This document shows positions 1 through 64,000 of a DNA stretch of 64,000 bases, one piece after another. This DNA comes from Psychrobacter sp. 72-O-c (GTDB taxonomy: Bacteria; Pseudomonadota; Gammaproteobacteria; Pseudomonadales; Moraxellaceae), in assembly GCF_904846605.1 (NCBI RefSeq), contig NZ_CAJHBI010000002.1, forward strand, positions 1 to 64,000. Direction: 5' to 3'. The translations under genes and the position numbers were made by a program. The notes beneath the pieces were generated by a model. That model searched no databases, was not told where the DNA came from, and worked only from the letters and a program-made list of their open reading frames with translations. The stretch's first letter is position 1; each line of letters begins with the position of its first letter.

Positions 1-123
1 ATTGATACGGTCATGACTGATATTCTCAGGATGATGATCAGCATAATTAGTAATGGTGTAGTTTATTTGACTCACCATGAGATATTGGCAATAATCTAGT
101 CGGGTTACTTTGGGCTTTTTCAT
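1..123 (-). mobile_element. IS transposase, N-terminal part (runs off window edge)
   Basis: The minus strand opens at an ATG at 123 and reads 41 codons without a stop to the window edge. The protein begins MKKPKVTRLDYCQYL and continues with SQINYTITNYADH and SHDRIN. From memory this opening is typical of DDE transposases of the IS701/IS4-like group, with a first helix region before the catalytic domain. Only the N-terminus is visible, so neither intactness nor the far inverted repeat can be judged. It lies beside palindromic repeats and a gene fragment, consistent with a mobile-element junction. Family assignment is by recalled resemblance only. Confidence 0.6.
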
Positions 124-302
124 GACTTTATGCTACTACGTTATTCTTGAGGTTAGCAATACTTATTCGGTTTTGCGTAAGTCCTAAAGGTGATAGAACC
201 ACTCATCCAAATCATATAAGTAATATTGTAATGATAACTATGTAAGTTTTCAGTTATGGATTGCTAGGATTTGTGAAAGGAGCTAGTTGTGCCTCGTTAT
301 TG

Positions 303-337
303 CAACCGTGGATTTCGCTATTGCTCCGTCCACGCTA
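303..337. repeat. REP-like palindrome
   Basis: An imperfect palindrome has arms CGTGGA (307-312) and TCCACG (329-334) around a core reading TTTCGCTATTGCTCCG. The arm-core pattern resembles the widespread short palindromic repeats that read GTGGA-ttcgc-...-TCCAC. It stands alone here, 35 bp before the next palindrome. Function is unknown; such repeats are usually non-coding and dispersed. Confidence 0.5.
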
Positions 338-368
338 CCTACTACATACCTATCAAGCTAATTTTGAT

Positions 369-503
369 GTAGGCTGGGTTTTTAACCCAGCAGGATCTAC
401 AAGTTAAGTTTATAGTTATAATTAAGCAGGATTTGTGCTTAATATAGTATGAGTCATCTTTCTAGATTATCTATGAATTCGCTGGGTTAAAAACCCAGCC
501 TAC
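369..503. repeat. Pair of 23-bp inverted palindromes (MITE- or BIME-like)
   Basis: Two 23-bp copies face each other at 369-391 and 481-503. The second is the exact reverse complement of the first. Each copy is itself a hairpin, with GCTGGGTT pairing to AACCCAGC. The 89 bp between them are AT-rich with no reading frame. The geometry could be a tiny non-autonomous element with terminal inverted repeats or a paired palindromic repeat. No clear target duplication is visible. The right copy supplies the TAG that ends the adjacent methyltransferase fragment. Confidence 0.65.
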
Positions 504-712
504 GTGCTACCGTCATCGAGCTTTTGTGGCGAAAAGATACCCCACGTGGTCGCAAAGTCAAAAGGCTTGCCCAGTACATCTTGGCGAAAATTAATATCAT
601 CGCGCCAGTGTTTTGCTTTTTCTAATAGGTCAGCAGGAGGTCTATGGCTTATGGGATATCTCGGATATCGGATAAATAAAAGGATGGTGCGTGTTACAAA
701 ATAAGCGAACAC
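500..712 (-). pseudogene. Class I SAM methyltransferase fragment (RsmC/RlmG-like N-terminus)
   Basis: The minus strand encodes a short fragment containing KHWRDDINFRQDVLG, then FDFATTWGIFSPQKLDDGST, then an immediate stop. The segment TTWGIFSPQKLDDGS resembles the substrate-side motif just before the SAM-binding domain of RsmC/RlmG-type methyltransferases. Everything after that point, including the SAM-binding and NPP motifs, is missing. The stop codon is the TAG inside the flanking 23-bp repeat, so the break falls exactly at the repeat edge. The 5' part (about 660-712) does not look like a natural N-terminus. Read as a decayed remnant. Confidence 0.6.
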
Positions 713-780
713 TTTATAGTGTGTATTGTAACGAGAAAAAGGAAATTTTGCAGCTATGGATTGGTATAATTGTACTGATA

Positions 781-843
781 GAATTGAGAATTGAGAATTG
801 AGAATTGAGAATTGAGAATTGAGAATTGAGAATTGAGAATTGA
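781..843. repeat. 7-bp tandem repeat, nine copies
   Basis: Nine perfect head-to-tail copies of GAATTGA fill 781-843, followed by one degenerate copy (GAGTTGG). The array lies 72 bp upstream of the TTG start of the DMT transporter. Perfect short repeats of this kind mutate by slippage, so copy number may vary between isolates. Any effect on expression of the transporter is inference. Confidence 0.9.
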
Positions 844-915
844 GAGTTGGGGTTGAAGTAGGTACAAGGGTAGGTTAGTTTAATATTTAGAGCTTAGCCT
901 ATCAGGAGTATTTAC

Positions 916-1830
916 TTGAAACCTAGTACACACTTTAAAGAATATAAAGATAACTTACCTCTCGCAGTATTGGTAATTATCATAGCGGTATTAGCGCTTT
1001 CACTAGGTGATGCACTAATCAAGTTCACCAGCGCAGAGTTTGTTATCTGGCAAATATTTGTTCTGCGCTCGCTCCTAGTGATGCCTATTCTTCTGCTTTA
1101 TCTTTGGATTAAAGTGCCAAGTGCTTTATCTGTTCCACCAGCGCTAGGCTGGACAATGCTTCGTAGCGTCATGCTAGTTGGCATGTGGCTCGCTTACTAC
1201 CTGGCTTTACCAAATCTAGATTTGTCGATTGCTGCCGCGACCTACTATACACTACCTATTTTTATCACTCTTTTTTCAGCCGTATTCATTGGTGACAAAA
1301 TCAGTCGCCTTGGATGGATGGCGGTAGTTGTCGGATTTTTAGGGGTCTTATTAATACTGCGCCCAAAAGCTGGAGATTTTAACCTCTTTGCTATTTTGCC
1401 GTTAATTTCCGCTGTGCTTTATGCCTTGTCAATGATCCTAACTCGTACCAAGTGCCGAGAAGTTAATCCAGTCATGCTATCGCTTGCACTGAACCTGACT
1501 TTCGTTGTCGTAGGTACACTGGCTGCGGTTTTGATTTCGTCAATCGTTTCTGAACCACGTAAAGGTTTCTTATTGGCTTCATGGACAAACATGGGGTTCG
1601 TAGAATGGGCGTTAATGGCACTGTTGGCAGCTGCAATTCTGATAGGTAGTGTAGGAGCAGCAATTGCTTATCAAAAGGCACCGCCCGCAGTCATTGGTAC
1701 ATTTGACTTTGCGTATGTTGGATTTGCTATATTATGGGGGCTAGTATTTTTTGCCGAAGTTCCAGACATGTTATCTCTAATTGGAATCTTCTTGATTGTC
1801 GTAGCAGGATTTATGTCCTTGCGGCAATAA
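916..1830 (+). CDS. EamA/DMT-family transporter
   Basis: This 304-residue integral membrane protein has about ten hydrophobic helices in two halves, the EamA (drug/metabolite transporter) layout. The first half includes LSLGDALIKFTSAEFVIWQ, the second starts near residue 155. It probably sits in the inner membrane and moves a small metabolite; the substrate cannot be told from sequence. The start is TTG at 916 with AGGAG at 904-908 at good spacing; no suitable ATG lies nearby. It stands alone, downstream of a 7-bp tandem repeat, next to transposase and methyltransferase debris, so it may belong to a variable locus. Confidence 0.85.
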   Translation: MKPSTHFKEYKDNLPLAVLVIIIAVLALSLGDALIKFTSAEFVIWQIFVLRSLLVMPILLLYLWIKVPSALSVPPALGWTMLRSVMLVGMWLAYYLALPNLDLSIAAATYYTLPIFITLFSAVFIGDKISRLGWMAVVVGFLGVLLILRPKAGDFNLFAILPLISAVLYALSMILTRTKCREVNPVMLSLALNLTFVVVGTLAAVLISSIVSEPRKGFLLASWTNMGFVEWALMALLAAAILIGSVGAAIAYQKAPPAVIGTFDFAYVGFAILWGLVFFAEVPDMLSLIGIFLIVVAGFMSLRQ

Positions 1831-2147
1831 TTGCTTCGTTTGCCTATAAATAGTTTTGTAGGATTCTCCCAGCGCACCGAACAGCTCGCAAAAATTAATT
1901 TTCTATACGAGGTGGTATTTTGTAAAACGCTTGGTTCAACTAGAAATAAGCTCGTCCCAAATTAGGATTATAAGCTATATCATGGATGAAATATTATGAA
2001 CAATCTAAAAAATTAATCAGGTATTCTATGACATCATTTAGCGTTGCACTTGGTGTGTTAATCTAAGCTTATAAAAAGGTTGCAAGCTTCTGTATAAAGC
2101 TGACTAGAGCCAAAATATACACTAAATGACCACTTTTAGTTTATTAA
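1831..2147. other. Intergenic, convergent, no gene seen
   Basis: This 317-bp gap lies between the 3' ends of the DMT transporter and xerD. It is AT-rich with scattered stops in all frames and no convincing terminator hairpin with a T-run. Confidence 0.6.
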
Positions 2148-3086
2148 TCAGCCACGCGGATGATGCTCAGCATGTAACTTCTGCAATCTAGCCGTTGCCA
2201 CATGAGTATATATCTGGGTGGTCGATAAATCGCTATGTCCCAGTAATAACTGTACGCTACGCAAATCCGCACCATGATTTAGCAAATGCGTAGCAAAAGC
2301 ATGACGCAATGTATGTGGTGATAAGTCTTTATCAATACTGGCAACTTTGGTATATTTCTTTAGCAGATACCAAAAGTTTTGCCGGGTCATATAACCGCCT
2401 TGCGCAGTTAAAAATACTGCTTGGCAATTTCCTGCCTTTAAATGAGCAATCAAATCACCGCGTCCATGGGCTAAATAATCTTCAAGCGCATCGGCCGCAT
2501 ATTCTCCTAATGGTACTAAACGGGTTTTATTTCCTTTCCCTGTGATTTGCAGCCAGCCAGCATTAAGATTAACTTGTTCTATTGATAAATTTACTAGCTC
2601 ACTTACCCGCAGACCACAGGCATATAGCACCTCTAGCATGGCTTTATCACGTAAACCAAGCGCGGTGCTGCTATCAGGCGCAGCCAGTAGATTATCAACA
2701 TCAGCTTCTGCTAAGTCTTTCGGTAGTGGGCGACCAATCTTTGGAGTTTTAATACGCTCGCAAGGATTGTCTTCACGTAGATTACTGGCAATCATCCATA
2801 GATAAAACTGGCGTAGGCTGGAGAGCATCCGTGCTTGGGTACGTGGGGTTTTGCCGTCTTGAGCAAGAATAGATAGGCAATGCAATACTTCATCGAGTTG
2901 CCAAAGTGTCAGTGCCGTATGACTGGTCAGCTCACAAGAGCGCAGATCGCGGACATAAGCGTTACGAGTGCGGGTCGCCAAACCACGAGCGAGCATCGCC
3001 TGACGAAACTCGGTTATATAAGTCGGCTCGTCATCAACGGCTAGCGCTTTTGGTTGTCGCTGCTGTACGGCACGGTCGCGGCTCAT
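2148..3086 (-). CDS. xerD: Tyrosine recombinase XerD
   Basis: XerD and its partner XerC resolve chromosome dimers at dif during cell division. The 312-residue protein has an N-terminal SAM-like DNA-binding domain (about 23-105) and a C-terminal catalytic domain. The full catalytic set is visible: R160 (ACGLRVSEL), K184 (ITGKGNK), H258 and R261 (HTLRHAFATHLL), H284 (LLGHSDLSTTQ) and Y293 (IYTHV). Length is slightly above the roughly 300 usual because of a charged N-terminal stretch. XerC is the alternative call; the ending TARLQKLHAEHHPRG fits XerD better. The gene is followed upstream by the methyltransferase on the same strand after a 58-bp gap. Confidence 0.85.
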   Translation of the reverse strand: MSRDRAVQQRQPKALAVDDEPTYITEFRQAMLARGLATRTRNAYVRDLRSCELTSHTALTLWQLDEVLHCLSILAQDGKTPRTQARMLSSLRQFYLWMIASNLREDNPCERIKTPKIGRPLPKDLAEADVDNLLAAPDSSTALGLRDKAMLEVLYACGLRVSELVNLSIEQVNLNAGWLQITGKGNKTRLVPLGEYAADALEDYLAHGRGDLIAHLKAGNCQAVFLTAQGGYMTRQNFWYLLKKYTKVASIDKDLSPHTLRHAFATHLLNHGADLRSVQLLLGHSDLSTTQIYTHVATARLQKLHAEHHPRG

Positions 3087-3144
3087 AAGACAATACTCGG
3101 TGATTGTACAAGACAGGATAAGGTAAGTTAATTCGTTTAGAATT

Positions 3145-4380
3145 TTATGATTGAGGTACTAAACACCATAACGAAGTGATTTCCGCACTGCGTGCAGCAA
3201 ACAGTGGATCAGTGTTGTCTTGGCTGCGACCGTGTTTAGGTTGGGTATCGAGACGGTATTTTACCTCTAAATCAGCATCCGCAAACCAGCCCAATAACTC
3301 ATCACGGGTTCGCAACTGCAAATGTTCAGCTAAATCCGACAGAATCAACCAGACTTCTCCCTGCTCGGCTAAGTGCTGTTTTGCGCCCTGCAAAAACCCA
3401 CGCAACATAGCACTATTGGCATCATAGACTCCGTGTTCTAATGGCGAGGTTGGCTTAGCGGGCAACCAAGGTGGATTACAGACAATCAGATTAGCCAATG
3501 GAGCGTCAGTCGGAAACAAATCTGCTTGCTGCAACTGCACGGCAGATAACTCTAAACGCGCAAAGTTCTCGCTGGCGCAGGCCAAAGCGCGCGGATTTAA
3601 GTCCGTCGCAATAACCTGTTGCACACCGCGCTGCGCCAAGATAATGGCCAGCAAACCGGTTCCGGTACCAATATCTAAGGCGACATCACAAGTATCCGGC
3701 AGCGGTGCATCGAGCAACAGCTGCACATACTCATGACGTGTTGGCGCGAAGACCCCATAATGTGGGAAAATTGATAAACCTAAATTTTCAATCGGTACCC
3801 CTTTCGCGCGCCATCCCGCCGCGCCTAAGGCCCCTTGCAGGTCACGAAACGAGAGTAAGCACGACTCATCCATCGCCTTATCTAACTGGCCAAAAGCAGC
3901 CGTACAGGCAGCACTTACATCGGGGGCGCGACGTAACTGACTGACATAACGGGCATCCAACTTTAATAGCAAACGGCCTAATACGCGCGAACGCTGGGCT
4001 TGGGCTTGGCGTTGCTGATGAAACAAATTAGGTAGCTGTTTAGATAACACTTCAGGTATCATTTTAGGTGTTACTGAGGACTCAGCCGTAGGTTCAGCAG
4101 ATTTATTCTTGTTGGCCGCTTTACTAATTTTGCGCTGCTCACTGCGCTCAATGCGTCGATTGATGGCTTGCAGTAATTGTCGCGCATTGTGAAAATCACC
4201 GTGCCAAAGCATTGAAGTGCCCGCGCAGGCTAAGCGATAGGCCTCATCTGCTGTCGTTTTGTCGTCGACCAAAACAATACGCGCGGGCGGCACTTGATTG
4301 CTTTCAGACAACCAGCGGGCATTACATAAGGTTTCGTTTTCGTGCCACTGCACATACTGCTTTTCTGTTGGTAACACGCT
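3145..4380 (-). CDS. Class I SAM-dependent methyltransferase (HemK/RlmG-like)
   Basis: The protein is about 411 residues. The C-terminal half carries a Rossmann methyltransferase domain: motif I as VALDIGTGTGLLAIILA, the acidic motif II in VIATDLNPRA, and the NPPW catalytic motif in LIVCNPPWLPA. NPPY/NPPW enzymes methylate exocyclic or side-chain nitrogen atoms in RNA, DNA or protein, so an RNA or protein target is likely, but the substrate is not known. The N-terminal 150 residues are Gln/Arg-rich and unassigned. GTG at 4380 was chosen because AAAGG and TAGG precede it; an upstream TTG at 4422 has no ribosome-binding site. Confidence 0.75.
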   Translation of the reverse strand, partial: SVLPTEKQYVQWHENETLCNARWLSESNQVPPARIVLVDDKTTADEAYRLACAGTSMLWHGDFHNARQLLQAINRRIERSEQRKISKAANKNKSAEPTAESSVTPKMIPEVLSKQLPNLFHQQRQAQAQRSRVLGRLLLKLDARYVSQLRRAPDVSAACTAAFGQLDKAMDESCLLSFRDLQGALGAAGWRAKGVPIENLGLSIFPHYGVFAPTRHEYVQLLLDAPLPDTCDVALDIGTGTGLLAIILAQRGVQQVIATDLNPRALACASENFARLELSAVQLQQADLFPTDAPLANLIVCNPPWLPAKPTSPLEHGVYDANSAMLRGFLQGAKQHLAEQGEVWLILSDLAEHLQLRTRDELLGWFADADLEVKYRLDTQPKHGRSQDNTDPLFAARSAEITSLWCLVPQS

Positions 4381-4440
4381 GCCTACCTTTAACCTGTGAA
4401 TGATATGTTCCCTATAACGCAAAGATATCTTGGCGTTATG

Positions 4441-4707
4441 TTAAGCGCTCTTTTTCTTTACTAAATAGCGATACGTTGGCGCATCATTCATCGTTTCTTG
4501 ATGGACAAGCGTGTGCCCCAAATGACGGCAAAAATTAGGAATGTCGCGCGTGGTAGCCGGATCGGTAGCGATTATTTCGATGATATCGCCGCCATCCGCT
4601 TTACGAATAGTCTTATGCAGCATCATTACTGGCTCAGGACAAATCAGCCCTTGAGTGTCTAAATGATGGTTAATAGAGATGTCTAGTATTGAAGTTGTCA
4701 TAGTCAT
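4441..4707 (-). CDS. tusA: TusA-family sulfurtransferase
   Basis: This 88-residue protein carries the TusA signature LDTQGLICPEPVMMLHKTI, with the CPxP cysteine that accepts persulfide sulfur. TusA passes sulfur from IscS to the TusBCD/E relay for the 2-thiouridine of tRNA wobble bases, in the cytosol. Length matches the usual 80 residues. It starts at either of two closely spaced ATGs (4707 or 4701). It is co-oriented with the methyltransferase downstream (18-60 bp gap) and a membrane protein upstream. Paralogues of TusA exist (YedF, YeeD), so the exact relay is not certain. Confidence 0.8.
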   Translation of the reverse strand: MTMTTSILDISINHHLDTQGLICPEPVMMLHKTIRKADGGDIIEIIATDPATTRDIPNFCRHLGHTLVHQETMNDAPTYRYLVKKKSA

Positions 4708-4757
4708 TTTTTTAAATTGAATGAGTTAAATGCAATTTTTCTGCCAAATGTACTTAC

Positions 4758-5264
4758 TTATAATGGCTTATTATCCAAATCAGTAGCGATATCCATAGAT
4801 GTCTCTTCAGCGGTTTCTGATAAATCATCTACTTCTAAAAAGTCAAAAAAACGCTTAAAACTAACTTTAAATAAGAATGCCACACCAAGCCATGAGGCCA
4901 ACCCTAGCCAAGCGGTATCAGCAAACAGTAGCCCGCCGATAAGAATAATGCTCGAGACCCCAATAGTCATTATAACCATCGAGGCCTGGTTGAGCCGATA
5001 GCGATAAATAATAAAGGCATCATAAAGCGTCATAGGAATGGTCAGGGCAATCAGCACATAGGGTAGATTAAAAAACAATCGATACAGCAGCTGGTTGTCA
5101 TGAAACATCTTTATGCTAGCAATTGTCCCAAATACCATAAAGGCAAAAATAGCGGCATAAATCAGGTACACCGCAATTTGGTTTAGTCGCTGTGCGCCTT
5201 TAATACGAGTAACCGCAAGCGGAGTAAAGCCGTACTGCGTAGATTGATTTGGGGCATTGGTCAT
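4758..5264 (-). CDS. Small integral membrane protein, function unknown
   Basis: The 168-residue protein has three to four hydrophobic segments: about residues 29-52 (VYLIYAAIFAFMVFGTIA), 62-88 (LPYVLIALTIPMTLYDAFII) and 96-132 (two helices through IGVSSIILIGGLLF and WLGLASWLGVAFLF). The tail is acidic (FLEVDDLSETAEETSMDIAT) and probably cytoplasmic. I do not recognise a family. It lies between ruvX and tusA on the same strand with about 90 and 50 bp gaps, so it may be cotranscribed with them. The start ATG at 5264 is the only good one. Confidence 0.65.
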   Translation of the reverse strand: MTNAPNQSTQYGFTPLAVTRIKGAQRLNQIAVYLIYAAIFAFMVFGTIASIKMFHDNQLLYRLFFNLPYVLIALTIPMTLYDAFIIYRYRLNQASMVIMTIGVSSIILIGGLLFADTAWLGLASWLGVAFLFKVSFKRFFDFLEVDDLSETAEETSMDIATDLDNKPL

Positions 5265-5356
5265 AACAATCAGCCGTCTTTTAGGTAAATATTATTAACA
5301 GAGTTATAAATGTGCTGATAATTTTTGGTCTGACTACCACTTGTCTGACAGTTGCC

Positions 5357-5911
5357 TTAATCAGCTTGGATGGCATCAATTGCTATGCCGCTACTAGGCT
5401 CAGCGAAGTAAGTAGACATCAAGATACAGGCAGAGATATCATCAATCGGATCGCGCTGATTTTTAATCCAACCGTTCTCCCATGCCAGCTCGCGCGCTTC
5501 TACTGAGGTCAAGCGCTCATCACAAAGTATCACGGTTGCCGGTGAGTGCTGCTCTAAAAGGCGATGAGCCAACCTACGTGCGAACTTATGCGCGCGCTTC
5601 GAGAGCATGGAGCTGCTGCCATCCATATTTAGCGGTAGCCCAACGACCACTTGTGCGACGGCCCAAACTTTGATTATACCAATTAAGTTATCCCAGTCAG
5701 GTTGCCCATTATTCATCGCTAGAATATCGAATGCGCGCGCGGTCTCGGTAATAGTATTACCTAGTGCCATGCCCATCTTTTTAACCCCATAATCTAGTGC
5801 TAATATCAGATGAGGTTTAGTGGCGGGCTCAGCAACACTGGTATCATTAATTTTGTCGATTTCTTTGTCAATTTCTTTGTCAATTTCGATGTCGGTCTCA
5901 CTATCTACCAT
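5357..5911 (-). CDS. ruvX: RuvX/YqgF, putative pre-16S rRNA nuclease
   Basis: RuvX (YqgF) is an RNase H-fold nuclease needed for 16S rRNA 5'-end maturation; older names call it a Holliday-junction resolvase. The motifs are in order: LALDYGVKKMGMALGN with the catalytic Asp, VVGLPLNMDGS, VILCDERLTSVEA with the Glu, and DDISACILMSTYF with the final Asp. At 184 residues it exceeds the usual 140 because of an acidic N-terminal tail made of repeated EIDK units. It is followed downstream by the membrane protein and preceded by yqgE 53 bp away, the classic yqgE-ruvX pairing. Confidence 0.9.
   Translation of the reverse strand: MVDSETDIEIDKEIDKEIDKINDTSVAEPATKPHLILALDYGVKKMGMALGNTITETARAFDILAMNNGQPDWDNLIGIIKVWAVAQVVVGLPLNMDGSSSMLSKRAHKFARRLAHRLLEQHSPATVILCDERLTSVEARELAWENGWIKNQRDPIDDISACILMSTYFAEPSSGIAIDAIQAD
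5851..5890 (-). repeat. In-frame 12-bp repeat in ruvX (EIDK units)
   Basis: About three near-perfect 12-bp units (plus-strand ATTTCTTTGTCA) encode repeated EIDK near the start of RuvX. The copies are in frame, so slippage would lengthen or shorten an acidic tail without breaking the gene. Confidence 0.7.
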
Positions 5912-5964
5912 AGTAGGGGACGTTTCCTATATTTTTTTATAGTGTATTGAGGTTAGCTTAGTTA

Positions 5965-6528
5965 TTAAGCGTGACCAATATCACTGCTTAGATAATCAAA
6001 ATTGACCCCAATCTTATCTGCGGCTAGCTGCCAGCGTTCTTCAAAAGGCGTATCGAACAATAAAGTTAAATCAGCAGGGCAAACCAGCCAATCACCATTA
6101 TCAAGCTCGCGCTCAAGCTGCTTTTTACCCCAGCTAGCATGGCCTAAGCACAGTTGGTAATGCCCGACCCCTTGACCTGCAGCAATACGTTTAAGAATAT
6201 CTTGACTGGTCGTAATACAGACGTTCTCAGAGATAGCAAATGAGGAAGCCCACTCTGGCTGACCTGTATGCAGTACAAAACCCACTTCAGGGTACACAGG
6301 GCCACCTTCTAACGCCAAATCCTCCATCACCTGTGTATCAGTGACTTCGATATCTAAATCTTCTAGCAGCTTGCCTACCCGCGATTGCTCTAGCGGACGG
6401 TTGACTATCAGACCAAGGGCGCCTTGTTTATCATGGCGACAGATATAGATCAGCGCCTGCTCAAACCTAGGGTCTGACAGCTCTGGTGCCGCAATTAAAA
6501 AATGATGGGTCAAGTTAGCTCTAGGCAT
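5965..6528 (-). CDS. yqgE: YqgE/AlgH family protein
   Basis: This is a UPF0301 family protein. It contains [57 protein letters not shown] and [21 protein letters not shown], all hallmarks of the family. The biochemical role is not established; the Pseudomonas homologue AlgH was linked to alginate regulation. ATG at 6528 gives 187 residues, the usual family length. An in-frame TTG 19 codons upstream would add a hydrophobic stretch not found in the family. It precedes ruvX on the same strand, a conserved pairing. Confidence 0.9.
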
Positions 6529-6708
6529 AGGGGTAAGTACAATATAAAAGGGGTGGGGCACTACTATATGGTGATACTGAGCCAAAAATCAACTGAAGCC
6601 AAAAATCACTGATGTCAGAGATGGAGCTGGCTGGCAAATATTAACTGGTGGCAATATTAAACGTTATTAACTCACGAGTATTTATAAGCAACTTGTTATT
6701 CAACGGCT

Positions 6709-8388
6709 TTACTTAACATCAGTTAGCAAGCTTCTCGCATGATCACGAGTTACGTCGCTGATAGTAATACCGCCGGACATTCGTGCCAGCTCATCTACTT
6801 GGGCGTTATCAGTCAAGATAAGCAGCTCGCTTTGGGTCTGCTCATGATGATGTTTTTGCACTAAAATATGCTGGTGCGCTTGCGCCGCGACTTGCGCTTG
6901 ATGAGTAATGGCCAATAGTTGCTGAGTCTGACCCAAGGCACGAAGTAGTTCACCGACCACTTGCGCAGTACCACCACTGATACCGACATCAACTTCATCA
7001 AAGACTAACATCGGCTTGGCGGCATTATTATCCGCATTGGTCGCTTGCAGCACCTGCATGACTAATGCCATTCGTGACAGCTCACCGCCGGAAGCGATTT
7101 TATATAGCGGCTGCATTGGCATGCCAACGTTAGCGCTAAATAATAGGTCAATATCGTAGCAGCCTTGAGCACTATAATGGGCTGGGTCTGCTTTTTTAGT
7201 AAAGACAAATTCACAGCGTGCATTGGGTAGTGCCAGCGGTTGCAACTGCGCAATCAGCTGCGTACAAATAGTCGGGGCGGCCTGCGATCGCTCCTCATTC
7301 AATTGAGTTGCCAGCTGCAGGTATTCTTGCCAGGCTTGCTCAATTTGCGCGGCCAAGACATCACTACTAGGCTCATTTTCTAACTGCTCTAATTGCTGCT
7401 CCCAAGCCTGCGCTTCGGTGATTAAATCGCTTACTGGCAAGTTATGCTTGCGTGACAAGCGATGACCTAAACTTATCATGCTATCTAATGCTTGCAGCCG
7501 CTCAGGATCAGGCAGTTGTTGCTCAGCATAGTCTGAGAGCATCGCCGTTACCTCGGTAATTTGCTGTTGTGCTAAATGCAGCTGCTCTGAGGCCTGCTCA
7601 AAAGTTTGACTGACACCCATCTGATGGTCACACAGCTTGATAGCTTGTCCGAGCAGGGTCATTACATCCGGCTCATCAGTATCATTATCCAATAGATGCA
7701 GACCCTGACTGGCTTCTTGCATCAAGGCTTCAATATTAGACAGCTCTTCGTGCTCCGCTTCGATCTCGAAATAATCAACGCTCAGTAGCGGCGAGATATC
7801 AGCAAGTTGGCTTTGCAGTAACTGAATTCTATCTTGACGTTGAGCCTCACGACTAGCAATATCATCAGCACGGCGTTTTAGCTGCTGATACTGCTGATAG
7901 CTACTTGCCGTTTGTGCCACTAATGACGTTATCTGTGCCATCTCATCAAGCCATTGCACTACAAACTGCGGCTTAAGCAATGCTTGCTGGGCGTGCTGAC
8001 TATGAATATTAACCAGCAAGGCGCCCAAGCTTTTAAGCTCAGCCAGACTAACAGGTGTGCCGTTTAGCCATGCCTTTGAGCGTCCATTGCTACTTAGCTG
8101 CCGGCGAATCAATACTTCTGGCTCATCTAATAGTCGATCATGCTCAGCAAACCAATCAGCGACGACACTGTTGTCTTGAACATCGAACTGAGCATAAATA
8201 TCAGCGTTAGCGGCGCCATGCCTTACCATGGCACTGTCTGCTCGCTCACCGACGCATAAGGATAGAGCATCAAGTAGCAGCGACTTGCCAGCTCCTGTTT
8301 CACCAGTGATGACATTAAAGCCTTCAGCAACGCTCAGCTCATGCTTGGCTATTAACGCAAACTGATATAAAGTTAGTGATAACAGCAT
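6709..8388 (-). CDS. recN: DNA repair protein RecN
   Basis: RecN is an SMC-like ATPase that holds broken DNA ends together during recombinational repair. The 559-residue protein has a Walker A in ITGETGAGKSLLLDAL near residue 30, a long Gln-rich coiled coil through the middle, the ABC signature SGGELSRMALVMQ, and Walker B LVFDEVDVGISG, ending with a TVxEL-type domain. Length matches the family (about 553). ATG at 8388 follows GAGAGG; a TTG one codon upstream is less likely. An SOS box was not clearly seen upstream. Confidence 0.93.
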   Translation of the reverse strand: MLLSLTLYQFALIAKHELSVAEGFNVITGETGAGKSLLLDALSLCVGERADSAMVRHGAANADIYAQFDVQDNSVVADWFAEHDRLLDEPEVLIRRQLSSNGRSKAWLNGTPVSLAELKSLGALLVNIHSQHAQQALLKPQFVVQWLDEMAQITSLVAQTASSYQQYQQLKRRADDIASREAQRQDRIQLLQSQLADISPLLSVDYFEIEAEHEELSNIEALMQEASQGLHLLDNDTDEPDVMTLLGQAIKLCDHQMGVSQTFEQASEQLHLAQQQITEVTAMLSDYAEQQLPDPERLQALDSMISLGHRLSRKHNLPVSDLITEAQAWEQQLEQLENEPSSDVLAAQIEQAWQEYLQLATQLNEERSQAAPTICTQLIAQLQPLALPNARCEFVFTKKADPAHYSAQGCYDIDLLFSANVGMPMQPLYKIASGGELSRMALVMQVLQATNADNNAAKPMLVFDEVDVGISGGTAQVVGELLRALGQTQQLLAITHQAQVAAQAHQHILVQKHHHEQTQSELLILTDNAQVDELARMSGGITISDVTRDHARSLLTDVK

Positions 8389-9101
8389 CAACGCCTCTCA
8401 TGGCAGACAATTAACATCGAATAAGATCCTCGGTGAGTCATATCTAAAATAGGTAGGTACTTATTAGTAAAAGGTAGGTATTATTAAGTAGGTAGCATTG
8501 ATAAATAATATGGTGTCAAAATACTCTAAATACAAATTTTAGAGATGACCAAGCACATAAATCTACATAGAATAGCGCCTATAAAATCAATAAAAATAGT
8601 TGTTAATAAACATCGTAATGATAGTTAGACTAACGATAAGCTTTATCAAAAGCAACTGTATTCAAAACAGAGTACTGAGCAATTTACTTTGAGGTAATTT
8701 TATAATATCGGTGCTCAAGGTATAATTGCAAACACTACCTTGCTTTATAGCAGTCAAGCATGATTAAGATAACTGAAAAATACTGACCCCAATCAGTAAC
8801 AAAAATTTCAGCTGGGTTGTAACAAAATTTGTAGATATAATGTGGTAGCATAATCTCACATAATGATAAACTCTTGCTACAATCTCTACATACGTGGCGA
8901 TACATTATAAGAAGTCAGCGCGTTGTAGGACAGTGTACTGTTAGTAAAGTGATCAACTAACTCAGTACTTTAAAGAGTTTGATTGAAATTCTTTATCTGT
9001 ATCTGAAGCCTTTACGTGGTTTTAGATACAACCCCTCAACCATGATTCAATCAGTCGCTTATTTTTTAGTTTAGCAATAATTATTTGATAAGGAAGCCAC
9101 T
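8389..9101. other. Long AT-rich divergent intergenic region, no gene seen
   Basis: The 713 bp separate recN from ppnP, which diverge. Short imperfect copies of AGGTAGGTA occur at about 8450-8505, and a TATAAT-like box lies near 8837. No reading frame with a plausible ribosome-binding site, tRNA or strong hairpin was found. Promoters for both genes presumably lie here. Confidence 0.5.
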
Positions 9102-9437
9102 ATGACAGCGGCAAAATTTACCAATGTGACGGTCAATTCTCAGGCCACTATATCTTATGATGGGCGTTGTTCAAGCCACACCATCATGTTTGAGGACGGT
9201 CGCCATAAAACATTAGGCGTCATACTACCCTGTGATAATATTGTCGAACACTATCACTTTAGCACCAATACCTCTGAGCGTATCGAAATCATCAGCGGTG
9301 AGTGTGAAGTCAAAATCAATGGTGATGAGGAATTCAGCTACTACCGCGCTGGACAATCATTTGTGGTCGAAGGTAATAGCGGGTTTAACTTACGTACTGA
9401 AGAAATCGTCCAGTATGTCTGTCACTTAGAAGGCTAA
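9102..9437 (+). CDS. ppnP: Pyrimidine/purine nucleoside phosphorylase PpnP
   Basis: PpnP (formerly YaiE, DUF1255) is a small cupin that phosphorolyses several nucleosides to base plus ribose-1-phosphate, feeding nucleotide salvage. The single cupin barrel shows the family string TSERIEIISGECEVKING followed by YRAGQSFVVEGNSGFNLRT. It has 111 residues, about 17 more than the E. coli protein, with extra residues at the N-terminus. AAGGAAG lies 8 nt before the ATG. It stands alone after the long gap and before rlmB. Confidence 0.88.
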   Translation: MTAAKFTNVTVNSQATISYDGRCSSHTIMFEDGRHKTLGVILPCDNIVEHYHFSTNTSERIEIISGECEVKINGDEEFSYYRAGQSFVVEGNSGFNLRTEEIVQYVCHLEG

Positions 9438-9688
9438 TGTTAATTATCCAGTAAACTATAAAACTATAGCCCAAATATTAGAGCTATAGCTTGAACCTGT
9501 AGCTCAAAACTGTAGACCGTCAACTTAGAAATCGTAGCATTATCAATTGAAAATAAAACAAATAAGATCACTCTGATTTTGTTTGTTTCTTTTTAATGAG
9601 ACCGTCTACAACCGCATGTTACTTCTATTCTATTAGCCTATCTTATTTAGCGATAGCCAACTTTTAATTTTTAATCAGCAGGCCTGTT

Positions 9689-10459
9689 ATGGCAAAACCC
9701 AGCTATTTTTATGGCATCCATGCTATCGATGCTTTACTTGAATATCGTCCTCTCGATGCGCTAAGTTTATTTGTACAGCAAGGACGCGAAACCGACAGTC
9801 ATGTACAAGCTATTATTGCGCAAGCGAAAGCGAATGGTATCAGTCTTCAACCTACCCAAAAAGACAATCTGACCCAGTTGTGTGGCAGCCCGCAGCATCA
9901 AGGAGTAGTACTCCATGCCCGTCCGTTGAGTTTCGCAGATGATGGCTTGCTGGATACCATTACCGGACGCGATCAGTGTTTACTGCTGGTACTCGATCAG
10001 ATTACCGATGCGCATAACTTTGGTGCTTGTCTACGCACGGCAGTAGCAATGGGTGTCGATGCCGTTATTTGCCCGAAGCATCATGCGGCTAGCCTAACGC
10101 CGACGGTTGCTAAGGTATCGGTTGGTGCAGCAGAGATGATGCCTATTATCAGCGTGACCAATCTGGCGCGCACGCTATCGAAGATCAAAAATGCCGGCAT
10201 ATTTGTATTCGGTACCGCACTCAATGCCGATGCCAAACCCATACATGCCGCAGATTTGACTGGCAAAACCGCGCTTGTTATGGGTTCGGAAGGTGACGGT
10301 ATGCGCCGCTTAACCACTGAAAGCTGTGATGAGCTGGTTTATATTCCGATGTCAGGTAACGAGCATGGCAATCTACAAAGCCTTAATGTTAGTGTCGCTA
10401 CCGGCATGGCGCTTTATGAGATCAATCGGCAGCGTACTTTAGCTGCTGGGCAAGGGTAA
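9689..10459 (+). CDS. rlmB: 23S rRNA Gm2251 2'-O-methyltransferase RlmB
   Basis: RlmB methylates the ribose of G2251 in the peptidyl-transferase P loop of 23S rRNA. The protein (256 residues) starts with the TrmH substrate-binding domain (FYGIHAIDALLEYRPLDAL) and ends with the SPOUT knot: LDQITDAHNFGACLRTA, MGSEGDGMRRL and SLNVSVATGMALYE, which bind SAM. Its last 38 bp are read on the other strand as the end of coaE, an unusual convergent overlap. Length agrees with the family (243 in E. coli). Confidence 0.93.
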   Translation: MAKPSYFYGIHAIDALLEYRPLDALSLFVQQGRETDSHVQAIIAQAKANGISLQPTQKDNLTQLCGSPQHQGVVLHARPLSFADDGLLDTITGRDQCLLLVLDQITDAHNFGACLRTAVAMGVDAVICPKHHAASLTPTVAKVSVGAAEMMPIISVTNLARTLSKIKNAGIFVFGTALNADAKPIHAADLTGKTALVMGSEGDGMRRLTTESCDELVYIPMSGNEHGNLQSLNVSVATGMALYEINRQRTLAAGQG

Positions 10460-11123
10460 GATAGTTCTGATGCAAAGGCTTTAGTTGCAAATGTAGGCTG
10501 GCCAAATCACCTTCATTGACGACAACGTCATCAGCATGAAGGTTGCGTTCTTCGCGATTAAGTTGATTGACCATAATGGCTCTAATCTTTGCCGCGTTTT
10601 GCTCATCACGTAGACTTGCACGCGCAAGCTGCGTGTCCTCGGTCGCATCAATGACTAAGATACGCTGACATAGATTGGCCAATCCTGCTTCTGATGCCTC
10701 AATGAGCAAAGGTGCCGATAGCACTACATAAGCTGATGTGCTGGCCGCTAACTGTATTTTTGCCGCTTCACGTATTGCTGGATGAGTAATGGCTTCAAGT
10801 TCAATCAGCGCCTCAGGATGAGTAAATACGTGCGCACGTACCAGCGCGCGATCCATTTCTCCTGCAGCATTAATCACCCAATCCCCGAATTTTCTCTGGA
10901 TTTTACGTAAGGTTGCGCTACCTTTAGTAACCACCTCATGGGCAATCACGTCAGCATCGATAATATCGATTCCTTGTTCAGCAAACCAGTTAGTGGCAGC
11001 GGACTTACCACTACCGATACCCCCGGTTAACCCAACTACTAAGGTTTTGTTTTTAGCTTGCTGACGCGTCAGGTTAGTATTAGTAACCGCGTGGTGAGAC
11101 GTTGAATTAAAGTTTGTTGACAT
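10422..11123 (-). CDS. coaE: Dephospho-CoA kinase CoaE
   Basis: CoaE carries out the last step of coenzyme A synthesis, phosphorylating the 3'-OH of dephospho-CoA with ATP. The P-loop reads GLTGGIGSGKSAATNWFA near residue 35, and the lid/substrate motifs include IDADVIAHEVV and ITHPAIREAA. It has 233 residues, with about 25 extra at the Ser/Thr/Asn-rich N-terminus. It is the last gene of pilB-pilC-pilD-coaE, the same order as in Pseudomonas. Its 3' end overlaps rlmB by 38 bp. Confidence 0.92.
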   Translation of the reverse strand: MSTNFNSTSHHAVTNTNLTRQQAKNKTLVVGLTGGIGSGKSAATNWFAEQGIDIIDADVIAHEVVTKGSATLRKIQRKFGDWVINAAGEMDRALVRAHVFTHPEALIELEAITHPAIREAAKIQLAASTSAYVVLSAPLLIEASEAGLANLCQRILVIDATEDTQLARASLRDEQNAAKIRAIMVNQLNREERNLHADDVVVNEGDLASLHLQLKPLHQNYLTLAQQLKYAAD

Positions 11124-11231
11124 ATAAATGACTTATTTGGCTGATAGAATAAAAAATAAAAACAACTAATAAATATAATAGGCAGGATCTAGCAATATGA
11201 CGACAATGGAGGGTTATAACCGCTATTGCCT

Positions 11232-12131
11232 TTAAACGTACATGCCCAAATACCAATTGACGATATTTGAGCCATATAGTAACGCGATGATTCCAGCGAT
11301 AGCGATATAAGGACCAAAGGCGAAAGGTTGGCTCTCGCCCTGTTTCTTCATCAAAATAATACCAATAATTGAGCCGAGTAAAGATGACAATAGAATTATG
11401 AGTGGCAACATTAGTGGCCCAAGCCACGCGCCCATTACTGCTAATAGTTTAAAGTCACCTTGGCCCATACCGTGTTTTTTGGTGATCAAATAAAATACTT
11501 TGACCACTACCCATAGTGATAAAAACCCTAGTAATAGGCCCCAAATTGACTGAGTTGGCGTTACAAACCAGCTTTGGGAGTTGACCGCTAGGCCGAGCCC
11601 TGCTAATGGAAAGGTAAGGCGATCGGGTAGTAGCTGGGTATCAAAATCGATGCCTGTTAGGGCAATGAGCGTCCATACCAATATCAATGCTGATAGACCC
11701 ACTGCATTAACCCCAAAATGATAAACAACCACTGCTGTTAATAGCGCGGTGACCAGTTCAACGATAGGATAACGTAGCCCAATAGCTGCTTTACAGTCAG
11801 AGCAGCGACCGCGTAAAACCACCCAGCTTATTAAGGGAATGTTTTCATACCACTTAACTTTATGCGCGCAGTGAGGGCAGCGTGAGGCCGGTAGACTTAA
11901 AGTAATGGGAACATCATTAGCGACCATGCGAGTCAATGCTGCTGAATGTTCAGGATTCATATCCGCTTGTTGAGATAAGAACTGGCCACACTCTTGTCGC
12001 CAGCCATAGACCATCATTAGTGGAATACGGTGAATCACTACATTTAAAAAACTGCCTACGCAAAGACCTAGTAGCGCAAACACGACTAAAGCCAAGCTCA
12101 TATTATCTTGTAATAACGGTATCAATTGCAT
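11232..12131 (-). CDS. pilD: Prepilin peptidase / N-methyltransferase PilD
   Basis: PilD is an inner-membrane aspartyl protease that cuts the leader of type IV prepilins and N-methylates the new first residue. The N-terminal methyltransferase part shows LGLCVGSFLNVVIHRIP and two CxxC pairs (CPHCAHKVKWYENIPLISW and CSDCK) that bind zinc. The peptidase part has the two catalytic Asp, in TGIDFDTQLLPDRLT and MGQGDFKLLA, and about seven membrane helices. ATG at 12131 (299 residues) is preferred; a TTG at 12149 could add six residues. Gene order pilB-pilC-pilD is preserved. Confidence 0.92.
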   Translation of the reverse strand: MQLIPLLQDNMSLALVVFALLGLCVGSFLNVVIHRIPLMMVYGWRQECGQFLSQQADMNPEHSAALTRMVANDVPITLSLPASRCPHCAHKVKWYENIPLISWVVLRGRCSDCKAAIGLRYPIVELVTALLTAVVVYHFGVNAVGLSALILVWTLIALTGIDFDTQLLPDRLTFPLAGLGLAVNSQSWFVTPTQSIWGLLLGFLSLWVVVKVFYLITKKHGMGQGDFKLLAVMGAWLGPLMLPLIILLSSLLGSIIGIILMKKQGESQPFAFGPYIAIAGIIALLYGSNIVNWYLGMYV

Positions 12132-12156
12132 CAAGTCGCTGTCCTTCAATTAGCCT

Positions 12157-13380
12157 TTAGCCTACCACGGAGCCCATCTGGAAGATTGGCAAGTACATGG
12201 CAATCACTAAGCCACCGACCAACACACCTAACACCGCCATAATTATTGGTTCCATTAAGCTGGTTAAGCCATCGACCGCGTTATCGACTTCGTTTTCATA
12301 ATAGACAGCTACCTTCTCCAGCATCTCCTCTAAACTACCGGACTCTTCACCGATACCCACCATCTGGATGGCCATACTCGGAAATACGTTGGTTGTGCGC
12401 ATTGAAAACTGTAATTGTTGGCCTGTGGAAACATCGTTTTTTATTTGTTGAGTGGCATTATAAAACACCACATTATTGGTTGCCCCAGCAGTGGATTCTA
12501 GAGCATCAATCAGTGGCACACCAGCGGCAAAAGTAGTAGATAGCGTACGAGCAAAACGAGCGATAATGGCTTGATAGGCAATATTACCAACTATCGGCGC
12601 CTTTAATGTAGCACGGTCTAAAAAATCGCGAAACTTCTTAGATCGTTTTTTAGCCTCTGAAAAACCAACAATGGCAGCGCCAATCACAATAATTAAAATG
12701 AACCACCAAGCTTGCATCCACTCAGACATGCCCACCACCATTTGAGTAAACGCCGGTAGCTCTGCGCCAAAAGACTCAAATAGATCTGAGAATACTGGTA
12801 CTACTTTAATCAGCAAGATCATAGTGACAATGACAGCGACCACGATGACCGCAATAGGATACTTCACAGCTTTTTTAATTTTCGCTTTGAGTAGCTCGCT
12901 CTTTTCTTTATAAGTCGCCACCCGTTCAAGCATGGTTTCTAGGGCACCTGACTGCTCACCAGAATCGACCAGCGAACAAAACAAATCATCAAAGTAGCGT
13001 GGATGTTTGCGAAGGGCAGAGGCAAAAGTACCGCCAGCCTCAATATCAGCCTTTATCTGTAGGACCAAATCTTTCATACTGGGATTATCAAGTGAGTCAG
13101 CGACAATCTCAAAAGATTGGGTCAAGGGGACGCCTGCTTTCATCATAGTTGCCAATTGCCGCGCAAAAATCGCAATATCAATGGGCTTAATGGGCTTTTT
13201 AAAGGTGTATAGTGGCTTGGGCTTTTTCTTGATACCCTTAACAGTGATGCCCTGTTTACGTAAAGTCGCTTTGGCCAGCTCCAAACTACGACTGGTAGTC
13301 TCACCTTTGACTTTTTGTCCGCGTCGGTTAACCCCATCATAGATAAAGTCTAACAGCATATCGGTCTTAGCTTTCGCCAT
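12157..13380 (-). CDS. pilC: Type IV pilus inner-membrane platform protein PilC
   Basis: PilC is the platform protein through which the PilB and PilT motors act on the pilus. It carries two T2SSF domains, each starting with an FARQLATMMKAGVPLTQ-like segment (about residue 70 and again near 270 as FARTLSTTFAAGVPLIDAL), and three membrane helices. Length is 407, normal for the family. GAGGG precedes the ATG at 13380. It sits between pilB and pilD; the 25-bp spacing to pilD suggests one transcript. Confidence 0.93.
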   Translation of the reverse strand: MAKAKTDMLLDFIYDGVNRRGQKVKGETTSRSLELAKATLRKQGITVKGIKKKPKPLYTFKKPIKPIDIAIFARQLATMMKAGVPLTQSFEIVADSLDNPSMKDLVLQIKADIEAGGTFASALRKHPRYFDDLFCSLVDSGEQSGALETMLERVATYKEKSELLKAKIKKAVKYPIAVIVVAVIVTMILLIKVVPVFSDLFESFGAELPAFTQMVVGMSEWMQAWWFILIIVIGAAIVGFSEAKKRSKKFRDFLDRATLKAPIVGNIAYQAIIARFARTLSTTFAAGVPLIDALESTAGATNNVVFYNATQQIKNDVSTGQQLQFSMRTTNVFPSMAIQMVGIGEESGSLEEMLEKVAVYYENEVDNAVDGLTSLMEPIIMAVLGVLVGGLVIAMYLPIFQMGSVVG

Positions 13381-13642
13381 GTTTCTACCCTCAAATTTTG
13401 TCTAAGATGGACTTCTTAAAAAATAGAACAATGCCCGAACTAAGGTATAAATGTATATGTATTATTTTAGCGTAAAAAATCAGTGATTAATCAATGATTG
13501 TAAGTTTTAAGGCTTTTATTTTAGGTACTATTGACTACTGAAAGCTATTTATAGGAGTTTGAACTATAAAAGACTAAATTTTGAAAGTATTAAAGCTTAA
13601 GAGCTAGCTGTATTTCGGTTTATAGTCGCACATTCATAGCTG

Positions 13643-15352
13643 TTATTCAGAGGTGACCCGCATCATTTCTTGAATACTGGTTACCCCCTGTAATACTTTT
13701 AAAATGCCAGAGCGGCGCAAATCCCTAAAGCCATTCTTGAGTGCTGCATCTTTAATATCAATGGCATTACCGTCTTCCATGATTATGCGCGAAATATCTG
13801 GGCTTACTTTCATGACCTCATAGATACCCACCCGACCTTTATAACCATCGCGGCATTCGCCACAGCCTACAGGTTCATAGATCGTGTTATCTGGATTGTC
13901 CAAATCAACGTCAGCAAAACCAATTTCAAGCAAGCTTTGGCGTGGAATATTGACAGCTTTTTTACAGTTCTTACATAAGCGCCGCGCTAGCCTTTGCGCG
14001 ATAACTAGGTTCACTGAGGTGGCAATGTTAAATGACGCTACTCCCATGTTACGCAGACGCGTTAAGGTCTCAGGAGCAGAGTTGGTATGCAGAGTTGAAA
14101 GTACCATATGACCGGTTTGTGCCGCCTTAATAGCAATCTCGGCAGTCTCAAGGTCACGAATTTCACCTACCATGACGATATCTGGATCTTGGCGTAAGAA
14201 CGATTTAAGAGCATTAGAAAAGGTCAATCCTACTTTCGGGTTGACGTTAACTTGATTAATACCTTCAAGGTTAATCTCGACCGGATCTTCAGCGGTCGAA
14301 ATATTGGTCTCTCCAGTATTGAGAATATTAATGCCAGTGTAGAGTGATACCGTCTTACCGGAGCCGGTAGGTCCCGTAATCAGTAACATCCCTTGCGGTT
14401 TATGAAGTGCTTCTAAGAACATTTCTTCTTGATCTGGCTCATAGCCTAGAGCTTCAATACCAAGCATTGCTGATGAGGGGTCTAAAATACGTAAAACTAG
14501 TTTTTCACCGAATAGGGTTGGTAAGGAGTTTACCCGAAAGTCGATGGCTTTATCTTTAGATATTTTAAGCTTGATACGTCCATCTTGCGGGACACGGCGC
14601 TCAGAGATGTCCATTTGTGACATGACTTTTAGACGTGCAGCAATTTTACTGGCCAGCTGTACCGGTGGATTGGCCATTTTCTGCATAACCCCATCGACTC
14701 GAAAGCGTACCCGAAAGGTTTTTTCATACGGCTCGAAATGTAGATCGGAGGCGCCCATGCGGATAGCATCAACCAGCATTTTATTGACAAACTTTACTAC
14801 TGGCGCTTCATCGACACTATCAGAAAGTTTGGTTTCGCTCTCATCATCACTGGTCTCTTCAAAGTCGATGTTTAAGTCGCTATCAGCAAAACTACCGAAG
14901 TTTTGCATGCTGTCTTCATAAACGCTATCAATACGTTTTTTAAGTTTATCTTCTTCGACTATCACGATCTCAACAGACAACCGCGAATTAAAGGCAATCG
15001 CATCAATCGCGTCGATACGTGTGGGATCACTCAAGGCGACAAACAATCGCTGTCCACGCTTAAAGATTGGTAGTGCATTAAACTTACGGACTATTTTTTC
15101 ATCAACTAAGTCTTTTGGAATCACATCGTTACTGAGTGCATTGAGATCAAATAGCGACTCACCGAATGCTTGTGACAGCATTTGTGCCAACTGATAAGCC
15201 TTGGCTACTTTATTATCTACCAGATAAGGCACCAGTCCTATTTGCTGCCGCTGCGACTCAGTCTGCGCCGTTTTCATATGCGCTTCGCTGACAACGCCTT
15301 CGCTAACCAGTTGCTGCGCTAAACCACCAAACTTGCTAGTTGTGGTAGACAT
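13643..15352 (-). CDS. pilB: Type IV pilus extension ATPase PilB
   Basis: PilB is the hexameric cytoplasmic ATPase that powers pilus extension. The 569-residue protein has an N-terminal T2SSE_N-type domain (about 1-150), then the ATPase core: Walker A GPTGSGKTVSLYT, Asp box AEDPVEI, Walker B DIVMVGEIRDLETAE, a His box in LSTLHTNSAPETLTRL, and four zinc cysteines in CKNCKK and CGECRDGYKGR. The start at 15352 follows AGGAGA; reading further upstream would add an unlikely 18-residue hydrophobic lead. pilC follows after 262 bp, so pilC may also have its own promoter. Confidence 0.94.
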   Translation of the reverse strand: MSTTTSKFGGLAQQLVSEGVVSEAHMKTAQTESQRQQIGLVPYLVDNKVAKAYQLAQMLSQAFGESLFDLNALSNDVIPKDLVDEKIVRKFNALPIFKRGQRLFVALSDPTRIDAIDAIAFNSRLSVEIVIVEEDKLKKRIDSVYEDSMQNFGSFADSDLNIDFEETSDDESETKLSDSVDEAPVVKFVNKMLVDAIRMGASDLHFEPYEKTFRVRFRVDGVMQKMANPPVQLASKIAARLKVMSQMDISERRVPQDGRIKLKISKDKAIDFRVNSLPTLFGEKLVLRILDPSSAMLGIEALGYEPDQEEMFLEALHKPQGMLLITGPTGSGKTVSLYTGINILNTGETNISTAEDPVEINLEGINQVNVNPKVGLTFSNALKSFLRQDPDIVMVGEIRDLETAEIAIKAAQTGHMVLSTLHTNSAPETLTRLRNMGVASFNIATSVNLVIAQRLARRLCKNCKKAVNIPRQSLLEIGFADVDLDNPDNTIYEPVGCGECRDGYKGRVGIYEVMKVSPDISRIIMEDGNAIDIKDAALKNGFRDLRRSGILKVLQGVTSIQEMMRVTSE

Positions 15353-15712
15353 TACTATCTCTCCTTGGTGCTGAATGTGCCATAAACTTATATAAAACCA
15401 AAACACTATTTATAGTGTAGTGCTCGTTTTATATAGGGCTATTTACCGACAAAGTCTGCTGTTACTGTATCAATGGGCTGGCTATTGGCCGCATGCGGTT
15501 TTTTATTAATATTGTTTTATAACGACTGAATTGTTTATCGACTGATTTTAGATTGACGCTATTGAAAATTCTAATTTGGCTGGTTTAAAAGGCCATTAAC
15601 AACAGAACACATCCTTCAGCACTATACTATAACTATAGCACTTGTGAAATATTTGTTATACTTGCGCGCATATTAGCCGAATCGGCAATGATGAATACAA
15701 GGTAGATGAGTA
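15353..15712. other. Divergent promoter region pilB / tpiA
   Basis: These 360 bp separate divergent pilB and tpiA. Short AT-rich boxes are present, such as TTATACTT near 15656, but no promoter can be fixed. No gene or strong hairpin was found. Confidence 0.5.
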
Positions 15713-16558
15713 ATGCAAGCTTGGGTAATTGGAAATTGGAAGCAGAATCCAGCAACGAGTAACGACGTCAATGCACTTATGGATGATCTATTAACAGCCA
15801 TTACCGCTGAAGAGTCAACTAGGGCAGGCACAACGAAACACTGTCAGTTGATGATAGCACCAAGTTGTATTCATATATCAGCTGCCAGTACGCGCCTGCA
15901 AGGGTCTTCCATATTGTGCGCCGCTCAAGATATCAGCGCTCATAGTGCTACTACTGGAGCCTATACCGGTGATTGCTCAGCGCAGCAAGTGACCGATGCG
16001 GGCGCAATATGGACGCTAATTGGACACTCTGAGCGTCGACAGTATCATCAAGAATCTCATGATTTGCTTGTACAGAAACTTGATAATGCCCTTAAGCAAA
16101 ATCTAGGAATCGTGCTATGTATCGGTGAAACTCAAGCGCAATATGATGCTAACAGCACCTTTGACGTACTTGACGAGCAGCTAGCCGTAATAAAAGAGTT
16201 GTTAGAACAACAGGCAAACCAGCAGTCAGGCCAACAATCAGCTGCGCCGTCCGATTTTGCTATCACTTTATCCGAACGACTAATCATTGCTTACGAACCC
16301 GTTTGGGCCATTGGCACCGGCAAAGTGCCAACCGTAGCTGAGGTGAGCGCCACTCATAAATATATCAAGCAAACTATAAGCAGTTTTGCGGCACCCTTAT
16401 CTACCGTTAGTGTGTTATATGGTGGTAGTGTCAATGCTGATAATGCCGATAGTTTTGCGGCAGATCCTATGATAGACGGGGCACTGGTTGGTGGCGCCTC
16501 ATTAAAAGCAGAAAGCTTTTTAGCAATCGCTGAAGCCTTTGACCGAGCCAAAACTTAG
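15713..16558 (+). CDS. tpiA: Triosephosphate isomerase
   Basis: TpiA interconverts dihydroxyacetone phosphate and glyceraldehyde-3-phosphate. All active-site elements are visible: K10 in GNWKQNP, the His in [10 protein letters not shown], the catalytic Glu and loop 6 in [15 protein letters not shown], and the phosphate loop [11 protein letters not shown]. It has 281 residues versus about 250, the excess being a Gln/Ser-rich insertion near residue 165. The start ATG is at 15713. secG follows 237 bp downstream; this tpiA-secG order is common in gammaproteobacteria. Confidence 0.95.
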
Positions 16559-16678
16559 TTAATATCGCTAAAGCTTATATGCCTAGCAACCGTATAGCAT
16601 TCAAAATGTCTTTGTAAGTCAATAAAAGTGGGTTTAACAGTGCCCTTGCAATCGTGTACAATGCGCCTTATTTAACGT

Positions 16679-16729
16679 CATTGTACTTTTATAATCATTG
16701 TACTTCTATAATCATTGTACTTCTATATA
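16679..16729. repeat. 17-bp direct repeats upstream of secG
   Basis: Three head-to-tail copies of a 17-bp unit, close to CATTGTACTTCTATAAT, fill 16679-16729. Each carries TTGTAC and, in the first two, TATAAT, so the array is promoter-like in composition. It ends 66 bp before the secG ATG. Whether RNA polymerase uses it is inference. Confidence 0.75.
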
Positions 16730-16795
16730 CCTAGTATTAGACCCTAAGATTTAACTCCCGTTATCAGTCGTCATTACGCGGCAAAAGAGGCCACC

Positions 16796-17104
16796 ATGTT
16801 TACGTTTATATTAGCCCTGCACATTATCGTGGCCATTGCCATGATTGGCTTGATTTTGATACAGCATGGCAAAGGGGCAGACGCTGGGGCTTCTTTTGGT
16901 GCTGGTTCGTCTGGAACCGTATTTGGCGCGGCGGGGACAGCAAACTTTTTGACCCGTGCTACGGGAGCATTAACAGTAGTGTTTTTTATAACCAGTATGA
17001 CGCTTGCTGTAAACGCGCGTAAGCAAGCTGAAGATCAGTTTCGTTTAGATGCGCCAGTTTCAGCGCCGCAAACGCCGCGTCCTTTGACAGAAAATCCTCA
17101 GTAG
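16796..17104 (+). CDS. secG: Preprotein translocase subunit SecG
   Basis: SecG is the small inner-membrane partner of SecY and SecE in the Sec translocon. The 102-residue protein has two hydrophobic helices (about 3-23 and 56-75) joined by the conserved glycine-rich loop GAGSSGTVFGAAGTANFLTR. The C-terminus is polar and Pro-rich. It lies between tpiA and tRNA-Leu(GAG), matching the secG-leuU order of E. coli. Confidence 0.92.
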   Translation: MFTFILALHIIVAIAMIGLILIQHGKGADAGASFGAGSSGTVFGAAGTANFLTRATGALTVVFFITSMTLAVNARKQAEDQFRLDAPVSAPQTPRPLTENPQ

Positions 17105-17326
17105 CTGTATTTAACTCAACCTTTTATAGTGGTAGTACCTGCTATATAGTTTCTGCGTTTTTTTATTGGCAGCTCTTGCTATTGTAGTGTGTTAGTTTTA
17201 CAATGCTTTCCTGTTTTGGCAGTCTGCACTTCTCGTAAGTACCATCCTCATGGTATAGCACAATAGAATAAGAGCAGTAAGCTAAAACAGGTTAGTAAAA
17301 AAAGTTAAAGCAACAAGTAGACATAA

Positions 17327-17410
17327 GCGATTGTGGTGGAATGGTAGACACGCTACCTTGAGGGGGTAGTGGCGCAAGCTGTGGGGGTTCAAGTCCCCCC
17401 AATCGCACCA
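17327..17410 (+). tRNA. leuU: tRNA-Leu (GAG)
   Basis: The acceptor stem pairs GCGATTG (17327-17333) with CAATCGC, followed by A and a genome-encoded CCA. The anticodon stem CTACC/GGTAG closes the loop TTGAGGG, giving anticodon GAG. A long variable arm (TGGCGCAAGCTGT) is typical of a class II leucine tRNA, and the T arm is GGGGG-TTCAAGT-CCCCC. The position right after secG matches leuU of E. coli. Confidence 0.95.
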
Positions 17411-17489
17411 ACTTTTTTTATACTGAACAATATTAAGTTAGTAATTATAGCAACGCTGTTTTTAGTTTAAAGTTTATTTAAAATAAAGA

Positions 17490-17518
17490 TTGACAGTTCT
17501 ATAAAACCTCCCTATAAT
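17490..17518 (+). promoter_or_regulatory. Consensus sigma-70 promoter for tRNA-fMet
   Basis: A perfect -35 box TTGACA (17490-17495) and a perfect -10 box TATAAT (17513-17518) are 17 bp apart. The -10 box ends 16 bp before the mature tRNA-fMet. This is the strongest promoter visible in the window and may also feed rimP-nusA-infB by read-through, as metY does in E. coli. Confidence 0.9.
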
Positions 17519-17534
17519 ATGCGTTCTAGATTGA

Positions 17535-17611
<77 letters not shown>

Positions 17612-18054
17612 TATTTTATACTGATATATTGCACAATAAATTCGTCAGTGACAATCAGCCCACCATTATGCTTGTGGGTTTTTTTGTATCTGTTAGTCAG
17701 GGTTATCGCGGTATCTACCCTACTTATGCTAAGCTCTATGCCCATAGAGTACGATACTATTTGTCTACTTATGCGATTGTTCATAAGCGACACTGCCTTT
17801 TACTTCATACTCTTTTATTGATAACTTTGCTTTATATATAATAAGTACATTCATGAGCTGAGCTTGATGTTCCTAAGTCATGTCCTTATATAGTGTAGAT
17901 GTAAAACAAATATTGTAATGAGCTAGAGCTATTATATAATTGATAGAATACATAACGATTACTGTGAGCCTCGTAAATAAAAAAGCAATAAACAAACAAA
18001 TAGCGCGGTTCATTAAGTACGACAGATAAGTGAATAGGAAGATATAAATAGATT
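17612..18054. other. tRNA-fMet to rimP leader region
   Basis: This 443-bp stretch holds the terminator above and otherwise AT-rich sequence. Short open frames here have no ribosome-binding site or family resemblance, so no gene is called. It may be part of the long nus operon leader. Confidence 0.5.
17659..17685 (+). terminator. Probable intrinsic terminator after tRNA-fMet
   Basis: CCCAC (17659-17663) pairs with GTGGG (17674-17678) and is followed by seven T. The stem is short, so termination may be partial and allow some read-through into rimP. Confidence 0.6.
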
Positions 18055-18555
18055 ATGAAACTTTCGACTAAAGTTGCAGAACTAACTAACATTATTGCCC
18101 CTGCGGTAGCTGCTTGCGATGTAGCGCTGTGGGGCGTAGAATTTGCGCCACAAGGCAATCGCTCATTGTTGCGTATTTACATTGAGGCTTTACCTGAAGA
18201 AAAAGAGCAAGATAAACAGGTGAGCATTGAGAATTGTGCGGCGGTTAACCATCAGGTGAGCGGTATCCTTGAGGTACATGATCCTATTGCTGGTGAATAT
18301 GTACTAGAAGTCTCTTCACCAGGCTTTGACCGGGCGTTCTTCTCAGATGAGCAAATGCATGATTACGTCGGTCAGACTGTGAGCTTACGTTTGATACAAG
18401 CTATCGGAGAAGGCGATCAAAAACGCCGTAAAGTAACAGGCAGCTTAGACAGTATAGATGCAACGTTGTTAAACTTGACTGCGGCCGATGGTGAGCAGTT
18501 TGAGATTGCTTTAACCAATATCGATAAAGCCCATTTAATTTATGAAGACGCCTAA
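18055..18555 (+). CDS. rimP: Ribosome maturation factor RimP
   Basis: RimP assists maturation of the 30S subunit. The 166-residue protein shows the N-terminal alpha/beta domain with GVEFAPQGNRSLLRIYIE, then VNHQVSGILEVHDPIAGEYVLEVSSPGFDRAFF, which contains the family signature EVSSPGxxRP-like motif, and a C-terminal SH3-like domain. It is first of the rimP-nusA-infB-rbfA-truB block, with nusA starting 127 bp downstream. Confidence 0.93.
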   Translation: MKLSTKVAELTNIIAPAVAACDVALWGVEFAPQGNRSLLRIYIEALPEEKEQDKQVSIENCAAVNHQVSGILEVHDPIAGEYVLEVSSPGFDRAFFSDEQMHDYVGQTVSLRLIQAIGEGDQKRRKVTGSLDSIDATLLNLTAADGEQFEIALTNIDKAHLIYEDA

Positions 18556-18681
18556 TTGTTGAAGCTATTTAGAGTTAATTATTGAAATACTTAACTAGCG
18601 TATGGCTTACGATTACAACAGAACGTCAATACAGCAATTATAAAATTGAAGCCAATTATAAAATGATAGGACAGGTATAGC

Positions 18682-20166
18682 ATGAGTCGTGAAATTTTAA
18701 CGGTAGTAGAAACTGTCAGTAATGAAAAGGGCTTAAATCCTGAAGATATCTTTGAAGCCATAGAAGATGCCTTAGTGGTGTCGACTAAGAAAAAAGTATA
18801 TACCGAACAGCCAGAAGTGGCCATACGGGTTGCTATTGATCGTACGACTGGTGACTATGATACTTATCGTTACTGGACGGTAGTTGCAGATGAAGATCAC
18901 GAGATGCCTGCTTGTCAGCTTGCCATTACTGATCTTGACCAAGAACAATGGTCAATCGGTGATGTTAGAGAAGAGCAGATTGAATCCATTGAATTTGGTC
19001 GCATTGCAGCCACTCAAGCCAAACAAGTTATTATCCAAAAGATCCGTGAAGCTGAGCGTGCCCTAGTGGCAGACGTTTTTGAGCCACGCGTCGGTGAAAT
19101 GATGTATGGTGAGGTAAAAAAACAAACGCGCGATGGCTATATCATTGATCTTGGGGATGATGCCGAAGGCTATCTATCACGTGATCAGATGCTCCCACGT
19201 GAGCAGCTGCGCGTAAAATCACGTATTAATGCCATTCTATATCATGTGAACCGTGAAAATCGCGGTGCACAGTTATTATTATCCCGTACGCACCCTGAAA
19301 TGCTCTCAGCTTTAATGCAAAAAGAAGTGCCTGAGATTGCTGAGCAAATTATTGAGATTCGTAACGTTGCTCGCTTGCCGGGTACTCGTGCTAAAATATC
19401 GGTCAAAACCAATGATCATCGTATTGATCCGGTTGGCGCTTGTATTGGGATGCGTGGTACGCGAATTCAAGCAGTACAGCAAGAGCTTGATGGTGAGCGT
19501 ATAGATGTAGTGGTGTGGTCAGATGATCCTGCCCAATTCATTATTAGCGCGCTTGAACCAGCGGATGTCAGTAGCATTATTTTAGACGAAGATATGCAGA
19601 CTGCTGATATTATCTTTAGTACTAATGATCAGCTAGCACGCGCTATTGGCTCACAAGGCCAAAACGTACGTCTGGCTTCTGAGCTCACAGGTTATAAGCT
19701 TAACATGATGCTTGAAGAAGAGTATCAGCAGCGTCAGGATAACGAATCAAAAGCCTTTATCGAGTTATTCTATGAGCGTTTAGAGGTTGATAAAGATTTA
19801 GCACACGCGCTCGTTGATATCGGCTTTACCAGCATTGAAGAAGTGGCTTACGTACCAGTAGAGACTTTTTATGATATCGAAGGCTTAGATGACGAAGCCA
19901 TTGATATGATTCAAGAGCGTGCTAAAGAAGTGGTCATCGCTGATGAGCTGGTAAAACAACAAAACATGAAAGAGCCAAGCCAAGAATTGCAAGATATGGA
20001 AGGTATGACGGTCAGTTGGGCTTATAAAATGGCTCAAAAAGACATCATTACCGTTGATGATTTAGCAGAACAAGCGGTATTTGACCTAGAAGATATCGAA
20101 GGTTTAGATACTGAAACCGCAGGAAAACTTATTATGAAAGCTCGGGAATCTTGGTTCAATGAATAG
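18682..20166 (+). CDS. nusA: Transcription termination/antitermination factor NusA
   Basis: NusA binds RNA polymerase and controls pausing, termination and antitermination. The 494-residue protein has an N-terminal polymerase-binding domain, an S1 domain (VGEMMYGEVKKQTRDGYIIDLG, near residue 135), two KH domains (GACIGMRGTRIQAVQ and AIGSQGQNVRLASEL), and two C-terminal acidic helix-hairpin-helix repeats, one ending in LDDEAIDMI and one in IEGLDTETAGKL. Length matches E. coli (495). AGGACAGG precedes the ATG. Confidence 0.96.
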   Translation: MSREILTVVETVSNEKGLNPEDIFEAIEDALVVSTKKKVYTEQPEVAIRVAIDRTTGDYDTYRYWTVVADEDHEMPACQLAITDLDQEQWSIGDVREEQIESIEFGRIAATQAKQVIIQKIREAERALVADVFEPRVGEMMYGEVKKQTRDGYIIDLGDDAEGYLSRDQMLPREQLRVKSRINAILYHVNRENRGAQLLLSRTHPEMLSALMQKEVPEIAEQIIEIRNVARLPGTRAKISVKTNDHRIDPVGACIGMRGTRIQAVQQELDGERIDVVVWSDDPAQFIISALEPADVSSIILDEDMQTADIIFSTNDQLARAIGSQGQNVRLASELTGYKLNMMLEEEYQQRQDNESKAFIELFYERLEVDKDLAHALVDIGFTSIEEVAYVPVETFYDIEGLDDEAIDMIQERAKEVVIADELVKQQNMKEPSQELQDMEGMTVSWAYKMAQKDIITVDDLAEQAVFDLEDIEGLDTETAGKLIMKARESWFNE

Positions 20167-20317
20167 GCACTAACGGCATATCGCTGTCTTTTGGTGATAT
20201 GCTATTGGTAATAAAGCGTTGATATTGATACAAAATTAATAGCAACCTTAACGCAATCATTTGTAGCCAACAACTGAATTGAACATATAGCAAACAATAG
20301 ACAGTAGGTGATAATCA

Positions 20318-23038
20318 ATGGCAGATAAGACCGTCAAAGAACTGGCAGATATGGTAGGCAAAACCGCTATTGCTGTAAAACAGCAATTAGTGGATGCTGG
20401 GCTGCCTGCTCGTGGGGAGGATGACTCAGTCACCGAACTTGAGCAAGAGAAGTTGGTGACGTATTTAAAGCAAAGTCATGGTCAGCAAGACAAGCGCCGT
20501 ATTAGTCTCAAATCTAAGACGACTAGCACTGCACGCGTGACCGGCTCTTCAGGAAAATCTAAGAGCGTCAATGTTGAAGTGCGTAAAAAGAAAGTTTTCG
20601 AAAAGCCTGATCCAGAAAAAATGGCTGAAGAATTAGCGGCACGTGAACAGGCGCTGATTGAGTCACAAGCTCGTGCGGCTAAAGATGCTGAAGAGCGTTC
20701 TGCTACTAAGAAAAAAGCTGAAGAACGCCAAGCGACTACCTTAGCGGCCATGCGTGCAAGTTTAGGATCTAACAAAAGCACAGCAGGCAAAAATGCTGAG
20801 CCTTCTACTTCTTCAGTAGTGGTCAAAAAGGGTGGTAAAGCTGCCGTTGAGATCAAAGTCAAAGAGAAGAAGAAAGTCGCTGCTACTAAGCCAAAAGTTG
20901 AAAGCGCAGCTGAACGTAAAACTCGTGAAGCTCGTGAAGTAGAAGAAGAACGTCTACGTCAAATGGAATCAAAAACTCGTCGTGCACAAGCTGAAGAGAC
21001 GCAAAAACGTACTCTTGAACAGATGCGTAAAATGGCAGGTCAATATACCGATCAGCCTGTTACGGAAGTTCGTAAGGACGAGCCATTAGCCGAAGGGTTG
21101 GTAGGTGATGCGTTAGAAGAGTCATTTGAAAAAGAACGTCGTGAGATTAAGCGTGGCGCAAGCAGCACTGCAACCCGTGGTCGTCGCCGTAAGAACCAAG
21201 ATGAGCGTGAAATAAAAAATCGTAAAAACGGTTTAAGCTCAGCGCAATCGTCGCAACATAAGTTCGAAAAACCAGTTGATAAAATCGTTTACGACGTCGA
21301 AATTACTGAACAAATCGCGGTAGCAGAACTTGCTCAGCGTATGGCTGTCAAAGCCCGTGAAGTTACCAAATTGCTAATGAAAATGGGCGAAATGGCGCGT
21401 GAAACAGACAGTATTGACCAAGCGACAGCCAGTTTAATCGTTGAAGAAATGGGTCACAATCCAGTACTAGTAAGTGATACTAAGGTTGAAGACGATCTTC
21501 ATAGTGCAGTTGATGAGCGTAGTAGTAACGTGCAAACGCGCCCACCAGTTGTTACTATTATGGGTCATGTTGACCATGGTAAGACTTCATTACTAGATAA
21601 GATTCGCGAAACTAAAGTTGCTACTGGCGAGGCTGGTGGTATCACACAGCACATTGGTGCTTATCACGTGAAAACGGATCGCGGTGTTATCACTTTCCTT
21701 GATACCCCAGGTCACGCGGCCTTTAGTGCCATGCGTTCTCGCGGTGCCCAAGCGACAGATATTGTCGTACTAGTGGTCGCAGCTGATGACGGTATGATGC
21801 CGCAAACTGAAGAAGCAATTGATCATGCTCGCGCTGCTGGTACCCCACTTATCGTAGCTATTAATAAAATGGATAAGCCAGGTGCTGATCCTGATCGCGT
21901 GTTGAATGAATTGACCGCCAAACAAGTAGTCTCTGAAGAGTGGGGCGGCGATACACCAATGGCACGTATTTCGGCCAAAACGGGTGAAGGTATCGATGAT
22001 CTGCTTGAGTACATTAGCTTACAAGCTGAGGTTATGGAATTAGAAGCGCCTTTAGATGGTGCTGCTCAAGGTGTGGTCATTGAATCAAGACTTGATAAAG
22101 GTCGTGGTCCTGTTGTTAGCGTGCTGGTCAAAAAAGGCACTCTCAAACAAGGCGATCTAGTATTAGCGGGTGAATACTACGGCAAAGTCCGTGCCATGGT
22201 CGATGAGCATGGTCAACGCATTCAGTCGGCCGGTCCTTCTATCCCCGTTGAGGTTTTAGGCTTGCCTGATACCCCAGCTGCAGGTAGTGAGTTCTTAGTC
22301 GTTACTGACGAGAAGAAAGCACGTGAAGTCGCTGACTTTAGGGCCAATCGTGAGCGTGAGCGTCAACTTGAGCGCCAGAACAAAATGCGCTTAGAGAGCA
22401 TGTTTGAGCAGATGGAACAAGGTGACGTGTCATTCTTGAATATCGTGCTAAAAACTGACGTTCGTGGTTCGCTTGAAGCTTTACTTGCCGCATTAGATGA
22501 GCTATCAACTGATGAAGTTAAAGTAAGGGTTATTAGCTCAGGTGTCGGCCCGATCTCAGAATCTGATGTGACGCTTGCAGAATCTAGCGAAGCCGTATTG
22601 TTAGGCTTTAACGTCCGTGCAGATACTACCGCACGCCGTAAAGCAGATGCTGCTGGTATGGATATTCGTTACTACAGCGTTATTTATGGTTTAATTGATG
22701 ATGTGAAAGCGGCAATGAGTGGTTTGCTTGCCCCAGAACATCGCGAGAAAATCTTAGGTGTTGCTGATGTTCGCGAAGTATTCCGCTCTAGTAAATTTGG
22801 TGCAGCTGCCGGTTGTATGGTGGTTGAAGGCACTATTTATCGCAACAAGCCGATTCGTGTATTACGTGATGATCAGGTTATCTTTACCGGTCAATTACAG
22901 TCATTGCGTCGTTATAAAGAAGACGTCAATGAAGTGCGTACTGGCATGGAATGTGGTATGGCAGTTCGTGGCTATAGTGTCGAAGCGGGTGATAAGATCG
23001 AAGTCTTTGAAATACAAGAATTCGAACGCACCATCTAA
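20318..23038 (+). CDS. infB: Translation initiation factor IF-2
   Basis: IF-2 is the GTPase that brings fMet-tRNA to the 30S subunit and promotes subunit joining. It has 906 residues: an N-terminal IF2-N domain ([19 protein letters not shown]), a long charged Lys/Glu/Ala-rich helical linker, a second IF2-N domain, then the GTPase from about residue 407 with [17 protein letters not shown] and [10 protein letters not shown]. Domains II, III and the C-terminal fMet-binding domain follow, ending [13 protein letters not shown]. The gene lies directly downstream of nusA, as usual. Confidence 0.97.
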
Positions 23039-23112
23039 ATGTTTTACTTAAGCATGCTATAAGCCTAATAAGCTGAACATACATCGCATTGCTTACTGAT
23101 ATTACGATGTAT

Positions 23113-23149
23113 TGAGGCCTAACAGGTTCATCCTGCTAGGCCTTTTTTA
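23113..23149 (+). terminator. Terminator between infB and rbfA
   Basis: GGCCTA-ACAGG pairs with CCTG-C-TAGGCC around the loop TTCAT, followed by six T. It lies 75 bp after infB. rbfA follows 62 bp later, so this probably trims the transcript or attenuates into rbfA-truB. Confidence 0.8.
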
Positions 23150-23210
23150 TCGTATATAATATGCTTTTAGCACTATCAAAAATAAATAGTAGTAAAAATA
23201 GGATAATAAT

Positions 23211-23630
23211 ATGAACCAACGTCTACAACGCTTATCGGATCAAATCCAGCGCGAGCTTGCTGTTCTTATTCGTGATGAAGTTAATGATCCACGTCTGACA
23301 GGTTTTGTGACTATCTCTAGTGTCAAAGTTAGCGCTGACCTAGGTTACGCAGATATTTATGTCACTATCATGGAACCAGAGCTCAACGGCGCCATGAACA
23401 AGACTGATCATGAACCGAGTGTGCAAGTACTTAATAAAGCGGCTGGATTTTTGCGTACTGAGCTAAGCCGTAGCTTAAAAACCCGCACTACACCGCGTCT
23501 GCGTTTTCATTATGATGAAGTCACTGCTCGTGGTAACTATATGATGGATTTGATCAGTCAGGCCGTTACTAAAACTGAGAGCAATGAAGCTGATGATCAA
23601 GAGATAGATCAGAAACAAACTGACGAATAA
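23211..23630 (+). CDS. rbfA: Ribosome-binding factor A
   Basis: RbfA is a KH-like factor needed for 30S maturation and cold adaptation. The 139-residue protein begins MNQRLQRLSDQIQRELAVLI and contains EVNDPRLTGFVTISSVKVSADLGYADIYV, the family core, and TRTTPRLRFHYDEV. The acidic tail (DDQEIDQKQTDE) is an extra. It lies between infB and truB with a 9-bp gap to truB, so the two are co-translated. Confidence 0.95.
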   Translation: MNQRLQRLSDQIQRELAVLIRDEVNDPRLTGFVTISSVKVSADLGYADIYVTIMEPELNGAMNKTDHEPSVQVLNKAAGFLRTELSRSLKTRTTPRLRFHYDEVTARGNYMMDLISQAVTKTESNEADDQEIDQKQTDE

Positions 23631-23639
23631 GTAAATACT

Positions 23640-24674
23640 ATGTCTATTGCGAAGCAAGCAGCCGATCAAGAAAGTAAGCAAAAGGTTTCAGGGGTAATCT
23701 TGGTAGATAAACCTAAAGGCATGACTTCTCAGCAAGTGGTGTCAAAGGTTAAATATCTGTTTAAGTCGCCTATACATGACAGCAAAAAAGCTGGGCATAC
23801 TGGAACCCTTGATCCGATGGCGACTGGTCTGCTGCCTATTTGTTTGGGTGAGGCGACTAAATTTAGTCATTACCAGCTCGATGCTGATAAGTCTTATCAG
23901 GCGACGATCTTGCTCGGTCAGCAGACAGATACCGGAGATGCAGACGGAAAAGTCATTGCACAAGCTGCTATTCCTACCCTTAACGAGGAATTACTGAACC
24001 GTATTGCTCAGCAGTTTATGGGCGCGCAGCAGCAAATTCCGCCCATGTATTCCGCCTTAAAAAAAGACGGTAAGAAGTTGTATGAATATGCGCGCGCTGG
24101 AATAGAAATTGAGCGTGAGCCTAGAGATATTGTGATTAAAGCGATTGACTTAATAATGGTGGATGACCAACAGATTCAACTGACGGTTACTTGTACTAAA
24201 GGGACTTACGTGCGGGTTTTGGCAGAAGATATTGCTAAAGAGTTAGGTACATTAGGGCATTTGGTTGCTCTGCGTCGTTCGCAGGTAGGTCATTTTGATT
24301 TGAGCGAGGCTATCACTGTATCTCAGCTGGAGCAGCAGGAACTTGATACGCGCTTATCACAATTATTACCTATTGATGCCTGCGTTAATATTACCGCTGA
24401 ATTGATGCTGAATACCGCGCAGTGCGAGCGTATAAAGATGGGTCAACGCCTAAACGTTATTGATCAGCTTACCACCGAGCTCCAGGCTTATATTATAAGT
24501 AACGTGCAGCATAGCGCATCATCTACTACAACTTCAGAAACTGATAATGATCGCCATGCAGAACATGAGCTACCGGTTGATATCCGCCTGATAGATGAAT
24601 CAAGAAAATTTCTAGGTTTAGGGGCTGTTAGCCTCAACGGACGTCTACAACCTAAAAAAGTGATTTCGCGCTAA
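23640..24674 (+). CDS. truB: tRNA pseudouridine-55 synthase TruB
   Basis: TruB makes pseudouridine-55 in the T loop of tRNAs. The catalytic Asp is D58 in GHTGTLDPMATGLLP, and downstream are YQATILLGQQTDTGDADG, QIPPMYSALKKDGKKLYEYAR, and RSQVGHFDLSEAI. It has 344 residues, about 30 more than the E. coli protein; a Ser/Thr/Asp-rich loop near residues 290-312 accounts for it. It follows rbfA by 9 bp and ends before a strong terminator. Confidence 0.95.
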   Translation: MSIAKQAADQESKQKVSGVILVDKPKGMTSQQVVSKVKYLFKSPIHDSKKAGHTGTLDPMATGLLPICLGEATKFSHYQLDADKSYQATILLGQQTDTGDADGKVIAQAAIPTLNEELLNRIAQQFMGAQQQIPPMYSALKKDGKKLYEYARAGIEIEREPRDIVIKAIDLIMVDDQQIQLTVTCTKGTYVRVLAEDIAKELGTLGHLVALRRSQVGHFDLSEAITVSQLEQQELDTRLSQLLPIDACVNITAELMLNTAQCERIKMGQRLNVIDQLTTELQAYIISNVQHSASSTTTSETDNDRHAEHELPVDIRLIDESRKFLGLGAVSLNGRLQPKKVISR

Positions 24675-24734
24675 CCTAAAACTTGCATAATTTACTAACA
24701 TCTTACACTAATCACATATCGTCACATTTTATTG

Positions 24735-24767
24735 CAGGTTTCACCTATGGTGGAACCTGTTTTTTTT
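24735..24767 (+). terminator. Strong intrinsic terminator after truB
   Basis: CAGGTTTCACC (24735-24745) pairs with GGTGGAACCTG (24749-24759) around a short loop, followed by eight T. It ends the nusA-infB-rbfA-truB transcript. The stretch 24675-24976 otherwise shows no gene. Confidence 0.9.
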
Positions 24768-24976
24768 ATATACTAATTTTGATTTACTAGGGAAGGTGAC
24801 AGTCAGTAATAAATACTGATAATAACTAAATACTGATAATAACAAAGCTCATCAAGAGTGATGATCCAATAAGAGAAAATAATTATCAGCATAAATAAAA
24901 TATGGACTCATGTGCTAAAAATATTAAGAAATATAACTCAGATTGAAACTTAACTTTTAAAAGTGTACGGAACATT

Positions 24977-25501
24977 ATGAAAACGATCGCTTTCTTGCTA
25001 CATAATAATTTTGAACAAGTAGAATACGAAGACGTCAATAATCAATTAAAAGATAAAGGTTATAAGACGATTCTTATCACCACCAACAAGAACAAAGAAG
25101 TCCAAGCTATGAATCAAGATGTCGATAAAGGCGATACCTTTACCGCAGATATCTTTGCAAAAGATGCCCAAATTGATGATTATGACGCTCTAGTAGTACC
25201 TGGTGGTACGGTAAATGCCGATACTATACGTGGTAACGAAGAAGCGCATAATATAGTCAAAGCTGTCAACAACGCCAAAAAACCACTAGCTTTAATTTGT
25301 CATGCTCCTTGGATTCTTATTAATACTGGAATTGCCAAAGGAAAAACCCTAACGGCATATCAATCTTTGCAAACTGACCTAGAAAACGCTGGGGCGAAAT
25401 TTGTAGACAAAACGGTACAAGTAGACGGTAATCTTATTACCTCACGTAATCCAGATGATATTAAGAACTTTGTTGAGGCAATTGATAAGGCTTTATCCTA
25501 A
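24977..25501 (+). CDS. DJ-1/PfpI family protein (stress protein, YhbO-like)
   Basis: The 174-residue protein has the class I glutamine-amidotransferase-like fold: LHNNFEQVEYEDVNNQLKDK, DYDALVVPGGTVNAD, and the nucleophile elbow ALICHAPWILIN, whose Cys is the catalytic residue of PfpI/YhbO proteins. Members act as stress-induced deglycases or proteases, but activity here is not proven. It lies alone between the truB terminator and two tiny charged ORFs, splitting an otherwise conserved truB-rpsO neighbourhood. Confidence 0.85.
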   Translation: MKTIAFLLHNNFEQVEYEDVNNQLKDKGYKTILITTNKNKEVQAMNQDVDKGDTFTADIFAKDAQIDDYDALVVPGGTVNADTIRGNEEAHNIVKAVNNAKKPLALICHAPWILINTGIAKGKTLTAYQSLQTDLENAGAKFVDKTVQVDGNLITSRNPDDIKNFVEAIDKALS

Positions 25502-25630
25502 CAAGCCACTTTAACTAGAATCATCATTATACAAATAAGTTACATAAATACCTTATATAAAAATGCTATACAAAACATAGAAGTTTTAACTTACTACAAT
25601 TAATCTAAAACCACCAAAGAGGAAATTATC

Positions 25631-25798
25631 ATGGCACAGCCTAACCCAAACGATACTAAAATTGAGCAACAACGTTCTGAAGCAGCTAAAGCATCGCTAA
25701 AGAATCAAACTGAAAGTAATTATGCAGAAGATACGGAAGAAGCCGCAGATCGTATCGCTGATAACGCAAAAGAAGCTAAGAAAGACGAGGATAAGTAG
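25631..25798 (+). CDS. Tiny highly charged hypothetical protein
   Basis: The 55-residue ORF starts MAQPNPNDTKIEQQRSEAAK and ends KEAKKDEDK. GAGGAAAT precedes the ATG. It is very rich in Ala, Lys, Glu and Asp, has one Tyr, no Trp or Cys and no hydrophobic core, as expected for an intrinsically disordered hydrophilin-like protein. I recognise no family. Its downstream neighbour is a similarly sized charged ORF and its upstream neighbour is a DJ-1/PfpI gene, so a stress role is plausible but is inference. Confidence 0.6.
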   Translation: MAQPNPNDTKIEQQRSEAAKASLKNQTESNYAEDTEEAADRIADNAKEAKKDEDK

Positions 25799-25830
25799 CT
25801 TTTGATGGGTGAGTCTTAATTTACTCATTA

Positions 25831-25871
25831 GCGCCTCGCTACTGATGCTTTGGCAGATCAGTAATGAGGCG
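25831..25871. repeat. Long hairpin between the two small ORFs
   Basis: CGCCTCGCTACTGAT (832-846) pairs with ATCAGTAATGAGGCG (857-871) with two mismatches over 15 positions and a 10-nt loop. There is no T-run, so it does not look like a terminator. It may protect or process the mRNA between the two small genes. Confidence 0.6.
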
Positions 25872-25917
25872 TATTAATACACCTCTGATAAGCAACGTGT
25901 AAATCGTAGGAGACATT

Positions 25918-26097
25918 ATGGATAAGTCACAAAAAGATATGGACAAGCAAGAACAAAAAATACAACAGCTAGCAGAAGATATCAATCCTAGCGAAGATGT
26001 TTTTCCTGATAGCGAAGCTGAAGCAACAACGGTTCCATTAGCAGATGATGCACTCGGTGGTAATGCCACCCAAGATGACGTTAAGAAAAATAAATAA
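25918..26097 (+). CDS. Tiny acidic hypothetical protein
   Basis: The 59-residue ORF starts MDKSQKDMDKQEQKIQQLAE and ends TQDDVKKNK. TAGGAG lies at good spacing before the ATG at 25918. It is rich in Asp, Glu, Gln and Lys, has no Trp or Cys and one Phe, so it is probably disordered. No family is recognised. It shares the size and composition of the preceding ORF but little direct sequence similarity. Confidence 0.6.
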   Translation: MDKSQKDMDKQEQKIQQLAEDINPSEDVFPDSEAEATTVPLADDALGGNATQDDVKKNK

Positions 26098-26135
26098 ATC
26101 TTTTATTTATCTAGAGTCACTTTAAGGTTATTTTT

Positions 26136-26187
26136 AAAAACTGTTGAAACTACTGGCAAAAATTGCTGTTAGTTCAACAGTTTTTTG
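26136..26187 (+). terminator. Hairpin terminator upstream of rpsO
   Basis: AACTGTTGAA pairs with TTCAACAGTT across an internal loop, followed by six T ending at 26186. It would stop transcription from the small ORFs. A TATAAT at 26189-26194 follows immediately, so terminator and rpsO promoter abut. Confidence 0.75.
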
Positions 26188-26188
26188 T

Positions 26189-26194
26189 TATAAT
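26189..26194 (+). promoter_or_regulatory. Candidate -10 box for rpsO
   Basis: TATAAT lies 168 bp before the rpsO start, directly after the terminator T-run. No convincing -35 box at 16-18 bp is visible; TTGCTG lies 20 bp upstream. The resulting leader would be about 155 nt, enough for the known S15 autoregulation, but no S15-binding fold was derived. Confidence 0.5.
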
Positions 26195-26361
26195 CCCCTC
26201 CTAGTTAAAACAACGTGTTTGTTCCTCACTAGGTCAACTCTAGTAATGCAGGGTTGTCCTGAATGATGTGCAAACTATTTCATTTATACTATTCTATCGT
26301 TCCACAAGCGCTTAAATTTATTGAGTGTGTACTGGAGCTTTTAGCATTGCCGGAGAAATTT

Positions 26362-26628
26362 ATGCTAACTAACACTGATCGTGAACAAATCATTTCACAA
26401 TACCAGCGCGGCGAAAACGACACAGGTTCACCAGAAGTACAAGTGGCTTTACTAAGTGCTCGTATTGATGATTTACAAAATCATTTTAAAGCCCATAAAG
26501 CGGATCATCATAGCCGTCGCGGTCTTATCCGTATGGTTAATACGCGCCGTAAGTTGCTTGATTACCTAAAAGGTAAAGATCTTAGTCGTTATACCACAGT
26601 TATTAAACAGCTAGGTCTACGTCGTTAA
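26362..26628 (+). CDS. rpsO: 30S ribosomal protein S15
   Basis: S15 binds 16S rRNA early in 30S assembly. The 88-residue protein contains the family core [49 protein letters not shown] and ends KQLGLRR. ATG at 26362 has GGAG at 26352-26355; a longer frame from 26263 would add 33 residues absent in S15. It lies upstream of pnp as in E. coli. Confidence 0.96.
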
Positions 26629-26756
26629 TTTAGCGACAATGGCACAGGTGGCAATCAAGTTAAAATACGCTGTATATTTGCGGTGTAATTTTAGAGGTCT
26701 TGATAGCCCTAAAGTAATTTACTTGTGGTTATTGACGTAATAGTTGAGCAGTATAA

Positions 26757-26790
26757 AAACGGTGTGGAATAGTTTCACGCCGTTTTTTTT
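26757..26790 (+). terminator. Terminator after rpsO
   Basis: ACGGTGTG (26759-26766) pairs with CACGCCGT (26776-26783) including one G-T pair, followed by seven more T. It separates rpsO from pnp, but read-through is common in this arrangement. Confidence 0.85.
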
Positions 26791-27336
26791 ATGCCTATTA
26801 TATTGAGATAATTTAAAAGAAAGACACGTAGTAGCTTGCTTAGTATATACAAAGGTATAGGTCAGGAGCAAAAGTTTAAACAAAGACCATCTGCGGCGAA
26901 GAGCAGTGAGAAACAGTAACATTTGCTCAGTTTCTTAATTAATTGGTTAATGGCTATAAATCCCTGTAAAATAGTGCACTGTGCGTTTTCATAGTAGGCT
27001 TATATATAAATATAAGCGCAAAACAAAGTAAATAATGCCAGACATGGTTTGGTCATTTATAATGACAAAAATTTACTGATATTTATAGAAAACCGAATTT
27101 AAATTACTAGAAAGATAGCGCAGTACTGATAAGTAGCAACTATGAATAACACACATGTAATAGTATTGATGTATTAGTACATTAGATAAATGCATAACGC
27201 TAGCCGTACTGATGGATAGAACTTGTAAGCACAACGCTCATCAGTTAGCGGTTACACACTAAAAATTTCTAACGACCGATATCAGATTGTTTATATTATT
27301 GATATTATTTTCGTCACTCAACATTAGGAAACTTAT
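26791..27336. other. Long pnp leader region
   Basis: The 546 bp before pnp contain no supported gene. A weak promoter-like pair (TTGGTT, 18 bp, TAAAAT near 26965) is the only candidate. In E. coli the pnp leader carries an RNase III hairpin used for autocontrol; no equally clear long stem was found by eye. Confidence 0.45.
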
Positions 27337-29448
27337 ATGACAACTCCGACAATGTTTAACACCATTAAGCGTGAATTCCAATACGGCAACCAGCAAGTTA
27401 TTCTTGAAACTGGCCGTATCGCTCGTCAAGCCAACTCAGTCATGGTACACATGGGCGGCGTTTCTGTATTAGTCGCAGCAGTAGTTAAGCCTGAAGCAAA
27501 AGCAGGGCAGAACTTTTTCCCTTTAACCGTTAACTATCAAGAAAAAATGTACGCTGCAGGCAAAATTCCAGGTGCTTATGGCAAACGTGAAGGCCGTGCT
27601 AGCGAATTTGAAACTTTAACCTCGCGTCTGATTGACCGTCCGATTCGTCCGTTATTTCCTGAAGGTTATCTGAATGAAGTTCAGATCACTGCTACCGTTG
27701 TGTCGTCAGACAAAACTCAATCTGCAGATATTGCAGCACTAATTGGTGCTTCAGCTGCGCTAGCTATCTCTGACGCTCCGTTTAATGGCCCTGTTGCCGG
27801 TGCACGCGTTGGCTTTATTAACGGTGAATATGTTTTAAACCCGACTCTTGAACAACTTAAAGAGAGTGATCTGGACTTAATCGTTGCTGGCACAAAATCT
27901 GCAGTATTGATGGTTGAATCAGAAGCCAAAGAGCTATCAGAAGATCAAATGCTAGGCGCAGTACTATATGGCCATCAGCAGCAGCAAATCGTTATCGATA
28001 ATATTGCTTCAATGGCAGCAGAAGTTGGTACGGCTAAGCAACAGTTTACTGCTCCTAAGCACGACGAAGCGCTTGAGAGCAGCATGAAAGAGCAGTTCGG
28101 CGAGCAAGTTGCTGATGCTTATACCATCACTGATAAGCAAGAACGCTACACTAAGCTTGATGATGTTAGACAAGCTGCTATTGATGCGCTTGCTGGTGAT
28201 ATAGAGTCAGAAACTTATAGCAGCAAAGTATCCGAGCTTAAAGACATCTATAATGACCTAAAATACCGTACGGTTCGTGACAGTATCTTGTCAGGTAAAC
28301 CACGTATCGATGGTCGTGACCTTGAGACTGTTCGTGCCCTTGACGTGCAAGTGGGTGTTCTACCATTTACGCATGGTTCAGCGCTATTTACTCGCGGTGA
28401 AACCCAAGCATTGGTTACGACTACTCTTGGTAGCAGCCGTGACGTCAACATGATTGACTCGCTAGCCGGAACTATTCGTGACCATTTCATGTTGCATTAT
28501 AACTTCCCGCATTTCTCAGTGGGTGAAACCGGTCGCGAAGGTATTCCTAAACGTCGCGAAATCGGTCATGGCCGTCTAGCACGCCGTGGTGTACAAGCGA
28601 TGCTTCCTGATAGCGAACGCTTCCCATACGTCATCCGTGTGGTATCAGAGATTACTGAATCAAACGGTTCATCGTCTATGGCTTCAGTTTGCGGTGCAAG
28701 CTTGGCGTTGATGGATGCTGGCGTACCAATCAAAGCACCAGTTGCTGGTATTGCAATGGGCCTAGTTAAAGAAGGCGAGCGCTTTGCAGTCTTGTCTGAC
28801 ATCTTAGGTGATGAAGATCATCTTGGCGATATGGACTTTAAAGTTGCTGGTTCTAAAGACGGTATCACCGCGTTACAGATGGATATTAAAATCGAAGGGA
28901 TTACTCCAGACATCATGGAGCAAGCGCTTAAACAAGCCCATGCTGGTCGTATCCACATTTTAGACGCGATGAATAAAGTATTGCCTGAGAGCCGTACTGA
29001 AATTAACGCGCATGCGCCTAACTATGCGGTTATTGAAATCAATCCAGATAAAATTCGTGAAGTTATTGGTAAAGGTGGCGCAACGATTCGTCAGCTAACT
29101 GAAGAGACTGGTGCGGTTATCGATATTGATGACGGCGGCACGATTCGTATTTTTGGTGAAAATAAAGCAGCAACCAAAGCCGCTATCGGTAAAATCGAAG
29201 CCTTAACAGCAGAAGTTGAAGTAGGCAAAACTTATGAAGGTACGGTTGCTCGTATCGTTGACTTCGGTGCCTTCGTTAACGTATTGCCAAATACTGATGG
29301 CCTTGTTCATATCTCACAAATCGCAGAAGAGCGCGTAGAGAATGTATCAGACTACTTAAAAGAAGGTCAAATCGTTAAAGTATTTGTTCAAGACGTTGAT
29401 AACCGTGGTCGCATCAAGTTGACCATGAAAGGTATTGAGCAGAACTAA
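27337..29448 (+). CDS. pnp: Polynucleotide phosphorylase
   Basis: PNPase degrades RNA from the 3' end using phosphate and can add tails; it is part of the degradosome and is important in the cold. The 703-residue protein has two RNase PH domains (first from residue 10; second with [17 protein letters not shown] and [19 protein letters not shown]), a KH domain ([20 protein letters not shown]) and a C-terminal S1 domain ([23 protein letters not shown]). Length is typical. It follows rpsO as in most gammaproteobacteria. Confidence 0.97.
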
Positions 29449-29490
29449 TAGCTGATATTTTACTAATGTAGTATTAGATTTTTGCTTTAA

Positions 29491-29524
29491 AAAAACCGCT
29501 TTGAGCAATCAAAGCGGTTTTTTT
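29491..29524 (+). terminator. Strong terminator after pnp
   Basis: AAACCGCTTTGA pairs with TCAAAGCGGTTT around the loop GCAA, with seven T. A run of A on the other side could make it work for both strands; the gene on the other side is the macro-domain pseudogene. Confidence 0.92.
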
Positions 29525-29599
29525 ATGGCTTAAAATTTAAAAGTGGTCAGTAATTCAAAATAAATAACTTAGGTGCTTTAATAAGTTAAAAGCTTATAT

Positions 29600-30174
29600 T
29601 TAGAGCGTGATACTTTTAGGAAGGTGCAATTCAATACGTACTTTTGGTAAGTCTTGCAATTGCTGAGTCAGTAGGGGCAAGGTGTCAGCATGCCAATCTA
29701 ACGGTTTGAAATTAGATAAGCTGGAAGCGTCAAATAAAGAGGTATTAGTCATGGTACGCGTGTCATCACGCGGTGAGCTGATAGAAATAAGTGGGCGTGC
29801 TAATAAAGCTATTCTACGAACGCCTTGATAGCGTATCAATGAGGTGAGCTGCTGTTGTAAATCGATAAGAGCGGCTTTTAGCCAGAGGACGCGTGTTGGA
29901 TGATAAGGATGATCTGATATGACAAGGTTGGCAATATAGCTTGGCTGATTACCGTTGTTACTTGCACTTAGCCCTGCGCGCTCACGTTGGCGTTTATGGA
30001 CTAAACAACTACCGATTTTTAGACTGCTATCACGGCAAGCTCGAAGGTAGCGCTGATAATTATCAGGATAAGTAGTACAGGATCTAATAAAATGCCAGCG
30101 CTATTGACCGGTAATATTAGCACTTGTGCATTACTGTTTAAGATAGAGGCATGGGTCGGTTGAAGAATTGCCAT
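29600..30174 (-). pseudogene. Frameshifted macro-domain-like protein
   Basis: The minus strand starts at ATG 30174 with MAILQPTHASILNSNAQVLI and LPVNSAGILLDPVL, then loses frame at about 30070-30072. In the next frame the sequence continues directly as YPDNYQRYLRACRDSSLKIG, then NLVISDHPYHPTRVLWLKAA, GVRRIALLA, PLDWHADTLPLLTQQL and LPKVRIELHLP to a TAA at 29600. The pattern (an N-terminal strand, an SLKIGSC-like segment, xLDWxxxxPLL and LPxVxIEL) resembles macro domains of the DarG type that bind or remove ADP-ribose. Joining the frames needs one inserted base, or an equivalent change. It is a pseudogene or a sequencing error. The family call is by recalled motif likeness. Confidence 0.6.
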
Positions 30175-30361
30175 AACAGATATCTCATGAGAGTAGATTT
30201 TGTAAATGAATAGTCTAAAAAATAAGACAGGCAAAGCATTTTTAAAAAACACCGCAATAGATATATAATTGATCCAATTTTAAAAACGACACAATGCTAC
30301 TGGGTTAGTAGCACGTTGCTACTAGAGTATTGCTTTTATTTTGAATCGGCTATAAGAATTC

Positions 30362-30919
30362 TCATTCTGCAGCATTTTCAGCTGTTTCTTTTGCCTCTAA
30401 CTGAGCGATTTGCTGCTCAAGTAACTTGATTTGCTCAGCTTTCATATCTGTTAATTGTTTATTCATAATGACTTGCTCGGCTGCTAACTTTTCTTTTTCA
30501 GCCAGCCGCTGCTGCTCATCTTCCAAGCGATCAATTTCTTCTTTAGCTAAGCTGTCAGTCTGAGGTAGGGGGGCATTTAAGATAGTATTAGATTTAGGAC
30601 TTTTGTCGTCAGCAGCCTCAATCCCCTCAATGCTCTCATCAATCGCGGCATTATTATCAGCATTATCAGCATTATCAGCATTATCAGCATTATCAATCCT
30701 ATCTTCTCCTGGTATTGAAGCCGATTGAGAGGACTCTGTTGTTGATGGGGTATTTGTAACTGGCGCAGAAGCATCAGGTAAAGATCGTGCCCATACTAAA
30801 TAACCGACTACGATAAGTAGCAACACCAGTAGGGTCGCTATTAATAGTTTTTGGCGTGATTTAGTAGGTTTGGAATTTAAAGATTTGCTTGAGATAGGAC
30901 GCGTTTTTTTGCTTTTCAT
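30362..30919 (-). CDS. Membrane-anchored coiled-coil protein with repeats, unknown function
   Basis: The 185-residue protein has a basic N-terminus (KSKKTRPISSKSLNSKPTKS), one membrane helix at about 29-47 (LLIATLLVLLLIVVGYLVW), a Ser/Thr-rich linker, four NAD repeats near residue 80, and a C-terminal Glu/Gln/Lys-rich coiled coil from about 120 to 178. Topology suggests an N-in inner-membrane anchor with the coiled coil in the periplasm. I do not recognise a family. It is flanked by the macro-domain pseudogene and yheV on the same strand but with gaps of about 185 bp. Confidence 0.6.
   Translation of the reverse strand: MKSKKTRPISSKSLNSKPTKSRQKLLIATLLVLLLIVVGYLVWARSLPDASAPVTNTPSTTESSQSASIPGEDRIDNADNADNADNADNNAAIDESIEGIEAADDKSPKSNTILNAPLPQTDSLAKEEIDRLEDEQQRLAEKEKLAAEQVIMNKQLTDMKAEQIKLLEQQIAQLEAKETAENAAE
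30653..30696 (-). repeat. In-frame 9-bp tandem repeat
   Basis: About five copies of CATTATCAG (plus strand) encode repeated Ala-Asp-Asn in the protein above. Being a multiple of three, copy changes keep the frame. Confidence 0.85.
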
Positions 30920-30999
30920 ACCAGGGTCAATTACTTCAAAAATGAAAGTACCTATATTATAGTAAAATTATAGTAAAGCAAAACTATAGCAAACCAAAA

Positions 31000-31025
31000 A
31001 TCAAAAGCCTATCTATTGATAGGCT
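31000..31025 (-). terminator. Terminator of the prlC-yheV transcript
   Basis: AGCCTATC pairs with GATAGGCT around a 4-nt loop (31006-31025). Read on the minus strand it is followed by TTTTGATTTTTGG. It lies about 80 bp after yheV, closing the prlC-yheV operon. Confidence 0.8.
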
Positions 31026-31103
31026 AAAGGCGTAAACATTATTTGTGTATAGAACTAGCCTTATACGTTTTGAAAGTAGTGCTAGAGATTTAAAAATACA
31101 GCT

Positions 31104-31361
31104 TTAAGTTTTAAATTTTACTGTACCACTAGTACCAGTCGCCATTGCATCGCGGGTTAGCTGATCTTCAGCATGGTTTTTAGCACTAATAGCATCAGGA
31201 TCGGGGCGACGTTCAATATGTCCGCACTGAGTGCACTCGATATATTCATCAGGCTCAGGCGTTACTATATTTACTTGCACCACTGAGTCCATTGTCTGAC
31301 ATTTAGGACAGCTGACCCCTGCTAAGAAGCGCCGTTTAGGCCGGCTAGATTGATAACGCAT
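31104..31361 (-). CDS. yheV: YheV-family zinc-ribbon protein
   Basis: The 85-residue protein has two CxxC pairs, CPKC (near residue 18) and CTQCGH (near 43), forming a putative zinc ribbon as in the DUF2387/YheV family. The order RRFLAGVSCPKCQTMDSV ... ECTQCGHIERRPD follows E. coli YheV. The function is unknown. Its start ATG overlaps the stop of prlC as TGATG, implying translational coupling, and the pairing with prlC is known in gammaproteobacteria. Confidence 0.8.
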   Translation of the reverse strand: MRYQSSRPKRRFLAGVSCPKCQTMDSVVQVNIVTPEPDEYIECTQCGHIERRPDPDAISAKNHAEDQLTRDAMATGTSGTVKFKT

Positions 31362-33583
31362 CAGCTGGCCTCAAGGTTAGTGTGTGCATCGCTGTTGTTA
31401 GAACTGGCAAAACCACTGTGACGCAATAAGGCATCGATACTGGCGCTACGACCCCGAAAATTCTCAAAATTAATTTTAGCGGGTAGGCTGCCACCAACGG
31501 ATAAAATGGTCTCGCGGAAGGCTTTACCCGTAGTAGGATTAAAGATACCTTCTTCTTCAAATTTACTGAACGCATCTGCTGACAATAGCTCCGCCCATTT
31601 ATATGAGTAATAGCCTGCTGCATAACCACCGGCAAAGATATGACTAAAACCATTAGCGAAACGGTTATAGTCGGGGGTTTCCATGATAGCAATGTTACTG
31701 CGCACGCTATCTAAAGTGCTGAGAATACCGTCATAATCTAGCGCTGGTGTGTGCGAATGAATCAGTAAGTCAAACAATGAAAGCTCAATTTGGCGTAGGG
31801 TTTGCATGCCGCTTTGGAAGTTTTTAGCCGCCAATAAGGCATCAAGCTTGTCTTTCGGTAGTGGCTCACCAGTTTCGACATGACTACTAATAAGCGCAAT
31901 ACCTTCAGCGTCCCAAGCCCAGTTTTCCATAAACTGACTGGGCAGCTCAACCGCATCCCACTCTACCCCATTGACGCCTGCGACATCGCCGACCGTCACT
32001 TGGGTTAGTAAATGGTGCAGACCATGGCCAAATTCATGAAATAAGGTCAGCACCTCATCATGGGTGAGTAGACTTGGCTTGCCATCAAGCGCTGGAGTAA
32101 AGTTACCCACCATAAAGCACACAGGTAGCTGATGATGGTTCTGTGCATCATGACTGTAACGCGACTGAAAACCATTCATCCACGCGCCACCACGTTTACC
32201 ACTACGAGCAAATAAATCAAAGTAAAAACCACCTATTAATGCATCGTTTTCATCGAATAGTTGATAAAAACGCACCTCATCATGCCAGCGAGATACTGCT
32301 GGAGCTTGTTCAGCTATGCCATCACTTTTTTGCTCTTGCTGTTGTTCCTTTACGGTAATGCCGTATAGGCGCTCAACAATGGCAAATAAACCATCAATTA
32401 CCTTTGGCAATGGGAAGTACGGACGAATCTCTTCTTGCGACAAGCTAAATTTGTCTTGCTTCACTTTTTCGGCAATATAAGCGCTATCCCATGGCTGTAA
32501 TTCGTTGATGCCATAATCTTTGGCGCTGTCTTGTAATTGTGCTAGATCTTGCTCGGCAGTAGGCGTGGCTTGAGTTGCCAGACTACGCAAAAAGGTTTCA
32601 ACTTCTGGCACACTATCTGCCATCTTAGTAGATAAAGACACTTCAGCATAATTAGTAAAACCTAGCAAATGGGCTTTTTGTTCGCGCAATTGCAAGATTT
32701 GGCTCATGATATCGGCATTATTTAAGGACTCGCCCTTAGCATTGGTATGGGAATCAAACTCGGAAGCGCGGGTCACATAAGCACGGTATAAGGTCTCACG
32801 TAACTCACGATTGTCCGCATGGGTCATGACTGCGATATAAACTGGAATATTTAAAGTGGCAACATAAAAAGGTTCGGGCAGCGCATAAATCTCTGTTTGC
32901 GTAAGCGTACCTTTTTCTAATGCGCTAGCTTTATACTGCTTACCTGCATCGGCTAATAAGTCAAAGCCACTATCGGTCAACCCTGCTAATTGCTCAGGCT
33001 TAAGAGGCAGCGTATAAGCTTGGGTTGCATCCAAAATATGATCTGAGAACGTCGCTGATAAGGTCGATAACTGACTTTGAATATCAGCAAATTTATCTTG
33101 TTCTGCTTTTGGTAATGCTACTCCTGATAACTCAAAGCTCTGTAGCGCCAATTCAATAGCACGCGCACGTGCAGAATCAAGCTGTGCTAAAAATACTTCA
33201 TCATTCACGATAGTTTTATAACGCATAAATAGTGGCTGATGTTGTCCAACACGAGTGCCATAAGCTGATAGCTTGGGTAGCAGTTCATGATGTACATGAC
33301 GAATCTCATCATTACTCATTACGCCATTAAGGTGCGATAAAATACCCCAGCTGCGATCTAGAGCTAGATTGATATGGTCAAACGCCATCACATCAGCTAG
33401 CGCTTGTTCCGCGCTTATTTCGCTACCAGTCTGCTTATCTTTGCTACCGCTATTTATTATTGCTGACAGCTCATCTAAAAAGGTATTGGCTTGATTGATA
33501 GCCGTAGTCACCTGCGCTTGTAGGTCGCTCGGAGTCGCAGTGGCAAAGTCAACAAGGTGCAAATCTGAAGCAAGAGTAGTCAT
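31361..33583 (-). CDS. prlC: Oligopeptidase A (M3 metallopeptidase)
   Basis: PrlC is a cytoplasmic zinc oligopeptidase that breaks down signal peptides and other short peptides. The catalytic motif is VLTLFHEFGHGLHHLLTQ, with a downstream Glu in GVNGVEWDAVELPSQ, and the family segments FGNFTPA-like VCFMVGNFTPALDG and YYSYKWAELLSADAF follow. At 740 residues it is longer than E. coli (680) because of a Gln-rich insert near residue 440. ATG at 33583 is taken; a TTG four codons upstream lacks a proper site. yheV follows with overlapping stop and start. Confidence 0.93.
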   Translation of the reverse strand: MTTLASDLHLVDFATATPSDLQAQVTTAINQANTFLDELSAIINSGSKDKQTGSEISAEQALADVMAFDHINLALDRSWGILSHLNGVMSNDEIRHVHHELLPKLSAYGTRVGQHQPLFMRYKTIVNDEVFLAQLDSARARAIELALQSFELSGVALPKAEQDKFADIQSQLSTLSATFSDHILDATQAYTLPLKPEQLAGLTDSGFDLLADAGKQYKASALEKGTLTQTEIYALPEPFYVATLNIPVYIAVMTHADNRELRETLYRAYVTRASEFDSHTNAKGESLNNADIMSQILQLREQKAHLLGFTNYAEVSLSTKMADSVPEVETFLRSLATQATPTAEQDLAQLQDSAKDYGINELQPWDSAYIAEKVKQDKFSLSQEEIRPYFPLPKVIDGLFAIVERLYGITVKEQQQEQKSDGIAEQAPAVSRWHDEVRFYQLFDENDALIGGFYFDLFARSGKRGGAWMNGFQSRYSHDAQNHHQLPVCFMVGNFTPALDGKPSLLTHDEVLTLFHEFGHGLHHLLTQVTVGDVAGVNGVEWDAVELPSQFMENWAWDAEGIALISSHVETGEPLPKDKLDALLAAKNFQSGMQTLRQIELSLFDLLIHSHTPALDYDGILSTLDSVRSNIAIMETPDYNRFANGFSHIFAGGYAAGYYSYKWAELLSADAFSKFEEEGIFNPTTGKAFRETILSVGGSLPAKINFENFRGRSASIDALLRHSGFASSNNSDAHTNLEAS

Positions 33584-34175
33584 AGAGATGTCCAATATTA
33601 ATGAATGATTCGGTTTACGATTGAATTATTATGTCGATGTTTGTATGTCGTGGTCTACTATTATGAAGGCCTATTTTTATAGACTCTAAATACTAACGAC
33701 TATCTAAAAGATGGGTATGGTTCGGTAAGAATGCAACCCAATAAAGCATAAGCGTTAACTTCATTTTGAAGTAATAAAAATTTCACGTCCTAGCTTTAGG
33801 AGGCCTACGTATTAAGCGTTGGTAGTCGAATTTATAGCTCTGCATGAATAACAGCAGTCCAGACGAGCGACTTTGCAAATACACAATTCTGAGTACCTTA
33901 CTTACAAAGCATCATCATTTGCTTGCAAACTACTCCTACAGCTAGCAAGGTGGAGTTGGTAGCATAGTATTGATCGAGTACAAGTAACCGAATAGTAGAT
34001 AGCATAATAAAAGACGGTCATTAATCTAGGTAATCAGATTAAGTAATCAAGTTTGTTGTTGTATTAGTTCCTGAATCTTGATTCCTGACCAAAAAAGCAA
34101 ATAATAAATTGTTAGTAACATCAAATCGTCATCTTTAGCTAAAGACAATAAAATATAAAATAAGGAGCAGTATTT
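33584..34175. other. 592-bp divergent intergenic region, Balon leader
   Basis: No ORF with a ribosome-binding site was found. Several short A/T-rich boxes (for example CATAAT near 34003) occur, and an imperfect inverted pair CTACTCC ... GGAGTTGGTAG lies near 33930-33963. A long untranslated leader for the hibernation gene is plausible but not demonstrated. Confidence 0.5.
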
Positions 34176-35288
34176 ATGAAAGCGACCCTCAAGAGTCTAC
34201 GTGAAACCAAAGCCAATCCAGCGGTAAGTATCTTCGTTAAAACCCACCGTGAGCATCCTGCCAGTGATAAAGACCCTATTGCTCTCAAAAATCAGTTGAA
34301 AGTTGCCGAAGACCGTTTGATTAACGAATACGATAAGCGTACAGCAACAACTATCCTAGATAAAATTCATGCCGAGCTAAACGAATTCAACCACAATTAC
34401 AACCTTGATACCTTGGCTATTTTTGCTAGTACTGATGATGTACAGGTCGTTCGTATGCCCATTGATACTACAGAGCGCGTTGTAATTTCTGATCGTTTTG
34501 CGACGCGTGATTTGGTACGTGACATGGCCAGTGCTGTCCATTTCTATACTGTGGTACTTACTCGTGATAACGCCCGCCTCATTGAAGCTTCCAATGATCG
34601 TGTTGTCAGAGAATTTAGTAAAGATGATGATATACAAAATAATATGGAAAGTATCGCCTTTCCTGTCGAAAATAACGGCCTATATACGACAGGTGATGGT
34701 GGCTCTGACCGCTCATCAAACAATGAAGACAGTTATTTAAAAGAGTTTTTTAATCAAGTAGACAAAAGCGTACAAGAGCTATGGGGCGAGCATAAGATGC
34801 CGCTCGTCATCGTCGGTGATGTACGCAATATCGGTTACTACAAAGACGTCTGCGACCGTCCAGAAAATATCATTGCGACGGTATCAAATGTTACTGAACT
34901 TGAAGATGGTAGCGCCCAGCATATCATTGATGGGGTACAAGAGGCCGTAGAAGGTTATCGTACCTCGCTACACCAAGCAGCAATAAGTGAGATCGATAAA
35001 GCTCGTGGCGCTGACATGTTACGTACCGACTTACAGGACGTTTACCGTGCGGCCTATCAAGGTGCTGGCGAGACGCTATATGTCCGTCGAGGTTATATCC
35101 AGCCCGCTAAAATTGACGAAAAAGCGCAGACTCTTATGGTCGTCGATGATTCAGCCGCAGATGGTGTCACAGATGATGCAGTTGGTGAGGTCATTGAACA
35201 CGTGATGCATAATGGCGGTGAGGTAGTATTCATGCCCCAAGACATTATGGCAGAAGATCAACCAATCGCTCTTGTGACCCGTTACTAA
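34176..35288 (+). CDS. balon: Ribosome hibernation factor Balon (bacterial aeRF1/Pelota homologue)
   Basis: I recognise this 370-residue protein as Balon, the aeRF1/Pelota-related hibernation factor first described in Psychrobacter. Balon enters the ribosomal A site, with EF-Tu, in cold or stationary cells and keeps ribosomes dormant. The sequence is an archaeo-eukaryotic release-factor-like protein of the baeRF group: an N-terminal alpha/beta domain (NPAVSIFVKTHREH, FNHNYNLDTLAIFAS), a middle domain (HFYTVVLTRDNARLIEA, IVGDVRNIGYYKD) and a C-terminal eRF1-3-like domain (MVVDDSAADGVT, GGEVVFMPQDIMA). No GGQ motif is present, as reported for Balon. AAGGAG precedes the ATG by 9 nt. Identity rests on memory of the family. 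Confidence 0.85.
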   Translation: MKATLKSLRETKANPAVSIFVKTHREHPASDKDPIALKNQLKVAEDRLINEYDKRTATTILDKIHAELNEFNHNYNLDTLAIFASTDDVQVVRMPIDTTERVVISDRFATRDLVRDMASAVHFYTVVLTRDNARLIEASNDRVVREFSKDDDIQNNMESIAFPVENNGLYTTGDGGSDRSSNNEDSYLKEFFNQVDKSVQELWGEHKMPLVIVGDVRNIGYYKDVCDRPENIIATVSNVTELEDGSAQHIIDGVQEAVEGYRTSLHQAAISEIDKARGADMLRTDLQDVYRAAYQGAGETLYVRRGYIQPAKIDEKAQTLMVVDDSAADGVTDDAVGEVIEHVMHNGGEVVFMPQDIMAEDQPIALVTRY

Positions 35289-35362
35289 TTGCTTGATGGC
35301 ATTGATTGAGTCACTTATTTTGACTTAATAAGTTATAAACGACAAATTCAGTATAATATCAG

Positions 35363-35395
35363 AGCATTGGTTCAATAAGAATCAATGCTTTTTTA
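35363..35395 (+). terminator. Strong terminator after Balon
   Basis: AGCATTGGTTC (35363-35373) pairs with GAATCAATGCT (35379-35389) with one wobble pair, followed by T. It sits 75 bp after the Balon stop and before the next gene's chosen start, so the two are separate transcripts. Confidence 0.9.
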
Positions 35396-35444
35396 CCTTT
35401 ATGTTCAACAACTGTTCCTTAATGCTATAAAAAGGATACCCACA

Positions 35445-36257
35445 ATGATTATTCCAAATAATGCTTTAGGTCACACAGTCAAAAGTGTGCAAGCCACTGC
35501 TTCGTTACTCTTACGCGGTGGACGTGGAGTTATGGGCACACCCAATCCTATACAGCCGGAGCAATCGTTAGTCTTGTACGAGCATGAAGCTTGCCCTTAT
35601 TCTCGCCGCGTACGCGAAGTCATGACTCGTCTCAATTTAGATTTTGAGAGTCGTCCTAGCCCGCATAAAGGCCATGTCTATCGTGATGAGCTGAAAGAGC
35701 TGGCGGGTAAAGCGCAAGTACCATTTTTGGTCGATGACAATACGGGTGATCAGATATTGAACTCACAAGCGATTATTAATCATTTGTTTTTGCACTATTC
35801 AAAATTTGGCGCACCACCAAAAAAATATCAAGGACCTATGGGCGATGACAACGCCACCCTTGTCAATAAAGCAACCAGTGTGGTCTCCATGATGCGCGGC
35901 GTCAAAGCAGATCACCCGAAAAAGAACCAAGCACGTGGCAAGCCTGAGAAACCACTACACCTGTACGGTTTTGAAGCCAGTCCATTCTGCCGTTTGGTAC
36001 GCGAAAAATTGAGTGAACTTGAAGTGGGTTATGTCAATCACAGTGTTGCACGTGAGCAGATACAAGACATCGGTGCGTTTGGCTTGCGTCTCAACGTCGG
36101 TAAATATCATCCTGTCAAAGGTGGGAAGCGCGAGCAACTTATGAATGGGATGATGAATGGCAAGCTACAGTTTCCTTACCTTGTCGACCCTAATACTGAT
36201 GCTGAGATGTATGAATCAAAAGATATTATTGATTATTTAGATGAGACTTATGGTTGA
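35445..36257 (+). CDS. Tandem glutaredoxin/GST-fold protein
   Basis: The 270-residue protein carries two GST-N/thioredoxin-like domains in tandem. The first (about 41-118) has LVLYEHEACPYSRRVRE with a CPYS redox motif and VPFLVDDNTGDQILNSQAII. The second (about 171-268) has LHLYGFEASPFCRLVRE, in which the first Cys of the pair is Ser (SPFC), and FPYLVDPNTDAEMYESKDIIDYL. No C-terminal GST helical domain is visible. It likely handles thiol redox or glutathione chemistry in the cytosol. The start ATG at 35445 follows AAAGGA; a longer frame from 35385 would cross the Balon terminator. Confidence 0.78.
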   Translation: MIIPNNALGHTVKSVQATASLLLRGGRGVMGTPNPIQPEQSLVLYEHEACPYSRRVREVMTRLNLDFESRPSPHKGHVYRDELKELAGKAQVPFLVDDNTGDQILNSQAIINHLFLHYSKFGAPPKKYQGPMGDDNATLVNKATSVVSMMRGVKADHPKKNQARGKPEKPLHLYGFEASPFCRLVREKLSELEVGYVNHSVAREQIQDIGAFGLRLNVGKYHPVKGGKREQLMNGMMNGKLQFPYLVDPNTDAEMYESKDIIDYLDETYG

Positions 36258-36658
36258 TAGGCAAAAGCCTAAATGTGCAACTCATATAGCAGCCGTATAA
36301 TAATTAAAGATTACAGCAATTAAAAATCATAGCAATCGGGGGCGAATAGTCACGACCCCTTTATCTTCTTGGTTTCTTGTCTTTTTAACGTAACTATTTA
36401 ACGTAACTGTGAGCTCAACTAAGCCATCAGTTTAATTAGGCTAATAGCAATTTTATTGAGCAATAAAGCGCTTTAAAACTAGCTGTCTTTTCCTGAAATT
36501 CTAGCGTTGATGGTTTGTTAAGTTTTATTGATTAGCGGCATTGTTTTGTCAGCGATGGTTTATGATAGTGATAAGCCAAACGATAGGTAGCACTGTTGTT
36601 GCCGTTTTATTAGCACGTTACTAGTGCCTCGAGAATAATCCTCTTCAATCCTTATTCT
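36258..36658. other. Intergenic, no gene seen
   Basis: The 401 bp between two plus-strand genes are AT-rich. A short GGGG/CCCC hairpin near 36338-36360 with a weak T-run could be a poor terminator. Nothing else is supported. Confidence 0.5.
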
Positions 36659-37432
36659 ATGAATACTGAGTTTATGAATACTACAACCGCTTTTGTTATA
36701 ACCAGCTACAACATTCATAAAGGCATGTCGCCACTGAACCGCCAAGTGAAAATGAAGGGTATTGCCCAAGCACTGGAAGCAGCGGGCGCAGATGTGTTGT
36801 GTCTACAAGAAGTGCAAGGTCAAAATCTGAAGCGTAATATGCAATACAACGAATATCCTGACCAGTCGCAGCATGAGTGGTTTGGCGAGTTTTTGCAGCT
36901 GCAGAACAGCTATGGTAAAAACTCAGAGTATGAAAATGGTCATCATGGTAATGCGGTACTCAGTCGCTTTCCCTTAGATCCGAAGCATAACGTCAATATT
37001 ACTGTTAATAAACTCGAGCAGCGCGGAGTGTTGCACTGTGAGGTACAGCCGATAGGTTGGGACAGGCCAGTAGTCGTATTATGCGCTCATCTCAATCTGT
37101 TCGAGCGCGATCGAATCAAGCAGTATCAGGCAATTAGCGACTATGTACGTAACGAGATTGCCCCTGACCAACCGCTGATTTTGGCTGGTGATTTTAATGA
37201 TTGGAAGAAGATGTCATGTGATAAGCTGGCCACTGATCTCGGTATGACAGAAGCCTTTAAATCCTGTCATGGTAAGTTGTTACCGACCTTTCCGGCGAAG
37301 CTGCCGGTACTGAGCTTGGATCGCATCTATGTGCGTAATCTAATTGTAAAGGATGCCTGGGTACATACTGGTAAACCCTGGTCAACGTTATCAGATCATT
37401 TGCCTATCAGTGCCGAGCTGGCTTTGCCGTAA
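36659..37432 (+). CDS. Endonuclease/exonuclease/phosphatase (EEP) family hydrolase
   Basis: The 257-residue protein has all EEP-fold motifs: SYNIHKGM, ADVLCLQEVQG with the metal-binding Glu, the general acid region NHG..NAVLSRFPLD, VVLCAHLNLFERDR, ILAGDFNDWKK and the final SDHLPI. This fold cleaves phosphoesters of DNA, phospholipids or nucleotides in a Mg-dependent way; the substrate is unknown. The ATG at 36659 or 36674 starts the protein; no strong ribosome-binding site is seen. It is a lone gene. Confidence 0.88.
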   Translation: MNTEFMNTTTAFVITSYNIHKGMSPLNRQVKMKGIAQALEAAGADVLCLQEVQGQNLKRNMQYNEYPDQSQHEWFGEFLQLQNSYGKNSEYENGHHGNAVLSRFPLDPKHNVNITVNKLEQRGVLHCEVQPIGWDRPVVVLCAHLNLFERDRIKQYQAISDYVRNEIAPDQPLILAGDFNDWKKMSCDKLATDLGMTEAFKSCHGKLLPTFPAKLPVLSLDRIYVRNLIVKDAWVHTGKPWSTLSDHLPISAELALP

Positions 37433-37602
37433 TGGCTTTTACTGGTTCATGTTGATTAAAAATAAGCAGTCTGTATCATCAAAGCTATCTATTAAAAATG
37501 TTATTTAATAAAGATGCTGTCTATTAAATAAATTCTAAGAGTGAATAAGATAAAGATCAATTAATAAATAAACCCTGATGAATAAAATAAGGATGTTTTA
37601 CG

Positions 37603-38610
37603 ATGTCTAACGCTTCTAATCAACAACTCCCTATCACCCAACATGCGGTGCTTATCCGCGAGTTTGGTGAACCTGAAGTCATGAACTATCAAGATGGTGT
37701 GGCCGTCCCTGAACTTGGTGATGGACAAGTACTAGTAAAAGTGGCTTATGCAGGTATCAACCCTGTCGATTATAAAACCCGTCAAGGTAAAGGCTGGGGT
37801 GCTGATAGTATTCGAAAAGACAAATTCGATAATGATCAGCCTGCGATCTTGGGATTTGATGTTTCAGGGGAAGTGGCACACAGTAATAGCGATCAGTTTG
37901 CTGTCGGTGATAAAGTCGCTGCCCTTACCTTCGATGGCGGCTGTTATGCTGAGTATGTGGCGGTAGATGCTAAGCTGCTTGCTAAAGTTCCGGAGTCGGT
38001 AACCTTAGAACAAGCCGGTGCGCTACCTTGCATAGGACAAACGGCGTTACAGTTTATAGCGTTTGCTGATATTAAAAAAGGTCAGCATGTCGTGATGAAC
38101 GCCCCAGCTGGCGGTGTGGGTCATCTATTGATTCAGTTATTAATGGAAAAAATAGTGGAAGATGGCATTAAAGTAACCGTTATCTGCTCACCAGAAAAAT
38201 ATGCCAAGCTTGATAACTTCATAGACAAAAGCCAACTGACGAGCTGGATTGACTATACCAAAGATGAGGCCTTTCCTGACTTGCAAGCCGATGTATTGCT
38301 TGATTTAGTCGGTAATGATGCGGGTGTACGCGCGCTTAGTGTGCTCAGATCTGGTGGACGTGTTAATGTCTTACCAACGATTTGGGTCGATAAGCTTAAA
38401 GAGGCAGGCGATGAGAAAAGCTTAAGCGTTGCTGGTTATGCGGCTCAACGAAATGGTCAAGATATGGCACGTATCTTACAGCAAATCGCTGATGGTAAGC
38501 TGATCTTACATATCCAGCAGACTTATCTGCTTTCTGAAGTTGTTGCCGCCCATTATGAGCTCCAAAAAGGTGATACTTTTGGCAAAATCGTCTTAGAAGC
38601 ATCTGTATAA
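37603..38610 (+). CDS. NADPH:quinone-oxidoreductase-like MDR protein
   Basis: This is a 335-residue zinc-free medium-chain dehydrogenase. The N-terminal GroES-like domain shows VKVAYAGINPVDYKTRQGKGW and GFDVSGEVAHSNSDQF, and the Rossmann domain has VVMNAPAGGVGHLLIQLL near residue 165. Family members reduce quinones or alkenals with NADPH; the exact substrate is not known. A strong hairpin terminator lies at 38769-38803. Confidence 0.85.
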   Translation: MSNASNQQLPITQHAVLIREFGEPEVMNYQDGVAVPELGDGQVLVKVAYAGINPVDYKTRQGKGWGADSIRKDKFDNDQPAILGFDVSGEVAHSNSDQFAVGDKVAALTFDGGCYAEYVAVDAKLLAKVPESVTLEQAGALPCIGQTALQFIAFADIKKGQHVVMNAPAGGVGHLLIQLLMEKIVEDGIKVTVICSPEKYAKLDNFIDKSQLTSWIDYTKDEAFPDLQADVLLDLVGNDAGVRALSVLRSGGRVNVLPTIWVDKLKEAGDEKSLSVAGYAAQRNGQDMARILQQIADGKLILHIQQTYLLSEVVAAHYELQKGDTFGKIVLEASV

Positions 38611-39043
38611 ATAATACTAAAAAAGGGTAGTTGCGATAATTAATTTTAGTATGCCGCTACAGCTGCATGCTTTTACCTTTTGTACTTGGGCGCTGTATCT
38701 GCCTTATCACTTCATCATGCAGCAATGGAAGTAAATAGGTTACTACTGCCATCGAGATAACCTGTCCAAACGCAAGATAGATCTCTCTATTTTGCGTTTT
38801 TTTATGCTTAAATAATATTTTTAGCGACGCGCCCAAAGACAATATTATTATTGAGGGCTGAGTATTGTATAAGAATGCTCATTTTCATTTATTTACAAAC
38901 AACCAACCACGAGCCTGTGGTAGTTGCAGAATTGCTGTGTATTAATTAAGGTATATTTGGTGGGGAACTATTTTACTGACCGAATATATTTACGAATACA
39001 AAATACACCCTGCTGTTTCTATTAACTTATCATAGGATATATT
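38611..39043. other. Intergenic after oxidoreductase, contains terminator
   Basis: The 433 bp contain the terminator at 38769-38803 and AT-rich sequence before the EcsC gene. No reading frame is supported. Confidence 0.5.
38769..38803 (+). terminator. Strong terminator, 159 bp after oxidoreductase gene
   Basis: AACGCAAGATAG pairs with CTATTTTGCGTT (12 bp with one wobble) around a 6-nt loop, followed by five more T (38799-38803). It closes the upstream transcript. Confidence 0.85.
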
Positions 39044-39928
39044 ATGACTGACTCTAACAAAGAAAATAACCTAAACAAAGATAAAAATACTGACGAAAAA
39101 GCGACCGATCACAGTGCTTACGAGGCGCAAGTACGTCAAGAGATAGAAGATTGGAAGCATCCCGAAAAAAGCTTATTAAGTAAGACCTTTGCGACTTTGA
39201 ATACGCCTATTGTTAAGGCTGGAGAGGCACTTATGAATGCGCCGCAGTTTGGTGATGCCCTAAAACAAGCGACAGAGAAAACCATAACAACTTTAAGCGA
39301 CGCAGCAAACTGGACGCTAGATGTTCAAGACACGATTGAAGCATATCAAAATGAGCCGGATGCCGCAGATGCGTCCATAAAAAAGCTCACTGATATTGAG
39401 CGTTTACCAGTGGCTGTGGTTGACAAACAAGTCAAACTATTCAAAAGTAAATACGTGGCGCTGACTAGCGCGCAGGGTGTGGCAACAGGTATGGTTGGCT
39501 GGGCAGGTATTCCTGCTGATGTGGTGGGTCTCGTTACCGCCAACTTACGGGCTATCGGTGAGTATGCTACTTACTATGGTTTCGATATGAGTGACCAGGG
39601 CGAACAGCTATTTGCGATGTCGTTACTAGGAGTGGCTACATCTGCCTCTGCTGAGGAGCGCCAAGCAGCACTTGACGATACATTTAGCATGGCAAAAGAT
39701 CCAGAGACCCTTGCTTTTAATAAAGTTAACGAAGAGGTGGTCTCACGTGTCTTGCGGCAAACGGCGACTAAAGTGGCGACCAATATGGTCAAGACTAAAG
39801 CGGCACAGATGATACCCGCTGTGGGTGCTGTGGTTGCAGGCGGGGTCAATGCCAGCTATACCTCAAGCGTATGTGAGGCAGCATATCAGTGTTACCGTGA
39901 GCGTTTTTTGGATCGCAAAGCAGTCTAA
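39044..39928 (+). CDS. EcsC-family protein
   Basis: The 294-residue protein has a long acidic N-terminal extension (about 25 residues, NKENNLNKDKNTDEKATDH), then an EcsC-type region with VALTSAQGVATGMVGWAGIPADVVGLVTANLRAIGEYATYYGFDMSD and conserved AASAEER and AQMIPAVGAVVAGGVNASYTSSV segments. EcsC domains are found near ABC transporters and in stress proteins, but the function is poorly known. It is not next to an ABC transporter here. Two hydrophobic stretches could associate with membranes. Confidence 0.8.
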   Translation: MTDSNKENNLNKDKNTDEKATDHSAYEAQVRQEIEDWKHPEKSLLSKTFATLNTPIVKAGEALMNAPQFGDALKQATEKTITTLSDAANWTLDVQDTIEAYQNEPDAADASIKKLTDIERLPVAVVDKQVKLFKSKYVALTSAQGVATGMVGWAGIPADVVGLVTANLRAIGEYATYYGFDMSDQGEQLFAMSLLGVATSASAEERQAALDDTFSMAKDPETLAFNKVNEEVVSRVLRQTATKVATNMVKTKAAQMIPAVGAVVAGGVNASYTSSVCEAAYQCYRERFLDRKAV

Positions 39929-39979
39929 GGTAGCAATTATTATTAAAAATTAGTAGGCGCAGTTAAACAAGAAGTATCA

Positions 39980-40597
39980 CTAAATTGGAAGCATGCGCCG
40001 AAACGTTAGGCTAATTCGGCCAGTATCTACCGTTTTAGTCTTAGTGATGGTGTGCTTCCAGAATATTTGCGTATCACCATGCATAACGATAAGCTGACCG
40101 GACTCAAGATGAAGCTCGACTTTATCTTGAGTTTTTTTGTGCTTTAAGACAAAATTTCGCGTGGCGCCAAGTGATAGAGAGGCAATAATTGGCTGATAGC
40201 CTAGCTCTTTTTCATCGTCAGCATGATAGCCCATGCCATCTGTACCAGAGGGATAATAGTTCAGCAAGCAAGAATTAAAATCAGCTGTAATTCCAATAGC
40301 TGCTAGATTTTGCTCGACACATTGTTTCACATGAAACACTGCATTTGACCATTGAATGGCGGAGCGTGAATGACCAGAGTAGTGATAGCTAGCATCGTCT
40401 TCACCCATCCAAACAATCTGACGCGTAGTCACATGAGTCTTACCAAAAATACTTACGATATCGGAATGCCAAGGTAGCTCGGCTAATAATGCCTTATAGA
40501 GAGCGTTAGAGTCATTAATAATAATCCCTAAGTCGTTAACTTTGCCGTCATAGGGCAATAAATTATCAGACGGATTCGGCGCAAATAGGTCGTTCAT
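39980..40597 (-). CDS. alkB: AlkB-like 2OG-Fe(II) dioxygenase
   Basis: AlkB repairs 1-methyladenine and 3-methylcytosine by oxidative demethylation. The 205-residue protein has the Fe ligands H125 and D127 (GMGYHADDEKELG), H182 (FWKHTI), and the 2OG-binding arginines R194 and R200 (TGRISLTFR). The substrate-binding region SLSLGATRNFVLKHK is also present. Start ATG at 40597 follows AAAGG. It may act on nucleic-acid lesions; a paralogue with other substrates cannot be excluded. Confidence 0.87.
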   Translation of the reverse strand: MNDLFAPNPSDNLLPYDGKVNDLGIIINDSNALYKALLAELPWHSDIVSIFGKTHVTTRQIVWMGEDDASYHYSGHSRSAIQWSNAVFHVKQCVEQNLAAIGITADFNSCLLNYYPSGTDGMGYHADDEKELGYQPIIASLSLGATRNFVLKHKKTQDKVELHLESGQLIVMHGDTQIFWKHTITKTKTVDTGRISLTFRRMLPI

Positions 40598-40668
40598 CAG
40601 CTCAAACCTTTCTATTTCTATGTCGTCGTTTTATATCATCGCTTCATGTTAGTTATTGGCATAATTGT

Positions 40669-41553
40669 TCAGGATAAGAAGTCTTCTAAAATCAGGGTAG
40701 CACATTGTTCAGGGGCTTCTATCGGTAGCAAGTGTCCATAATCAGGCAAAGAGACAATACGTTCAGCAGGGACAAATTTTTGCCATTGTTTTCTGACTTT
40801 ATCATTAATAAATAGCGTGGGCTTGCCAGTAATTATAGTATAAGGACAGCGTATTTTTTTCAACGCGGCATCAATATAAGGGGTGCCAAAATAGTTGGCT
40901 AGCTCTTGTTCAGGAGTAAACATCAAGGTATAACTGCCATCTGCTTGCGCTACTAAGCTTTGTTCAGCGAACATTTGCAAATGCTCATCGCTAATACGAC
41001 GATAGGCACGCAGCGCACGCAAATACTCATAGAATGCTTGCACACTTGGCCATGTGGTTTGCTTAGTCAATGTGCTTTTGAAAGGTTCACGAGTCATTTT
41101 GAGGGAGCGTGGCATTAGGTCATACAGTAGCGTTTGCGCTTTGGTGAAAGTCACCGGCTCTATGAGGTATAACTGTGAGAATAGGTCAGGACGCTTGGCT
41201 GCAGCGATGGCGGTGGCAGTCGCTCCTTGTGAATGACCAATGCCAACGATAGGAGCATCTTGAGTCTTTTCTAAAAACTTAATGAGTATATCGGCATCTT
41301 GGGCGCGAGTGAGTCGTTTACTGGTTGGCTTATCGTACCAGTAGCCACGCATGGCCAATGACGAGATATCAAAACCTAAGCTTAATGCCTTTAATAGTGG
41401 CGTATAGGCACCGACTGTGAAACCATTACCGCCATAAAAGTGTGCCGGAACACGTAAGGTCGAATTTGAGCGTGCTACCTCGTTAAGTTCGCCTAGATCG
41501 TAATAACGCGCTTGTTGCGCGTTGATAGCAATACTTTTTGCAAGTTCTTCCAT
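40669..41553 (-). CDS. Alpha/beta hydrolase
   Basis: The 294-residue protein is an alpha/beta hydrolase: oxyanion-region HFYGGNGF, nucleophile elbow GIGHSQGATAT (S108), and a C-terminal His in SLPDYGHLLPIEAPE with a preceding Asp-containing loop (YTIITGKPTLFIND). The catalytic triad appears intact. The substrate is unknown. It lies between the ABC exporter and alkB on the same strand, with short gaps of about 48 bp and 71 bp, so it could share the exporter transcript. Confidence 0.85.
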   Translation of the reverse strand: MEELAKSIAINAQQARYYDLGELNEVARSNSTLRVPAHFYGGNGFTVGAYTPLLKALSLGFDISSLAMRGYWYDKPTSKRLTRAQDADILIKFLEKTQDAPIVGIGHSQGATATAIAAAKRPDLFSQLYLIEPVTFTKAQTLLYDLMPRSLKMTREPFKSTLTKQTTWPSVQAFYEYLRALRAYRRISDEHLQMFAEQSLVAQADGSYTLMFTPEQELANYFGTPYIDAALKKIRCPYTIITGKPTLFINDKVRKQWQKFVPAERIVSLPDYGHLLPIEAPEQCATLILEDFLS

Positions 41554-41601
41554 AATGATGCCACATCCCTGTGTTGTTTAATTCAGCGAAGTTCTGGCCG
41601 T

Positions 41602-43518
41602 TTAGCTGTCTTCCCCTAAGAAGCCGCCACTTTGACGGTGCCATAATCGGGCATAGACACCATTTAATACCAGTAGCTCATTGTGGCTGCCTTGCTCAAT
41701 GATACGTCCTTTATCCATCACTACCAATCTATCAAGTGCTGCAATAGTAGACAGGCGATGCGCGATAGCAATAACGGTTTTGCCGGTCATGATATCGTTT
41801 AAGCTCTCGGTAATGGCAAACTCAATCTCAGAATCAAGGGCACTAGTGGCCTCATCCAACAATAGAATAGGCGCGTTTTTAAGCATGACCCGTGAAATGG
41901 CAATGCGTTGACGTTGACCGCCAGAGAGCTTGACCCCGCGCTCACCAACTTGGGTATCAAGGGCAGTGTTGCCTTTATCGTCATATAATTCTTTGATAAA
42001 GTCCCATGCCTGTGCTTGTTTGGCAGCAAATATAATCTCTTCATCACTAGCATCAGGGCGACCATAGGCAATGTTTTCACGGACAGTGCGATGCAGCAGC
42101 GAGGTATCTTGGGTCACCATACCTATTTGCTGACGTAATGACTCTTGGGTGACCTCGTTAATCGCTTGCCCATCGATATAAATTTTGCCGCTATCCACAT
42201 CAAAAAAGCGCAGTAGCAGATTAACTAAGGTTGATTTACCGGCACCTGAGCGTCCAACTAAGCCTATCTTTTCACCTGCTTTAATGTCTAAATGAAAGTC
42301 ATCTAGCAGTCTTACGCGTGAGGTTTCTAGCGTTGTTGCCGCTGTCTTGACCACATCAACTTTTGCGCCTGTTTGGATCGCAGCCACACCATTCTCACCC
42401 TCGTAGCTGAAGTCCACATGATCGAAGATAATATTACCGTCGGTGACTTTTAGAGCTGGGGCGTTGGGTTTATCCACGATGGTTTGCGGTGCAGATAACG
42501 TACGCATGCCGTCTTGAACCGTACCGATACTCTCGAACAAACTTGCCGTCTGCCACATGATCCAGCGGGTCAGACCATTTAGTCGCAATGCCATCGCTGT
42601 CGCGGCTGCAATCGCACCAACACCGACCGCACCTTGCTGCCATAAATATAAGGCAATGCCAGCCGTGCTGCTAACCAAGATTACACTGATAAGGTGGGTG
42701 GAGACTTCCAAATAACTGACCCAGCGCATTTGTGCATGGACGGTTCCCAGGAACTGCCCCATGGCATTCTTAGCATAACCCAGCTCACGGCGTGAATGAC
42801 TGAACAGCTTGACCGTCATGATATTGGCGTAAGCATCGGTGATACGTCCCGTCATCAAAGCGCGCGCGTCAGCTTGGACAACAGCGGTCTGCTTGAGCTT
42901 GGGGATAAAGTACCACATGGTCAGCCCAACCAGTACAAACCAAACCACAAACGGTATCAATAACAAGCTGTCTAAATTAAACAGAATGACGCTTGTCGTT
43001 ATAAAGTAGACGGTGACATACATAAACATGTCAGTGACTGTCATCACAGTCTCGCGTACTGCCAGTGCCGTTTGCATCACTTTGGCAGAGACCCGACCAG
43101 AAAATTCATCTTGATAAAACTGCATGGATTGACCAAGCATCCGCTGATGAAAACGCCAGCGCATTTGCATAGGGAATACGCCTTGCAAAGTTTGAAAATG
43201 AATCAAGGAAGATAAGGCGATCCAAAACGGACTAATAATTAGCACCGCAAGCATCAGTAGCATCGTATCGCCTTTTTCGGCCCATAGGTTCTGCGGCGTA
43301 TAAGTACCGAGCCAATCGACTAGATTGCCAATCCATGCAAATAGCATGGCTTCATAAATCCCGATACCCGCGGACAAGATCATAAATAGCAACAGCCAGC
43401 CGCGTAAACCTTTAGTACACGCCCACAGAAACTTTATCAGCCCCTCACGAGGCAGAGGAATTGGCGTGTCAGGGAAGGCTGAGAGGCGCGTTTCAAAAAA
43501 GCGAAGTAGAGAATTCAT
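41602..43518 (-). CDS. ABC exporter, fused permease and ATPase (MsbA-like)
   Basis: The 638-residue protein has an N-terminal transmembrane domain of about six helices (residues 35-330) and a C-terminal ATPase. The ATPase shows Walker A GLVGRSGAGKSTLVNLLLRF, signature KLSGGQRQRIAISR, Walker B LLLDEATSALDSE and the H-loop VIAIAHRLSTI. This layout is typical of lipid or drug exporters that work as homodimers. The substrate is unknown. ATG at 43518 was taken; a longer frame from 43596 begins with an odd hydrophobic lead. Confidence 0.9.
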   Translation of the reverse strand: MNSLLRFFETRLSAFPDTPIPLPREGLIKFLWACTKGLRGWLLLFMILSAGIGIYEAMLFAWIGNLVDWLGTYTPQNLWAEKGDTMLLMLAVLIISPFWIALSSLIHFQTLQGVFPMQMRWRFHQRMLGQSMQFYQDEFSGRVSAKVMQTALAVRETVMTVTDMFMYVTVYFITTSVILFNLDSLLLIPFVVWFVLVGLTMWYFIPKLKQTAVVQADARALMTGRITDAYANIMTVKLFSHSRRELGYAKNAMGQFLGTVHAQMRWVSYLEVSTHLISVILVSSTAGIALYLWQQGAVGVGAIAAATAMALRLNGLTRWIMWQTASLFESIGTVQDGMRTLSAPQTIVDKPNAPALKVTDGNIIFDHVDFSYEGENGVAAIQTGAKVDVVKTAATTLETSRVRLLDDFHLDIKAGEKIGLVGRSGAGKSTLVNLLLRFFDVDSGKIYIDGQAINEVTQESLRQQIGMVTQDTSLLHRTVRENIAYGRPDASDEEIIFAAKQAQAWDFIKELYDDKGNTALDTQVGERGVKLSGGQRQRIAISRVMLKNAPILLLDEATSALDSEIEFAITESLNDIMTGKTVIAIAHRLSTIAALDRLVVMDKGRIIEQGSHNELLVLNGVYARLWHRQSGGFLGEDS

Positions 43519-43808
43519 AGGCAATAGCAATACGCCAAGATAAACGTTATCTTGCGCTGTGACTTGTATTAGTAGGATAGCCCCGTATTTTACCAAAAAT
43601 TCGCAATCTCACCTGCATGGTAATTGTAATTTGAACGCAGCAGACACTATCTAATGCGTGATTTTATGAACAATGACAAATAGATTGCTGTAAAAGAAAT
43701 ACTTTGTTACCTTCTATGCTTTTGTTTTGATTGAGCAGGGCTGATTTATAAGTGCTGAATCAAATAATTACCAATGGGCAGTATGGTTATTGAATAAGGT
43801 AGAGACTG

Positions 43809-44723
43809 ATGATGTATTTAACGATTGCGGTACTGTGTAGTGTCGCCGTCTCTGTGCTACTAAAAATATTACGACAACAGAAGATAGATATTCGCCAAAC
43901 CATCGTCGCTGGTTATCCAGTTGCTTTTCTACTTACTTGGCTATTGCTCAAGCCCGACATCAGCGGTATGGATAAACTTGGCGATGCATGGGGCATTATC
44001 ATTGCGCTTGGGGTTCTTTTGCCAGCGGTATTCGTTATTCTTGGTCGAGCGATTGCAGCGGTCGGCATGGTTGCCACTGATGCTGCCCAACGCTTATCTT
44101 TGATTATTCCTATTATTGCTGCGTTTATCCTATTTGGTGAAGTATTAACGGGCACGCGAATTTTTGGCTTAGTATTAGGGTTTTTAGCTCTCGGTGCTCT
44201 AGTCTATCGTCCGCAGCAAGCTATTATTGTTAATGATAATACCAATAAATCTACTAATAATAATAGTACGAATGCTTCTACCGATAAAGCTGTTAATAAA
44301 CAGGCGTTACGCACGCCGTTATGGCTATTTGGCGTGTGGGCAGGCTACGGTATTATTGATATTCTATTTAAACAGGTTGCCAAACAAGGCGCGGCATTTC
44401 CGCTGACGCTATTTATCAGCTTTGGGCTTGCCGGCTTACTGCTGTTTATCTATTTGCTTATCACTCGTGTACGCTGGCAAGGTCGAGCGTTAGCTGCTGG
44501 ATTACTGCTTGGTGTGTTAAATATGGGTAATATTTATGCTTATATTCGCGCTCATCAATTACTCTCAGACTCACCCAGTATCGTCTTTACTGGAATGAAC
44601 GTCGGTGTTATCGCTGTGGCTACCCTCATTGGCGTCGGCGTGTTTAAAGAATCGCTTAATCGTATCAATATGGTAGGATTATTATTAGCGGTAAGCTGTG
44701 TTGCGGTGCTGTTTTTAGCGTGA
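43809..44723 (+). CDS. EamA/DMT-family transporter
   Basis: The second drug/metabolite transporter of the window has 304 residues and about ten hydrophobic helices in two halves. The halves are joined by a polar Asn/Thr/Ser-rich linker near residues 142-165. Conserved DMT pieces include the C-terminal GMNVGVIAVATLIGVGVFKESLNRINMVGLLLAVSCVAVLFL. The substrate is unknown. It is divergent from the ABC exporter and upstream of the aldolase gene. Confidence 0.83.
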   Translation: MMYLTIAVLCSVAVSVLLKILRQQKIDIRQTIVAGYPVAFLLTWLLLKPDISGMDKLGDAWGIIIALGVLLPAVFVILGRAIAAVGMVATDAAQRLSLIIPIIAAFILFGEVLTGTRIFGLVLGFLALGALVYRPQQAIIVNDNTNKSTNNNSTNASTDKAVNKQALRTPLWLFGVWAGYGIIDILFKQVAKQGAAFPLTLFISFGLAGLLLFIYLLITRVRWQGRALAAGLLLGVLNMGNIYAYIRAHQLLSDSPSIVFTGMNVGVIAVATLIGVGVFKESLNRINMVGLLLAVSCVAVLFLA

Positions 44724-44951
44724 AAGTTTTTACGTAATAGTTTCAGAATAACGATTTTGGCATAATGATATTTTGGCATGACAACAAGTTTTTATAATTC
44801 TTTAACTTATCCTATATAGGCACACAGGGCGTCCTATGGTAAGGTTATATACAAACGGTCAGACTTATATAATCAGGCTTGCATAAACTGACAGTTGGCC
44901 GTTTACCTTTGTGACACTTGGCCTTAATTAATAAAATAGGATGCTCATTCA

Positions 44952-45842
44952 ATGGAATATCAACAGCAATTACAACGTATAAAAAATGGTTCAGGATTTA
45001 TCGCCGCGCTTGATCAAAGTGGTGGCAGCACGCCCAAAGCGTTAGAAAATTATGGTGTTACTGGCGATGACTATGATAATGACGAGGCCATGTTTGACCT
45101 TGTGCACGAAATGCGTGCCCGTATCATGTCTTGTGACTGCTTTGACGATAAACGTGTCCTTGGTGCGATTTTGTTTGAAGACACTATGGAGCGCAAGGTT
45201 AATGGCAAGCCGACCGCCAATTACCTATGGGAAGACAAAAATATCGTGCCTTTTTTAAAGGTGGATAAAGGCTTAGCAGAACAAATGAGCGGCGTGCAAG
45301 TGATGCGCCCCATGCCCAATCTAGACTTATTATTAGACAAAGCTAAGAACTATCCGGTATTTGGTACTAAGATGCGCTCAGTCATTTACGAGCCGAATGT
45401 TGATGGTATTGAGCTAGTCGTACAGCAGCAATTTGACGTTGCTAAGCAAATTATCTCAAAGGGTCTGATGCCAATCGTCGAGCCAGAAGTGAATATCGAT
45501 AGTGCTAAGAAACATGATTGTGAGCTTCTTCTAAAAACCAATATCTTACATAACCTTGAGCGCTTGGCTGATGATAAACAAGTAATGCTTAAGCTAACTT
45601 TGCCAGAAGAAGCTGGGTTCTATCAAGAGCTAATTGACCATCCAAAAGTATTGAAAGTAGTCGCCTTATCTGGTGGCTATAGCCGTAGTGATGCTTGTGC
45701 TAAGCTCAAGCAAAACCCAGGTATGATTGCCAGCTTCTCACGTGCCTTTACTGAAGGCTTAAGTAAACAGCAAAGTGATAAAGAGTTTGCCGATACTATT
45801 AATACTTCTATTGATGAGATTTATCAGGCGTCGAAGGTATAG
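44952..45842 (+). CDS. fda: Class I fructose-bisphosphate aldolase (staphylococcal type)
   Basis: The enzyme cleaves or makes fructose-1,6-bisphosphate through a Schiff base. The 296-residue protein begins with QRIKNGSGFIAALDQSGGST, and shows FLKVDKGLAEQ, GTKMRSVIYE, MPIVEPEVNID and MLKLTLPEEAG, with VLKVVALSGGYSRSDA at the C-terminus. Its length and motifs match the compact class I aldolase known from staphylococci rather than the class II enzyme usual in enterobacteria. It is a single gene followed by a terminator. Confidence 0.88.
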   Translation: MEYQQQLQRIKNGSGFIAALDQSGGSTPKALENYGVTGDDYDNDEAMFDLVHEMRARIMSCDCFDDKRVLGAILFEDTMERKVNGKPTANYLWEDKNIVPFLKVDKGLAEQMSGVQVMRPMPNLDLLLDKAKNYPVFGTKMRSVIYEPNVDGIELVVQQQFDVAKQIISKGLMPIVEPEVNIDSAKKHDCELLLKTNILHNLERLADDKQVMLKLTLPEEAGFYQELIDHPKVLKVVALSGGYSRSDACAKLKQNPGMIASFSRAFTEGLSKQQSDKEFADTINTSIDEIYQASKV

Positions 45843-45880
45843 ACTTAAAAAAATTAAGTTGAAAATTAGCTTTTGAGCAT

Positions 45881-45917
45881 AAAAAATCCCCACTACTTAG
45901 GTAGCGGGGATTTTTTG
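45881..45917. terminator. Bidirectional terminator between fda and thiC
   Basis: ATCCCCACTAC pairs with GTAGCGGGGAT (one A-C mismatch) around TTAG, with A and T runs on both sides. It sits between convergent fda and thiC and can serve both. Confidence 0.9.
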
Positions 45918-45951
45918 TGTGTAAAGATAGTAGTGACCTAACTAACTCAAC

Positions 45952-48012
<2,061 letters not shown>

Positions 48013-48255
48013 TTATGCATGCAAGTTGAATCCAATCGTCCGTCTAAATTAATCGCACTAACAAACATGATGCTAATGGATAGGACTAACTGGAGTGTTG
48101 GGTGCCACTTATTATTAACCGCCATACTCTTTATTAACTAGCTCATTAACCAGCGAATTACTAACCGGCGAACTGTAGCTATTAAAACAGAGCTAAAGAG
48201 TAGTTCTAATAATAAGGCATTTCTGCGCGCCCGTTGCAAGACAATAACATCAGCT

Positions 48256-48365
48256 CAGACTTCCCTGCGTCGGTACTAACCGCATCAGGTTCGGCGGGTG
48301 GTTTCTCAGCGAATATATAGTGACTGCTTATAAATCAGTCATTAATACATCGCACCCCGAGTCTG
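48256..48365 (-). promoter_or_regulatory. TPP (THI-element) riboswitch of thiC
   Basis: On the minus strand the outer stem P1 pairs CAGACT (48360-48365) with AGTCTG (48256-48261). The conserved core strings are present: CTCGGGGTG near the 5' side, CTGAGAAA near 48305, ACCTGAT with GCGGTTAGTACC, and GACGCAGGGAAG at the 3' side. These are the standard TPP riboswitch elements. The remaining 47947-48255 and 48366-48562 are non-coding leader and spacer. Confidence 0.93.
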
Positions 48366-48562
48366 TCAGTGTTGTAAATCAACTTCATACTAGCAAACTT
48401 CCGACCTGACTGCTAATGATATTCGGCCATATTTATAATCATTTGAAATCTACAGATTTATTAATATTGTTTAGCTAAATTATTCAATGGTATTCGATTT
48501 TAGATCGGCTAATCAAGGTTAGTTTACTAACATGAAGATGCTTTCGCCCTTACTACTGCTTT

Positions 48563-48610
48563 TATTACTGTTGTTATTAATATTACTGTTGTTATTAATA
48601 TTACTATTGT
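48563..48610. repeat. 18-bp direct repeat upstream of pstS
   Basis: Two full copies of an 18-bp unit beginning TATTACTGTTGTTATTAA, plus a partial third, fill 48563-48610 and run into the Pho box. A leucine-rich open frame here is a by-product of this repeat. Confidence 0.85.
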
Positions 48611-48628
48611 CATCAAACTGTCATCAAA
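48607..48628 (+). promoter_or_regulatory. Pho box (PhoB site) of the pst operon
   Basis: TTGTCAT-CAAA-CTGTCAT-CAAA fills 48607-48628: two 7-bp half sites with a 4-bp spacer, very close to the E. coli Pho box consensus CTGTCATAAAACTGTCA. It lies 70 bp before the pstS ATG, with possible -10 TACAAC at 48640-48645. It predicts activation by PhoB during phosphate starvation. Confidence 0.88.
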
Positions 48629-48698
48629 GCTTGGCACACTACAACGCATGTCACGGACCAGAATTTTTCGTACCGTTGTTAAACTTTAGGAGTCTTAC

Positions 48699-49853
48699 AT
48701 GCGTTATTCGTTATTAGCAGTGGCCGTCAGTTGTACCTTAGCACTTACGGCGTGTAATAAATCAACCGATGACACCGCAGAGCCGGCTACTGACAGTAGC
48801 GCAGTCGCCAGCAGTAGCACTGATAGTAGTACCACAAATAGCGCCAGCCCTGCCAGAAACGATCAAATTTCAATGAATATTACCGGCGCTGGAGCTTCAT
48901 TCCCGCAGCCTATCTACGCCAAATGGTCAGCCGATTATAACGATGCTACCGGTGGACAGGTCAACTACCAATCTATCGGCTCATCAGGTGGCATTAAGCA
49001 AATCGTCGCAGGCACAGTCGATTTTGGTGCTTCAGATGCGCCAATGACGCCAGAAGAATTAACGAAAGAAGGGTTGATCCAGTTCCCAACTGTAATTGGT
49101 GGTGTGGTACCAGTGGTCAACATCGAAGGTATCGAGCCGGGCGCACTGAAGCTAGATGGCAAAATGCTAGCGGATATCTATTTGGGTAATATCAGCAAAT
49201 GGAACGATCCTGCTATCGTGCAGCTTAACCCAGATTTAAGCTTGCCAGACAGCCCTATTACCACTGTGTTTCGCTCAGATGGCTCAGGCACGACTTTTAA
49301 CTTTACCGATTACTTAGCAAAAGTATCACCTGAATGGCAAAGTGATGTTGGCGTTGACAAGACAGTCAAATGGCCAACGTCTGCTCGCGGTGCAGCAGGT
49401 AAAGGCAACGAAGGCGTGGCAAGTTATGTCAACCGAATGGACAATGCCATTGGTTATGTCGAATACGCCTATGCCAAGCAAAATAATATGTCACATGTGG
49501 CACTCAAAAACGCGGCAGGCAACTTTGTGCAGCCATCAATAGAAAGCTTTGCGGCCGCAGGGGATATTGACTGGTCGCAGCAAGCAGGGTTCTATAAGGT
49601 CATTACCAACTCTGAAACTGCTGGGGCATGGCCGATAGCGGCTGCGACGTTTATTTTAGTGCACAAACAACCGCAAGATCCTAAGCAAGTGGCCGGCGCG
49701 CTAAACTTCTTTAGTTGGGCTTATGACCAAGGTGACGACTCAGCAACTGAGCTAGATTATGTGCCATTTTCTGATACGGCAGTCGCGCTATTCAAAGACA
49801 GCTGGAAGCAAGTGGTCGGTAAGGACGGCAAGCCGATCTATACTCCGCAGTAA
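48699..49853 (+). CDS. pstS: Phosphate-binding lipoprotein PstS
   Basis: PstS captures phosphate in the periplasm for the PstCAB importer. A lipoprotein signal peptide ends at the lipobox LTAC with C19, followed by a Ser/Thr/Asp-rich linker to about residue 55. The mature domain shows ITGAGASFPQPIYAKW, QSIGSSGGIKQI, FGASDAPMT, VFRSDGSGTTFNFTDYL and SARGAAGKGNEGVA, the phosphate loop set. It has 384 residues. It leads pstS-pstC-pstA-pstB-phoU and lies downstream of the Pho box. Confidence 0.94.
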   Translation: MRYSLLAVAVSCTLALTACNKSTDDTAEPATDSSAVASSSTDSSTTNSASPARNDQISMNITGAGASFPQPIYAKWSADYNDATGGQVNYQSIGSSGGIKQIVAGTVDFGASDAPMTPEELTKEGLIQFPTVIGGVVPVVNIEGIEPGALKLDGKMLADIYLGNISKWNDPAIVQLNPDLSLPDSPITTVFRSDGSGTTFNFTDYLAKVSPEWQSDVGVDKTVKWPTSARGAAGKGNEGVASYVNRMDNAIGYVEYAYAKQNNMSHVALKNAAGNFVQPSIESFAAAGDIDWSQQAGFYKVITNSETAGAWPIAAATFILVHKQPQDPKQVAGALNFFSWAYDQGDDSATELDYVPFSDTAVALFKDSWKQVVGKDGKPIYTPQ

Positions 49854-49984
49854 CAGTAATAGCATACCCTCCCATGCGCCTGTGATTTTGCTGATATGCA
49901 GATCATAGGCGTAACTCATAGTTAAAATATTTATATTTAACCCATTCATTTTCAAGCATGTTTATCAAACTAATTGAGGTGGTC

Positions 49985-50941
49985 ATGGCAGGACTTAACT
50001 TGCAGACACAACTAAACAAACAAAAACGTTGGGATGCAATATTTGTCACCACTACCAAAGCGGCGGCACTTTTTGTATTGCTAAGCTTAGGGGCGATTTT
50101 ACTGTCACTGGTTATCGGTGCTTGGCCGAGTATGCAAGCATTTGGGCTGGATTTTTATACCAGTAATAACTGGGATCCAGTCGCCAATGAATATGGCGCT
50201 CTTGCGCCGATTTATGGCACTTTAGTTACCTCAGTTATGGCGCTAGTTATTGCCGTACCTGTCAGCTTTGGTATTGCGATATTTTTGACTGAGCTGTGTC
50301 CCCCTTTCCTCAAGAAGCCACTGGGCATTGCCATCGAGCTGTTAGCTGGTATTCCTTCTATCATCTATGGTATGTGGGGTTTATTCGTATTTGCGCCTTT
50401 TTTTGGCAATCATATTCAACCTTGGCTGACAGAAAATTTAGGCGGTTTGCCTCTCATTGGCAAGCTTTTCGTTGGGGCACCGATGGGTATTGGCTTATTT
50501 ACGGCATCTCTAGTGCTTGCCATTATGATTATTCCTTTTATCGCCGCCACCATGCGTGATGTGTTTGCGGTTGTGCCTGCACTTCTCAAAGAATCTGCCT
50601 ATGGCATGGGTGCGACCACCTGGGAAGTAATGTTTAAGATTGTCTTACCTTATACCAAAACTGGTGTGGTTGGCGGCATTATCTTAGGGTTAGGTCGGGC
50701 GCTGGGGGAGACTATGGCGGTGACCTTTTTGATTGGTAACACCTTTAATATCAGTCCCAGTATGTTTGCTTCCGGGGTGTCTATCACCTCAGCCTTGGCC
50801 AATGAATTCGCCGAAGCGTCCGATCCGCTACATCTGTCGGCGCTGCTACATTTAGGATTGATACTATTCATGATTACTTTTGTAGTACTGAGCATTTCGC
50901 GGCTGTTGCTACGCGGTATGGATAAGCGTGCTGGACAATAA
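49985..50941 (+). CDS. pstC: Phosphate ABC transporter permease PstC
   Basis: PstC is one of two membrane channel subunits of the high-affinity phosphate importer. The 318-residue protein has about six helices and the permease EAA-like loop [45 protein letters not shown] at 49985 follows GAGG; a frame from 49958 would add nine residues. It follows pstS after 131 bp and precedes pstA by 139 bp. Confidence 0.92.
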
Positions 50942-51080
50942 TTGTTGGATGGTAGCCGCTGTCATTATTGCTAAGTCATTTTTGCTAAGCCGGACATTTC
51001 ATAAAATGGTTTATTAAAAAATACTATTCAATGAAAAACATAAACTGTAGAAAGTTAGTAAATAATAAGGAATCTGCTGC

Positions 51081-51974
51081 ATGACCGCATTGTCTGCCAT
51101 TACTCAAGCTTCGACTAAGCCCATTATGGCCAGCGACCAAAGGTTATATCGCCGTCGCCGACTGTGGAATAAAGTAGGATTGGGCTTTGCGGCCTCAGCT
51201 ATGATCTTTGGACTATTTTGGCTGTCGTGGATTTTGATTACTTTAGGCGTTGAAGGCTTTAGCGGCTTGGTCCAAATGCCAGTATTTACTGCGGACACTC
51301 CGCCACCGATGACTGATGGTGGTCTGCGCAACGTTATTGTCGGCTCGCTGATGATTGCTGGTAGTGGATTGTTTATTGGTGCCCCAATTGGCTTGCTAGC
51401 AGGAATTTATTTGGCGGAATTCTCGCACGGCAATTGGCTGGGACAAGTCATACGTTTTTTAAATGACATTCTATTATCGGCCCCATCTATTGTGATTGGC
51501 TTATTTATCTATGCAATATTGGTCAAAAATTATAGCTTTTCTGGTTGGGCAGGCGCGTGTGCCCTAGCGTTAATTGTCATTCCAGTGGTGGTCAGAACCA
51601 CAGAAAGCATGCTGTTATTGGTGCCCAATACCTTACGTGAAGCGGCTTACGCGTTAGGAACGCCGAAATGGAAGTTGGTACTGGGCGTAACTATCAAAGC
51701 AGCGCGGGCAGGCTTAATTACCGGCGTACTACTAGCATTTGCGCGTATCACTGGCGAGACTGCTCCGCTGTTATTTACCGCGTTGAACAATCAATACTTC
51801 AGCTTAGACATGAGCAATGCGATGGGCAATATGCCCAACACTATTTATCAATTTGCCATGAGCCCCTATGACAATTGGCATACCTTAGCCTGGGCGGCAG
51901 CATTATTAATTACCTTAACAGTGCTTACCCTAAATGTAGCAGCACGCTACATCGGGGGTAAAGAATACAACTAA
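51081..51974 (+). CDS. pstA: Phosphate ABC transporter permease PstA
   Basis: PstA is the second permease subunit. The 297-residue protein has about six helices with PIGLLAGIYLAEFS and the ATPase-contact loop EAAYALGTPKWKLVLGVTIKAARAGLITGVLLAFARITGETAPLLFTAL. AAGGAA precedes the ATG at 51081 at longer spacing. It lies between pstC and pstB as in most pst operons. Confidence 0.92.
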   Translation: MTALSAITQASTKPIMASDQRLYRRRRLWNKVGLGFAASAMIFGLFWLSWILITLGVEGFSGLVQMPVFTADTPPPMTDGGLRNVIVGSLMIAGSGLFIGAPIGLLAGIYLAEFSHGNWLGQVIRFLNDILLSAPSIVIGLFIYAILVKNYSFSGWAGACALALIVIPVVVRTTESMLLLVPNTLREAAYALGTPKWKLVLGVTIKAARAGLITGVLLAFARITGETAPLLFTALNNQYFSLDMSNAMGNMPNTIYQFAMSPYDNWHTLAWAAALLITLTVLTLNVAARYIGGKEYN

Positions 51975-52122
51975 CAGTTTTTATCAGATGCTTTTATTAA
52001 AGAGTTTTACTGAAAAGTCTTACTGCTAAAAACTAATACTTACCCAATTTCTTAATTTTTATCTCCTGTTAAAGAACTTCACACTAAAGAATTTCATATT
52101 AAAGACAATAAGGAACATGACC

Positions 52123-53040
<918 letters not shown>

Positions 53041-53198
53041 TTGTCCTATTTATTATGGTTCTTCTACTCATGTCATTTCTAAAAATCCAAAATAACGAAA
53101 AATAAGTACTACTACCATTAGTAGGCTTAGGAGTCTGACAACGTTAGCTTGTTTTTTGGGATTGCTATTGTCGTGGTTTTTTACTTGAGAATTTCATT

Positions 53199-53927
53199 AT
53201 GTCTAATCCCATGTTCCACACCTCCAAAAGCTTTGACCAAGATTTAACCGAGACCACTGATTTATTTTTAGAGATGGGTGCGCTTGCTGGGCAGCAAGTG
53301 GCACAAGCGATGCACGCTTTGATAGAAGGCGATATGAATTTGGCCTATCAGGTGGTTGAGCAGGACAGTGCGATCAATCAGTTAGAAGTGCTAATTGATG
53401 AGCGAGTACTATTATTAGTGGCTAAAAGGCAACCGGCGGCTCGCGACTTGCGCTATGTCATGGCGATCAGTAAAGGGGTAGTAGATATTGAGCGTATCGG
53501 CGATGAGGCGGCTAAGATTGCCTATATGGCACAGCAAGTAGCCGCTGATAGCGTCACAAGTGCGAGCGCTTACTGCTATCATGAAGTACAGCATTTGAGT
53601 AATCAAGTACGCTTGATGCTGCACAGTGCGCTAGCAGCCTTTGAGCATTTAAAAGCAGAGCGCGCCTTTGATGTGATGCGTAGTGATGGCAACGTGGACT
53701 TTGAGTATCAGTCTGCCGTTCGCGCCTTGATGACTTATGTTATGGAAGACCCACGGCAAGTTAGTCACGTGATTAACTTGATGTGGATACTCAGAGCGCT
53801 TGAGCGCATCGGTGACCATGCCCGCAATATTGCCGAGTTAGTGATTTACATCAGCAGTGGCACGGATGTGCGCCATAGTGATTTTACAACGGTACAACAA
53901 GCGATTGACGCTAGCAAAGTAGGCTAG
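53199..53927 (+). CDS. phoU: Phosphate signalling protein PhoU
   Basis: PhoU damps the Pho response together with PstSCAB and PhoR. The 242-residue protein is two three-helix bundles with the metal-binding motifs EVLIDERVLLLVAKRQPAARDLRY, RIGDEAAKIAYMA and ERIGDHARNIAELVIY. It follows pstB by 158 bp and lies before convergent yggX. No phoB or phoR is in this window. Confidence 0.93.
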   Translation: MSNPMFHTSKSFDQDLTETTDLFLEMGALAGQQVAQAMHALIEGDMNLAYQVVEQDSAINQLEVLIDERVLLLVAKRQPAARDLRYVMAISKGVVDIERIGDEAAKIAYMAQQVAADSVTSASAYCYHEVQHLSNQVRLMLHSALAAFEHLKAERAFDVMRSDGNVDFEYQSAVRALMTYVMEDPRQVSHVINLMWILRALERIGDHARNIAELVIYISSGTDVRHSDFTTVQQAIDASKVG

Positions 53928-53941
53928 CGCCTCGTTTTTTT
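53909..53941 (+). terminator. Possible terminator at the end of phoU
   Basis: CGCTAGC (53909-53915) pairs with GCTAGCG (53923-53929), then seven T start 5 nt later at 53935. The stem overlaps the phoU stop. The offset of the T-run makes it weaker. Confidence 0.5.
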
Positions 53942-53970
53942 ACATGTCATTTTCTATTCTAAGCGTCGGT

Positions 53971-54267
53971 CTAGCTTTTGGTTTCTGGTGTCCAGCCCTG
54001 AGCACGTTCATAGTTTTCATTATCCAAAAATTTATCACGTTGTTCCGTCAAGAATTTCTTGGCTTCAGGATCCATCATACTTAAATGGTTTTCGTTAATC
54101 AGCATGGTTTGATGTTCAAGCCATTCTTTCCATGCTTTATCAGATACTGTTTCTTGTAGCTCTTGACCTTTTTTGTTCGGGAAGGGAGGATGCACCATTT
54201 TAGGTAGATCTTGTTGATATTTACGGCAAAATACGGTATTGGCTTGGGGATTGAAATTCTCGGTCAT
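53971..54267 (-). CDS. yggX: Fe(2+)-trafficking protein YggX
   Basis: YggX protects iron-sulfur clusters from oxidative damage and may traffic iron. The 98-residue protein has the family opening [15 protein letters not shown] with the conserved Cys, then [34 protein letters not shown] and a C-terminal RAQGWTP. ATG at 54267 follows AAGGAG with good spacing; an upstream start at 54411 would add a hydrophobic tail not found in the family. It is convergent with phoU and follows argH and its terminator. Confidence 0.93.
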
Positions 54268-54431
54268 GAGTCGCTCCTTATTATTGATATTGAATATATT
54301 AGTAAGTTGATACTGACCTATGATAAAGGTCTTAGTGCACTTAGCAAATATTAACAGGTTTGAGAATGTTAACCCGTTTAAGGGTATCAGGTTTATAAAG
54401 GTTAACCGCAAATTTACTTAAATATAGTAAC

Positions 54432-54462
54432 AAAAACACCCGCAATGATGGCGGGTGTTTTG
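54432..54462 (-). terminator. Terminator after argH
   Basis: ACACCCGC pairs with GCGGGTGT (with loop ATCATT on the minus strand), with T runs on both sides, so it may act in both directions. It separates argH from yggX. Confidence 0.88.
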
Positions 54463-54513
54463 ATATTAATCCTGTAGTTAGCGAAGGATATCAAGTTAAT
54501 AAAAAATATTAGA

Positions 54514-56007
54514 TTAAGAAAACACTTCTAAACGGGTACGTCCACGGCTCACCGCTTGCTTAACTTGATTGGGTGCAGTGCCGCCCAAATGGTCACGCGC
54601 TGCCAATGAGCCTTCTAAGGTTAAGTAGTCGAACACGTCATCGCCGATGGCATCGCTAAATGACTGCAACTGCGCAAGGGTCAGATCACTCAAGTCCACA
54701 CCTTCGCTAATACCAAGGGCGACGGCATTGCCCACCACTTCATGAGCATCCCGGAAGGCAACCCCATTTCGCACTAGATAATCGGCCAAATCGGTAGCAG
54801 TGGCATAACCTTTCATGGTCGCCGCGCGCATATTTTCTTTATTAGGCGTGATATTTGGCAGCATATCGGCAAAGGCCAATAGCGAGCCTGTCAAAGTGTC
54901 TACGCAATCAAATAGCGGCTCTTTGTCTTCTTGATTGTCTTTATTGTAGGCCAGTGGCTGGCTTTTCATTAAGCTCAATAAGGTCATTAACTGTCCGAAT
55001 ACGCGAGCCGCTTTACCACGTACCAGCTCTGGTACATCAGGGTTTTTCTTTTGCGGCATAATGGATGAGCCAGTACAAAAGCGATCCGGTATCTGCACAA
55101 AATTAAATTGCGCCGACATCCAGAGGATAATCTCTTCACTCATGCGCGACATATGCATCATTAATATAGAAGCCGCTGCAGTGAACTCAATGGCAAAGTC
55201 ACGATCGGATACGGCATCGAGCGAGTTTTGGCAAATGCCTTCAAAGCCGAGCAGTTCCGCAGTAATCGTACGGTCTATCGGGAAGGTTGTGCCAGCAAGA
55301 GCGGCGCTACCGAGTGGTAATTGATTGATACGGCGACGCGCATCCACAAGTCGCTCAGTATCACGAAATAGCATCTCAAACCATGCCATCACGTGGTGAC
55401 CAAAGCTGACCGGCTGCGCAGTTTGCAAATGGGTAAATCCCGGCATAATAGTATCGGTATGTTGTTCGGCCAAATCTAATAAGCCGCTCTGCAAGCGTAC
55501 CAATAGCGCGATGATATTATCGGTCTCTTCACGCAGCCACAGGCGAATATCGGTGGCGACTTGGTCATTACGACTACGACCGGTATGTAGCTTTTTACCG
55601 ACCGCACCAATAATATCAGTCAGGCGCGACTCAACGTTCATATGTACATCTTCTAGCTGAATGGACCAATCAAATTCACCGGCCTCAATCTCGGCCAGCA
55701 CTTGTTTTAGACCGTCAATAATTGTCGCGACCTCATCAGCGCTTAAAATATCGCACTCTTTGAGCATAGTCGCATGAGCGATTGAGCCTTCGATATCATG
55801 GCGCGCAAAGCGTTGATCGAAGCCTACTGAAGCGGTAAAGGCGGCAACAAAGCTGTCTGTTGCTTCACTAAAGCGTCCGCCCCACATTTGCTGGCCTGGG
55901 CTGTTTTGTGCAGCAGCGTTCGTTGTGGCAGCATCTGTGCTAGAATCAGACGCATGTGAATTTTTATTTTGCTCGGGATTACTAGGATTTGAAGAAGTGG
56001 CGTTCAT
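54514..56007 (-). CDS. argH: Argininosuccinate lyase
   Basis: ArgH splits argininosuccinate to arginine and fumarate. The 497-residue protein has the fumarase-superfamily signature [20 protein letters not shown], the substrate loop [12 protein letters not shown], and [18 protein letters not shown]. It is about 40 residues longer than E. coli, because of an Asn/Ser/Ala-rich N-terminus before MWGGRF, where most homologues begin. A later start at about 55887 would remove the extension. Its start overlaps the TTG of the divergent algZ. Confidence 0.93.
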
Positions 56008-57140
56008 ATCGGTCTAAGACAAGTCAACAGAATAAGAACTCGAGTATAGCAAATGATGAGGTTGCCTTACTAGCGGAGCGCTTAGAGTTTTTTATTCCCA
56101 AACTCATGGAAATCATGAGGCCTGGTCAGTGGCTACTGTATATCTTTCTTTGGTCGTTGTTTCTTACAGTAATTGATCGCCATGATATGGCTACTTGGTC
56201 ACAGTTTTTGATCAAGTTTATGAGTAGGGTTATTCAAAATACTTTAACCGTCATCCCGTCATTATATTTGATTGATTATTTACGTCCTCTCTTTAAGCAC
56301 GCGAGTATCCTTAGAGTCAGTATATATGTTTTCCTGCTATTTGCGATTGGCTCTGCAATACCAATAACCTTAGTTATGCTCGTTATGATTAATATTGGCT
56401 GGCTTGACTACAATCCTCAAGCGTTTGTCTTAAATATATTATTTAATAGTATGATTACTGGTAGCTTCACATTAGTGTTTTTACTGTATTTCATACGCCG
56501 TCATCGAGAGCTCAATGCTCTTAAGCTATCTTTTGAACATAAGCTGACCGCTCAAAACGACTTGATCAAAGCTCGTCTTGCCCCGCACTTTTTCTTTAAT
56601 ACGCTTAACACTTTAACTTCACTCATTGAATCCAATCCGCCTCGTGCAGCCGCGTTATTGCAGCACGTATCAGCGTTGTTTCGTGCTAGTTTTGGTGGCA
56701 CGCGTGAAATTAGCTTTGAAGAAGAAGTGGCGCTTTGCGAGCATTATTTGGCGATTGAGTCGAGCCGTTTGGCTGACAAACTTGCTGTGAGTTGGCAGCT
56801 GCCCGACGAAGATGTAATGTACGATATGGTCATCACTGTTTTGACCTTGCAGAGTGTGCTTGAAAAAGTACTGTTTAGCGTGGTAGAGATGACCACCGAA
56901 ACCATTATTATTGATATCGTCGTGACCTGGCAGCAGCACCGAGTTACTATTACCGTTACTGCTCAGCTTCCCAGAAAAACGTTAATGATTAGTCATGATT
57001 TGCGCCAACATGTGGACTTTTATGTTCAAGCTGAGCGCTTAAAAATTCATTTCGGACAAAGTGCCGATATTCAAAGTACGGTCACCAGTCAGCAAATCAT
57101 AACCATCATTGATTATCCCCTACAAGATGTTGGTTTGTAA
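55989..57140 (+). CDS. algZ: AlgZ/FimS-like sensor histidine kinase (atypical)
   Basis: The 383-residue protein has four membrane helices (about 47-62, 81-102, 106-138, 146-170) and a LytS-type His-kinase domain with phospho-acceptor H200 in [13 protein letters not shown]. The ATPase half is unusual: after [13 protein letters not shown] the usual N-box (LxENAixHG) reads [10 protein letters not shown], and no DxGxG box is seen. The region FFIPKLM matches the FFVPDLC-like opening of AlgZ. Start TTG at 55989 overlaps the divergent argH start by 19 bp; an ATG at 56106 falls inside the opening motif. Next is algR. In Pseudomonas AlgZ/R controls pili and alginate. Confidence 0.8.
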
Positions 57141-57297
57141 CCCTTTCTTAGTATTTGAATGCTTCCATAATATCTATCATGGCATACTTATTGCATCAAT
57201 TATTTTATTGATGTAATCGTTACCTTATGTGATTGATAACTGGTAACTATTAATAGTGTCTAAAAATTTTTAGGTGGGCTATGCGAAAGGGATTTAC

Positions 57298-58035
57298 ATG
57301 CGAATTATAGTTTGTGATGATGAGCCATTGGCACGTGAGCGTTTGGTCAGGATTGTGCAAGAGTCAGGTCATCAGGTGGTTGCACAAGCAACGACCGGGG
57401 TAGAAGCCATTGTCGCAGTAAAAACCCATCAGCCAGATGTCATATTACTAGACATTCGGATGCCTGAAATGGATGGTGTGCGCTGTGCCCAAGAGCTTAC
57501 TGAGCTCAAGCATCCGCCGGCTGTTATCTTCGTTACCGCTTATGATCATTATGCGATTGCGGCGCTTAAAGCCAATGCTATTGGCTACTTATTAAAGCCT
57601 GCAAACAAGGATGAGCTGTTAGAGGCACTTGGCAAAGCCAAAAATCTAAACGCTGCCCAATTAAATGAAATCCGTAAGCTTGAAGACCCAACCGCTCGAC
57701 CAGTACGAGAGCATATCGCCGCCCGTACCCATCGCGGGGTAGAGCTGATTGAGTTGAAAGATATTTATTATTGTAGTGCCGATCAAAAATACGTCAAAGT
57801 TCGTCATAAAGAGGGCATTGTGTTGATTGATGAGACCTTAAAGGAGCTGGAGCAGGAATTTGACGATCGACTGTTTCGTGTGCACCGTAATGCTATGATC
57901 AATCTCAAGTTTCTGGATTTTCTAGAGACTGTAGACGCCGGACAGTATCAAGTACACTTTAAAGGTATTGAGGAGACTTTAGCCGTCAGCCGTCGCCATC
58001 TACCCGCGTTACGTGAAAAAATTCAAAGTATGTAG
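57298..58035 (+). CDS. algR: AlgR-like LytTR response regulator
   Basis: The 245-residue regulator has an N-terminal receiver with acidic pocket DDE (7-9), phospho-acceptor D52 in LLDIRMPEMDG and K in YLLKPANKDEL, then a C-terminal LytTR DNA-binding domain from about residue 142 (EHIAARTHRGVELIELKDIYYCSADQKYVKVRHKEG, FRVHRNAMINLKFLD). ATG at 57298 follows AAAGGGA. It is 158 bp downstream of algZ. In Pseudomonas it activates type IV pilus and alginate genes; targets here are unknown. Confidence 0.9.
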   Translation: MRIIVCDDEPLARERLVRIVQESGHQVVAQATTGVEAIVAVKTHQPDVILLDIRMPEMDGVRCAQELTELKHPPAVIFVTAYDHYAIAALKANAIGYLLKPANKDELLEALGKAKNLNAAQLNEIRKLEDPTARPVREHIAARTHRGVELIELKDIYYCSADQKYVKVRHKEGIVLIDETLKELEQEFDDRLFRVHRNAMINLKFLDFLETVDAGQYQVHFKGIEETLAVSRRHLPALREKIQSM

Positions 58036-58142
58036 CTTATCTAACCTATTTTAACAAAAGTATATTTTCAACTAATATATACTTTTAACAAATATGGACA
58101 AGGAGCATTTCTAAATCCTGAAGGGTCATTCCATATCATCAA

Positions 58143-58177
58143 TCCCTTATTTATGCTTAAATAGGGGTATTTTTTTG
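58143..58177 (+). terminator. Terminator after algR
   Basis: CCCTTATTTA (58144-58153) pairs with TAAATAGGGG (58158-58167, one wobble), followed by TA and a run of T. The gap 58036-58352 otherwise holds only the hemC upstream region. Confidence 0.85.
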
Positions 58178-58352
58178 CGTCACCACATACTGTTAATAAA
58201 AGTACAGTGAATCCAATATACAACTGGGACCAGACAGACGAGTGAGAGTTGTAGCTGGCTTATCAAAGCAGGTGCATTCAGCGAGTTTGATGCTGTAACA
58301 GGTTTGTAGTTGGTTTTACTATACTATAGCATTAATCCTATTGAGGCCTCTT

Positions 58353-59381
58353 ATGAGCAACTCGCAACAACCTGCTTTGACCACCTTAAATATTGCCACC
58401 CGTCAAAGTCCATTGGCATTATGGCAAGCCGAACACATTCGTGACCGCTTGCTAGCACTGTATCCTAGCTTGACCATCAACTTGCTAAAAATTGTCACTA
58501 AAGGTGACAAAATTTTGGACACGCCACTGGCCAAAATCGGTGGAAAAGGGCTGTTTGTTAAAGAGCTTGAGCAAGCAATGTATGACAAACAGGCAGATAT
58601 TGCAGTGCACTCATTAAAAGACGTTCCCATGCAATTACCTGAAGGTTTGATGCTGGGTGTCTATTGCACGCGTGCCTCTCCGACTGATGCGTTCGTCTCT
58701 AATACCTATAACAGTCTTGACGAGTTACCAGAAGGTGCGGTAGTAGGAACTTCAAGTTTACGCCGTCAGTGTCAACTTAAAGCCTATCGTCCAGACTTGC
58801 AAATCAAAACCCTGCGCGGTAACGTTGGGACGCGCCTAGGTAAGCTGGATGCAGGCGATTATGATGCCATTATTCTAGCCACCAGCGGTCTACAGCGTAT
58901 TGAGCTGGACGCGCGTATTCGCGGAGAATTAGATATTGATGTCTGCTTGCCTGCTGTTGGACAAGGGGCATTAGCAATTGAATGTCGTGAAGATGATGCT
59001 GAGATATTAGCCTTACTCGCGCCGCTCAATGATGACAAAGCACGCATCCGTTTAATCGCTGAGCGTGCTTTAAATCGTCACTTAGAAGGCGGCTGCCAAG
59101 TCCCGATTGCTGCTTTTGCTGTTTTACATGCCGCTGATGACAGCGTCGATATTGAGAATAATTATATCGAAAACGATGATGCTGGCAATAGGTTGTGGCT
59201 ACGTGGCCGAGTCGGACAAGCCGATGGTAGCGAGTTGCTAAAAGCTGAAAAACGTACTATTTTGAGTGGTACCCAAGTAGAACAAGAAGCGCAAGCCAAT
59301 CAGCTCGGCATTGAAGTGGCTGATATGCTACTTGCAGATGGCGCTGGTGCTATTTTGGCAGCGATTTACCATCCTGAATAG
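58353..59381 (+). CDS. hemC: Porphobilinogen deaminase
   Basis: HemC joins four porphobilinogens to hydroxymethylbilane. The 342-residue protein has [65 protein letters not shown] and the dipyrromethane cofactor Cys in [13 protein letters not shown] at 58353 has TTGAGG 6 nt upstream. It leads hemC-hemD-hemX. Length is slightly above E. coli (313) owing to an insertion near residue 265. Confidence 0.95.
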
Positions 59382-59448
59382 CAGGCATGTATCTGTTTTA
59401 AAGTAAATCGACTATATCACTCTAATCCCATAAGCCTTACGTCGTGGT

Positions 59449-60540
59449 ATGTTTATGTCTTGGTCATCGCCGCCCACTTACTCTAAGTCAAATCAGGAAG
59501 TTGATGGTGTAGCAATGCCGCCGCAAGTGGTGATTAATACCCGCCCAGTAGAGCGTGCTGCGCCGCTTACCTGTCATTTACAAGCAGCAGGTTTTATAGT
59601 CGTTGATATACCGATGCTAGCGTTGCAATCGCGCGCAGTCATAGAAGAAGATATGAGACTGATGCGCCAATGGCTGGCGGGCGATTATCAAACCTTGGTC
59701 ATTGTAAGCCCAACAGCTGCTGCTTTAGGCTTAGCAGTTTGGCAAACGCTCGCGCATGATCTTGCACATGAGCATGAGATAGGTACTCAGTACGATAACG
59801 CTGCTCAAAATAAGCAGCAGCAGAGTGACTCTGCTGCACGTTTAGATTCAAGAATAGAAGTATCAAACGCGCACAACCATTTGAGTCATATCATTGCCGT
59901 TGGTGAGGCTACTGCCGCGGTACTGCAATCTAATGAGTTGCCAGTAGCGAACCAACAGGTGCTACAGCCTGCGATTGCCAATAACGAAGGTATGCTGGTT
60001 ATGCCTGAGATTGAAAGGCTAAAAGCTGGTGATAAGGTACTGATATGGCGTGGACTTGGCGGACGCCGACTATTGGTCGATGCCTTACAAGCGCGCGGTG
60101 TACATATCGATAGCATTGCGTGGTATGAGCGAGTTATGCCTACCGATGCCAATACTCACTACCAGCAGTGGTCAAAGCAGTTCAGTATGCAAAAGGCAAC
60201 GCAAAATCTAGCGCAAATACAGCAACCAAAGCCTATTGTTGTTATTAGTAGCGGCACTGCCTTTGAGCATTGGGTAAGTATAGTTGATCCAGTGCAAGTG
60301 CTTGACTCAGAGTCGAAGTCAGATATAAATCTAGATCTAGATGCGAATTCAAATGACAGCTTGCCTCCAATTTTAGATACGAATTTAAGTAATGGGTCGC
60401 TACTTAAGCTGTCGGACTTTGCTTATGTGGTATTAGGTGAGCGCTTAGCTCATATGGTCGCTGAGCAGCAACTGAGCTATTGGCGAGTAGAGGATCTGGC
60501 TCCTGAGACTATCCTTGCAGCAATTAAAAGTAGTTGTTAG
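59449..60540 (+). CDS. hemD: Uroporphyrinogen-III synthase
   Basis: HemD closes hydroxymethylbilane into uroporphyrinogen III. The 363-residue protein is poorly conserved, as usual: VINTRPVERAAPLTCHLQAAGF, VIVSPTAAALGLAVW, KVLIWRGLGGRRLLVDALQARGVHIDSIAWYERV and VVISSGTAFEHWV fit the two-domain fold. It is about 110 residues longer than usual, due to polar insertions near 110-145 and 275-305. It starts at ATG 59449 or 59455, and follows hemC by 67 bp. Confidence 0.88.
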   Translation: MFMSWSSPPTYSKSNQEVDGVAMPPQVVINTRPVERAAPLTCHLQAAGFIVVDIPMLALQSRAVIEEDMRLMRQWLAGDYQTLVIVSPTAAALGLAVWQTLAHDLAHEHEIGTQYDNAAQNKQQQSDSAARLDSRIEVSNAHNHLSHIIAVGEATAAVLQSNELPVANQQVLQPAIANNEGMLVMPEIERLKAGDKVLIWRGLGGRRLLVDALQARGVHIDSIAWYERVMPTDANTHYQQWSKQFSMQKATQNLAQIQQPKPIVVISSGTAFEHWVSIVDPVQVLDSESKSDINLDLDANSNDSLPPILDTNLSNGSLLKLSDFAYVVLGERLAHMVAEQQLSYWRVEDLAPETILAAIKSSC

Positions 60541-60660
60541 TTTTAACCGCGACTAGTTCTAACAGCTACTGGTTTTAACAGTTACTAAAAAATTAATAAT
60601 TAATTTATCTTACCTGCTTATTTTAAGTACGTTTAAACCTATCAACAACGGTGCTGCTTT

Positions 60661-61641
60661 ATGTCAACTAAGTTTGAATCGTCACCTAACGAACCCTCTG
60701 CCGGTCAGCAGCGCCGACAAGCAAATATCTTGCTATTGCGCTTGCAGTGGTTACTCATTTTACTGCTCATCGCAGCGTTAGCATGGTTATATATTAGCCA
60801 GCAGCGTTTTCAAAATCATGTCAATGAGCGTTTGCAAAGCAATGAACAATTGGCCAGTCGGCTAAACGAAATGGACGATCGCTTATTTGCTATCAGTCAG
60901 CAGAGTCTGCCACCACCGAGCACTGTGGTCGGTAGCCAAGCACAAAACCAGCTGGATTTATTACGTATTCAAATACAAGCAGCTGATAGGTTGCTGTTAG
61001 ATAATAACGATAGGGCAGCGATTGATTTATTACGTGGACTACAATGGCAGCTATCACAAAACAGCAATGAGATTGCGCCAGCCCTGACGATTGTCATCAA
61101 ACAAAGCTTAAGCAAAGATATAGAGCGCTTACAAGCGCAAAGCTCTCAGCCCAGCCCATGGCAGATACAAAATTTGGCGATTCAAAATATCCAAGAATTT
61201 TTACACAGCCATGAGCGCCTAAACAGCCATAATAAACAAGGAACCTCTGTTAACGTGGCAAGCGATAATGTTGTACTGACTCGCAGGCAATTAACGACTC
61301 ACGAAGTCATCATGACACTGAATCTAGCGAATCAAGCCAGTAATATGCGTGATAAAGGCCAGCTGATTTCTTACTTGCGCCAAGCTCGAAACCAGTTGCA
61401 AACTCTAGTTGCAGACCCTCCAAGCACGCCAAAAAACAAAGTTAGCTTCAATTTTAATCCAACATCGTTGTCAATCATAAAAAGCAGTACGAAAACGTCT
61501 GACAATCAAAGTAATTTACAGACTATGGGGGCGCCAAAAAATATCTCAGAAGTGATTGATTGGCTGGATAAACTGATTGCTAGTTCCCCAACACCAACGC
61601 CGCTATTGACCACTCAGATTTTAGATAAACCCAAGCGTTGA
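60661..61641 (+). CDS. hemX: HemX-like membrane-anchored protein
   Basis: HemX is a membrane-anchored protein coded downstream of hemD in many gammaproteobacteria; its role in tetrapyrrole synthesis is unclear. The 326-residue protein has a Gln/Arg-rich cytosolic start, one helix at about 31-48 (LQWLLILLLIAALAWLYI), then a long helical Gln-rich domain with DLLRIQIQAADRLLLDNNDRAAIDLLRGLQ and LANQASNMRDKGQLISYLRQARNQL. It follows hemD after 120 bp. hemY does not follow. Confidence 0.82.
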   Translation: MSTKFESSPNEPSAGQQRRQANILLLRLQWLLILLLIAALAWLYISQQRFQNHVNERLQSNEQLASRLNEMDDRLFAISQQSLPPPSTVVGSQAQNQLDLLRIQIQAADRLLLDNNDRAAIDLLRGLQWQLSQNSNEIAPALTIVIKQSLSKDIERLQAQSSQPSPWQIQNLAIQNIQEFLHSHERLNSHNKQGTSVNVASDNVVLTRRQLTTHEVIMTLNLANQASNMRDKGQLISYLRQARNQLQTLVADPPSTPKNKVSFNFNPTSLSIIKSSTKTSDNQSNLQTMGAPKNISEVIDWLDKLIASSPTPTPLLTTQILDKPKR

Positions 61642-61752
61642 TCTGTGCTCGTTTATTCTAAGTGCCCAGTTAGTTTAAATACTAAGTGGGGTTAAATACT
61701 AAGTTATTTGAAGTACTGGTATATTTGGTAAATAAAAAAGTTAAGGTAAATC

Positions 61753-62253
61753 ATGAACAAGGCCAATCAACCCTCAAGTTTAACCACTGATATGCAAGTC
61801 AACAGCGGTCTTGACATACCTGACGCATTGGCGCGTTATCCCATTATCCATACTCAGCCGATCCACTGGGGTGAGATGGATGCTTTTAACCATTTAAATA
61901 ATGTGGTTTATTATCGTTATGCTGAGTCAGCACGTATCGCCTATTTGCAGGCGCTGGGTATGTTTGATGGCAGTATGGTGACGGTGCTGGCGCAGTCCAG
62001 CTGTCAGTATTTACGGCCAGTGACTTTCCCCGATACTCTGTTATTAGGCGTGCGTTGTAAGCGCTTGGGTACAACTAGTATCGTGATAGATTACAGTTAT
62101 TATAGCTGCACACAACAAGCAATCGTTGCTACTGCTGAAGCAGTAGTGGTACGTCTAGATAGCGGTGGCGAAAACAAGTTACCGTGGACAGAAGAGGAAC
62201 GCGCGCGTTTATTAGCGTTAGAAAAAAAGGTAGGGCATAAGCCTGAATTATAA
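61753..62253 (+). CDS. Acyl-CoA thioesterase, YbgC/4HBT-like
   Basis: The 166-residue protein is a hotdog-fold thioesterase. The catalytic Asp lies in WGEMDAFNHLNNVVYYRYAESARIAYL, and VLAQSSCQYLRPVTFPDTLLLGVRC and YSYYSCTQQAIVATAEAVVVRLD follow. It hydrolyses acyl-CoA; the chain length is not known. Start ATG 61753 follows TTAAGG. It ends before a strong bidirectional terminator. Confidence 0.88.
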   Translation: MNKANQPSSLTTDMQVNSGLDIPDALARYPIIHTQPIHWGEMDAFNHLNNVVYYRYAESARIAYLQALGMFDGSMVTVLAQSSCQYLRPVTFPDTLLLGVRCKRLGTTSIVIDYSYYSCTQQAIVATAEAVVVRLDSGGENKLPWTEEERARLLALEKKVGHKPEL

Positions 62254-62309
62254 CTATTTTCTAGTCTTTTGCTTTTGAGAGTTTATTAAACAGTAATAAG
62301 TAAGTAGCA

Positions 62310-62346
62310 AAAAGGCACGCTAACATCAGTTAGCGTGCCTTTTTTA
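62310..62346. terminator. Bidirectional terminator
   Basis: GGCACGCTAAC pairs with GTTAGCGTGCC around ATCA, with A and T runs on both sides. It serves the convergent thioesterase and ribBA-like genes. Confidence 0.93.
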
Positions 62347-62398
62347 TTAACCAGTTTTATCGTAGTAGCATTTGCTTAGTTCAAGTTATTTGACCGTA

Positions 62399-63511
62399 TT
62401 AATCTTGCTTAGGAGCATGAACAAAGTCTACTACATTCAGATCAAAACCTGACAATGCATAAAACTTCATCGGTGATGACAATAAGCGCATATCACGCAC
62501 GCCCAAATGCCGTAAAATCTGCGCGCCAACGCCGATACTGCGATAGGGTTGCTGGGCAATAGTAGATAATGATTGATTGTCTGAAGCTTTATCTAAAGCC
62601 TCTCCCAAATCAATCGGTTGATGGCTACCAATCCATACCAACACGCCGCGCTCTGAGGCATTGATTTCTTTTAGAGCAGATTGCACACTCCAGCCGCTAC
62701 GTCCGGTCGTATCATTCTTAGCTGCAAACAAGTCACGCAAGGGGTGAAAGCCATGCACACGCACAGTACTGACGCCTTCGCTAACATCGCCTTTTACTAA
62801 GGCTAAATGGGTTTCATCAGCACCAAACTCGCGGAAACGATGCAAAGTAAACGTACCGTATTCGGTCTCGAACGGACGCGACTCAATCTCTTCTACGGTT
62901 TGCTCATTAGAAATACGATAGTTGATTAAATCAGCGATAGTGCCAATCTTGAGATCATGCTCTTTTGCGAATATCTCAAGGTCATCACGGCGCGCCATCG
63001 TACCGTCATCATTGATGATTTCTACGATGACAGCTGCCGGTTCAAGCCCTGCAATGCGGGCTAAATCACAACCTGCTTCAGTATGGCCAGCACGGTGTAA
63101 TACGCCGCCGTTTTGGGCCATGATAGGAAAGATGTGTCCAGGCTGGACGATATCTTCAGGTTTGGCAGAAGATGAGACTGCTGCTTGAACGGTACGCGCG
63201 CGGTCTGCGGCAGAAATACCGGTAGTCACGCCTTCAGCAGCTTCAATAGATACGGTAAAGTTAGTGCTAAATTTCGCTTCGTTACGATCTGACATTAGCG
63301 GCAGAGCCAACTGTTGGCAACGGGCTTGTGATAAGGTCAAGCAGACTAAACCGCGAGCATGGGTAATCATAAAGTTAATATCTTCGGGGCGCACATGAGT
63401 CGCTGCCATGATGATATCGCCTTCATTTTCGCGATCTTCATCATCCATCAAAATGACCATTTTACCTGCGCGAATATCTTCGATAATCTCAGGAATCGTA
63501 TTTAAATTCAT
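62399..63511 (-). CDS. ribB: RibB with degenerate RibA domain (RibBX-type)
   Basis: The N-terminal DHBP synthase makes 3,4-dihydroxy-2-butanone-4-phosphate for riboflavin: DDEDRENEGDI, FMITHARGLVCL, TGISAADRA, HIFPIMAQNGGVLHRAGHTEAGCDLARIAG. The C-terminal half aligns with GTP cyclohydrolase II (HLALVKGDV, VRVH, IGVGAQILRHLGVRDMRLL) but where the zinc-binding stretch SECLTGDVFGSLRCDCG should be it reads GFHPLRDLFAAKND, so all three Cys are missing. A RibA elsewhere is expected. It has 370 residues from ATG 63511. No FMN riboswitch was seen upstream. Confidence 0.9.
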   Translation of the reverse strand: MNLNTIPEIIEDIRAGKMVILMDDEDRENEGDIIMAATHVRPEDINFMITHARGLVCLTLSQARCQQLALPLMSDRNEAKFSTNFTVSIEAAEGVTTGISAADRARTVQAAVSSSAKPEDIVQPGHIFPIMAQNGGVLHRAGHTEAGCDLARIAGLEPAAVIVEIINDDGTMARRDDLEIFAKEHDLKIGTIADLINYRISNEQTVEEIESRPFETEYGTFTLHRFREFGADETHLALVKGDVSEGVSTVRVHGFHPLRDLFAAKNDTTGRSGWSVQSALKEINASERGVLVWIGSHQPIDLGEALDKASDNQSLSTIAQQPYRSIGVGAQILRHLGVRDMRLLSSPMKFYALSGFDLNVVDFVHAPKQD

Positions 63512-63839
63512 AGGAAGTCTCAATGTTTTATTATTTATCAGTATATAAAAGGTTATGTAAAAGTGTAGGTATAAAAAGCTATCCGCCTATTGTAGCAGTA
63601 GATTAGAGAAAGCGCTGTAGCTGTTGAGCAAAGCGCGTAGCAATTAGGGGTAGATGGTTATTAATCTATCGTTTTTATATACAAGCATCCTAACATTTTA
63701 ATGGTTTTTACTGTAACGTGCTGCCTCATCGCGATACTATATGGCCTATTATCTCGAAAAATAGTGATGAGTATTATCAATGACGAGCGCTATGATAAAT
63801 GATGCACATTATAAATGAGTTAAATAATCAACGACCCAT
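63512..63839. other. Upstream region of ribB-like gene, no gene seen
   Basis: The 328 bp between ribB and rarA hold A/T-rich sequence with no FMN riboswitch core and no ORF. Confidence 0.5.
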
Positions 63840-64000
63840 TTATTCATTGCTAGCCGCCTGGGTTCTTAGCCAGTCCATAAATTGCTTACTGTGTTGCTCA
63901 CGCTGATTATCCGCAAATTCATAGAAGCGTGTGCCCACTAAGTTATCAGGCAAATAGGTTTGCGCATAGTAGTGATTGGGATAACCATGCGGATAAACGT
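63840..64000 (-). CDS. rarA: RarA/MgsA AAA+ recombination factor, C-terminal end
   Basis: The minus strand reads 53 codons from the window edge to a TAA at 63840: VYPHGYPNHYYAQTYLPDNL, then GTRFYEF and DNQREQHSKQFMDWLRTQ. The pattern of PHxYPNHYxxQxYLPDxLxGxRFYE matches the end of RarA (also called MgsA), the replication-fork clamp-loader-like ATPase. Only the C-terminus is visible; the AAA+ core is outside the window. Confidence 0.82.
   Translation of the reverse strand, partial: VYPHGYPNHYYAQTYLPDNLVGTRFYEFADNQREQHSKQFMDWLRTQAASNE

Follow-up and report, generated by a model that had tools for sequence, protein, structure and literature searches.

The 64,000-nt window analysed here, a stretch of a Psychrobacter sp. 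72-O-c contig (NZ_CAJHBI010000002.1), almost certainly carries the gene for the Psychrobacter Balon, a ribosome-silencing stress protein that would be made from a transcript of its own, with the promoter and terminator proposed below (Table 1). The ORF at 34176-35288, which runs over 370 codons from an ATG to a TAA stop at exactly the coordinates given in an earlier note on this sequence, is an ortholog of Balon (AOC03_06830) from Psychrobacter urativorans; the Balon protein itself is already known, and this ORF is a confirmation rather than a discovery. When PDB chains were searched with phmmer, the best match was the P. urativorans Balon chain 8rd8_B (E = 1.5e-205, residues 1-370), with 8rdv and 8rdw alongside it and the other three matches at E values of 0.31 or worse. 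Across the full length, 307 of 369 residues are identical to 8rd8_B (83.2%), spread over the thirds of the protein (101/118, 100/117, and 106/135 residues). Thus, the two proteins differ at 62 of the 369 aligned residues and by one single-residue gap (370 versus 369 residues), and P. urativorans Balon (PDB 8RD8, 8RDV, and 8RDW; NF052287) shares with the window protein its genus, its fold, an HP pair (H27-P28, identical in 8rd8_B), and the lack of GGQ and NIKS.

Profile searches agreed with this assignment. The window protein scored 515.9 bits against NF052287, the NCBIfam equivalog named ‘AOC03_06830 family ribosome hibernation factor’ (cut-off 330), in a match spanning residues 5-370 and profile positions 1-361 of 361. 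The earlier note had proposed a likely Balon family member, to be supported by a near-full-length, high-identity match to known Balon; the alignment to 8rd8_B over residues 1-370 is such a match and, along with the NF052287 score and the fold described below, upholds the proposal. The same note had also named best hits to unrelated baeRF/VLRF proteins with no Balon-like contacts as grounds for refutation; a match to a baeRF family is no such ground, because Pfam baeRF_family3 (PF18845) itself contains the window’s Balon ortholog (108.9 bits, gathering cut-off 31.5). This Pfam entry is a sequence family with no shown function of its own, and covers relatives in other genera; matches to baeRF families 6, 7, 8, and 11 fell below their cut-offs. 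Separately, the solved Balon chain 8rd8_B is labelled ‘Methyl-accepting chemotaxis protein’ in the PDB, which is misleading for automatic annotation.

Table 1. Location and basis of the features assigned in and around the Balon gene
Feature	Position	Strand	Basis
prlC, upstream divergent neighbour	31361-33595	-	
29-bp element, CTTACAAAG-N4-ATCATTT-N-CTTGCAAA	33901-33929	+	One copy in each of 51 of 60 genus genomes
Predicted extended -10 core, TGGTAGCAT (TGnTAnnnT)	33957-33965	+	Fixed 27 nt behind the element
Ribosome-binding site, AAGGAG	34162-34167	+	Sequence
Balon gene, 370-aa ribosome hibernation factor	34176-35288	+	PDB identity, NF052287 score, fold match
HP pair H27-P28, taken as the Balon HP motif	34254-34259	+	Sole HP in the protein
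Flexible loop of the middle domain, residues 170-180; candidate lasso loop replacing GGQ	34683-34715	+	pLDDT under 50
Beta-hairpin of the C-terminal domain, residues 311-322; candidate EF-Tu-side insertion	35106-35141	+	Model strands
Intrinsic terminator, a hairpin of 13 pairs with a T tract behind it	35361-35395	+	Fold and conservation

NF052287 matched all 60 sampled genus genomes, at one locus each and above the cut-off in 59, with one genome (G032) yielding only a partial match (profile 1-165). Some loci carried disrupted reading frames, reflecting either true disruption of the gene or misassembly: one is in two pieces with internal stops (G059:C1:827099-828149), and those at loci L096 and L107 read for 35 aa and 53 aa, respectively, before a stop. 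Across the family sample, NF052287 matched 92 of 199 genomes (89 above cut-off) from 5 of 16 genera; in the class sample, baeRF_family3 matched 16 of 185 genomes (11 above cut-off); and in the order sample, the Psychrobacter profile matched 7 of 194 genomes, five of them in this genus, including the genome that holds the window. The latter has a single baeRF_family3 match, and its nearest relative locus (L029) encodes a Balon that is 98.6% identical. The genome that holds the window also encodes one RaiA/HPF-type protein, i.e., the type of Balon’s partner in P. urativorans. Unlike the many Balon genes that adjoin raiA or sit in stress operons, according to passages of PMC10901736, the window gene is found in neither setting, and the RaiA/HPF-type gene lies on a different contig.

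Next, we evaluated how the gene is delimited, counting neighbours and terminators at the 30 best-scoring loci of the 60 genus genomes. The gene prlC was upstream and divergent at all 30. Downstream of Balon, a 13-pair hairpin (35361-35391) is followed by T’s, and the segment 35355-35400 has a folding energy of -15.7 kcal/mol (z = -5.1), a stability that none of 200 shuffles reached. Hairpins of -14.9 kcal/mol or lower preceded a T run within 150 nt of the stop at 29 of the 30 loci (L005 being the sole exception), a count made without a shuffle control. A plain scan of the region for terminators returned 2 sites against 1.5 (sd 1.1) in shuffles, no better than chance, so that the terminator owes its weight to fold and conservation and not to the bare scan. 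The strong terminator that the earlier note had placed at 35363-35395 is therefore borne out, and its reading of Balon as a separate transcription unit gains support from the divergent prlC, a conserved promoter-like site between the two genes, and the terminator downstream. Taken together, these features support a predicted transcription unit that comprises Balon alone and is driven by a promoter of its own.

The ORF downstream of Balon (35385-36257) encodes a Glutaredoxin/GST-N double-domain protein (Pfam GST_N_3, two stretches), and a glutaredoxin/GST-like gene was found downstream, within the fetched flank, at 3 of the 30 loci. As called, this ORF begins inside the Balon terminator hairpin. 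The ATG at 35445 corresponds to the first ATG of the same downstream gene in L029, and is likelier than 35385 to be the start.

The promoter-like site comprises a 29-bp element and a downstream core. At up to 3 mismatches, the element occurs once in the genome that holds the window; one copy each was also found in 51 of the 60 genus genomes (reversed control, 0), and, when coordinates are compared by eye, each of these 51 sits upstream of the gene, on the same contig and strand as Balon. Family-wide, among 198 genomes from 16 genera, the element was detected in 55, all of this genus, and in none of the other genera. Across 81 rows, i.e., the window and 80 named loci, it is present within 4 mismatches in 71 (exact in 55) and missing, at more than 4 mismatches, in 10, which correspond to locus L113 of another organism and nine Psychrobacter-labelled loci whose Balon is 69-79% identical to the window protein. 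Since these 10 rows do have Balon, a Balon gene can do without the element.

Exactly 27 nt separate the element from the start of the core TGnTAnnnT in 70 of 71 loci, and 26 nt in the remaining one. Because the sequences share descent, the element and core counts do not represent independent events, and the argument instead lies in a contrast with the less conserved flanks: among 69 unique rows, column identity is 0.99 at the T, G, T, A, and last T of the core, and lies in the range 0.4-0.8 for most of the 15 nt preceding it. The conserved positions of TGnTAnnnT are those that an extended -10 promoter needs, and they would place the Balon transcription start near 33972. A generic promoter scan returned 8 sites versus 6.0 (sd 2.1) expected, an uninformative result, and the proposed Balon promoter was not among them. 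A structured leader RNA was considered and dropped: the element lies anywhere from 160 to 541 nt ahead of the ATG in the 71 rows, and conservation in front of the gene is poor among the positions listed. At gathering score, Rfam matches in the window were limited to two tRNAs and a TPP riboswitch, the latter on the minus strand at 48245-48369 (60.8 bits against a gathering score of 54.3).

The element may instead serve the divergent prlC, which we regard as the less likely reading. The element does sit between two genes that adjoin each other at all 30 loci examined, no genome was found that has the element with prlC and Balon separated, and on the minus strand 33 of 69 unique rows share one offset for TAnnnT. 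However, on the plus strand 68 of the 69 rows do so, a difference that favours a promoter towards Balon, and the full TGnTAnnnT, which holds a single plus-strand offset in all but one of 71 loci, does not recur on the minus strand (no offset has it in more than 1 of 71).

The element itself suggests a predicted activator site, as it contains two copies of CTTRCAAA, spaced by 21 bp and located about 45-70 bp ahead of the proposed transcription start. We tentatively put forward, as a possibility, that in most Psychrobacter Balon is under a dedicated switch, in which an activator would bind the near-invariant, once-per-genome 29-bp site and turn on the extended -10 promoter. The putative activator is perhaps a response regulator binding the CTTRCAAA direct repeats, whose spacing of 21 bp amounts to two helix turns. 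If this is true, the 29-bp element would decide the timing of Balon-type ribosome hibernation in Psychrobacter. The conserved promoter and element offer a handle on which signal turns Balon on. Searching the own genome for further sites (CTTRCAAA-N13-CTTRCAAA, up to 2 mismatches) gave 18 matches versus 10 in the reversed control, with the Balon site alone exact, and hence no regulon is proposed. BfmR was considered as a candidate regulator of the element and dropped, since its motif in P. aeruginosa consists of CGTAC repeats according to passages of PMC10924945, and the passages of PMC4888885 on A. baumannii contain no binding motif. The words ‘promoter’ and ‘upstream’ are absent from the main text of the Balon paper (PMC10901736), and among open-licence PMC papers we found no title on a Balon promoter or upstream control in Psychrobacter. 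The conserved promoter element is a modest addition, not found in print by the literature searches made.

The predicted structure of the window protein provides a second line of evidence for its identity. A first AlphaFold2 prediction, from 24 close relatives, was poor (pLDDT 57.9) and was superseded by one built on 38 sequences, down to 19% identity and chosen for diversity from all loci, which reached a pLDDT of 87.0 and a pTM of 0.76. In the Foldseek ranking, chains of P. urativorans Balon took the first three places (TM 0.90-0.92 by query), and the mycobacterial Balon chains the 4th, 5th, and 9th, among archaeal and eukaryotic release factors. When the Foldseek rows were realigned, the six Balon chains came out on top (Z 43.0-44.2 and 21.2-26.5), with aRF1 next at Z 18.1; the model superposes on 8rdw, 8rdv, and 8rd8 at Z 43-44, with an rmsd of 2.1-2.2 over 359-366 residues. 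The mycobacterial proteins Msmeg1130 (8V9J, 8V9L) and Rv2629 (8V9K), which passages of PMC10901736 report as shown to bind ribosomes and inhibit translation, thus have a fold like that of the window protein (Z 21-26), but only 13-15% identity to it, and have a separate NCBIfam model, MSMEG_1130 (NF052288).

The model also aligns with aRF1 and eRF1 chains over residues 1-370, in agreement with the three aeRF1-like domains noted earlier, and the window protein shares the three-domain fold of aeRF1/Pelota, with the aligned aRF1, eRF1, and Pelota rows at 11-18% identity. That it is instead a bacterial aeRF1-type factor releasing or rescuing stalled ribosomes, as a peptidyl hydrolase or in the manner of Pelota, is nonetheless highly improbable and was rejected: the fold is common to aRF1/eRF1 (Z 18 for 4af1, lower for others), and for the baeRF-1 clade passages of PMC6514570 consider both ribosome rescue and blocking of the A site during translational shutdown, but GGQ is absent from the 370-aa protein, as the earlier note had claimed, NIKS is likewise not found, and the proven Balon is a far closer match. 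Two of 81 relatives contain a GGQ string; it occupies residues 347-349, within the C-terminal domain and away from the catalytic place.

Given 83% identity and the same fold, the window protein very likely has the same function as P. urativorans Balon, for which passages of PMC10901736 describe occupancy of the A site in cold-shocked and stationary cells, in part alongside EF-Tu. Balon is described there on two kinds of ribosome, vacant ones with RaiA and ones that contain mRNA and peptidyl-tRNA. According to these passages, A-site binding and a knockout phenotype were shown for Balon orthologs in Psychrobacter, and a P. arcticus strain deficient in Balon was constructed. An earlier computational proposal had held most baeRF-1 proteins to be non-catalytic, to insert into the A site, and to be linked to hibernation factor genes (passages of PMC6514570). 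By homology, ribosome binding, partnership with EF-Tu, and a stress role would extend to this copy. Upon cold shock or starvation, the protein and EF-Tu(GDP) would most likely enter the ribosomal A site jointly, and the N-terminal domain of Balon would contact the decoding centre via the HP motif without touching mRNA. The middle domain, which lacks GGQ, would occupy the peptidyl-transferase centre and hold it in an inert state, with the C-terminal domain facing EF-Tu, so that vacant and mid-translation ribosomes would be silenced alike. The protein would be produced from a single-gene transcript that starts at the extended -10 promoter, behind a conserved site putatively bound by an activator, as read from sequence alone, and that ends at the intrinsic terminator.

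Some of the contacts described for Balon have candidate counterparts in the model. Passages of PMC10901736 describe a lasso loop that wraps around A2602, a ‘bL27 trap’ in which the tail of bL27 is held, a beta-insertion of the C-terminal domain that bears on EF-Tu, and an HP motif, called distinctive, that contacts the decoding centre. The loop at residues 170-180 is the sole stretch of the model with pLDDT under 50 and may represent the lasso loop, while predicted strands 311-314 and 319-322 form a C-terminal hairpin that may represent the EF-Tu-side insertion. From being the only HP present, we infer that H27-P28 is the HP motif of the Balon paper. Of 81 loci, made up of the window and 80 named ones, 80 retain this pair; the one that lacks it is L096, whose reading frame is broken. 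Two alignments were used, one of the window and 23 of the 30 genus loci (A1) and one of 38 diverse family rows (A2); in the latter, residues 27-28 read HP in 25 rows and FP in 8. The HP pair is therefore not universal in the wider family, and the decoding-centre contact may differ in relatives with FP instead of HP.
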